DNA of 36,747 nt, from NCBI GenBank assembly GCA_030533385.1, contig JAUNJG010000016.1:1-36747 (forward strand), written 5' to 3'. Positions 1 to 36,747 of the stretch are shown here, piece by piece. The DNA is from Eubacteriales bacterium (GTDB taxonomy: Bacteria; Bacillota; Clostridia; Lachnospirales; Lachnospiraceae). The translations under genes were made by a program, and so were the position numbers. The notes beneath the pieces were generated by a model. That model was given only the letters and a program-made list of their open reading frames with translations. It was not told the DNA's origin and did no database searches. Within the stretch, counting starts at the first letter, position 1. Each line of letters starts with the position of its first letter.

Positions 1-69
1 AACATTTGAAAGAAAAACAAAAGAAAAGTTGCCAACGTTTACTTGACACAAACGCAGGGAGGTTTTTCC
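1..69. other. 5' window edge, no gene seen
   Basis: This short A-rich stretch lies upstream of the miaB promoter. A TTGACA occurs at 43-48, but no -10 box lies 16-18 nt downstream of it, so I do not call it a promoter. Whatever gene precedes miaB is outside the window. Confidence 0.5.
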
Positions 70-98
70 TTGAAAAATAGCGGACTTTAGCCTATAAT
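70..98 (+). promoter_or_regulatory. Sigma-A promoter of the miaB-mutS-mutL cluster
   Basis: TTGAAA at 70-75 is followed by a 17 nt spacer and a perfect TATAAT at 93-98. Transcription would start near 105. The first ATG of the open frame (97-99) overlaps the -10 box, so it cannot be on this transcript. This argues for translation starting at 142. Confidence 0.85.
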
Positions 99-141
99 GG
101 TTCTGTTTTATAAGTCTAACGATAGAAAGGATAAAAGAACA

Positions 142-1590
142 ATGATAGATAACCGAACAGAAGTAGATGTGGAGATGCAGGAGGCGCCGGAAGAAGAGCC
201 GGCCAGACAGCGCTTTTTCATCAAAAAGTGCAGGGAGCTGCTGCAAAAAAGAGAACAGGAGCTGGGAAGGAAGCTCACCTTTCATGACCAGACCTTCGGG
301 TGTCAGATGAATTTTAAAGATTCGGAAAAATTAAATGGGATTTTGGAGGAAATCGGTTATGTGCCGGTAAACAGCGAGGATGCTGACTTTGTATACTATA
401 ACACCTGCACCGTGAGGGAGAACGCCAATGTGAGAGTGTACGGCCGTCTTGGCACGTTGAAGACTTACAAAAAGAAAAACCCGGATATGGTCATTGCCAT
501 GTGCGGATGCATGATGCAGGAGGAGGAAGAAGTTCAAAAAGTAAAAGAGGTGTACAAGTTCGTGGACGTGGTGTTCGGCACCCACAACATTTTCAAATTG
601 GCAGAGCTTTTATATCAGTGCCTTTCTACCAAAAGGAGGGTGTTTGATATCTGGGAAAAGACTGATTTGATTATCGAAGATTTGCCGAGCGACAGAAAGC
701 TGAAATTTAAGGCTGGCGTCAACATCATGTTCGGATGCAACAATTTTTGCAGTTATTGCATTGTGCCTTATGTGCGGGGACGCGAGAGGAGCCGCAAGCC
801 GGAGGACATCGTGGCGGAGGTAGAGTGCCTGGCAAAGGAAGGCGTGGTGGAGATCATGCTGCTTGGGCAGAATGTGAACTCTTACGGAAAGACGCTGGAA
901 CATCCTATTACCTTCGCTGAGTTGCTGCGCCGGGTGGAACAGGTAGACGGTATTGAGAGAATCCGTTTTATGACCTCTCATCCTAAGGATTTGTCTGAGG
1001 AACTCATCTCCGTCATGGCGGCTTCCAAAAAGGTGTGCCGTCATCTCCACCTTCCGGTGCAGTCCGGCAGCAGCCGTCTGTTGGAGAAGATGAATCGGAA
1101 ATATACGAAAGAACAATATTTAGAATTAGTAGGAAAGCTGCGGGAGGCCATGCCGGATTTATCTTTGACGACAGATATTATCGTGGGATTTCCGGGGGAG
1201 ACGGAGGAAGATTTCCAGGAAACCCTTGATATGGTAAGGAAAGCCCGGTATGACAGTGCGTTCACCTTTATTTATTCTAAGCGTTCCGGCACTCCGGCGG
1301 CTGAGATGGAAGAGCAGATACCGGAGGATGTGGTGCATGACCGTTTTGACCGCCTTTTGAAAGTGGTGGGGGAAGTGGCGAAAGAAAGGAACGCCAGACT
1401 GAAAGGAAAGACGGAACTGGTTTTGGTAGAAGGCCCGGATGAGAAGGACGACACCATGATGACCGGGCGGCTTTCCAATAACAACGTCGTACATTTCAAG
1501 GCGGATGCTTCTGTCATTGGCAAGATTGTGCCGGTGGTGCTGGAGGAGGCCAAGGGCTTTTATTATCTGGGGAGGTTGAGCAATGGCTAA
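142..1590 (+). CDS. miaB: tRNA-2-methylthio-N6-dimethylallyladenosine synthase MiaB
   Basis: MiaB is a radical SAM methylthiotransferase that adds the 2-methylthio group to i6A37 of tRNAs reading UNN codons; it acts on the product of MiaA, encoded downstream. The 482-residue protein has the family order: an N-terminal UPF0004 domain with cluster ligands Cys54 (FGCQMN), Cys89 (NTC) and the CGC at 121-123, a radical SAM core with Cys199-x3-Cys203-x2-Cys206, and a C-terminal TRAM domain. I chose ATG 142 because the frame's earlier ATG at 97 lies inside the -10 box, and an AAAGG at 126-130 sits upstream of 142. The first 20 or so residues are acidic and variable. The 3' end overlaps mutS by 8 nt, which indicates translational coupling. 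Confidence 0.95.
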   Translation: MIDNRTEVDVEMQEAPEEEPARQRFFIKKCRELLQKREQELGRKLTFHDQTFGCQMNFKDSEKLNGILEEIGYVPVNSEDADFVYYNTCTVRENANVRVYGRLGTLKTYKKKNPDMVIAMCGCMMQEEEEVQKVKEVYKFVDVVFGTHNIFKLAELLYQCLSTKRRVFDIWEKTDLIIEDLPSDRKLKFKAGVNIMFGCNNFCSYCIVPYVRGRERSRKPEDIVAEVECLAKEGVVEIMLLGQNVNSYGKTLEHPITFAELLRRVEQVDGIERIRFMTSHPKDLSEELISVMAASKKVCRHLHLPVQSGSSRLLEKMNRKYTKEQYLELVGKLREAMPDLSLTTDIIVGFPGETEEDFQETLDMVRKARYDSAFTFIYSKRSGTPAAEMEEQIPEDVVHDRFDRLLKVVGEVAKERNARLKGKTELVLVEGPDEKDDTMMTGRLSNNNVVHFKADASVIGKIVPVVLEEAKGFYYLGRLSNG

Positions 1591-4213
1591 ACTGACGCCC
1601 ATGATGGAACAGTATTTTGAAATTAAAAATAAATACAAAGACTGCATTTTGTTTTACCGTCTTGGTGATTTTTATGAAATGTTCTATGACGATGCCCTGA
1701 CGGCATCGAAGGAGCTGGAGATTACCCTGACGGGCAAAAATTGTGGGCAGGAGGAGCGGGCACCTATGTGCGGCGTTCCTTTTCATTCTTGTGAGCCGTA
1801 CATCAATAAGTTGGTGGAAAAGGGGTACCGGGTGGCCATCTGTGAGCAGGTGGAGGATCCAAAAGCGGCCAAAGGTATCGTAAAGCGGGACGTCATCCGG
1901 GTGGTGACGCCGGGAACCAACACTTTGACGCAAAGTCTGGACGAGTCCAAAAATAATTATATTATGAGCGTCTTTTGCGAAAATGATACTTTTGGTCTGG
2001 CGGTCTGCGATTTGTCAACAGGAGAGTTTCGCACCACCGAAGTAAAGTATCAGGATGCTCTTTTGGATGAAATTAACAAGTTTCAGCCGGCGGAGATTAT
2101 CTGTAATGACGGTTTTTGCATCTGTGGCGTGGATTTTGATTGGATGAAAGACAAGCTTGGCACGGTAATTACTCCGTCTGCCAGCTATTATTTTGAGATG
2201 GAGCATTGTGAATCCATGATCAAAGAACAGTATCACCTCATGAATCTGGACGGCATTGGTCTTTCAGACTATCCGTTTGCCATCATAGCCAGCGGCGGTC
2301 TTTTGCAATATCTTCACGAGACGCAGAAAACTTCTCTGGCACATCTGATGGAGCTGATTCCTTATTCTACGCAAAATTATATGGTGCTTGACAGTTCCAC
2401 CAGAAGGAATCTGGAATTGTGCGAGACGTTGAGAGAAAAGAGCAAGAAAGGCAGCCTTTTATGGGTACTGGATAAGACGAAAACCGCCATGGGAGCCAGA
2501 CGGCTCCGAAAGATGGTGGAGCAGCCTCTGATACACAGGCAGTCCATCAACGATCGACTGGATGCGGTGGAGATGCTCAGGGACAATGTGATGGCGAGAG
2601 AAGAACTGCGGGAATACATGAATTCCATCTATGATTTGGAGCGGCTCACCATGAAAATCAGCTATCGCTCGGCCAATCCGAGGGATTTGATTTCTTTTAA
2701 AACTTCGATTCAGTACCTTCCTTATATTAAGGATATCTTAGGACAGTTCAGTCAGGGAGTGCTTTCTCAGATGGCGGGGGAGCTGGACACGCTGGAAGAT
2801 TTCTATGAGCTGCTGGAAGCGTCCATCGAGGAAGATCCGCCTATCGCCATCAAGGAGGGCGGTATTTTGAAGGCAGGATATGACGAGGAAATAGACAGGC
2901 TGAAACTGGCGAAAACCGAGGGAAAAACCTGGCTGGCAGAGTTGGAGGAGCGGGAGCGGGAAAAAACAGGCATCAAAAACCTGAGAGTTCGCTACAATAA
3001 AGTGTTCAGCTATTATATAGAGGTGACCAACTCTTACAAAGAGATGGTGCCGGATTATTACATCCGAAGGCAGACGCTGGCAAATGCGGAGCGGTATACG
3101 ACAGAAGAGCTGGTGGAGTTGGCGAAAACGATTTTGGGAGCGGAAGAGACGCTATGTGCGTTGGAATACGAGCGCTATGTGGAAATCAGAGAGACGCTTG
3201 CGGCTCAGATGGAGCGGATTCAAAAAACAGCTCATGTCATCGCCTGGCTGGATGCCTTTGCCTCCCTGGCGGTGGTGGCAGAACAAAACGGTTATGTCCG
3301 CCCGTCGTTAAATCAGAGAGGTCTGGTGGACATCCGGGACGGAAGACATCCGGTGGTAGAAAAAATGATGAACGGTGAGCTGTTTGTGGCCAATGACACG
3401 CTCCTTGATCATAAGAAAAACCGGGTCAACATCATTACCGGGCCGAATATGGCGGGAAAATCGACCTATATGAGGCAGACGGCACTCATCGTCCTCATGG
3501 CGCAGATTGGTTCTTTCGTCCCGGCAAAATCTGCCAGCATCGGGCTGGTGGATCGGATTTTTACAAGAGTGGGAGCTTCTGACGACCTGGCGTCTGGGCA
3601 GAGTACTTTTATGGTGGAGATGATCGAGGTGGCCAATATTTTGCGCCACGCCACGAAAGACAGTCTGCTGATTTTGGATGAAATTGGAAGAGGAACCAGC
3701 ACTTATGACGGTTTGTCCATCGCCTGGGCGGTGGTGGAATACATTGCCAACAACGGGCTGGCGGGAGCAAAAACCTTGTTCGCCACCCACTATCATGAGC
3801 TGACGGAGCTGGAAGGAAAACTGCCGGGAGTCAATAACTATTGTATTGCCGTGCAGGAAAAAGGGGATAATATTATTTTTCTTCGCAAGATCATCAAGGG
3901 CAGTGCAGATAAGAGCTACGGAATTCAGGTGGCCAAGCTGGCAGGGGTACCTGAGGTGGTGATTGAGCGGGCAAAGGAGATTGCCGGAGAGTTGGAACTT
4001 TCGGATATTGCCGCCAACCGGCAGGACGCAGGCAGGCGCAGGGCGAAAGAGCCGGAACCGGTGCAGCTTTCCCTGTTTGACACCATGGGCATTCTTCCGG
4101 TGGAGAAAAAAGACAGTCCGGTGGAAAAAAAGCTGAAAGAAACGGATTTGGGGAATATGACGCCGATACAGGCGTTGAATTTCCTTTATGAACTACAGCA
4201 AAGCTGCCGATAA
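1583..4213 (+). CDS. mutS: DNA mismatch repair protein MutS
   Basis: MutS recognises mismatches and starts repair as an ATP-dependent sliding clamp. The 876-residue protein has the usual family length. The mismatch-binding Phe-x-Glu motif is seen near the N terminus (GDFYEMF). The ATPase domain carries Walker A GPNMAGKS at 620-627, Walker B LLILDEIGRGTS, and the ATHYHEL switch. The C terminus has the short helical tail common in Firmicutes, ending in a region that contains VQLSLFD. The ATG overlaps the end of miaB by 8 nt, and mutL follows after 18 nt, so the genes form an operon. Nothing in the sequence looks damaged. Confidence 0.97.
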   Translation: MAKLTPMMEQYFEIKNKYKDCILFYRLGDFYEMFYDDALTASKELEITLTGKNCGQEERAPMCGVPFHSCEPYINKLVEKGYRVAICEQVEDPKAAKGIVKRDVIRVVTPGTNTLTQSLDESKNNYIMSVFCENDTFGLAVCDLSTGEFRTTEVKYQDALLDEINKFQPAEIICNDGFCICGVDFDWMKDKLGTVITPSASYYFEMEHCESMIKEQYHLMNLDGIGLSDYPFAIIASGGLLQYLHETQKTSLAHLMELIPYSTQNYMVLDSSTRRNLELCETLREKSKKGSLLWVLDKTKTAMGARRLRKMVEQPLIHRQSINDRLDAVEMLRDNVMAREELREYMNSIYDLERLTMKISYRSANPRDLISFKTSIQYLPYIKDILGQFSQGVLSQMAGELDTLEDFYELLEASIEEDPPIAIKEGGILKAGYDEEIDRLKLAKTEGKTWLAELEEREREKTGIKNLRVRYNKVFSYYIEVTNSYKEMVPDYYIRRQTLANAERYTTEELVELAKTILGAEETLCALEYERYVEIRETLAAQMERIQKTAHVIAWLDAFASLAVVAEQNGYVRPSLNQRGLVDIRDGRHPVVEKMMNGELFVANDTLLDHKKNRVNIITGPNMAGKSTYMRQTALIVLMAQIGSFVPAKSASIGLVDRIFTRVGASDDLASGQSTFMVEMIEVANILRHATKDSLLILDEIGRGTSTYDGLSIAWAVVEYIANNGLAGAKTLFATHYHELTELEGKLPGVNNYCIAVQEKGDNIIFLRKIIKGSADKSYGIQVAKLAGVPEVVIERAKEIAGELELSDIAANRQDAGRRRAKEPEPVQLSLFDTMGILPVEKKDSPVEKKLKETDLGNMTPIQALNFLYELQQSCR

Positions 4214-4231
4214 AGGCAAAAGGAGGAAGCC

Positions 4232-6244
4232 ATGGCAGAGATTCATGTTTTAGATAAAGATACCATCAATCAGATTGCCGCCGGGGAGGTGGTAGAACGC
4301 CCGGCTTCCATCGTAAAGGAGTTGGTGGAAAATGCGCTGGATGCGCTCTCCACGGCAGTGACCATAGAAATCAAGGGTGGTGGCATTGATTTTATCCGCA
4401 TCACGGACAACGGCAGCGGCATTGAAAAGGAACAGGTAAAAAAGGCGTTTCTTCGTCATGCCACCAGCAAAATTTCTTCTGCCAGAGATTTGGAAACTGT
4501 GGGATCTTTGGGGTTTAGAGGAGAGGCTCTTTCCAGCATTGCCGCTGTGGCGAAGGTGGAGCTGATTACCAAGACGGGCGAAGGAATCTCCGGCGTCCGC
4601 TATGTCATTGAGGGCGGGGAGGAGATTGCTTTTGAGGAAATCGGCTGTCCGGAAGGCACCACCTTTGTCATACGGAATTTGTTTTACAACACGCCGGCAA
4701 GACGAAAATTTTTGAAATCGGCCATGACGGAAGCCGGCTATGTGGAGGCTTTTGTTCAGCGGCTGGCGCTCAGTCATCCGGCGGTGTCTTTTAAATTTAT
4801 CTGTGATAATAAAAATAAGATCTCCACCTCCGGAAATGGAAATTTAAAAGACGTGATTTATCATATTTTTGGCAGGGACATTGCCATGAACTTGTTGGAA
4901 GTTCATAGCAAAGAAGGCGGCGTTTCCATTGAAGGTTATATTGGAAAGCCGGTGATTTCCAGGGGAAACCGCAATTATGAAAATTACTTTGTCAATGGCA
5001 GGTATCTGAAAAACACCATCATCAGCCGGGGGATTGAGGATGGGTACAAGGGACATGCCATGGTGCACAAATTCCCGTTTACCGCATTGATGATTGAGAT
5101 GGATTCCCGGTATTTTGATGTCAATGTGCATCCTGCCAAGATGGAAATGCGGTTTAATAACGGAGAAGAATTGTATACCGCCATGGTATCGGCAATAAAA
5201 AACAGCTTTATCAAAAAGGAGCTGATTCCAAGCGTCTCCCTGGAAAAAAGGCGGGCGTCCACTCCGGACATAAAAAAGGATGTGCCGGAGCCATTTGAAA
5301 AAAAGAGAAAACAGATAGAGGATCATTTTGCTCACCTGAGCCGGGAGAAACTGGCGGAGATCGAGAGCCGGAAGCAGGAGGATTCGGGAGAGCCGGAAGC
5401 GGAAAAACCGGCCTCCTCCGTGTCCATCGCAGAGAAAATCGCACGATTGAATGTGGGGAGTCTGTCCCATGTAAAGCAGGAAATTGACAGGGCCATGCCG
5501 GAAAAACAGGTGACAGAAAAAAACGAGAAGCCAGACGTTCCTGTGTTAAGGGACAGTCATGGGCAGAAAGAGGAGAGAGAAAGCGAGAAGACGAACGCTT
5601 CGTTTTCTTCTTTTCAGGGGGAGCAGATGGAGTTGTCCGATATTCCTCTGCTGTCCAGGGAGGCAAGACCGAGGCATCGTCTCATCGGGCAGGTGTTCCA
5701 GACCTACTGGATGGTAGAATACGAAGATAAGCTGTTCTTTGTCGATCAGCACGCCGCCCATGAAAAGGTGATGTATGAGCGGCTGAAAAAAAATCTGGAA
5801 GAAAAAACCGTGCAGCAGCAGATGGTGGCACCGCCCATCATCTTGACGTTCTCCATGAAGGAGCGAGAGCGCTTTTTGCAGTTTGCGGATGCTTTTGCTG
5901 CCCTGGGTTATCTGATAGAAGAATTTGGGGGAGAGGACTACTGCGTCCGCGCTGTGCCGTCCAACCTTTACGGTTTGAATCAGCAGGATTTGTTTTTTGA
6001 GATGTTGGACCGGCTGGATGAAAACAGCAGCCGCCTCCCTCTGGACATGATTACCGACAAGCTGGCGTCCATGGCCTGCAAAGCGGCGGTAAAAGGAAAT
6101 CAGAAATTGAGTTTTCAGGAGATGGACAGTCTGATGGAACAGTTGTTAGAGCTGGAAAATCCCTATCAGTGTCCCCATGGCAGGCCGACGATCATCTCCA
6201 TGACGAAATATGAATTGGAAAAAAAGTTTAAGCGGGTGCAATGA
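4232..6244 (+). CDS. mutL: DNA mismatch repair endonuclease MutL
   Basis: MutL links mismatch recognition by MutS to strand incision. The N-terminal GHKL ATPase has Glu30 and Asn34 in KELVENALDA, DNGSGI, and RGEALSSIA. The C-terminal domain has the metal-binding endonuclease motif DQHAAHEKVMYE at 505-516, matching DQHA-x2-E-x4-E, plus ACKAAVKG and CPHGRPT near the end. This is therefore the nicking type found in bacteria without MutH. A low-complexity charged linker of about 150 residues (roughly 340-490) joins the domains. An AAAGGAGGA ribosome site precedes the ATG. Confidence 0.97.
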   Translation: MAEIHVLDKDTINQIAAGEVVERPASIVKELVENALDALSTAVTIEIKGGGIDFIRITDNGSGIEKEQVKKAFLRHATSKISSARDLETVGSLGFRGEALSSIAAVAKVELITKTGEGISGVRYVIEGGEEIAFEEIGCPEGTTFVIRNLFYNTPARRKFLKSAMTEAGYVEAFVQRLALSHPAVSFKFICDNKNKISTSGNGNLKDVIYHIFGRDIAMNLLEVHSKEGGVSIEGYIGKPVISRGNRNYENYFVNGRYLKNTIISRGIEDGYKGHAMVHKFPFTALMIEMDSRYFDVNVHPAKMEMRFNNGEELYTAMVSAIKNSFIKKELIPSVSLEKRRASTPDIKKDVPEPFEKKRKQIEDHFAHLSREKLAEIESRKQEDSGEPEAEKPASSVSIAEKIARLNVGSLSHVKQEIDRAMPEKQVTEKNEKPDVPVLRDSHGQKEERESEKTNASFSSFQGEQMELSDIPLLSREARPRHRLIGQVFQTYWMVEYEDKLFFVDQHAAHEKVMYERLKKNLEEKTVQQQMVAPPIILTFSMKERERFLQFADAFAALGYLIEEFGGEDYCVRAVPSNLYGLNQQDLFFEMLDRLDENSSRLPLDMITDKLASMACKAAVKGNQKLSFQEMDSLMEQLLELENPYQCPHGRPTIISMTKYELEKKFKRVQ

Positions 6245-6302
6245 GAAGACGGACATAAATATATCTATTAAGTTGAATGTAAATCGTGGATGGAGGTAAG
6301 AA

Positions 6303-7262
6303 ATGGATCAGAGGGAAAAGAAGCCGCTGGTGGTGTTGACTGGCCCCACGGCGGCGGGGAAGACGAGTTTGTCCATCGGTCTTGCAAAGCGGATTGGCGG
6401 GGAGATTATCAGCGCCGATTCCATGCAGGTGTATAAGAAAATGAACATCGGAACGGCGAAGATCATGCCGGAGGAGATGGACGGCGTCCCTCATCACCTG
6501 GTGGATGTCTTGGATCCGGAGGAAGAGTTTAATGTGGTTCGGTTTCAGCAGATGGCGAAGAAGGCCATGGAAGAGATTTATGAGCGGGGACATATTCCCA
6601 TCGTGGTAGGGGGAACCGGATTTTATGTTCAGGCGCTGCTCTACGATATTGATTTTTCTTCTCATGAGGCGGAGGAAGAGTATCGCCGCACATTGCAGCA
6701 GATGGCAAAAGAACGGGGAGGTCAATATCTGTATGAGAAATTAAAACAGGTTGATCCGGCCTATGCGGCCATCACCCATGCGAACAATGTAAAAAAAGTC
6801 ATCCGGGCGCTGGAATATTACCATGAGACTGGGAAAAAACTGTCTGAGCACAATAAGGACCAGAGAGAGAAGGAATCCCCCTACCGGTTTGCCTGCTTCG
6901 TGTTAAGCCACGACAGGCAGGAGCTTTACCGGAGAATCGATCAAAGAGTGGACGGGATGATGGAACAGGGACTGTTAGAGGAAGTAAAAGGCTTGATGCA
7001 AGACGGATATCAAAGAGACCTTGTCTCCATGCAGGGCATTGGGTACAAAGAGTTTTTTGGATATTTTGACGGGACGGTTTCTCTTGAGGAGACCATAGAA
7101 AAAATAAAACAGAACACGAGGCATTTTGCGAAGAGACAGTTGACCTGGTTTCGGAGAGAAAAGGAGGTCATCTGGGTGAAGAAACAAGAATATGGACATG
7201 AGGATGAGATTCTGGAAAGAATGAGTCACGTTCTCGAAGAGAAAGGAATCTGGCAACAGTGA
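6303..7262 (+). CDS. miaA: tRNA dimethylallyltransferase MiaA
   Basis: MiaA transfers a dimethylallyl group from DMAPP to N6 of A37 in tRNAs reading UNN codons, giving i6A, which MiaB then methylthiolates. The 319-residue protein has the P-loop GPTAAGKT at 14-21, the SADSMQVYK substrate motif, and GGTGFYVQALL. The length is normal. A GGAGG lies just upstream of the ATG. The gene follows mutL after 58 nt and touches the next gene at its stop codon. In many Firmicutes hfq follows miaA directly; there is no room for it here. Confidence 0.96.
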   Translation: MDQREKKPLVVLTGPTAAGKTSLSIGLAKRIGGEIISADSMQVYKKMNIGTAKIMPEEMDGVPHHLVDVLDPEEEFNVVRFQQMAKKAMEEIYERGHIPIVVGGTGFYVQALLYDIDFSSHEAEEEYRRTLQQMAKERGGQYLYEKLKQVDPAYAAITHANNVKKVIRALEYYHETGKKLSEHNKDQREKESPYRFACFVLSHDRQELYRRIDQRVDGMMEQGLLEEVKGLMQDGYQRDLVSMQGIGYKEFFGYFDGTVSLEETIEKIKQNTRHFAKRQLTWFRREKEVIWVKKQEYGHEDEILERMSHVLEEKGIWQQ

Positions 7263-8557
7263 TGAACGAACAAAAACAAAGATTGGAACAGTATTATGAA
7301 AGTATGGGAATTTCAAAACCGGTATTCTGGTTTTGTTCAAAGATAGAGAAGACATTGCAAGAACGATTTGCGCAGGTGGATGAGATCGCCGAGTGTAATC
7401 AGATGAAGGTGCTAAAGGCGATGAGAGATAACCGTCTCAGTGAAGCCTGTTTTGCACCGACCACCGGTTACGGCTACAACGATGTGGGAAGAGAGACGCT
7501 GGAAAAAATTTATGCCGATGTATTTGGCACAGAGGATGCACTGGTTCGCCCGCAGATTACCTGTGGTACTCATGCCCTGGCACTGGCGCTCATGAGCCAG
7601 CTCCGACCGGGGGACGAGTTGCTCTCCCCGGTGGGAAAGCCTTACGACACTCTGGAGGAGGTCATTGGAATTCGACCTTCCAACGGTTCCCTGGCAGAGT
7701 ACGGCATCTCCTACCGTCAGGTGGATTTGCTTGCGGATGGAAGTTTTGACTGGGAAAATATTGAGAAGGCTCTGAATGAGAAGACAAAGCTGGTGACCAT
7801 TCAGCGCTCGAAAGGGTACGCTTCCCGCCCGACCTTCTCCGTGGAACAGATAGGAAAACTGATTGCCTTCATAAAAGAGAGGAAGCCGGAGGTGCTTTGC
7901 ATGGTAGATAACTGCTATGGTGAGTTTGTGGAGCTGACGGAGCCTTCTCAGGTGGGGGCTGACTTAATCGTAGGTTCTCTCATAAAAAATCCCGGCGGTG
8001 GTCTGGCGCCCATCGGCGGCTATCTTTGCGGAACCAGAGAATGTATTGAGCGGGCGGCCTACCGGCTGACTTCGCCGGGACTTGGCAGAGAGGTGGGCGC
8101 CACCTTGGGTGTCACTCCGGCGCTGACCCAGGGACTGTTTCTGGCACCGACGGTGGTGAAGGGTGCTTTGAAAGGAGCCATGTTTGCCGCAGCCATCTAT
8201 GAGGCCCTTGGATTCACGGTGATTCCGGGCAGTCGGGCCAGCCGACATGACATTATTCAGGAGGTAGAGTTTCATGATCCGGACATTATGGTGGCCTTTT
8301 GTGAGGGCATCCAGGCGGCGGCTCCGGTGGACAGCTTTGTAAAGCCGGAACCGTGGGACATGCCGGGATATGATTCTAAAGTTATCATGGCGGCGGGTGC
8401 CTTTGTTTCCGGTTCTTCCATAGAGCTGAGTGCCGACGGTCCCATGAAGGAACCTTATGCTGTCTATTTTCAAGGAGGTCTTACCTGGGAACATGCCAAA
8501 TACGGGATTATGATGTCTTTACAGAAAATATATGAAACAGGCAAAATACACATTTAA
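7262..8557 (+). CDS. Methionine gamma-lyase-like PLP-dependent protein (YnbB / 'aluminium resistance' family)
   Basis: This fold-type I PLP protein of 431 residues resembles the YnbB family, which databases also label methionine gamma-lyase family or aluminium resistance protein. Visible features are TTGYGYNDVGRE, the cofactor-site stretch QITCGTHALALAL, VDNCYGEF with the PLP-ring aspartate, and the presumed Schiff-base lysine in GSLIKNPGGG (about residue 242). The true substrate is not established for this family; a C-S lyase activity is only inferred. The start could be GTG 7259 or ATG 7262; the ATG gives a TGATG-type junction with miaA. Its position after miaA fits the ynbB neighbourhood of other Firmicutes. 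Confidence 0.85.
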   Translation: MNEQKQRLEQYYESMGISKPVFWFCSKIEKTLQERFAQVDEIAECNQMKVLKAMRDNRLSEACFAPTTGYGYNDVGRETLEKIYADVFGTEDALVRPQITCGTHALALALMSQLRPGDELLSPVGKPYDTLEEVIGIRPSNGSLAEYGISYRQVDLLADGSFDWENIEKALNEKTKLVTIQRSKGYASRPTFSVEQIGKLIAFIKERKPEVLCMVDNCYGEFVELTEPSQVGADLIVGSLIKNPGGGLAPIGGYLCGTRECIERAAYRLTSPGLGREVGATLGVTPALTQGLFLAPTVVKGALKGAMFAAAIYEALGFTVIPGSRASRHDIIQEVEFHDPDIMVAFCEGIQAAAPVDSFVKPEPWDMPGYDSKVIMAAGAFVSGSSIELSADGPMKEPYAVYFQGGLTWEHAKYGIMMSLQKIYETGKIHI

Positions 8558-8615
8558 TTTCATTTTTTTGTAACATAATACACAAAAAGTTAAGGAAACG
8601 CCGCTGGTTAGAGTA
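8558..8615. other. Short AT-rich intergenic, no clear terminator
   Basis: A T7 run lies at about 8566-8572 just after the YnbB-like stop codon, but I could not find a convincing GC-rich stem before it. The end of the first operon is therefore not defined by a visible hairpin. Confidence 0.4.
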
Positions 8616-8644
8616 TATACAAATATTGTTTTGTATGCTAAAAT
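8616..8644 (+). promoter_or_regulatory. Extended -10 promoter of radC with internal dyad
   Basis: TATACA at 8616-8621, a 17 nt spacer, then TAAAAT at 8639-8644 preceded by TGC (extended -10, TGn). The spacer holds a dyad, ATACAA-N8-TTGTAT at 8617-8636, placed where a repressor or activator could bind. The predicted start is near 8651. Confidence 0.65.
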
Positions 8645-8695
8645 ATTGTATTGGACCACTATTTGTCCTGTGTCTGGGGAGACCGGGGAGGATAT

Positions 8696-9394
8696 GTGGA
8701 AAAACAGTTTAAAACAATGAAAGACCGGCCGGTTTCCGAGCGGCCTTATGAAAAGTGTCTGGAGTCCGGCCCGGAAAGTTTAAGCGACGGGGAGCTTCTC
8801 GCTGTCTTGTTGCGTTCCGGCAGCCGGGAATGCAGCGCCCTGGAGCTGGCGTGGAAGATTTTGGAGAAGCACCCGGTGTATAAAGGCATTGGGGGCCTTC
8901 ACCACCTGACTTTGGAGATGCTAAAGGAGCTTCCGGGGATAGGAAACGTGAAGGCCATCGAGATTTTGTGTGTGCTTGAGCTGTCAAAGAGGCTGTCCCG
9001 GGCGTCGGTGGCAAGAGAGGGAGAGTTCAGTGCTCCCGAGCATATAGCGGCGTACTATATGGAGTCGATGCGCCATCTGAACAGGGAAAAGGTGTTGCTG
9101 CTCCTTTTGGATGGGCGGCATCATCTGATGAAAGAGATTGTCCTTTCTCAGGGAACTGCGGACAGCGCCCCTGTCTCGGTGAGGACAATTTTCACCGAAG
9201 CTTTTCGCTGCGGGGCGGTGCACATGATATTGATTCACAATCATCCCTCGGGATATCCGCAGCCCAGCAGAGAAGATTTGGTGCTGACAAGAAAGATCCG
9301 GGAGGCCGGAGAACTGCTCGGCGTGCCGCTGACAGATCACATTATTATCGGGGACAGATGTTTTGTGAGTCTTCGTGAGCAGGATATGATGTGA
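8696..9394 (+). CDS. radC: RadC family JAB/MPN domain protein
   Basis: This RadC-type protein has an N-terminal helix-hairpin-helix region (ELPGIGNVKAIEI) and a C-terminal JAB/MPN metalloprotease-like domain with HNHPSG and Asp194 (His181 and His183, counted from the GTG). Its biochemical role is unsettled; the old link to recombination repair in E. coli was withdrawn. In clostridia it commonly sits directly before mreB, as here. I place the start at GTG 8696, behind GGGGAGGA (8685-8692), although the spacing is short; ATG 8717 is the alternative. The open frame extends further upstream to 8651, but that reaches the predicted transcription start. The loop residue after HNHPSG is Tyr where Asp is more usual. 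Confidence 0.88.
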   Translation: MEKQFKTMKDRPVSERPYEKCLESGPESLSDGELLAVLLRSGSRECSALELAWKILEKHPVYKGIGGLHHLTLEMLKELPGIGNVKAIEILCVLELSKRLSRASVAREGEFSAPEHIAAYYMESMRHLNREKVLLLLLDGRHHLMKEIVLSQGTADSAPVSVRTIFTEAFRCGAVHMILIHNHPSGYPQPSREDLVLTRKIREAGELLGVPLTDHIIIGDRCFVSLREQDMM

Positions 9395-9422
9395 AAAATA
9401 AAAAACAGGAAAAAGAGAATCA

Positions 9423-9437
9423 CCTGCCTTTGGCGGG
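9423..9437 (+). other. Small hairpin between radC and mreB
   Basis: CCTGCC-TTT-GGCGGG forms a 6 bp stem with one G-U pair. It has no following T-run, so it is not a standard terminator. It may mark an RNA processing or pausing site. Confidence 0.3.
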
Positions 9438-9469
9438 AATGTATAAAGCGTAGGAAAGGAGACATACCG

Positions 9470-10510
9470 ATGTCCGAAAAAGTTTATGGAATTGACATGG
9501 GAACAAATTCCATTAAAATTTATCAAAAATCTGCAGGCGTTGCAGTGCATCAAAAAAATATGATTGCCATGGTAAAAAAGAACGAGCCTCTGGCCGTGGG
9601 GGACGAGGCGTATTCCATGTATGAGAAGGCACCGAAAAACATAGAGGTGAAGCGCCCTATTGTCAACGGCGTCATTGCAGATTTTACGGCGATGCAGACG
9701 ATGATCCAGCTTTATTTTCGTGGCTTTAAAGGAAAGAAAGGCGGAGAAGGCCTGGTTGCCAACGGAACATCGGAGTTTTATATCGCCGTTCCGACGGACA
9801 TCACCGAGGTGGAGAAGAGGGCGTTTTATGATTTGATTGCCAGCTCCTCCCTGAAAACTAAAAAAATCAGGATTGTAGAAAAGCCGATTGCCGATGCAAT
9901 GGGCGCCGGCCTTGACGTGATGGACGCCACAGGAAGGCTCATTGTCAACATCGGTGCGGACACCACAGAGATCAGCTTGATCAGTCTTGGTGGTATCGTG
10001 CAGAGCCGTCTTTTAAAGATTGGCGGCACGAGATTTGATGAGGCGATTCAGCAGGCGGTGAAGAAAAAACATAATCTTGTCATCGGCATGAAGAGTGCAG
10101 AGCGCCTGAAAATGCAGCTTGCCAGCGGAATCAAGGAGGACGAGGAGGTGACCCATGACGTCATGGGAAGAAACCTCATCACAGGGCTTCCGAACAAGGT
10201 GACAGTGACCAATCACCTGATTTTTGACGCCATGGCGGAGAGCATGTCCTCGGTCATTGACGCCATCAAATTTATTTTGGAAAAAACGCCGCCGGAGCTG
10301 TCCATGGACATTATGCATGACGGCATCTGTATGACCGGGGGTTCCACACATATCAAGAACCTGGATTTGCTCATTCAGCAGGAGACGGGACTTTCCATCA
10401 TGAAGATGGAGGATCCGGAGCTGACGGTGGTGAAAGGTCTTGGAATGATTATGGAGAACCCGGATAGTGAGAGATTGGCTTATAATCTTTTAGAGTCCGA
10501 TTTACATTAA
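9470..10510 (+). CDS. mreB: Rod shape-determining protein MreB (divergent)
   Basis: MreB is a bacterial actin that forms membrane-bound filaments guiding the elongation machinery. The 346-residue protein keeps the actin fold: phosphate-1 loop YGIDMGTNS near residues 6-14, the ISLGGIV region, and the adenosine motif MTGGST. Three points differ from common MreB sequences. Phosphate-2 reads NIGADTTE (Asn160 to Glu167) where DIGGGTTE is usual. The IEEP glutamate pair is VEKP, with Lys138 replacing an acid. A Lys/Gly-rich stretch, KGKKGGEG, is also present. These changes suggest altered nucleotide binding or hydrolysis, but I cannot show that. The first gene of mreBCD; an AGGAAAGGAG site precedes the ATG. 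Confidence 0.9.
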   Translation: MSEKVYGIDMGTNSIKIYQKSAGVAVHQKNMIAMVKKNEPLAVGDEAYSMYEKAPKNIEVKRPIVNGVIADFTAMQTMIQLYFRGFKGKKGGEGLVANGTSEFYIAVPTDITEVEKRAFYDLIASSSLKTKKIRIVEKPIADAMGAGLDVMDATGRLIVNIGADTTEISLISLGGIVQSRLLKIGGTRFDEAIQQAVKKKHNLVIGMKSAERLKMQLASGIKEDEEVTHDVMGRNLITGLPNKVTVTNHLIFDAMAESMSSVIDAIKFILEKTPPELSMDIMHDGICMTGGSTHIKNLDLLIQQETGLSIMKMEDPELTVVKGLGMIMENPDSERLAYNLLESDLH

Positions 10511-10535
10511 ACATGTCAGAAACGGGGAGTAAACA

Positions 10536-11405
10536 ATGAAACATCGCCGTAAATTTGAATTTTCACCGAAGCTTCTGCTGATTGTGCTCACTGTGATATG
10601 CGGTCTTCTTCTCTCTGTCAGCGTGATAGGAAGAGAGGTTCTAAGGCCGCTGACCGGCATAGTGTCGGCGGTGGTGATTCCGATGCAGGACGGAATCAAT
10701 TCCGTCGGCGTCTGGGTGAATGACAAGGTTGGTTCCATGAAAAGTATGGAGGAACTGCAAAAGGAAAATGAGGAGCTGACCCGGCAGGTGGAGGAGCTGA
10801 AACAAAAAAACCAGAGCCTGCAAGGAGATCAATCTGAGCTGGAGGAATTGAGAGGCCTGTTTGCCCTCAGTGAGAAGTATGCTTCTTTTCCGAAGGTGGG
10901 AGCCAGGGTCATCAGCAGCGGCAGCGGGAACTGGTATGAAAACTTTATCATCAACAAAGGCTCAGACGACGGGCTGGCTGTCAATATGAATGTGCTGGCG
11001 GACGACGGGCTGGCCGGAATTATCACGGAGGTGGGCCATAATTATGCCAAGGTGCAGTCCATCATCAGTGATGAGAGCAGCGTCAGTGCCATGTCCGTGA
11101 CTTCCTCGGATACCTGCGTTGTGGAGGGAAACCGGGAGTCTTTGCAAAAGACCGGAAACATTGACGTGGCCTACATCAGCAAAGATGCAGGGATGAAAGT
11201 TGGCGATGAGCTGGTGACTTCTAACATAAGCTCAAAGTATCTTGCCGGAATCAGGATAGGAACCGTCACGGACATCACGATGGATTCCTCCAACCTTACG
11301 CAGTCTGCCAAAGTGACGCCGGTGGTAGATTTTCAGCATATCAGTGACGTGCTGGTTATCACGCAGCTGAAGGAGATTCCGCCGGGCAGTGAGAGAGCGG
11401 ACTGA
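10536..11405 (+). CDS. mreC: Rod shape-determining protein MreC
   Basis: MreC is a single-pass membrane protein that links MreB with PBP2 and activates the elongation complex on the outside of the membrane. The 289 residues hold a short basic N terminus, one membrane segment (about 12-32), a coiled coil rich in Glu, Leu and Lys (about 68-105), then the paired beta-barrel domain. GSGNWYENFIINKGSDDGL and the later GIRIGTV stretch are typical of the family. GGGGAG lies before the ATG, 25 nt after mreB. Confidence 0.93.
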   Translation: MKHRRKFEFSPKLLLIVLTVICGLLLSVSVIGREVLRPLTGIVSAVVIPMQDGINSVGVWVNDKVGSMKSMEELQKENEELTRQVEELKQKNQSLQGDQSELEELRGLFALSEKYASFPKVGARVISSGSGNWYENFIINKGSDDGLAVNMNVLADDGLAGIITEVGHNYAKVQSIISDESSVSAMSVTSSDTCVVEGNRESLQKTGNIDVAYISKDAGMKVGDELVTSNISSKYLAGIRIGTVTDITMDSSNLTQSAKVTPVVDFQHISDVLVITQLKEIPPGSERAD

Positions 11406-11460
11406 CAGGATGGAAGTTGACGTTTTGTCGCCTGCACAGTGATAAAATAAGAGATGATGT

Positions 11461-11502
11461 CGGCGGAAAAGAGCATCGGGACAGATACTCTTCTTTCCGC
11501 CG
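11461..11502 (+). other. Long hairpin between mreC and mreD
   Basis: The arms at 11461-11473 and 11488-11502 pair as CGGCGGAAA with TTTCCGCCG, extended by GAG with CTC around a 2 nt bulge. No T-run follows and the mreD ribosome site comes 10 nt later. It is more likely an mRNA stability or processing element than a terminator. Confidence 0.45.
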
Positions 11503-11523
11503 ATTGTATAAGAAAGGGTGTTT

Positions 11524-12039
11524 ATGAAGAGGGGAATTGTGACTGCTTTTTCGATTCTGGCCTGTTTTCTTTTACAGACCTCCGTATTTGATTTATTCAG
11601 GCTTGCCAACACGGTGCCAAACGTGCTTTTGATTCTCGTGTGTTCCGTGGCGGTGATGCGGGGGCAGAAGGAAGGAATGTTGGTCGGATTTTTTTGCGGT
11701 CTGCTTTTGGATATTTTTTATGGCGCCTGGGTGGGAGGCTTTGCATTTCTATATATGATTTGTGGGTTTGTGAACGGATGGTTCCACAACCTGTACTATT
11801 CAGATGATAATTTTCTCCCCCTTGTTCTCATAGGAGTCAGTGATCTGGTTTACGGGTTGCTTATGTATCTCATTTATGGACTTTTGAGGAATCATACAGA
11901 TTTTGTTTTTTATATGAGGACCATTATTTTACCGGAAATTGTTTATACGATAGCGGTTGCCCTTGTTTTGCACCGGATACTGCTTCGGGTGGATGACTGG
12001 CTGGAGATGACCAAAAAAGGGAGTGCGGATATTGTTTAA
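11524..12039 (+). CDS. mreD: Rod shape-determining protein MreD
   Basis: MreD is an integral membrane partner of MreC in the elongasome. The 171-residue protein is strongly hydrophobic, with about five membrane segments, and has the expected small size. Visible family features are the N-terminal helix with an FLLQTSVFD segment and the DIFYGAWVGGFAFLY region. ATG 11524 is preferred to GTG 11518 because AAAGG (11513-11517) sits 6 nt before it. The 3' end overlaps the PBP2 gene by 8 nt if that gene starts at TTG 12032. Confidence 0.88.
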   Translation: MKRGIVTAFSILACFLLQTSVFDLFRLANTVPNVLLILVCSVAVMRGQKEGMLVGFFCGLLLDIFYGAWVGGFAFLYMICGFVNGWFHNLYYSDDNFLPLVLIGVSDLVYGLLMYLIYGLLRNHTDFVFYMRTIILPEIVYTIAVALVLHRILLRVDDWLEMTKKGSADIV

Positions 12040-14959
12040 TAAACTTCAAAAATTCGATAAAACAAAAATAAAAAAACAGGCTGCAGCCATCATTTCCAAC
12101 CGTCTTGTTATCATAGGAATGATGGTTGCCGTGCTGTTTTCCATATTGATATACCGGCTGTTCATTCTCCAGATTGTGGAGGGAGAGGAACATCTGGCCA
12201 GCTTCAACTATAAAGTAGAAAAGACCATTGAGACGAGTGGTTCCAGGGGGAACATCTATGATTGTGACGGCAGGCTGATCGCCTATAACCAGCTTGCCTA
12301 CACCGTGACCATGGAGTCCAGTGACAAGATTGCCAGGCTGGCCGAGGAGAGAAGCAGAGCAGAAAAGCGGAAAGTCACGGAAAACGAAATAAAAAACGAA
12401 GTGATTCACAGGCTGATTCAGCTGTTGGAAAGGCACGGGGATGAGATTAACTATAACCTGCCTTTGGAGGTGAACGGCAAAGGCAAGCTGGTATTTACGG
12501 AGACGGGAAGCCGTCTGACAAGATTTAAAAAAGATATCTATGGAATCGGGAATGTGGATGACCTGTCGGGAGAGAAAAAACAAAAGGCGGAAAAGTGGTT
12601 GAATTCCTCCCCGGATGAAGTGTATGAATATTTGAGGATGGGGAAGGACGGGCCGGCCGGTTCGGGGTACATGTTTGGGATTTCGGAGGATTATTCCGTG
12701 GAGGACACCTTAAAAATCATGTCCATCCGCTTTGATGTGTATATGAATCGATATTCTCAGACAACGCCGATAACGGTGGCATCCAACATCAGTGAGGAGA
12801 GCATCGCCGAGCTGACAGAGCGGGAAAAAGAATTTCCGGGCGTCAACATTAAGACCGATTCCCTCAGAAAATACAAAGATGCCAAGTATATTTCTGCCAT
12901 CGTGGGATACACCGGAGTAATATCCGAGGCGGAGCTTGGAGAGTACAATGAAAAGGGGGGCGACTACGAGTCCAACGATGTGGTGGGAAAGACAGGCATC
13001 GAAAAAACGATGGAGAGCGTCCTTAGAGGGAAAAAGGGAGCGCAGGACGTTTTGGTAGACAACCTCGGTAAAATCATCAAAGTGGTGGATACGAAGGAGT
13101 CGGCCGCCGGAAACAACATTTATCTGACCATTGATCTGGATTTGCAAAAGTATGCTTACAATATTTTGGAGAGAAGGCTTGCGGGAATTCTTCTTGCCCA
13201 TCTTACGACGGCGGAGAATGTGGGAAACAGCAAGATGATTCCGATAAAAAATGTGTATTTTGCACTGATAGACAACAACATCATAGATGTCACCCGGTTA
13301 AATAAAAAAAATGCGACAAAAACCGAAAAAGAAGTCTATCGCCTCTATGAGACGAAACAGGAAAATGTCATGCAGAGTCTGCGTCGGGAACTGACGCAGA
13401 GTGCTACCATCCGAAAAAATCTGGGAGAAGAGCAGAAAGAATATGTGGAATATATTTACGATATGCTCTTGGAGGACGACATCATCTCCGCATCCTTGAT
13501 AGACGAAAAAGACGTGGTTTATCAGGACTGGAAAGAGGAAAAGATCAGTCTCAAAAAGTTTTTGCAGTATGCCATCAACAATGAGTGGATTAATATCAAT
13601 GCCTTCGATATCGCTTCCGATTATTATTCGGGAGACGAGATTTACAACGAATTGATAAATTATACGATTGACACATTGAAAACAGAGGAATCTTTTGATA
13701 AAATTCTATACAAGTACATGATTAAAAATGGAGATTTGAGCGGAAAGAAAGTGTGTCTGCTGCTCTACGACCAGGGAGTGCTAAAGAAGGAGAAAGACAA
13801 AGATTATGCTTCTTTGGCCAGCGACCACATGTCTGCTTACACATTCATGTATGAAAAGATAAAAAATATAGAAATTACGCCGGCACAGCTGGCTTTGGAT
13901 CCCTGTTCCGGCTCCGTCATCATCACGGACCCGGATACCGGTGCGGTGAAGGCGATGGTATCTTACCCAAGCTATGACAACAACAAGCTGGCCAACGGTA
14001 TTGATTCGTCCTACTATGCCGCCCTGAACAGGGACAAGTCCTCCCCGATGCTCAATCGCTGTACCCAGACGAGGACGGCTCCGGGTTCCACATTTAAGCC
14101 GGTTTCCGCGACGGCCGCCCTGGAAGAAGGATTGATTGACGGCAGTGTCTATATTAAAGATAAAGGTACCTTTGAGGAAATCACACCAAGCCCGCACTGC
14201 TGGATATATCCGAATGGCGCCCACGGCCTGCTGAATGTCAGCGGGGCCATCGCCGTCTCCTGTAACTACTTTTTTTATCAGATGGGATACGAGCTGGGGA
14301 CGGTAAATGGCAGCTACAACAGCTCCGCAGGCCTGAAGAAGCTGGAGAAATATGCTTCGTTATATGGATTTGACAGAAAATCCGGTGTGGAGATTACAGA
14401 ATATGAGCCTCGAATCTCGGATGAAGATGCAGTTCGTTCGGCCATCGGACAAGGTACAAACAGTTTTACGCCAAGTCAGATTGCCAGGTACGTCACTTCC
14501 TTGGTGAATGAGGAGGAGCTGTTGAACCTCACATTAGTCGAGAAGACGACGGACATAGAGGGAAATGTACTGACTTCCTTTGAAAAAAATGTGGAAGATG
14601 CGCTCCACATCAAAGAAAGTACTTTTGATTTAATCCGAAGAGGGATGATAGACGTGGTGAGTGGCAAGGATAGCTCGATCAAGTTTCTTTACCAAAAACT
14701 TGGGGTCAAGGTGGCCGGGAAGACCGGTACGGCGCAGGAAAATAAAAAGCGCCCGAACCATGCTCTGTTTATATCGTATGCCCCTTATGATAAACCTGAG
14801 ATTGCCATGACGGTTGTTGTGCCGAATGGGTACACATCAGCAAATGCGGCAGAGATTGCAAGAGATATCTATAAATATTATTTTAAGAAAACCGGGAAGG
14901 CGGAAAAGGAGGCCAAATCGGCCCTGTTGCCGTCCGGAGGTGACAGCAGCAATGATTAG
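12032..14959 (+). CDS. mrdA: Penicillin-binding protein 2 (elongation transpeptidase), enlarged
   Basis: This is a class B PBP that cross-links peptidoglycan during elongation with RodA. It has an N-terminal membrane anchor, the dimerisation domain (SRGNIYDCDGR), and the transpeptidase domain with the active-site tetrad Ser-Thr-Phe-Lys at 689-692, SCN at 746-748, and KTG at 900-902 (counted from GTG 12023). The length of about 975 residues is well above the usual 600-720. The extra sequence is a block of about 245 residues, about 385-630, between the LTIDLDLQK helix and the transpeptidase domain; it is charged and looks helical. I prefer TTG 12032 as start because AAGGGAG (12017-12023) is then 8 nt away; GTG 12023 overlaps that site. 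Confidence 0.93.
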   Translation: MFNKLQKFDKTKIKKQAAAIISNRLVIIGMMVAVLFSILIYRLFILQIVEGEEHLASFNYKVEKTIETSGSRGNIYDCDGRLIAYNQLAYTVTMESSDKIARLAEERSRAEKRKVTENEIKNEVIHRLIQLLERHGDEINYNLPLEVNGKGKLVFTETGSRLTRFKKDIYGIGNVDDLSGEKKQKAEKWLNSSPDEVYEYLRMGKDGPAGSGYMFGISEDYSVEDTLKIMSIRFDVYMNRYSQTTPITVASNISEESIAELTEREKEFPGVNIKTDSLRKYKDAKYISAIVGYTGVISEAELGEYNEKGGDYESNDVVGKTGIEKTMESVLRGKKGAQDVLVDNLGKIIKVVDTKESAAGNNIYLTIDLDLQKYAYNILERRLAGILLAHLTTAENVGNSKMIPIKNVYFALIDNNIIDVTRLNKKNATKTEKEVYRLYETKQENVMQSLRRELTQSATIRKNLGEEQKEYVEYIYDMLLEDDIISASLIDEKDVVYQDWKEEKISLKKFLQYAINNEWININAFDIASDYYSGDEIYNELINYTIDTLKTEESFDKILYKYMIKNGDLSGKKVCLLLYDQGVLKKEKDKDYASLASDHMSAYTFMYEKIKNIEITPAQLALDPCSGSVIITDPDTGAVKAMVSYPSYDNNKLANGIDSSYYAALNRDKSSPMLNRCTQTRTAPGSTFKPVSATAALEEGLIDGSVYIKDKGTFEEITPSPHCWIYPNGAHGLLNVSGAIAVSCNYFFYQMGYELGTVNGSYNSSAGLKKLEKYASLYGFDRKSGVEITEYEPRISDEDAVRSAIGQGTNSFTPSQIARYVTSLVNEEELLNLTLVEKTTDIEGNVLTSFEKNVEDALHIKESTFDLIRRGMIDVVSGKDSSIKFLYQKLGVKVAGKTGTAQENKKRPNHALFISYAPYDKPEIAMTVVVPNGYTSANAAEIARDIYKYYFKKTGKAEKEAKSALLPSGGDSSND

Positions 14960-14982
14960 ATAACCAGAAACAGAATTCGTTT

Positions 14983-15008
14983 ACTGCTTTTTGTTCATAA
15001 AAGGCAGT
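14983..15008 (+). other. Hairpin between mrdA and minC
   Basis: ACTGC pairs with GCAGT and TTTT with AAAA around a 1 nt bulge (arms 14983-14991 and 14999-15008). No T-run follows. It may partly insulate the min genes from the mre genes, but transcription probably continues. Confidence 0.35.
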
Positions 15009-15037
15009 CGTTTCAGATTGCAGCGTTGGAGGATATT

Positions 15038-15781
15038 ATGAAAAGTTCCGTGATTATCAAAGGAAATAAGTATGGATTTCAAATTGTATTAAATCCTACG
15101 CTTCCTTTTGAGGAACTGCTGAAAGAAGTGGCGGACAAATTCAAAGAATCCATTCGATTTTTTGATTTCAGTCAATCCATTGCGGTGAGCTTTGAGGGAA
15201 GAAATCTTACCCAGGGAGAACAGAATTTACTTGTGGACACTATCATGGAGAACAGCGGTCTCAAAATAAACTACATCATAAATGGAGCAAAGGCTGTGGA
15301 AACAGAATTTGCGGAGGCGCTGTCGGCAGTTCCTGTGGAAGAAGACAGGGAGGAGGCGGAGGATGACGTCAGTTTTCCTGAAAGCCTCATCGGTAAAAAT
15401 GGTCAGTTTTACAGGGGCACCCTTCGTTCCGGACAAAAAATTGAGGTAGATGGCAGTATCGTTGTGCTGGGAGATATCAATCCGGGAGCACAGATAGTTG
15501 CCGGAGGAAATGTCGTGGTGTTGGGATGCCTGAAGGGGACTGTCTACGCCGGATATCCATCAGATAAAGGGGCTTTTGTTGCTTCACTCATGATGGAGCC
15601 AATGCAGATTCAGATTGGAGACTGTATTGCAAGGGCTCCGGATCAGAAAATAAAAAAACAGAAGCTGAGCAAAAGAAAAAATCAAAAGCAGCTGGAGGCC
15701 AAGCTTGCTTTTGTGGAAAATGACAGCATTTTTATTGAGACGATTACACGGTCACTGATAAGTGAAATAAGCATTAGTTAA
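15038..15781 (+). CDS. minC: Septum site-determining protein MinC
   Basis: MinC inhibits FtsZ assembly away from midcell and is brought to the membrane by MinD. The 247-residue protein has a poorly conserved N-terminal FtsZ-inhibiting domain, an acidic linker (EEDREEAEDD), and the C-terminal beta-helix with RSGQ, GSIVVLGDINPGA and GGNVVVLGCLKG. A further basic stretch (KKQKLSKRKNQKQ) and about 25 residues follow the beta-helix. ATG 15038 lies 5 nt after GGAGG (15028-15032), so it is preferred to the TTG at 15026. Confidence 0.92.
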   Translation: MKSSVIIKGNKYGFQIVLNPTLPFEELLKEVADKFKESIRFFDFSQSIAVSFEGRNLTQGEQNLLVDTIMENSGLKINYIINGAKAVETEFAEALSAVPVEEDREEAEDDVSFPESLIGKNGQFYRGTLRSGQKIEVDGSIVVLGDINPGAQIVAGGNVVVLGCLKGTVYAGYPSDKGAFVASLMMEPMQIQIGDCIARAPDQKIKKQKLSKRKNQKQLEAKLAFVENDSIFIETITRSLISEISIS

Positions 15782-15803
15782 AGGAAGTATAAGGAGATTG
15801 AGT

Positions 15804-16595
15804 ATGAGTGAGGTAATTGTAATTACGTCGGGCAAAGGTGGCGTAGGAAAAACAACGACAACGGCAAATATCGGAACCGGTCTTGCCATGATGGATAAAA
15901 GAGTCGTGATGATTGACACGGACATCGGGCTGCGAAACCTTGACGTGGTCATGGGGCTGGAAAACAGGATTGTCTACAACCTGGTTGACGTCGTGGAGGG
16001 AAACTGCCGCATCAAGCAGGCGATGATCAAAGACAAAAGATATTCAAACCTCTTTTTGCTTCCATCTGCCCAGACGAGGGACAAATCTTCTGTCAATCCG
16101 GAGCAGATGAAAAAACTGGTCGATGAGCTGAGAAATGAGTTTGATTACATACTGCTGGATTGCCCGGCGGGCATTGAGCAGGGATTTAAAAATGCCATTT
16201 CCGGGGCAGACCGGGCCATCATCGTGACGACCCCGGAAGTTTCTGCCATTCGTGACGCCGACAGAATTATCGGATTGCTGGAAGCCAATGAGTTGAAGAA
16301 AATCGAGCTGGTTGTCAACAGAATCCGCATGGATATGGTCAAGAGGGGAGATATGATGTCCGTGGAGGACGTCATTGACATCCTCGCCATTGACTTGATC
16401 GGCGTGGTGCCGGATGATGAAAATATTGTCGTGGCCACAAACGAGGGCGAGCCGCTGGTAGGAAAAGATTCCCAGGCCGGCAAAGCGTTTGAAAACATTT
16501 GTAAAAGGATTATGGGACAGGAAGTGCCTGTGATGGAGTTTGAAGTGGACGGTATTTTCAAGAAGATTTTAGGTCTGTTCAAACGGGGATACTAA
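15804..16595 (+). CDS. minD: Septum site-determining ATPase MinD
   Basis: MinD is a ParA/MinD-type ATPase that binds the membrane in its ATP form, carries MinC, and is released by MinE. The 263-residue protein has the deviant Walker A GKGGVGKTT with Lys11 and Lys16, IDTDIGLRNLD, and LLDCPAGIE. The C terminus (FKKILGLFKRGY) is the amphipathic membrane-targeting helix. ATG 15804 is 7 nt after AAGGAG and is preferred to TTG 15798. Spacing to minE is 13 nt. Confidence 0.97.
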   Translation: MSEVIVITSGKGGVGKTTTTANIGTGLAMMDKRVVMIDTDIGLRNLDVVMGLENRIVYNLVDVVEGNCRIKQAMIKDKRYSNLFLLPSAQTRDKSSVNPEQMKKLVDELRNEFDYILLDCPAGIEQGFKNAISGADRAIIVTTPEVSAIRDADRIIGLLEANELKKIELVVNRIRMDMVKRGDMMSVEDVIDILAIDLIGVVPDDENIVVATNEGEPLVGKDSQAGKAFENICKRIMGQEVPVMEFEVDGIFKKILGLFKRGY

Positions 16596-16608
16596 AGGAG
16601 GAAGACTT

Positions 16609-16884
16609 ATGGGTTTTATAGATTCGTTTTTCAGAAAAAAATCTTCCGGCAACATGGCGAAAGACCGCTTAAAGCTGGTGCTGGTCTCCGACAGGTCCAA
16701 CTGTTCACCGGAGACGATGGAGATGATAAAAAACGACATTATCGATGTCATATCCAAATATATGGAGATTGACACGCAGGGACTTGATATTCAGATTACG
16801 CAGACGGAGTCTGAGGGCGGCAATGGAAATGTGCCGGCTCTCTATGCAAACATTCCAATCAAAGAGGTGAGGTTCCATAGATAG
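16609..16884 (+). CDS. minE: Cell division topological specificity factor MinE
   Basis: MinE stimulates the MinD ATPase and gives the Min system its position. The 91-residue protein has a short N-terminal membrane-targeting stretch (MGFIDSFFRKK), the MinD-contact segment RLKLVLVSDRSN, and a C-terminal domain ending PALYANIPI. A perfect AAAGGAGGA site precedes the ATG. Having MinE separates this organism from Bacillus, which uses MinJ and DivIVA instead. Confidence 0.94.
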   Translation: MGFIDSFFRKKSSGNMAKDRLKLVLVSDRSNCSPETMEMIKNDIIDVISKYMEIDTQGLDIQITQTESEGGNGNVPALYANIPIKEVRFHR

Positions 16885-16894
16885 TGGAAGAAAA

Positions 16895-16939
16895 GCAGAC
16901 CGGTCCCTGCCGGAAGGGAAGATGCAGGGATTGGTCTGC
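16895..16939 (+). other. 16 bp hairpin between minE and rodA
   Basis: The arms 16895-16910 and 16924-16939 pair along all 16 positions (GCAGACC with GGTCTGC, CCCTGC with GCAGGG) with two G-U pairs. A TTTTTGTTTT run starts about 20 nt later, which is too far for a standard intrinsic terminator. It may be an attenuating or stabilising structure between the min genes and rodA. Confidence 0.5.
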
Positions 16940-16989
16940 CTAAACAGAGAGAAAGAATTTTTGTTTTGCCACTTTAGCAGGAGGACGAC

Positions 16990-18102
16990 ATGTTAAAACA
17001 AAAATACCAGCTTAAAAATTATCATTGGTTGCTTGTGATTGTGGTGTTTCTTCTCAGCGGATTGGGCGTTTTATTTATCAATAGTGCGGACAGCTCCTAC
17101 ACGATGAAGCAGTTTGTCGGACTTTTATTTTGCGGCGGGGTGATGCTTGCACTGTCTTTTGTCAATTATAATGTAATCTGTGATTACAGCCGGATCTTAT
17201 ATGCGGTCAATCTCATTTTACTGGCCTTTGTCAAGGTGGCAGGTGTCAAGGTCGGAGGAGCGAGACGGTGGATTAATCTGGGATTTACCAGGGTGCAGCC
17301 TTCTGAATTTACGAAGATCATCATGATTATCTTTGTTGCGGTGTATATTCAGGAACACGAGGAAGATTTTGATGACTGGAAGGTTTTACTTCGGCTGGCC
17401 GTATTATGCGGGGTACCGTTGCTGCTGGTGGTCATTGAGCCGGATTTATCCACGACGCTTGATATCACCTGTATTTTGCTGGCGGTCATTTTTGCGGGAG
17501 GCCTCAATGCCCGGTTCATCCGAAAAGCAATTCTTGTGATTGTCCCGCTGGCGGCACTGTTCATCTGGTATATTCAGACGCCAAATCAGATTTTATTACA
17601 AGACTATCAGGTAAAAAGAATTATGACTTTTCTCAATCCGTCAAAGTATGCCGACACAACGGCCTATCAGCAGGAGAATTCAGTGATGGCCATCGGTTCG
17701 GGACAGCTTTACGGAAAGGGGTTAAATAACAATACCATTTCTGACGTGACGGCCACCGATACCGGCCTTGTGGCAGAACAGCAGACGGACTTTATTTTTT
17801 CGGTCGTCGGGGAGGAAGTTGGTTTTATTGGCAGCGTGATTGTTATTGCATTATTGGCAATAATAGTGATACAATGTTTAATAATAGCACATAGGGCAAA
17901 AAATATAAGTGGGAGACTGATTGCCGTCGGGATGGCGGCGATGATTGGCTTCCAGTCTTTTATCAATATCGGAGTTGCAACGCATATTCTGCCTAATACG
18001 GGATTGACGCTCCCTTTTATGAGTTATGGTTTGACCTCATTGCTCAGTTGTATGGTGGGGATCGGTATGACATTGAATGTGGGATTGCAGCGACATTACT
18101 AA
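16990..18102 (+). CDS. rodA: RodA/FtsW/SpoVE family glycan polymerase
   Basis: SEDS proteins polymerise glycan strands from lipid II and work with a class B PBP. The 370-residue protein has about ten membrane segments and family landmarks ARRWI, QPSEFTK, EPDLSTTLD, and the loop LPNTGLTLPFMSYG. Position after mreBCD, PBP2 and minCDE makes the elongation role (RodA) more likely than FtsW or SpoVE, but sequence alone cannot settle this. AGGAGG precedes the ATG. Confidence 0.9.
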   Translation: MLKQKYQLKNYHWLLVIVVFLLSGLGVLFINSADSSYTMKQFVGLLFCGGVMLALSFVNYNVICDYSRILYAVNLILLAFVKVAGVKVGGARRWINLGFTRVQPSEFTKIIMIIFVAVYIQEHEEDFDDWKVLLRLAVLCGVPLLLVVIEPDLSTTLDITCILLAVIFAGGLNARFIRKAILVIVPLAALFIWYIQTPNQILLQDYQVKRIMTFLNPSKYADTTAYQQENSVMAIGSGQLYGKGLNNNTISDVTATDTGLVAEQQTDFIFSVVGEEVGFIGSVIVIALLAIIVIQCLIIAHRAKNISGRLIAVGMAAMIGFQSFINIGVATHILPNTGLTLPFMSYGLTSLLSCMVGIGMTLNVGLQRHY

Positions 18103-18124
18103 CACGAACACGAGGAGGGGTATT

Positions 18125-18520
18125 ATGAATGTTGGCTTAATCGCACATGACGGAAAAAAGAAGCTGATGCAGAATTTTTGTATTGCATATCGGGGAATCT
18201 TAAACAAACATGAGCTGTTTGCCACGGCGACAACTGGGAGACTCATTGAGGAAGTGACGAATTTATCCATACACAAGTATCTGGCAGGACCTTTGGGGGG
18301 AGAACAGCAGCTCGGTTCTCAGATAGAGCATAATTTAATAGATATGGTCATTTTTTTGAGAGACCCTTTGAACCAGAAAAAGCATGAGCCGGACATTTTC
18401 AATGTGATGCATCTGTGCGATGTCCATAACATTCCGCTGGCGACGAATCTTGCCACGGCAGAACTGCTGATCAAAGCGCTTGATCACGGGGACTTGGAAT
18501 GGCGTGAGATGTACCGGTGA
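18125..18520 (+). CDS. mgsA: Methylglyoxal synthase
   Basis: MgsA converts dihydroxyacetone phosphate to methylglyoxal and phosphate, a bypass that frees phosphate when sugar phosphates build up. The 131-residue protein has LIAHDGKKK at the start, ATTGRL, the phosphate-binding AGPLGGEQQLG, IDMVIFLRDPL with the catalytic-type Asp, and IPLATNLATAE. The first Gly of the usual ATGTTG is Ala-Thr-Ala here (ATATTG). ATG 18125 follows GAGGAGGGG; the frame's upstream ATG at 18077 lies inside rodA. It is often found in this position in Lachnospiraceae. Confidence 0.92.
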   Translation: MNVGLIAHDGKKKLMQNFCIAYRGILNKHELFATATTGRLIEEVTNLSIHKYLAGPLGGEQQLGSQIEHNLIDMVIFLRDPLNQKKHEPDIFNVMHLCDVHNIPLATNLATAELLIKALDHGDLEWREMYR

Positions 18521-18552
18521 TCCGTATATTACGCAACATGAAAGAGTGAATT

Positions 18553-19533
18553 ATGAAACGAAAACATAAGATGGCCTGCGCATGGCTGATGGTCTTCCTT
18601 ATGCTCACCGGCATCGCAGGATGTACAAATAATCCTCTGGAGACGAAGGAGACTTACGCTTCTTATTACCAGCAAAAAAAGCAGCAGGAACAGCAGGAAT
18701 TAAAAGGAATGGCGGAGAATCTGGCTGTCATCGGAAGGGAAGAGCAGGATAGTCCCGGCTACTTTAGTGAAGATTACGCCGATTTGCTCATCAATGACAC
18801 GACAGATGAGGTGGTACAGTCCTACCATTGCTTTGAAAAAGTATATCCTGCCAGCATCACGAAGATTATGACGGCGCTGCTCGTTTTGGAACACGGCAAT
18901 TTTGATGATAAGATCACGTTGCAGCGTGATACCGTGCTGACGGAAGATGGTGCGGTGGTGAGTACTCTGTCAAAGGGAGATACGGTGTCAGTGGATGATT
19001 TGTTTCACACGCTGCTGATCAAGTCCGCCAACGATTGTGCTGTGATATTGGCGGAATATATTGCCGGGAGCGAGGAAGCGTTTGTGGACATGATGAATCA
19101 AAAGGCGAAAGAGCTGGGTGCGACGCACACACATTTTGTCAATCCTCATGGTCTTCATGACGAAAATCACTATACGACTGCCTATGATTTATATTTGATA
19201 TTCAAAGAGGTAGTAAAATATGACGCTTTTGTCAATGCGGTGTCTATGAAGGACTACACGATGACGTATGTAACCTCCGGGGGCAGGGAGGTTAGTGAGT
19301 ATATGCAAAGCACGAACCACTATCTTCTCAATGAGTACCCGGTTCCGGAGGGGGTAACCATGTACGGAGGAAAAACAGGGACGACTTCCATCGCCCGATC
19401 TTGTCTGATGGTCATGACAGAAAATGAGCAGGGAGACCGTTTTTTTTCCGTGGTGCTGGGGGCGGAAGGGCAAGATAAGCTTTACAGTTCCATGACGCAG
19501 CTGTTGGAAAAGGTGGCGTCAGGGCAGCCGTAA
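18553..19533 (+). CDS. dacA: Lipoprotein D-alanyl-D-alanine carboxypeptidase
   Basis: This is a class C low-molecular-weight PBP that trims the terminal D-Ala of peptidoglycan stem peptides. The catalytic motifs are Ser101-Ile-Thr-Lys104, Ser158-Ala-Asn160 and Lys274-Thr-Gly276. The signal peptide ends in a lipobox (GIAGC, Cys24), so it is probably held outside the membrane by a lipid. The chain ends about 50 residues after KTG and lacks the C-terminal beta domain and amphipathic helix that anchor PBP5-type enzymes. The lipid anchor probably replaces them. DacA is a functional label; other family names are possible. The structured repeat array begins 12 nt after the stop. Confidence 0.9.
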   Translation: MKRKHKMACAWLMVFLMLTGIAGCTNNPLETKETYASYYQQKKQQEQQELKGMAENLAVIGREEQDSPGYFSEDYADLLINDTTDEVVQSYHCFEKVYPASITKIMTALLVLEHGNFDDKITLQRDTVLTEDGAVVSTLSKGDTVSVDDLFHTLLIKSANDCAVILAEYIAGSEEAFVDMMNQKAKELGATHTHFVNPHGLHDENHYTTAYDLYLIFKEVVKYDAFVNAVSMKDYTMTYVTSGGREVSEYMQSTNHYLLNEYPVPEGVTMYGGKTGTTSIARSCLMVMTENEQGDRFFSVVLGAEGQDKLYSSMTQLLEKVASGQP

Positions 19534-19575
19534 GTGGGAGCTGTTCCTCCTGCAAGCTTGCTTGCGTCGGGTGTT

Positions 19576-19716
19576 GTCTATAGTCAGGCGCATGGCTGGG
19601 TGGTAAGGAAGTGACGATTCAGCCATAACATCTCGGGTTTGCAGCTGACGCTGCTGGCGCTGCTGACGCAGCGAAACCCTCGATTAGGGCGAAACGCCCT
19701 ATGCCTGCCAATAGAC
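19576..19716 (-). ncRNA. Core copy 1 of structured repeat (candidate RNA, - strand)
   Basis: Pairings: P1 GTCTAT (19576-19581) with ATAGAC (19711-19716) and CAGG (19585-19588) with CCTG (19704-19707); P2 ATGGCTG (19592-19598) with CAGCCAT (19620-19626); P3 GGGTTT (19635-19640) with AAACCC (19674-19679); P3a GCAGC-TGAC-GCTGC (19641-19654); P3b CGCTGC-TGAC-GCAGCG (19658-19673); P4 AGGGCG-AAA-CGCCCT (19686-19700). The strand is inferred from the substitutions in copies 2 and 3. Transcription is not shown. Confidence 0.45.
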
Positions 19717-19752
19717 TTTCCCCCTCCTGCAAGCTTGCTTGCGTTGGGTGTT

Positions 19753-19893
19753 GTCTATAGTCAGGCGCATGGCTGGGTGGTAAGAAAGTGACGATTCAGC
19801 CATAACATCTCGGGTTTGCAGCTGACGCTGCTGGCACTGCTGACGCAGCGAAACCCTCGATTAGGACGAAACGCCCTATGCCTGCCAATAGAC
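19753..19893 (-). ncRNA. Core copy 2 of structured repeat
   Basis: It has three differences from copy 1: one in the P2 loop (G to A), one in P3b (CACTGC instead of CGCTGC), and one in P4 (AGGACG instead of AGGGCG). On the + strand the two stem changes create A-C mismatches; on the - strand they become G-U pairs. Confidence 0.45.
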
Positions 19894-19930
19894 TTCCCCC
19901 CCTCCTGCAAGTCTGCTTGCGTCGGGTGTT

Positions 19931-20071
19931 GTCTATAGTCAGGCGCATGGCTGGGTGGTAAGGAAGTGACGATTCAGCCATAACATCTCGGGTTTGCAGC
20001 TGACGCTGCTGGCGCTACTGACGCAGCGAAACCCTCGATTAGGGCGAAACGCCCTATGCCTGCCGATAGAC
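19931..20071 (-). ncRNA. Core copy 3 of structured repeat
   Basis: It has two differences from copy 1: P3b reads CGCTAC (again A-C on the + strand, G-U on the - strand), and one change lies in the P1 internal loop (CCA to CCG). All other stems match. Confidence 0.45.
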
Positions 20072-20107
20072 TTCCCCCTTCCTGCAAGTCTGCTTGCGTC
20101 GGGTGTT

Positions 20108-20130
20108 GTCTATAGTCAGGCGCATGGCTG
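20108..20130. repeat. Broken copy 4 of the repeat core
   Basis: Only the P1 left arm and the first P2 arm (ATGGCTG, 20124-20130) remain. The following bases AATCGT (20131-20136) are the reverse complement of the ACGATT that precedes CAGCCAT in full copies, so the sequence appears to switch strand at the P2 stem. Confidence 0.7.
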
Positions 20131-20167
20131 AATCGTTATAAAAAGTTTTAATTTTACAAATTAGTTG

Positions 20168-20196
20168 TTGTGATTTTGTGCAACATGAACTATAAT
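20168..20196 (+). promoter_or_regulatory. Sigma-A promoter of the small P-loop gene
   Basis: TTGTGA at 20168-20173, a 17 nt spacer, then a perfect TATAAT at 20191-20196. The start would be near 20203, giving a leader of about 100 nt with a small CCGG/CCGG hairpin (near 20240-20256). Transcription therefore restarts after the repeat array. Confidence 0.7.
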
Positions 20197-20301
20197 GTAC
20201 ATTAAAAGAGAACAAGGAATAGACTGTCGCTGAAAAATGGCCGGTGTGTGGCGCCGGACATCTTTGAGGGATGGAATATATAATTAAAGGAGGACACCAC
20301 C

Positions 20302-20718
20302 ATGATTGAAATTATTGCAGGACTGAAAGGACACGGTAAAACGAAGCTTCTTATACAGAAAGTCAATGATGATATTAAATTGACGAAGGGAACGATTGTA
20401 TATCTTGATAAAAATAACAAGCATATGTATGAGTTGAGCAATCAGATTCGTCTTATCGTGGTACCTGATTTTAATATTGAAAATACGGATATGTTCATAG
20501 GTTTCATCGCCGGAATCTTATCCCAGGATCATGATTTGGACAAGGTATATCTGGATAGCTTTATGACGACGGCCTGCGTGGATGGTAACCTTGACTATGC
20601 GATTAGCAAGCTGAACGTTCTTTCAGAGCGCTATGACGTAGATTTTGTTATCAGTGCTTCTATAGATAAAGACGATTTGTCCGAAGAGGTACAAAAATAC
20701 ATATCCGTTGCAGTGTAA
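20302..20718 (+). CDS. Small P-loop protein of unknown function
   Basis: I do not recognise a characterised family for this 138-residue protein. It starts with a Walker A-like loop, GLKGHGKTK (residues 7-15), and has a hydrophobic strand ending in Asp, KVYLDSFM, that could be Walker B. The chain then ends about 55 residues later, so it is far shorter than most P-loop ATPases and lacks an obvious extra domain. Similar short proteins in Lachnospiraceae have, to my memory, been labelled PilT-like, which I would not trust. It has a strong AAAGGAGG site, its own promoter, and a possible terminator after it, so it looks like a single-gene unit. Confidence 0.75.
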   Translation: MIEIIAGLKGHGKTKLLIQKVNDDIKLTKGTIVYLDKNNKHMYELSNQIRLIVVPDFNIENTDMFIGFIAGILSQDHDLDKVYLDSFMTTACVDGNLDYAISKLNVLSERYDVDFVISASIDKDDLSEEVQKYISVAV

Positions 20719-20858
20719 GCTATGCTGCCGGACACGGTAAGGCTCGTTTGGGAGTCCTGATGCGAGGTGCGGGTCGTGTTGTTGCGACATCTTTGTTGTC
20801 TGCATTCCCGCATAGAGGCGGGAGTCATCTCACGTCTGATTTTATATATGAATTACGA

Positions 20859-20946
20859 AAAAGGGTGTTGCAAAAAAGAGTGACTGTCTCCCTGCTGAAG
20901 GCGGATGGAGGGAGAGCGGTTAAATGGTGTTTTGGGACACCCTTTT
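20859..20946 (+). terminator. Possible terminator with arms split by an internal hairpin
   Basis: AAAAGGGTGT (20859-20868) pairs perfectly over 10 bp with ACACCCTTTT (20937-20946). The 68 nt between them hold a 7 bp TCTCCCT/AGGGAGA hairpin (20887-20893 and 20909-20915). The arms have the same sequence as the compact terminator after ptsI. Confidence 0.4.
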
Positions 20947-20995
20947 CCTGTTGCGCTCCGCTGGAAAGACGTGGTGACCGGGGAGATGCAATGTT

Positions 20996-21019
20996 GCTTT
21001 CCTTTTGTGAAAGGGGAGC
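20996..21019 (+). other. 10 bp hairpin upstream of the radical SAM gene
   Basis: GCTTTCCTTT-TGTG-AAAGGGGAGC pairs completely with two G-U pairs. It ends 27 nt before the start codon and has no T-run. It could affect expression of the radical SAM gene. Confidence 0.4.
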
Positions 21020-21046
21020 ATTTAACCCTAAAAGAAAGGCTGCAAT

Positions 21047-21994
21047 ATGACAGAACGATTGTATTTTCCCTACGGGGAATATTTAAGAGAAAAATATGGA
21101 GAAAAGGTATATAAACTTCCGGTCAATCTTCCGGTTTCCTGTCCCAATCGAAGGGAGGGGAAAAGTTGTTCTTTCTGTGCGGATGTGGGAACGGGCTTTG
21201 AAGCTTTACCGGGGAAGATTCCGGTTGGGAAGCAGTTGGAGGCCTCCCGGAAAAAGGTGGAAAAACGGTATCATGCCCATAAGTTTATTGCTTATTTTCA
21301 GAATTTTACGAATACTTTTCTCCCTCTGGAAACGTTGCTTTCCTACATGGAGGAGGCGGCTGCACAGCCGGATGTGGTAGAACTATGTATTTCCACCCGG
21401 CCGGACTGTGTCAGGGAGGACTATTTGGAGGCGTTTTCTCTGTTCAGGAAGGAGAAGGGGATTGAGATAAGCCTGGAACTTGGGCTACAGACGGTGAATT
21501 ATCATACGCTACAAAAAATAAATCGAGGTCATGGGCTGGCAGAGTTCCTGGATGCGGTGCTGATGATATCCCGATACCAATTTCCCGTCTGCGTTCACAT
21601 GATATTAAATCTTCCGGGGGACTGCATGGAAGATGCCAAAGAGGGGGCAAGGATTCTGTCATCACTTCCGATTTCCATGGTGAAACTTCATTCTTTATAT
21701 ATCCCTGTAAACTCTGTGTTGTGTCAGGAATACAGAGATGGTAAAATAAGCGTATGTTCAAAAGAAGAGTATCTGGACAGACTCTCGGAGTTTATGGCGC
21801 TGCTTCGCCCTGATATTGCGGTGGAACGACTGTTTTCCCGCATACCCAAAAAGGATGCCGCCTTTTGTAATTGGGGAGAAAGCTGGTGGAAACTGACCGA
21901 TGAGTGGAAGGAACAGATGGAAAGAAAACATTATGTGCAGGGATGCCGATATCACTATTTAAAAGGCGCCGCATTAAATAGATGGGGTATGTGA
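21047..21994 (+). CDS. TIGR01212/YhcC-family radical SAM protein
   Basis: The protein resembles the TIGR01212 radical SAM family (YhcC in E. coli), whose substrate is not firmly established. Residues 32-44 hold the cluster cysteines, CPN...SCSFC (Cys32, Cys41, Cys44). Other family landmarks are YFQNFTNTF, STRPDC, ELGLQTVNYHTLQKINRGH and HMILNLPGD. The 315-residue length is normal. The usual CPNRDG is CPNRREG here. The next gene begins 1 nt after the stop, so they are probably co-transcribed. I see no promoter directly upstream, only the structured gap. Confidence 0.87.
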   Translation: MTERLYFPYGEYLREKYGEKVYKLPVNLPVSCPNRREGKSCSFCADVGTGFEALPGKIPVGKQLEASRKKVEKRYHAHKFIAYFQNFTNTFLPLETLLSYMEEAAAQPDVVELCISTRPDCVREDYLEAFSLFRKEKGIEISLELGLQTVNYHTLQKINRGHGLAEFLDAVLMISRYQFPVCVHMILNLPGDCMEDAKEGARILSSLPISMVKLHSLYIPVNSVLCQEYRDGKISVCSKEEYLDRLSEFMALLRPDIAVERLFSRIPKKDAAFCNWGESWWKLTDEWKEQMERKHYVQGCRYHYLKGAALNRWGM

Positions 21995-21995
21995 G

Positions 21996-23393
21996 ATGGA
22001 GCAAAAAAGGAAAAGGAATCTGCGGGAGCATGTCAATCTTGGGGTGATTGTCTTTCTGGTCATCGTGATATACTTGACTGCCTATGTGGTCACATATCTG
22101 GGGAAGGAAAAACTGGCGATTTATGAAGTGAGCCAGAGTAATATCTCGGATAGTATCATAAAAAAAGGAATGATTTTAAGGGAAGAATCGGTGGTGGAGA
22201 CGGAGGAAGAAGGCTATGTCAATTACTATGTGAAGGATGGCTCCAGAGTAAAGCAGGGCGGCGTGGTTTACACGGTGGACACGACAGGAAAAATCCAGTC
22301 CTATATCAGTACCCTGCTCAACAAGAAGGACTCTGTGGGCACGGAAGAAAAAAAGCAGGTGTATGAAGATTTAAAAGTGTTTAGCGACAGTTTTTCCGAC
22401 ACAAATTTTTCCGAGGTTTATGAGGCGAAAAATAATATCGACAAAGACTTGATTTCCTACACGGATACTATCATCGCAGACAATAAAGAAAAGCTGGAAA
22501 AGAAGTACGGGGCGAACAGCTATATAGAAGAAAAGGCGAAGGAATCGGGGCTGGTATCCTTTTCTTCAGACGGATTGGAAGACATCGACGAGGAGTCTTT
22601 GACAAGAATCAAATTTAATTCCGGCGCTAAAATGAATAATTTGAGAAGCGAGGAAAAGATGGAGGCCGGGAGTCCTGTATATCGAATCGTGACAGACCAG
22701 AAATGGACACTGGCGCTGCCAGTCAGCAAAGATGAGTACAAAAGAATAAAAAAGACGGGAAATCAGGAAAAAGGTGGACAGACCGTCCTGCCGGTCACTT
22801 TCCAGAAAGATAATTTTTCCACGAAGGCGACGGTGGAATGTCAGAAAAAAAAGGATGGTTACTATGCATTTTTACATTTTGATAACTATGTGCAGCGCTA
22901 TATAGACCAGCGATATCTGACGGTGGAGCTTCTTCTTTCTGAGACGGAGGGGCTGAAGATTCCGACCAGCGCACTGGTGAAAAAAGAAGTGTACAAGATT
23001 CCGTCTTCTTATTTGACCGCAGGCAGCAATTCATCCAAAAAAAATCAGGTCAACGTTCTGACGAAAAATAAAAAAGGAGAAGAAGTTTTGACACAGGCCA
23101 AGGTGTCCGTTTATAAAACTGAGGGAGATAATGTGCTGATTACATCCGAAAAGCTCAAGACAGGAGATAAGATATCAGATTTGGAAAAAGCCAAGACGTA
23201 CACATTGAAAACGACGAGCCAGTTAAAGGGTGTGTATGTGGTCAATCAGGGTTATGCGGTATTCAGGGCGGTTGAAGTGATAAAAAATACCGAGGATTAC
23301 TGTATTATTTCTTCAGAGCAAAGCAAGCTGGAACTATACGACCGGGTAATTTTAAATAGTGAGACCATCAAAGAAAATCAGGTGATTTATTAA
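21996..23393 (+). CDS. HlyD-like membrane-anchored protein
   Basis: The 465-residue protein has a basic N terminus, one membrane segment (about 14-34), and a long extracellular part. The segment EEEGYVNYYVKDGSRVKQGGVVYTVD resembles the biotinyl-lipoyl-like hairpin of HlyD and membrane-fusion adaptors, and the C-terminal part has a similar beta-rich feel. No ABC transporter gene lies next to it. It is followed by yggS and sepF, so a role in envelope or division is a reasonable guess. In many Firmicutes the ylm cluster holds other genes at this position. Confidence 0.75.
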   Translation: MEQKRKRNLREHVNLGVIVFLVIVIYLTAYVVTYLGKEKLAIYEVSQSNISDSIIKKGMILREESVVETEEEGYVNYYVKDGSRVKQGGVVYTVDTTGKIQSYISTLLNKKDSVGTEEKKQVYEDLKVFSDSFSDTNFSEVYEAKNNIDKDLISYTDTIIADNKEKLEKKYGANSYIEEKAKESGLVSFSSDGLEDIDEESLTRIKFNSGAKMNNLRSEEKMEAGSPVYRIVTDQKWTLALPVSKDEYKRIKKTGNQEKGGQTVLPVTFQKDNFSTKATVECQKKKDGYYAFLHFDNYVQRYIDQRYLTVELLLSETEGLKIPTSALVKKEVYKIPSSYLTAGSNSSKKNQVNVLTKNKKGEEVLTQAKVSVYKTEGDNVLITSEKLKTGDKISDLEKAKTYTLKTTSQLKGVYVVNQGYAVFRAVEVIKNTEDYCIISSEQSKLELYDRVILNSETIKENQVIY

Positions 23394-23419
23394 AAAAAAA
23401 GAAAATGCGGGAGGAACTT

Positions 23420-24112
23420 ATGCTAAAGGAAAATCTTTTCAATGTAAAACAAAAAATAGAGAAAGCCTGTGAGAGGGCGGGGAGAGACCCATCTGAGGTG
23501 ACTTTGGTGGCGGTCAGCAAGATGAAACCGCTGGAAGACATTGAGGCTTTGCTTGAAGAGGGACAGATGGAATACGGAGAAAACTATGTGCAGGAACTGT
23601 GCGGGAAATATGAAGATGTCAGCCGACCGGTTCACTGGCATATGATCGGACATTTACAAAGAAATAAGGTCAAATACATTGTGGATAAAGTAAGCCTTAT
23701 TCACTCGGTAGATTCCGTGCATCTGGCCAAACAGATTGAGAAGGAGGCGGCAAAAAAGAATTTGGTTGCAGAGGTGCTGATTCAGGTCAATGTGGCAGGC
23801 GAAGAAAGTAAATTTGGCCTGGAAGGAAGCCAGGTGGAGGAGATGATTCGGGAAATTGCTCTTCTTCCTCACGTCCATGTCAGAGGTTTGATGACAAGCG
23901 CTCCTTTTGTGGATAACCCGGAAGAAAATAGATGTTATTTTAGAAAATTACATCAATTATTTATTGACATCAGGGAGAAAAACATTGATAATGTAACTAT
24001 GGACACCCTGTCCATGGGAATGACGAATGATTATGAGGTGGCCATAGAGGAAGGCTCCACCATGGTGCGGGTGGGAACCGGAATTTTTGGCCGGCGTAAT
24101 TACAATATATAG
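23420..24112 (+). CDS. YggS/YlmE family PLP homeostasis protein
   Basis: This is a pyridoxal phosphate-binding protein of the YggS/YlmE/PROSC family, which buffers PLP and has no known catalytic activity. The 230-residue protein shows VAVSKMKP with the PLP lysine, GENYVQEL, WHMIGHLQRNKVKY, and LSMGMTNDYEVAIEEGSTMVRVGTG (shown only in part here as LSMGMTND and VRVGTGIFG). The start at ATG 23420 is 5 nt after GGGAGG (23409-23414); the ATG at 23405 overlaps that site. It lies directly upstream of sepF, as ylmE does in Bacillus. Confidence 0.93.
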   Translation: MLKENLFNVKQKIEKACERAGRDPSEVTLVAVSKMKPLEDIEALLEEGQMEYGENYVQELCGKYEDVSRPVHWHMIGHLQRNKVKYIVDKVSLIHSVDSVHLAKQIEKEAAKKNLVAEVLIQVNVAGEESKFGLEGSQVEEMIREIALLPHVHVRGLMTSAPFVDNPEENRCYFRKLHQLFIDIREKNIDNVTMDTLSMGMTNDYEVAIEEGSTMVRVGTGIFGRRNYNI

Positions 24113-24132
24113 GAGAGAGGAGCGCGGATATC

Positions 24133-24675
24133 GTGAGTATAGCGGAAAAGTTTTTAAACATGATGACCCTGAATGATTCCGAGGAATTTATGGACGAATA
24201 TGACGAGGAGTATGAAGAGTTCATGGATGAGGAGGAGATGGAGCCTTCGGAGGAAGAAGACAAGGCAGAGCCGGTGAAAAAACCGGTACTTTCCTTCCGA
24301 CGCAAAAGAAAAGAACCGGAAGTTCAGGAAGAAACAGTGGAAGAGGAGAGCAGAGTTGTTCCGTTTTACGGAAAACAAGAAGAAGGTGATATCGTGAAAG
24401 TAATCAAACCACAGGAGTTTAACGAGGCACAGATAGTGGCAGAGTTTTTAAAGGAAGGAAAAACTATCGTCGTAAATTTGGAGGGCATTGAGATTAGCCA
24501 GGCGCAGAGAATCATTGATTTTATCGGCGGTGCCAGCTTTGCGGTGGATGGTTCTTTGAAAGCAATTTCCAACAACATTTTTATAGTGGCTCCGGGCAAT
24601 ATTGAGGTTTCCGGAGATCTGAGAGATGAGATTATCAGTGAAAGTATGCTTTCCCCGGAACTGACGAAGTTTTAA
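24133..24675 (+). CDS. sepF: Cell division protein SepF
   Basis: SepF binds the FtsZ C terminus and anchors and bundles FtsZ polymers at the membrane. The 180-residue protein has a short N-terminal amphipathic helix (SIAEKFLNMM), a strongly acidic linker of about 60 residues, a basic patch (FRRKRK), and the C-terminal SepF fold with VVNLEGIE, RIIDFIGGA and DGSLKAISNNIFIVAP. The start is GTG with GAGAGGAG about 10 nt upstream. It is the second gene of a ylmE-sepF pair. Confidence 0.93.
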   Translation: MSIAEKFLNMMTLNDSEEFMDEYDEEYEEFMDEEEMEPSEEEDKAEPVKKPVLSFRRKRKEPEVQEETVEEESRVVPFYGKQEEGDIVKVIKPQEFNEAQIVAEFLKEGKTIVVNLEGIEISQAQRIIDFIGGASFAVDGSLKAISNNIFIVAPGNIEVSGDLRDEIISESMLSPELTKF

Positions 24676-24692
24676 AGACAAGGAGGGACACT

Positions 24693-25793
24693 ATGTTGGA
24701 GAAGCGCCTTTTGGTGCAGGCCGAGGGAAAAAAGGCATATGATATTGTCATCGAAGATTCTTTTTCCAATTTGGCCGAAGAGTTAAAAAAATTTGACACG
24801 GACAAAAGAAAGATTTGTCTCGTGACAGAGCGGCAGGTGGCCTCCTGGTATCTGGATACGGTTTATGAGATTGTAGAGCCGGTGTGTAAAAAAGTAGATA
24901 TTTTTATCTTTCAGGAAGGAGAATCCAGCAAGAACCTGAATACGGTCAACCAGCTTTATCGCTTTTTGATTCAGCATGAATTTGATCGGAAAGATATGTT
25001 GATCGCTCTCGGGGGAGGCGTGGTCGGAGATCTGACGGGATTTGCGGCGGCGACCTATTTGCGGGGGATTGATTTTGTTCAGGTTCCCACCAGTCTTTTG
25101 TCTCAGGTGGACAGCAGCATTGGAGGAAAGACAGGCGTTGATTTTCAGTCCTACAAAAATATGGTTGGAGCTTTTTATATGCCAAAGCTTGTCTACATTA
25201 ATATCAGCACGCTGAAAACTCTGTCGGACAGAGAGTTTCACAGTGGCCTGGGAGAGGTCATCAAACACGGGCTGATTTGTGATGCTTCTTATTATAAGTG
25301 GGTCAGAGACAACAAGGAAAATATTCTGGCAAGAGACGAAAATGCACTGGCCCTTGTCGTGGAGGGAAGCTGCCGGATAAAGAGAGCGGTGGTGGAGGAA
25401 GATCCGAAGGAGCAGGGAATCCGTGCCCTGTTAAATTTTGGTCACACCTTTGGACACTCCATTGAGAAACTGATGGAGTTTCAGCTGACCCACGGAGAGT
25501 GTGTCGCCATCGGGTGTATCCTGGCGGCGGGTATGTCCCGTGACAGGGGGTATCTCACCGAAGCACAGTATACGGAAATCAAAAATCTGTTTCAGTATTT
25601 TGGATTTCCGAAGTTGCCGGAGGAGCTGGATTCCTGTGAGGTTATCAATGAGACGAGGCATGATAAAAAAATGGCTTATGGTTCCATCCGGTTTATCCTT
25701 TTAAGAGAACTTGGAAAAGCGGAGATATTTCGAGATGTGACGGAGGAGGAGATGGCGGCCGCCTTTTTATCCTCCGGGGAGCAGCATCTATGA
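24693..25793 (+). CDS. aroB: 3-dehydroquinate synthase
   Basis: AroB converts DAHP to 3-dehydroquinate, the second step of the shikimate pathway, using NAD and a divalent metal. The 366 residues show the NAD-binding GGGVVGDLTGFAAATYLRG region, QVPTSLLSQVDSSIGGKTG, and metal ligands in NFGHTFGHSIE and THGECVAIG. It has a good AAGGAGG site and ends in an ATGA overlap with lspA. Its position between sepF and lspA is not where shikimate genes usually cluster. Confidence 0.95.
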   Translation: MLEKRLLVQAEGKKAYDIVIEDSFSNLAEELKKFDTDKRKICLVTERQVASWYLDTVYEIVEPVCKKVDIFIFQEGESSKNLNTVNQLYRFLIQHEFDRKDMLIALGGGVVGDLTGFAAATYLRGIDFVQVPTSLLSQVDSSIGGKTGVDFQSYKNMVGAFYMPKLVYINISTLKTLSDREFHSGLGEVIKHGLICDASYYKWVRDNKENILARDENALALVVEGSCRIKRAVVEEDPKEQGIRALLNFGHTFGHSIEKLMEFQLTHGECVAIGCILAAGMSRDRGYLTEAQYTEIKNLFQYFGFPKLPEELDSCEVINETRHDKKMAYGSIRFILLRELGKAEIFRDVTEEEMAAAFLSSGEQHL

Positions 25794-26284
25794 AAAGGTA
25801 TGTTCGAGCTTTTGTGAGCTGTGCACTTTTGGTACTCGTCGACCAGTTGTCTAAACTTTGGGCGGTGCAGACGTTAAAAGATGGAAATCCAATTCCTGTC
25901 ATTCGAGGCGTGTTAGAGTTTTTATATGTAGAAAACCGGGGGGCGGCTTTTGGCATCATGCAGGGTCGCCAATGGCTGTTTCTCATCATCAGTCTGGCGG
26001 TGGTGCTTGGGCTGGTGTATCTTCTGCCAAGGATTCCCGGAGAGAGAAGATATCTGTGGCTTCGCCTCTGTCTGTATCTGGTGGCGGCGGGAGCTGTGGG
26101 AAACATGATTGACCGTCTGTTTCGGGGATATGTGGTGGATTTCTTTTATTTTAAGCTGATTGATTTTCCGGTGTTTAACGTAGCGGACATTTATGTCACG
26201 GGGTCTGCCTTTTGTCTGATGCTGTTGGTGCTGTTTTACTACAAAGAGGAAGACTTTGACAGAGTATTTCCCAGGAAAAAATAA
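25790..26284 (+). CDS. lspA: Lipoprotein signal peptidase (signal peptidase II)
   Basis: LspA cleaves signal peptides of prolipoproteins such as the carboxypeptidase encoded at 18553. The 164-residue protein has four membrane segments and the catalytic aspartates Asp108 (GNMIDRLFRG) and Asp133 (NVADIYVT). The start overlaps the end of aroB by 4 nt. The rluD-like gene begins immediately after its stop. Confidence 0.95.
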   Translation: MKRYVRAFVSCALLVLVDQLSKLWAVQTLKDGNPIPVIRGVLEFLYVENRGAAFGIMQGRQWLFLIISLAVVLGLVYLLPRIPGERRYLWLRLCLYLVAAGAVGNMIDRLFRGYVVDFFYFKLIDFPVFNVADIYVTGSAFCLMLLVLFYYKEEDFDRVFPRKK

Positions 26285-27223
26285 ATGGAACAAAAAAAAG
26301 AACAACAATATTACTACACGGTCACGGCGGAGATGGAGGACAGTAGGCTGGATAAGTTTTTGGCGGGAGAGTTGCGGGAACATTCCCGCTCTTATATCCA
26401 GAAGCTCATAAAAGAAGGAAAAGTTTTGCTCAACGGAAAGACGGGCAAAGCTTCGAGTCGTCTGCATGGGGAAGATTCTGTCGTGTTGACGGTTCCTCCT
26501 TTGAAGGAGCTGGAAGTTCTCCCTGAAAAAATGGACTTGGATATTTTGTATGAAGATAACTCCGTGATTGTCATAAATAAGCCAAAGGATATGGTGGTGC
26601 ATCCCTGTCCCGGTCGTTATTCTGGCACTTTGGTCAATGGACTGCTGGATCATTGCCGGGAGCAGCTTTCAGGTATCAACGGCGTGTTAAGACCGGGGAT
26701 TGTCCATCGCATTGACAAAGATACCACCGGGGCGCTGGTGGTGTGTAAGACGGACGGGGCGCATCGCAGTCTGGCGGAGCAGTTGAAGGTGCATTCTATC
26801 ACGCGCAGGTACGAGGCGATTGTGTATCATAACTTCAGTCAGGAGGAAGGCACGGTGGATGCTCCCATCGGGAGGAGTCCCAGGGACAGAAAAAAAATGG
26901 CTGTGGAACCCAAAAACGGAAAAAGAGCCGTGACCCATTATCGGGTGTTAAACCATCTGAATCGCCGGTATAACCATATTGAATGTCGGCTGGAGACAGG
27001 GAGAACGCATCAGATTCGCGTGCATATGGCAAGCATCGGTCACCCTCTTTTGGGGGATGAAATCTATGGGCCAAAGCATGGAAGGCGAGACCTGGAAGGC
27101 CAATGTCTTCACGCCAGAATTTTGGGATTTGTCCACCCGGACACTGGAAAATACATGGAATTTGAGGCGCCTCTTCCTGAGTATTTTACAAAGCTTCTGG
27201 ATGTTTATGGGGAGGGACGGTAA
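26285..27223 (+). CDS. rluD: RluA/RluD family 23S rRNA pseudouridine synthase
   Basis: This enzyme isomerises uridines in large-subunit rRNA. The 312-residue protein has an N-terminal S4 domain (about 18-75, RLDKFLAGEL) and the RluA catalytic domain with HRIDKDTTG, where Asp144 is the expected catalytic residue, followed by RTHQIRVHMA. RluD is the best general label; the exact uridine target is not visible. It is the usual partner of lspA in Firmicutes. Confidence 0.92.
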   Translation: MEQKKEQQYYYTVTAEMEDSRLDKFLAGELREHSRSYIQKLIKEGKVLLNGKTGKASSRLHGEDSVVLTVPPLKELEVLPEKMDLDILYEDNSVIVINKPKDMVVHPCPGRYSGTLVNGLLDHCREQLSGINGVLRPGIVHRIDKDTTGALVVCKTDGAHRSLAEQLKVHSITRRYEAIVYHNFSQEEGTVDAPIGRSPRDRKKMAVEPKNGKRAVTHYRVLNHLNRRYNHIECRLETGRTHQIRVHMASIGHPLLGDEIYGPKHGRRDLEGQCLHARILGFVHPDTGKYMEFEAPLPEYFTKLLDVYGEGR

Positions 27224-27234
27224 AGCGTAACTCA

Positions 27235-27249
27235 GCCGGAGAAACCGGC
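27235..27249 (+). other. Small hairpin after rluD
   Basis: GCCGG-AGAAA-CCGGC gives a 5 bp stem. A T-run is lacking, so termination is not evident. It lies 12 nt after the rluD stop codon. Confidence 0.3.
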
Positions 27250-27282
27250 GATGAGGCAGCCGGATAAAATAAAAACTCCTTC

Positions 27283-27311
27283 TTTACAATAAAAGAGACT
27301 TGTGCTATAAT
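27283..27311 (+). promoter_or_regulatory. Extended -10 promoter of rpsO
   Basis: TTTACA at 27283-27288, 17 nt spacer, and a perfect TATAAT at 27306-27311 preceded by TGC. Transcription would start near 27318. This is among the strongest promoters in the window, as expected for a ribosomal protein gene. Confidence 0.88.
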
Positions 27312-27317
27312 ACAGCG

Positions 27318-27420
27318 GTGTTTATGCCGATAGGGCATTTAGAAGAACCTTTGCCAGGATAGTGGAGTTACTCCGACCTTGTCTTCGTAAAGGTGTTTAT
27401 TTATGTAAGGAGGACGAAAC
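27318..27420 (+). promoter_or_regulatory. rpsO 5' leader, possible S15 autoregulatory RNA
   Basis: The 103 nt leader holds a GGAG-TTA-CTCC hairpin (near 27364-27374) and several G/C-rich segments before the AAGGAGG site. S15 represses its own translation through leader RNA in several bacteria. I cannot assign this leader to a known class by eye. Confidence 0.4.
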
Positions 27421-27687
27421 ATGATTACAAAAGCAATGAAAGAAGAGCTGATTGCCAAATACGGAAGAAGCGAAGGTGACACAGGTTCACCGGAAGTACA
27501 GGTTGCCATTCTTACTGCAAGAATCAACGACCTGCAGGAACACTTCAAGGCAAATCCAAAGGATCATCATTCCAGACGTGGTCTGTTAAAGATGGTTGGT
27601 CAGAGAAGAAATTTACTTGGATATCTGAAAGAGAAAGATATTGAGCGTTACAGAACTCTGATTGAAAGATTAGGTTTAAGAAAATAA
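27421..27687 (+). CDS. rpsO: 30S ribosomal protein S15
   Basis: S15 is a primary 16S rRNA binder in the small-subunit platform. The 88-residue protein is full length and has the family features [29 protein letters not shown] and [12 protein letters not shown]. It has a promoter and terminator of its own. pnp, which follows rpsO in many bacteria, is absent here. Confidence 0.98.
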
Positions 27688-27701
27688 TACACAAAAAGAA
27701 G

Positions 27702-27726
27702 GGCGCTGCGTTTGCGGCGTCTTTTT
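27702..27726 (+). terminator. Intrinsic terminator of rpsO
   Basis: GGCGCTGC-GTTT-GCGGCGTC forms an 8 bp stem with two wobble pairs, followed directly by TTTTT (27722-27726). Confidence 0.88.
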
Positions 27727-27787
27727 GCTTTCTTTTGGCGGCAGATATCTGCCCTGCCCCGAAAGATTGGGGAATCAGGAGGAGATT

Positions 27788-28447
27788 ATGGGACGGATGT
27801 TTAAATGGATTTTCCTGGCGGTGGTCATATTGCTGCTGGGAATTGGATTCCGACAATATAACAACTATGAGAAAAAAAGAGAGATACGGGAGGATGCGTT
27901 GCTATACTTCAAAGAAGAAGATTATGCGAAGACTATCCAATATTTGGAAGAGGCCTTGGCGCTCCGCTCCCTTTTTGCTGCCGGTTTAAATCATGATATG
28001 ACATGTTATCTGGCGGAGAGTCATTATCAGCTAAAAGAATATAAAGAGGCGGAGAAGATTTACGATAAGCTTCTCTCCGATGACCCGAAGGAGGCAAAGT
28101 ATTACGAATTAAAGGGACGCTGTGCCAGGGAAGCGGGAGAACAAAAAAGGGCGGTAGACATATTTGAAGAAGGATGGGAAAGGACAAAAGACAGTGAATT
28201 TCTGGAAGATATCTGCGATATTTATTTGGAGGAAGGTAAATATAAAAAGGCGCTGAATTTCACCCGACAGGGTATCGAGGCGGGAGGAGAGACGCTCCGG
28301 CAGTTTATGTTTCAGGAAGTGATTATTTACGAGAAATCCCAGGAGTATGAGAAAGCATATGAGGCAGTATGCAAATATTGTGAGCAATTTCCGGAAGACG
28401 AAAGGGGACAGAGAGAGAAAATCTTCCTCTCCACGAGGGCGGCGTGA
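27788..28447 (+). CDS. Membrane-anchored TPR protein
   Basis: The 219-residue protein starts with a single membrane segment (about 5-22) after a short basic tail, then a series of tetratricopeptide-like helical repeats (for example ALLYFKEEDYAKTIQYLEEAL and CYLAESHYQLKEYKEAEKIY in part). TPR proteins mediate protein contacts; no partner is evident. Start ATG 27788 follows AGGAGG, and the frame's upstream ATG at 27725 lies in the rpsO terminator. No promoter was found between the terminator and this gene. Confidence 0.8.
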   Translation: MGRMFKWIFLAVVILLLGIGFRQYNNYEKKREIREDALLYFKEEDYAKTIQYLEEALALRSLFAAGLNHDMTCYLAESHYQLKEYKEAEKIYDKLLSDDPKEAKYYELKGRCAREAGEQKRAVDIFEEGWERTKDSEFLEDICDIYLEEGKYKKALNFTRQGIEAGGETLRQFMFQEVIIYEKSQEYEKAYEAVCKYCEQFPEDERGQREKIFLSTRAA

Positions 28448-28496
28448 CTGTACACAGGAAGTCGCCGCAGATTTTTATATAAAAGAAATGAACAGT

Positions 28497-28541
28497 CACA
28501 GTTCGTCCGGAAGGGACGGCGCTGTGGCCGGATGGCGCAGC
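28497..28541 (+). other. Two overlapping, mutually exclusive hairpins after the TPR gene
   Basis: One fold pairs CACAG (28497-28501) with CTGTG (28522-28526) and CGTCC with GGACG. The other pairs GCTGTG-CC (28521-28529) with GGCGCAGC (28534-28541). Both use the same CTGTG, so they cannot form together. AT-rich sequence follows, but there is no clear T-run. It could be a weak terminator. Confidence 0.45.
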
Positions 28542-28576
28542 GGTGATAATTTATTATAATTTATAGTGTCTGATAT

Positions 28577-28594
28577 GTGTCAATCTGTTGACAC
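28577..28594. promoter_or_regulatory. Perfect 18 bp palindrome over the ptsH -35 box (candidate operator)
   Basis: GTGTCAA-TCTG-TTGACAC is a perfect 7 bp dyad around a 4 bp centre. It covers the whole -35 hexamer of the ptsH promoter. It does not match the usual CcpA cre consensus. The regulator is unknown. Confidence 0.65.
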
Positions 28595-28616
28595 TATATG
28601 CAAAGAATGATAAAAT
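28588..28616 (+). promoter_or_regulatory. Consensus promoter of ptsH
   Basis: A perfect TTGACA at 28588-28593, a 17 nt spacer, and TAAAAT at 28611-28616 preceded by TGA (extended -10). Transcription would start near 28623, about 283 nt before the ptsH start codon. Confidence 0.9.
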
Positions 28617-28622
28617 TATCCT

Positions 28623-28905
28623 AATACTAAAATAACTTATGGGACATAAAAACAATAAAAAAGTCTGGATTTGTCATCCCCAAAAGGCGCGTGCAGGCAT
28701 CGTGCCGGGATTATGATGTATAACAGTTCTTTTTTTGTTTATACTGCATGGGTAGAGATATCATTTCAAAAAGAAACGAATCTGATATGCCTTTCACTTT
28801 CTTGGCGGTAATGGAACCGGTTATTTTTAGTCAGTTATTTATTATTCGGTGACAGCACTGTACTACAGATTGCGTCATCATTTTTAAGTAAAGGAGAAAA
28901 ATATT
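28623..28905 (+). promoter_or_regulatory. Long 5' leader of ptsH
   Basis: About 283 nt with no supported gene. I see a GGCGCG/CGTGCC hairpin near 28686-28706, a T7 run (about 28731-28737), and an AACCGGTT palindrome near 28816-28823. A leader this long before a housekeeping PTS gene suggests RNA-based or attenuation control, but I could not match a riboswitch class. Confidence 0.4.
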
Positions 28906-29169
28906 ATGGTATCACAGAAAATTACAATCAACAACCCACAGGGACTTCACATGAGACCGGCAGGCGTTTTTGCAAAGGGTGTTGCAAAATTTGAGAGCGA
29001 TGTGACGATCCACTTCAACGGAAAGGCAATCAATGCGAAGAGCCTTCTGAACATTATCGGTGCCTGCATCAAATGTGGCGCAGAGATTGAGCTGGAATGT
29101 AACGGCCCTGACGAAGAAGAGGCATTGAAGACAGCAGTTGAGATGATCGAATCCGGTTTAGGAGAATAA
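28906..29169 (+). CDS. ptsH: Phosphocarrier protein HPr
   Basis: HPr passes phosphate from Enzyme I to the sugar-specific EIIA domains. His15 in GLHMRPA is the phosphoryl site (Met replaces the usual Ala after His). Ser46 in NAKSLLN is the HPr kinase site of Gram-positive bacteria, through which HPr controls carbon catabolite repression. The 87-residue length is normal. It has a good AAAGGAG site and the strong promoter described above. ptsI follows after about 220 nt. Confidence 0.97.
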   Translation: MVSQKITINNPQGLHMRPAGVFAKGVAKFESDVTIHFNGKAINAKSLLNIIGACIKCGAEIELECNGPDEEEALKTAVEMIESGLGE

Positions 29170-29389
29170 TAAAACTGTATATATGTCCAACAGGAAAGAC
29201 GCGATGGGAGTAGTTTCCAAAGGGTCTTTTCTTTGAGAATGGCGGAAATGCAGACGAAAAGATGAGCAAGAGGGAGCGCAACTGTCTGCATGATGACTGA
29301 AGTGAAAACAGAAGGACGTTTGCAGGCTTTTGCAATAGAAGGATGTCTGCCGGAAGGCAGATAAGTTAATGATTATAGAGGTGGAAGTC
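29170..29389 (+). other. Structured 220 nt spacer between ptsH and ptsI
   Basis: No gene is supported. Visible structures are GCAGAC/GTCTGC (6 bp, enclosing about 34 nt, roughly 29252-29298) and TCTGCC-GGAA-GGCAGA with a GNRA-type loop (29346-29361) just before the ptsI ribosome site. Such spacers can set the relative amounts of HPr and Enzyme I. Confidence 0.45.
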
Positions 29390-31093
29390 ATGTATACTGG
29401 TATTGGTGCATCTGCAGGGATTGGCATCGGTTCTGTCGTGATTGTAAAAGAACCGTCCCTGGCCTACAATAATGTCGAAATCAGCGATGTTGCCGCTGAA
29501 AAAGAGCGCTTTGAGGCTGCATTGGAACAATGCATTGCAAAGACGCAGGCTATGGCAGAAGATATGAAAACGCGCGTGGGGGAAAAAGAAGCAGAGATTT
29601 TGGAAGGGCATGTTTTACTTTTGATGGATCCGGAAATGACCGGACAGATTCATGCGAACATCGAAAATAAAATGTGTGCGGAAGCTTCCGTGGAACAGGT
29701 TTGTGATATGTATGCGCAGATGTTTGCGTCCATTGAGGATGAAATGTTCCAGCAGAGAGCTACGGATGTCTGCGACATTAAGACAAGACTGTTAAAGATT
29801 CTTCTCGGAGTGGAAGATTTGGATTTGGCTTCTGTGCCGGCAGGAACTGTCCTGGTGGCGGAGGATTTGACGCCATCTATGACAGCCGGAATTAATCCTG
29901 CAAATGTGGCAGGCGTGCTGACGGAGATTGGCGGAAAGACTTCCCACTCTGCAATTCTTGCAAGAGCGCTGGAGATTCCGGCGGTACTTAGCGTGGAAGG
30001 CATTGTGAGCAAGCTGGAAAATGGACAGCAGGTTGTTCTGGACGGCTCGACGGGAGAGGTGTTTGAGTCGCCGGATGCAGACTGCCTGGCAAAATACACG
30101 GCAAAAAGAGATGCCTATCTGGCTGAAAAGGCAGCGCTGAAAGCCTTCATCGGCAAGGAGAGTGCGACGAAGGATGGCCATGTGGTAGAGCTTTGTGCCA
30201 ACATCGGCAAGCCGGAAGACGCCTTAAAAGTGGTGGAATGTGACGGCGAGGGCGTCGGTCTTTTCCGTACAGAGTTTTTGTTTATGGATCGTCCTCAGGT
30301 TCCTACTGAGGAGGAACAGTTTGAGGCCTATAAGAAAGTTGCCGAGACTCTCGAAGGAAAGCCTGTCATCATCCGTACCCTGGATATCGGCGGGGATAAG
30401 GAAATACCATATTTGGGACTTGGAAAAGAGGAAAATCCATTCCTCGGTTTCCGTGCAGTCCGTCTTTGTCTCCAGAGGGACGACCTGTATCGTCCGCAGT
30501 TAAGGGCGCTTCTTCGAGCCAGCGCTTACGGAGATATTAAGATTATGGTTCCTATGATTTCCTGTGTGGATGAGTTCCGCACGGTGAAGGGAATGTTAAA
30601 AGAGTTGATGGCTGAGCTGGATGAGAAGGGCATCGCATATAATAAGGACATCAAGGTCGGCATCATGGTGGAGACACCTGCAGCCAGTCTGATGGCGGAT
30701 GTTTTTGCAAAAGAAGTAGATTTCTTCAGCATTGGAACCAACGATCTGACACAGTACACCATGGCAGTGGACCGCGGCAATCCGGATGTGGCTTATCTTT
30801 ACTCCACATACAATCCGGCTGTGCTTCGTTCCATCGAGAGAGTCATAAAGGCCGCAAAGGCAGAGGGAACCATGGTTGGCATGTGTGGGGAGGCGGCGGC
30901 AGACCCACTGCTGACTCCACTGTTGCTTTCTTTCGGGCTGGATGAGTTCAGTGTGAGCGCCACCTCCATCCTGGCGACAAGAAAGGTGATTTCTCTTTGG
31001 ACTATGGAGGAAGCCAACGAGGTTGCAAAGAAGGCAATGTCCATGGCTACGGCGGCAGAGATAGAAGAATATTTAAAATCAGTAGTAAAATAA
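29390..31093 (+). CDS. ptsI: PTS Enzyme I (phosphoenolpyruvate-protein phosphotransferase)
   Basis: Enzyme I takes phosphate from phosphoenolpyruvate and gives it to HPr. The 567-residue protein has the N-terminal HPr-binding helical domain, the active-site His186 in GGKTSHSAILAR, and the PEP-binding barrel with GLFRTEFLFM, GTNDLTQYTMAVDRGN and CGEAA. ATG 29390 lies 5-7 nt after GAGGTGG; the earlier ATG at 29369 has no such site. A strong terminator follows. Confidence 0.97.
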   Translation: MYTGIGASAGIGIGSVVIVKEPSLAYNNVEISDVAAEKERFEAALEQCIAKTQAMAEDMKTRVGEKEAEILEGHVLLLMDPEMTGQIHANIENKMCAEASVEQVCDMYAQMFASIEDEMFQQRATDVCDIKTRLLKILLGVEDLDLASVPAGTVLVAEDLTPSMTAGINPANVAGVLTEIGGKTSHSAILARALEIPAVLSVEGIVSKLENGQQVVLDGSTGEVFESPDADCLAKYTAKRDAYLAEKAALKAFIGKESATKDGHVVELCANIGKPEDALKVVECDGEGVGLFRTEFLFMDRPQVPTEEEQFEAYKKVAETLEGKPVIIRTLDIGGDKEIPYLGLGKEENPFLGFRAVRLCLQRDDLYRPQLRALLRASAYGDIKIMVPMISCVDEFRTVKGMLKELMAELDEKGIAYNKDIKVGIMVETPAASLMADVFAKEVDFFSIGTNDLTQYTMAVDRGNPDVAYLYSTYNPAVLRSIERVIKAAKAEGTMVGMCGEAAADPLLTPLLLSFGLDEFSVSATSILATRKVISLWTMEEANEVAKKAMSMATAAEIEEYLKSVVK

Positions 31094-31126
31094 TACATGC
31101 CGAAAAGTGCAAGAAAGCATGAAACA

Positions 31127-31163
31127 GGCAAAAAAGGGTGTTTTTTTAAACACCCTTTTTGCC
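31127..31163 (+). terminator. Intrinsic terminator after ptsI
   Basis: GGC, an A-run and GGGTGTTT pair with AAACACCC, a T-run and GCC around a TTTT loop (arms 31127-31143 and 31148-31163). The A- and T-runs on both sides would let it stop transcription from either direction. It lies inside the N-terminal extension of the helicase frame, which argues against that extension. Confidence 0.88.
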
Positions 31164-31180
31164 GCAAAGGGAATACGGAT

Positions 31181-33199
31181 ATGAGGGCAGAATTTAACGA
31201 AGAACAAAAAAAGGCAATCACTCACGGGGATGGTCCGGCGATGGTGCTGGCTGGCCCCGGATCGGGTAAGACGCTGGTCATAACATGGAGGATCAAATGG
31301 CTGATTGAAAGCAGAGGAATTCATCCTTCTAACATCCTTGTAATTACGTTTACCAGAGCGGCAGCAAAAGAAATGCGGCAAAGGTTCGGAAAGATTGCAG
31401 AGCAAGACAATTTGCCGGTAAATTTTGGAACTTTCCATTCTGTGTTTTTTATGATGTTAAGGTATGCGTACCGTTATAATGGAAGCAGTATCATCCGGGA
31501 GGAGGAGCGAAGGCATTTTATCAAGGAAGTTCTGGAGGGGACGGAGATGGAGATAGAGGACGAGCAGGACTTTATTTCAGGAATCTTGAATGAAATCAGT
31601 TACGTCAAGGGGGAGATGGTTCCTCTGTCCGTCTATCACAGCACCAACTGTGCCGATGAACTGTTTGTAACGCTATACGAAGGATATGAGAGCAGGCTGA
31701 GACAGAATCAGAAGATAGATTTCGATGACATGCTTGTTTTTTGTTATGAGCTTTTAAAACAAAGAGCGGATATTCTTTCCATGTGGCAGCATAAATTTCA
31801 ATATATTTTGGTGGATGAATTTCAGGATATCAACAAAGTACAGTATGAAATTGTAAAAATGCTGGCGGGAGAGAAAGCAAACCTGTTTATCGTGGGAGAT
31901 GATGATCAGTCCATTTATCGTTTTCGGGGGGCCAGGCCGGAAATCATGCTGGGATTTGAGAGAGATTTCCCGTCGACAAAAAAGATGGTGCTGGATATAA
32001 ATTACCGGTGCAGCAGGGAGATTGTGGAGAGTGCGGCAAGACTCATTTCCCATAATAAAAAAAGATATGAAAAACAGATAACAGCAGCGAGAGGAGAGAA
32101 GGTTCCTCTGGTATATCGGCAGTATGAAACCGTGGGGGAGGAGGCGGAAGACATCGTAAACGGCATCCGCTTTTACATAGAAAAAGGAATTGAGCCGGAA
32201 GATATTGCCGTGATTTTTCGGACCAACACCCAGCCAAGGTTGCTGGCAGGCCGTTTGATGGAGCATAACATTCCTTTTCAGATGAGGGATGTGCTTCCCA
32301 ATATTTATGAACATTGGATTGCACGAAACGTGATTGCCTATTTAAAGATGGCTGGAGGAGACCGAAGTCGAGGTCTTTTTTTACAAATTATGAACCGTCC
32401 CAAGCGGTACATTTCCAGGAAGATGATCACAGATTCTCCGGTGGATTTCCAGCGGTTGAAGCAGGAAACCTTCGGGAAAAAATGGCTGTATGAAAAAATT
32501 GATAAGCTGGAGATGGACTTGTACCTTATGAAGAAGATGGAGCCTTACGCCGCCATCCAGTATATCAGACAGGGAATCGGATACGAAGACTATCTGGAAG
32601 AGTATGCCCGGTTTCGCAAAATGAATCCGGAAGATTTGATGGAAATTCTAAACCAGATTCAGGAGAGTGCGAAGGAATATCACACGCTGGAAGAATGGCT
32701 GGACTATATTGAGGAGTACGGGAGAGAGCTGGAGAGACAGTTGGAAGCAGGACGCCGGACGGACCGTGGGGGCATTACTTTGACAACCATGCACAGTGCC
32801 AAGGGTCTGGAGTATGACGTCGTGTTCATCATGGATATGAATGAAGGGATTACGCCCCATAAAAAAGCGGTAAAGGAGACGGATTTAGAAGAGGAGAGAC
32901 GCCTGATGTATGTGGCGGTGACGAGGGCGAGAACCTATCTCTTTTTATGTTCCGTAAAAGAAATGTATCAGAAAGAGGCGAAGCCTTCCCGATATTTAAG
33001 TGAATTGAAGTTGGGTGAAAAGGAGCTGCGCCCGGGAAATCGAATCCGGCATCGAAAATACGGAGAAGGAAAGATTGAAAAGATAACACAAGAAAAGATT
33101 TCTCTGAAATTTGACAGAGGAGGACGAGTGAAGACGTTTTCCAGGAAATATCTGATAGAGGGAAACTTGTTGGAGCTTTTATCAAAAGAAGAAAAATAA
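31181..33199 (+). CDS. UvrD/PcrA-like ATP-dependent DNA helicase
   Basis: This is a superfamily 1A 3'-5' helicase of 672 residues. It has all the core motifs: the Q motif FNEEQKKAI, Walker A GPGSGKT (25-31), Ia TFTRAAAKEM, II DEFQDINK, III GDDDQSIYRFRG, IV NYRCSREIV, V TTMHSAKGLEYDVVF, and VI MYVAVTRAR. The C-terminal RHRKYGEGKIEKI resembles the PcrA tail domain. It is slightly shorter than typical PcrA, so it may be a paralog. Start ATG 31181 follows AAAGGGA (31166-31172). The longer frame from 31097 would run through the ptsI terminator. Its own promoter is not visible. Confidence 0.93.
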   Translation: MRAEFNEEQKKAITHGDGPAMVLAGPGSGKTLVITWRIKWLIESRGIHPSNILVITFTRAAAKEMRQRFGKIAEQDNLPVNFGTFHSVFFMMLRYAYRYNGSSIIREEERRHFIKEVLEGTEMEIEDEQDFISGILNEISYVKGEMVPLSVYHSTNCADELFVTLYEGYESRLRQNQKIDFDDMLVFCYELLKQRADILSMWQHKFQYILVDEFQDINKVQYEIVKMLAGEKANLFIVGDDDQSIYRFRGARPEIMLGFERDFPSTKKMVLDINYRCSREIVESAARLISHNKKRYEKQITAARGEKVPLVYRQYETVGEEAEDIVNGIRFYIEKGIEPEDIAVIFRTNTQPRLLAGRLMEHNIPFQMRDVLPNIYEHWIARNVIAYLKMAGGDRSRGLFLQIMNRPKRYISRKMITDSPVDFQRLKQETFGKKWLYEKIDKLEMDLYLMKKMEPYAAIQYIRQGIGYEDYLEEYARFRKMNPEDLMEILNQIQESAKEYHTLEEWLDYIEEYGRELERQLEAGRRTDRGGITLTTMHSAKGLEYDVVFIMDMNEGITPHKKAVKETDLEEERRLMYVAVTRARTYLFLCSVKEMYQKEAKPSRYLSELKLGEKELRPGNRIRHRKYGEGKIEKITQEKISLKFDRGGRVKTFSRKYLIEGNLLELLSKEEK

Positions 33200-33200
33200 T

Positions 33201-33229
33201 TTCACAGAGCTGTGGATATATGATACAAT
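33201..33229 (+). promoter_or_regulatory. Extended -10 promoter of uppP
   Basis: TTCACA at 33201-33206, 17 nt spacer, then TACAAT at 33224-33229 preceded by TGA. It begins 2 nt after the helicase stop. Predicted start is near 33236, giving a leader of about 111 nt. Confidence 0.8.
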
Positions 33230-33268
33230 CATTCAAGAGTGCGCCGGCATTTTGCGGCGGCGCCAGGT

Positions 33269-33297
33269 CAGGCAGATGGAGATTTCCCATCTGCCTG
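33269..33297 (+). other. 11 bp hairpin in the uppP leader
   Basis: CAGGCAGATGG pairs perfectly with CCATCTGCCTG around a 7 nt loop. A GC-rich pairing GCGCC/GGCGC (about 33241-33263) precedes it. No T-run follows, so it is more likely a regulatory or stabilising structure than a terminator. Confidence 0.6.
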
Positions 33298-33346
33298 TGT
33301 GTGGCCGTCTTGTCAGTGCTCGAAGGATTTAGGAGGTAATAAAAAC

Positions 33347-34168
33347 ATGATAGCAGAGATACTAAAGGTACTTCTCCTTGGAATTGTGGAGGGAATCACC
33401 GAATGGCTTCCCATCAGTTCCACAGGACATATGATTTTAGTGGATGAGTTTGTTAAATTGAATGTGTCAAAGGCTTTTATGGAAATGTTTCTGGTGGTCA
33501 TTCAGTTAGGAGCCATCCTGGCGGTATGTGTCCTTTATTTTCATAAGCTTAACCCGTTCAGTCCGTCCAAATCGGCGGAGGAGAAAAAAGGAACTTTTTC
33601 TTTGTGGGGCAAGGTGATTCTCGGGTGTCTTCCGGCAGCCATCATCGGCATTCCCTTTGATGATACAATAGACGCCTTGTTTTACAATCCGCAGACCGTG
33701 GCATTTACCCTGATTCTCTACGGCGTTTTATTTATTATAGTGGAAAACCATAACAAGAAAAGACAGCCATCCACAACGACACTGGAATCTCTCACCTGCA
33801 AGACGGCCATCCTCATCGGATGCTTTCAGGTCTTGGCGCTGATTCCGGGCACTTCCCGTTCGGGCGCCACCATTTTAGGGGCGGTGCTTCTGGGAACCTC
33901 CCGCTATGTGGCGGCAGAATACTCCTTCTTTTTATCCATCCCGGTGATGTTTGGCGCCAGTATGCTAAAGATGCTCAAATATGGATTTTCTTATACGGGG
34001 CAGGAGGTAGTTATTTTGTTGACGGGCATGGTTACCGCCTTCGTGGTGTCGATTCTTGCCATCAAGTTTTTGCTGGGATATATTAAGAAAAATGATTTCA
34101 AGGCCTTTGGTGTGTACCGGATTATTTTGGGAGCCATTGTGGCGGCCTATTTTCTTCTGGTGAAATAA
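33347..34168 (+). CDS. uppP: Undecaprenyl-diphosphate phosphatase
   Basis: UppP (BacA) dephosphorylates undecaprenyl diphosphate, recycling the lipid carrier of wall synthesis; extra dosage gives bacitracin resistance. The 273-residue membrane protein has the active-site motifs [17 protein letters not shown] and [13 protein letters not shown] 33347 follows AGGAGGT; upstream frame sequence overlaps the leader hairpin and is rejected. The methyltransferase gene begins 1 nt after its stop. Confidence 0.96.
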
Positions 34169-34169
34169 A

Positions 34170-34730
34170 ATGAAAAGGCAGAGTATGACGCAGTGGTGTC
34201 AGGAAAGGATCCGCCAGATGATAAAGGCGCCCGGATGTTGTATTGACGCCACTGCAGGGACGGGGAGAGACACGCTGTTTTTACGCCGGATAGTATCGGA
34301 GAGTGGAACGGTGGCGGCCATGGATGTTCAGGAGGAGGCTTTAGCGCAGACGAGGGAGCGGCTGGAGCAGGAGGGATACCGGGATGTGAAACTGATTTTG
34401 GATGGCCATCAGAATATGGATCGATACTTCCCTTCGGACAGTGCCGATTTGATTATGTTTAACCTGGGCTACCTGCCCGGCGGAGACCACAGCATTGCCA
34501 CCGGTGCGGCTACTACCCTGGAAGCATTGGAAAAGAGCCTGGCCATACTGAAAGAAGGCGGCGTATTGTCTTTGATGATTTACAGCGGTGGGGATACCGG
34601 ATTCGAGGAGAAGGAGGCAGTTCTTGCCTGGTTAAAGAGACTGGATTATCGACGTTACCTGGTTTTGGCGGAGCAGTTTTACAACCGTCCGGGAAACCCT
34701 CCTCTGCCGGTGTTCGTACAAAAATGGTAG
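34170..34730 (+). CDS. mnmM: Class I SAM methyltransferase, MnmM/YtqB type
   Basis: The 186-residue protein matches the YtqB family (once called putative rRNA methylases). Bacillus YtqB was later shown to be MnmM, which methylates nm5s2U to mnm5s2U at tRNA position 34. The SAM site is CIDATAGTGRDTLFL; NLGYLPGGDHSI and FYNRPGNPPLPVFVQK are family features. If correct, it joins MiaA and MiaB as tRNA anticodon-loop enzymes in this window. It lies in a uppP-mnmM pair. Confidence 0.85.
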   Translation: MKRQSMTQWCQERIRQMIKAPGCCIDATAGTGRDTLFLRRIVSESGTVAAMDVQEEALAQTRERLEQEGYRDVKLILDGHQNMDRYFPSDSADLIMFNLGYLPGGDHSIATGAATTLEALEKSLAILKEGGVLSLMIYSGGDTGFEEKEAVLAWLKRLDYRRYLVLAEQFYNRPGNPPLPVFVQKW

Positions 34731-34841
34731 AAAATTGCAAGGACAGCGTCGGGATTGGGGTTGTGATGGCAGCTTTCCGCCACCCATCAAAAAAGTAGGG
34801 ATAAAATTTACAAATAAACTTTAAGAAAGGAAAAGCTGAGG

Positions 34842-34862
34842 AGATGAGAAATACAATCATCT
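34842..34862 (+). promoter_or_regulatory. Hairpin covering a six-codon frame before pyrK
   Basis: AGATGA (34842-34847) pairs with TCATCT (34857-34862). The same segment contains a small frame at 34844-34864 (Met-Arg-Asn-Thr-Ile-Ile-stop) with GAGGAG just before it. The following terminator starts at the last base of its stop codon. Confidence 0.4.
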
Positions 34863-34863
34863 G

Positions 34864-34889
34864 ACATATGCCGATCGGTATGTGTTTTT
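34864..34889 (+). terminator. Terminator or attenuator just before pyrK
   Basis: ACATATGCC-GATC-GGTATGTGT forms a 9 bp stem with two G-U pairs and runs into TTTTT (34885-34889). It ends 19 nt before the pyrK start. It could end the uppP-mnmM unit, attenuate pyrKD, or both. The ATG at 34882 is inside the hairpin's right arm. Confidence 0.7.
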
Positions 34890-34908
34890 AGCAGCAGGCA
34901 GGAAAAAG

Positions 34909-35670
34909 ATGGTGAAAGAAAGAGCGACTGTACTCAGTCAGAAGGAAATCGGAACGGACATTTTTGACATGGTGCTATCATTTCCGGCGGGGGCGAAAGA
35001 GGCGAAGCCGGGACAGTTTATTGCCATGTACTGCGAGGATGGCACGAAGCTTTTGCCAAGGCCCATCAGTATTTGCGGCATTGATGCCGAGGCTGGAACG
35101 CTCCGGGTCGTATACCGCATTGCGGGGGAAGGTACCCGGCTATTTTCCAGGAGGAAAGCCGGCGATACCCTGGAAGTGATGGGGCCTCTCGGAAACGGGT
35201 TTACGATGAAAGAAGAAGCGGCCATTCTCATTGGAGGCGGTATCGGAATTCCTCCTATGCTGGAACTGGCAAAACAGCTTCATGCAAAAAAAACGGTGGT
35301 GCTTGGCTATCGAAGCGAGCTGTTTTTGAAAGAAGAATTTGAAGCACATGCAGACGTGGTCGTGGCCACGGAGGACGGCAGTGCGGGAACAAAGGGAACG
35401 GTGCTGGATGCCATGCGGGAGGCGGAGGTGACCGGGAAGGTGATATACGCCTGCGGGCCGATGCCGATGCTCAAGGCTTTGGCGGAGTATGCTGAAAATC
35501 ATGGCATGGAGGCGCAGATTTCCCTGGAGGAGAGGATGGCCTGCGGGATTGGCGCCTGCCTGGGATGTATTTGCAAGTCAAAACATAAAGACCATCATAC
35601 CAATGTCAACAATAAGCGCATCTGTAAAGACGGCCCGGTTTTTGATGCAAAGGAGGTAGTGTTTCCATGA
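34909..35670 (+). CDS. pyrK: Dihydroorotate dehydrogenase electron transfer subunit PyrK
   Basis: PyrK carries FAD and a 2Fe-2S cluster and passes electrons from PyrD to NAD+. The 253-residue protein has the flavin-binding LLPRPISICG, the NAD-domain GGGIGIPPMLELAKQL, and cluster cysteines in MACGIGACLGCICK plus RICKDGPVF. ATG 34909 is preferred because the frame's earlier ATG at 34882 lies in the terminator stem, and AGGAAAAAG precedes 34909. It ends in an ATGA overlap with pyrD. Confidence 0.95.
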   Translation: MVKERATVLSQKEIGTDIFDMVLSFPAGAKEAKPGQFIAMYCEDGTKLLPRPISICGIDAEAGTLRVVYRIAGEGTRLFSRRKAGDTLEVMGPLGNGFTMKEEAAILIGGGIGIPPMLELAKQLHAKKTVVLGYRSELFLKEEFEAHADVVVATEDGSAGTKGTVLDAMREAEVTGKVIYACGPMPMLKALAEYAENHGMEAQISLEERMACGIGACLGCICKSKHKDHHTNVNNKRICKDGPVFDAKEVVFP

Positions 35671-36566
35671 AATTAGAAGTGAATGTGGCAGGAGTTTCCT
35701 TTAAAAATCCGGTGACGACGGCCTCCGGCACCTTCGGCTCCGGCGCGGAATACGAGGAGTTCGTTGATTTATCCGCCCTCGGTGCGGTGACGACCAAAGG
35801 GGTGGCAAATATTCCGTGGGAGGGGAACGCTACGCCGAGAATTGCGGAAAGCTACGGAGGGATGCTCAATGCGGTAGGGCTTCAAAACCCGGGCATTGAG
35901 ATGTTTTGTAAAAGGGACATTCCTCATTTGAAAGAAAAAAAAGCTTCCATCATCGTGAACGTTTGCGGAAAGACAAAGGAAGACTATGTGGAAGTGGTGG
36001 AACGACTGAGTGAAGAGCCGGTGGATTTGCTGGAAATCAACGTATCCTGCCCCAACGTGAAGGCAGGGGGCATCGCCTTTGGACAAAATCCCAACGCCCT
36101 GTATGAGATTACAAGAGCGGTGAAGGAGAAGGCAAAGCAGCCCATTGTGATGAAGCTAAGTCCCAACGTGACGGACATCACGGAGATGGCGAAGGCGGCG
36201 GAGGCCGGCGGAAGCGATGCGCTGTCTTTGATAAACACTATCACCGGAATGAAGATAGATATTCACAGAAGAAAGTTTGTGCTGGCAAACCAGACCGGAG
36301 GTTTATCCGGCCCTGCCATCCATCCGGTGGCAGTTCGCATGATATATCAGGTGCATAAAGCCTGCAAGCTCCCGATCATCGGCATGGGAGGCGTGATGAC
36401 CGGGGAGGATGCCATTGAACTGATGATGGCGGGAGCCTCCATGGTGGCGGTGGGAACGGCAAACTTCCACAATCCGCGGGCCGTCATGGATGTCCTTGAC
36501 GGCATCAAATCCTACATGAAAAAATATAATATAAAAGATATCAATGAGATTATCGGGTGTATGTAA
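35667..36566 (+). CDS. pyrD: Dihydroorotate dehydrogenase, NAD-linked catalytic subunit (type 1B)
   Basis: PyrD oxidises dihydroorotate to orotate in pyrimidine synthesis. This is the class 1B form that needs PyrK. The 299-residue protein has NPVTTASGTFG, TTKGV, NAVGLQNPG, INVSCPNVKAGG with the catalytic Cys, and the FMN-binding GMGGVMTGEDA region. The start overlaps pyrK by 4 nt. pyrE, a common next gene, does not begin in the remaining 181 bp. Confidence 0.96.
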   Translation: MKLEVNVAGVSFKNPVTTASGTFGSGAEYEEFVDLSALGAVTTKGVANIPWEGNATPRIAESYGGMLNAVGLQNPGIEMFCKRDIPHLKEKKASIIVNVCGKTKEDYVEVVERLSEEPVDLLEINVSCPNVKAGGIAFGQNPNALYEITRAVKEKAKQPIVMKLSPNVTDITEMAKAAEAGGSDALSLINTITGMKIDIHRRKFVLANQTGGLSGPAIHPVAVRMIYQVHKACKLPIIGMGGVMTGEDAIELMMAGASMVAVGTANFHNPRAVMDVLDGIKSYMKKYNIKDINEIIGCM

Positions 36567-36747
36567 GAGACAGGAGCGGTCGCAGCAGCGGCGGCTCCTG
36601 CAATCTTGTCCGGAGAAATGAGAAGAGGGGGGCGCACAGGTTCTCGGTAAGAATTTTGTAGTATTTGAAACGAAACAAAAGAATTCTGAGACTTCAGCAG
36701 TAAAGAACAAAAACTTTTCGCAATAAAATAGCTAAATTATATGCAGG
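36567..36747. other. 3' window edge, hairpins but no gene
   Basis: CAGGAGC (36571-36577) pairs with GCTCCTG (36594-36600) after the pyrD stop; no T-run follows. A second pairing, AGAATT/AATTCT extended by TCTC/GAGA (about 36642-36691), lies further on. No frame here has a convincing ribosome site. Confidence 0.45.

Follow-up and report, generated by a model that had tools for sequence, protein, structure and literature searches.

Bacterial MITEs, non-autonomous DNA transposons, are described in excerpts of PMC10969869 as having inverted ends, short target duplications, a stable stem-loop and no coding capacity. The BOX elements of Streptococcus pneumoniae, according to excerpts of PMC3049150, are dispersed and structured, and parts of them (the boxB modules) occur in tandem. 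IS66 makes 8-bp repeats and has ends starting with GTAAGCG, as given in part of PMC11946415. Among catalogued RNAs is the Clostridiales-1 RNA (Rfam RF01699), which the paper describing it (PMC2864571, in the portion dealing with it) classes as probably an RNA.

Here we analysed a window of 36,747 nucleotides, the whole of contig JAUNJG010000016.1 from an Eubacteriales bacterium of the Lachnospiraceae (GCA_030533385.1), whose genome (G000) comprises 2.7 Mb in 174 contigs. The window carries a tandem array of an element which has the MITE features listed above. Unlike MITEs in general, as far as the excerpts of PMC10969869 describe them, the element keeps one multi-branched layout in its interior, with compensatory changes across genera, and it forms tandem arrays in several species. 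Like BOX it is dispersed, structured and repeated in tandem; BOX repeats boxB modules whereas here the whole element is repeated, a comparison made by description, not by sequence, with the excerpts of PMC3049150. Titles and abstract starts in the open-licence PMC literature gave no description of this element.

Structure of the tandem array

The initial annotation placed a tandem array at 19546-20130, and this is real: TRF found a period of 177 with 3.3 copies and 96% matches. It had divided the repeat into a 141-bp core and spacers of 36-37 bp. When the true phase was set by comparison with other copies of G000, the unit proved instead to be a whole minus-strand element of 172-173 bp with an inverted repeat at each end, and what had been taken for a "spacer" forms the distal portion of one of its hairpins. 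The intact end of the array reaches 20138, its last 8 bases lying beyond the coordinates first given. As defined by TRF, phasing and matches to R1, a covariance model built from 13 copies, the whole array (19546..20138, minus strand) consists of three full copies and a fourth that is truncated.

Read on the minus strand, each unit extends from TAACGATTCAGCCAT through to ATGGCTGAATCGTTA or a variant of it, that is, from inverted end to inverted end. The two inverted ends form an outer stem, which encloses hairpin A, a long one, the short hairpin B and a three-way branch, C. In copy 3 the left terminal inverted repeat TAACGATTCAGCCAT is at 20124..20138 and the right one, ATGGCTGAATCGTCA, at 19967..19981, both on the minus strand like the parts between them. 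The predicted fold places hairpin A at 20058..20121, with the former "spacer" at its tip, hairpin B (TAGGGCGTTTCGCCCTA) at 20040..20056 and branch C at 19985..20039. Branch C comprises ATC-GA...GA-GAT and two small hairpins, and the former motif may form tandem G-A pairs in this predicted fold.

R1 matched the minus strand at 19610-19785, 19787-19963 and 19965-20140, corresponding to copy 1 (19612..19783, 151.4 bits), copy 2 (19789..19961, 145.1 bits) and copy 3 (19967..20138, 170.9 bits). In the correct phase the three full copies differ pairwise by 7, 10 and 11 positions over 172-173 aligned columns. The truncated fourth copy (19546..19606, minus strand), delimited by phasing and sequence, retains a left inverted repeat and the first part of hairpin A, and lies 12 bases from the stop codon of a carboxypeptidase gene. 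A degenerate left end, TTACCACCCAGCCAT, is common to copies 1 and 2 and the truncated copy; only copy 3, the outermost, has this end intact.

The array stands between two genes of the plus strand, a D-alanyl-D-alanine carboxypeptidase gene (Peptidase_S11 by Pfam, 18553..19533) and a gene for a conserved 138-aa protein (20302..20718), which has no Pfam match and which the genus search found in 23 of the 24 genomes, the own one among them. Upstream of the latter, by eye, is its likely promoter, TTGTGA-17-TATAAT (20168..20196, plus strand); similar sequence was seen by eye at the same place in 15 relatives inspected, which lack the array. The R1 search found no element at this site in the fetched loci of 22 of 22 relatives. 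Within the 24-genome genus sample, the insertion in the window is special to its own lineage. It offers no comparison of target duplications because its far end is truncated. A Pfam scan of the five flanking ORFs showed no transposase, in agreement with the initial annotation. The window has no Rfam match at the gathering score either, in keeping with the earlier description of the unit as one of unknown family.

Distribution of the element

First noticed at this one locus, the element has homologues widely elsewhere. In G000 there are 34 blastn matches, and R1 gave 45 rows, 10 of which are by our own count second-strand or overlapping rows, leaving 35 places. R1 matches were found in 10 of 24 genus genomes and, with one genome per genus and stricter filters, in 56 of 299 family genomes, while plain blastn found matches in only 3 of 61 relatives, the own genome being included in each count. 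Genomes of other genera can be rich in the element (R1 rows, second-strand rows included: G114, 43; G076, 54; G085, 40). The end sequence AACNRTTCAGCCATG, with at most one mismatch, occurred 23, 40, 13, 10 and 15 times in G000, G008, G022, G013 and G020, and a control pattern 0, 0, 1, 0 and 1 times.

Tandem copies occur at several further sites of G000 (C90, C115, C103, C143, C172), in G008 C1 (3 copies) and in G022 C21 (2 copies). At one such place, a flank on one side like CTTTAACACT(G/A)AAAAGCGTTGACAC is common to G000 C115 (three copies and a partial one), G008 C1 (three copies) and G022 C19 (one copy and a remnant). The other flank is shared with G008 and G022 by G013 C282 (one copy and a partial one), which runs off its contig. 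Judged from these flanks, species differ in their number of copies at what seems to be a single place, and slippage or unequal exchange would be the simplest cause of the differences. Since some sites are occupied in several species, copies of the element are old at these sites.

Searches with the window copy gave no match in plasmids or in phages, and neither did one search of each with a relative. A 19-base pattern of the ends, an exact pattern detecting near-consensus copies only, found two stretches in genome contigs (a set which may omit records near the own genome), neither of them inside an element and together at about chance level by our rough estimate, and none in viral contigs. With 16-base end patterns, 10, 16 and 20 stretches were obtained in viral contigs.

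Target duplications and assignment

In G114, G076 and G085, near-identical copies occur at unrelated sites, and many of them have 8-bp direct repeats immediately outside GTAAC...GTTAC. We tested 67 elements from hand-picked loci, 28-202 bp in length, in which both ends were found. The flanks matched at 7 or more of 8 bases in 30 of them, and perfectly in 19; one of the 67 was scored 0 in this count although its flanks match at 8/8. When flanks were paired at random, a mean of 0.83 elements and a maximum of 5 reached at least 7/8 in 1000 shuffles. The length is fixed: perfect repeats were of 8 bp in 19 elements and of 7 bp in 2, and none were of 5, 6, 9, 10 or 11 bp.

Matches of at least 7/8 were seen in 17 of 28 elements of G114, 4 of 8 of G076 (all four perfect), 4 of 8 of G085, 3 of 16 of G008, G022 and G013 together (none perfect) and 2 of 7 of G000. 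The two in G000 are at C1 (8/8, AGAAGAAA) and C142 (7/8). The duplications have mostly decayed within the genus and the clear cases come from other genera; with so few flanks matching in genus copies, those of the window's own genus are therefore mostly older.

Elements of 28-44 bp in G114, with little beyond the two ends, carry perfect 8-bp duplications too. Because elements of this kind, which are little but ends, bear the duplications, movement probably does not require the interior in cis, as far as the flanks tell. The smallest is a near-perfect palindrome of 28 bp, GTAACAGTTCAGCCCGCTGAACTGTAAC (G114 L265:395-422), flanked by perfect 8-bp repeats GATAATTA, and it seems to be a very small transposed element.

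The element has terminal inverted repeats and a target-site duplication of fixed length, 8 bp, and it is short and dispersed with no transposase gene inside. It is very probably a MITE, its mobility being well supported. The initial annotation had listed a non-autonomous element among its suggestions, and the 8-bp duplications, the dispersed copies and the empty window site of relatives bear this out. What is found here is a structured, tandem-forming MITE family across part of one bacterial family.

The history of the array may be proposed as follows. In the full unit of about 172-175 bp, inverted ends of 17 bp (family form GTAACNRTTCAGCCATG) would pair as the outer stem and enclose hairpin A, hairpin B and branch C. 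A transposase acting in trans would move the element and leave the 8-bp duplication that is observed. In the window, the element would have inserted between the carboxypeptidase gene and the promoter of the next gene, and was then probably amplified in place to three-and-a-bit tandem copies by slippage or unequal crossing-over; amplification in place is suggested because the copies are near-identical and have the same degenerate internal ends. The interior may persist because it is functional in itself, as RNA or as single-stranded DNA, or may be preserved by hairpin-templated repair.

Candidate transposases

From the GTAA ends and the 8-bp duplication, an IS66-type enzyme would be the first suspect for moving the element. 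Such mobilisation is compatible with the MITE assignment, and we put its chances at somewhat less than even. The element shares both features with the IS66 family as described in part of PMC11946415, and two copies in G020 have GTAAGCGC ends together with 8/8 duplications. The resemblance of the ends stops at GTAA: those given for IS66 in the same portion of PMC11946415 are GTAAGCG/GTAAACGC, those of the element are GTAACNRTTCAGCC-like, and the element has no coding region. PF03050, moreover, had no match in G000, G013 or G076, though G076 has many copies of the element. Among the IS66 copies examined, none had the element's ends at its own end. The sequence GTAACAATTCAGCC beside an IS66 remnant in G114 had been considered as the end of that remnant; it was dropped when three relatives of the remnant (90-91% identity) showed GCGTTTAC, with the end GTAAACGC, after the gene, the tails of such relatives being visible for only part of 30 loci.

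A search for an autonomous partner, which covered parts of genomes, found no transposase with matching ends among the PF03050 copies examined, in 40 regions around ends in G085 and G114, or in viral contigs, where the end pairs given by the 16-base patterns were checked. End-like pairs 2708 bp apart in six viral contigs were considered as a transposon and rejected: their flanks match at only 2-3 of 8 bases, and the long ORFs of the three contigs inspected are the same two, which by eye resemble phage structural or packaging genes.

Conserved fold of the interior

As RNA, the properly phased copy 3 (19965-20140, minus strand) has a predicted folding energy of -86.6 kcal/mol and a z-score of -8.72; as DNA its z-score is -9.60, and in neither case was any of 200 shuffles as good. 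Folding is therefore far better than that of shuffled sequence. When the 177-nt unit was taken out of phase, its z-score was -2.30 for the plus strand, which 3 of 200 shuffles equalled, and -4.45 for the minus strand, which none of 200 did.

In alignment A1, of 13 copies, two-sided changes occur in 39 of 67 pairs and 85.9% of the cells pair (0 of 500 shuffles). In A3, of 45 copies from several genera, they occur in 59 of 67 pairs and in 547 cells, with 90.7% paired (0 of 500 shuffles); A2 and A3 were fitted to the model, A3 leans towards it, and the cells count sequences, not events. When partners in A3 were slid by 1-3 columns, at most 45.7% paired. Every helix of A1 and of A3 has two-sided changes.

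The unit might thus be read as a functional structured RNA present in several copies, like the Clostridiales-1 RNA, with mobility incidental or ancient. The conserved multi-branched fold with changes on both sides of every helix argues for this, as does the better folding of the sense strand than of the antisense strand in 18 of 23 elements. In the two small hairpins of branch C, many of the four-base loops have the form GNNA, not GNRA alone, so that they point to neither reading. The same covariation can be produced by DNA hairpins too. At an orthologous-looking site (G008 C17 12899 and G022 C32 103204), the two copies agree almost completely in their flanks and in hairpins B and C, while hairpin A has another sequence that still pairs. 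One-arm copying in a DNA hairpin, or exchange between copies, could give such a change of hairpin A without RNA function.

G-U pairs are few. In A3 they make up 98 of 2562 standard cells (3.8%) versus 53 C-A cells, or 61 versus 49 when the four GU-richest positions are left out. In a set of 23 elements there were 67 G-U versus 54 C-A overall, and 42 versus 43 without polymorphic pairs. The overall counts lean to G-U and the trimmed ones hardly do; since A2 and A3 are model-fitted, and since the predicted folds of RF01699 at 12 loci are similarly poor in G-U (24 of 719), the comparison decides nothing between RNA and DNA.

Among catalogued families RF01699 comes nearest, and the layout also resembles that of RF01699. 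By eye, both have an outer stem, a long first hairpin with a tip like GTGCTTGCAC or GCAAGCTTGC, and further hairpins with similar G-A motifs, and both are multi-copy, in places tandem, in the same genus. At the gathering score of 48 bits, RF01699 had no match in the window, and the best scores on element loci were 34.2, 32.4 and 27.7 bits on three elements, the 32.4-bit match lying partly in flanking sequence. Conversely, R1 run on 19 RF01699 loci (E <= 10) gave 20.9 bits at best (L082, E 0.00029) and two matches below 12 bits, and 14 RF01699 loci showed no excess of target duplications. With RF01699 scores below gathering level, 20.9 bits at best in the other direction and no such excess, membership of the element in RF01699 is not supported; a kinship between the two is possible.

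RF01699 is frequent in the genus: at E <= 0.01 it had matches in 21 of the 24 genomes, in 17 above the gathering score, and the four matches in G000 are all below it. Up to 26 RF01699 rows occur per genome, many below the gathering score and some in tandem (G005 C1 and 20 other genus genomes). Its best copies in G020, G008 and G022 have flanks in common, as if from one locus. Unlike the element, several RF01699 copies (L067, L068, L069, L071, L073 and L076) show by eye a hexamer resembling TATAAT a few bases before their 5' end, and this looks like the promoter of a true RNA. Beside an element of G008, a stretch (L035:1450-1499) aligns to the 3' hairpin of the Clostridiales-1 RNA.

Of the structured RNA suggested in the initial annotation, the fold and the covariation are real, and the step from these to RNA is weakened by the capacity of DNA hairpins to yield the same covariation. 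The 8-bp target duplications, the near-identical copies at unrelated sites, the elements that are almost ends only and the scarcity of G-U cells, especially without the GU-richest positions, make it unlikely that the unit is primarily such an RNA. The MITE assignment may also be combined with function, the element being a mobile vehicle for a functional nucleic-acid structure. Its ends would serve only to move it, and its interior would be a passenger, RNA or single-strand DNA, selected for a function of the host or the element and descended from, or convergent with, a Clostridiales-1-type RNA, with arrays arising when more dose is useful. We offer this as a tentative and rather improbable proposal.

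With matches in 56 of the 299 genera sampled from one bacterial family, the element represents an additional, structured family of MITEs, and its large fold has been conserved even though the ends seem to move on their own. It makes testable whether covariation in bacterial repeats reflects RNA function or DNA hairpin dynamics, and it suggests that other catalogued multi-copy "structured RNAs" should be checked for target duplications.

Genomic context of the copies

The initial annotation had also suggested a protein-binding array, and such an array, or one that regulates genes, might be retained because it lies near promoters, as it stands just upstream of a promoter-like sequence common to relatives. 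The absence of the element from this site in the fetched loci of all 22 relatives and the lack of a clear strand preference relative to neighbouring ORFs make this very unlikely. With ORFs taken from a simple scan and not from a gene caller, the counts were, for 38 genus contexts, -- 12, -+ 8, ++ 5, +- 2 and a missing side in 11, and, for 27 contexts of other genera, -- 10, ++ 8, -+ 6, +- 2 and a missing side in 1. A strand bias towards promoters was apparent in the genus copies and was given up when the recount with other genera did not support it. As for REP/BIME-type palindromes copied by a RAYT (Y1) transposase, the element is palindromic, dispersed and sometimes in arrays, and Y1_Tnp matches exist in G000 (3), G008 (2) and G020 (1), but Y1 enzymes to our knowledge make no target duplication, and the clear 8-bp duplications render this origin hardly credible.

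Length variants

The element occurs in several lengths. In viral contigs there are small elements with both end repeats, one of 80 bp with 8/8 flanks (L285:662-741) and two of 105 bp with 7/8 flanks (L281:4302-4406 and L283:1621-1725). At what seems to be one place in two species (G008:C17:153262 and G013:C21:1059), the element is full in one and internally deleted in the other, and the gene ending directly before it is presumably groEL, as it reads like this gene. G085 has a longer form of 202 bp (L198, L201, L204), which exceeds the 143-bp form by about 59 bp within branch C, and the length of the 202-bp form recurs in several further R1 rows.
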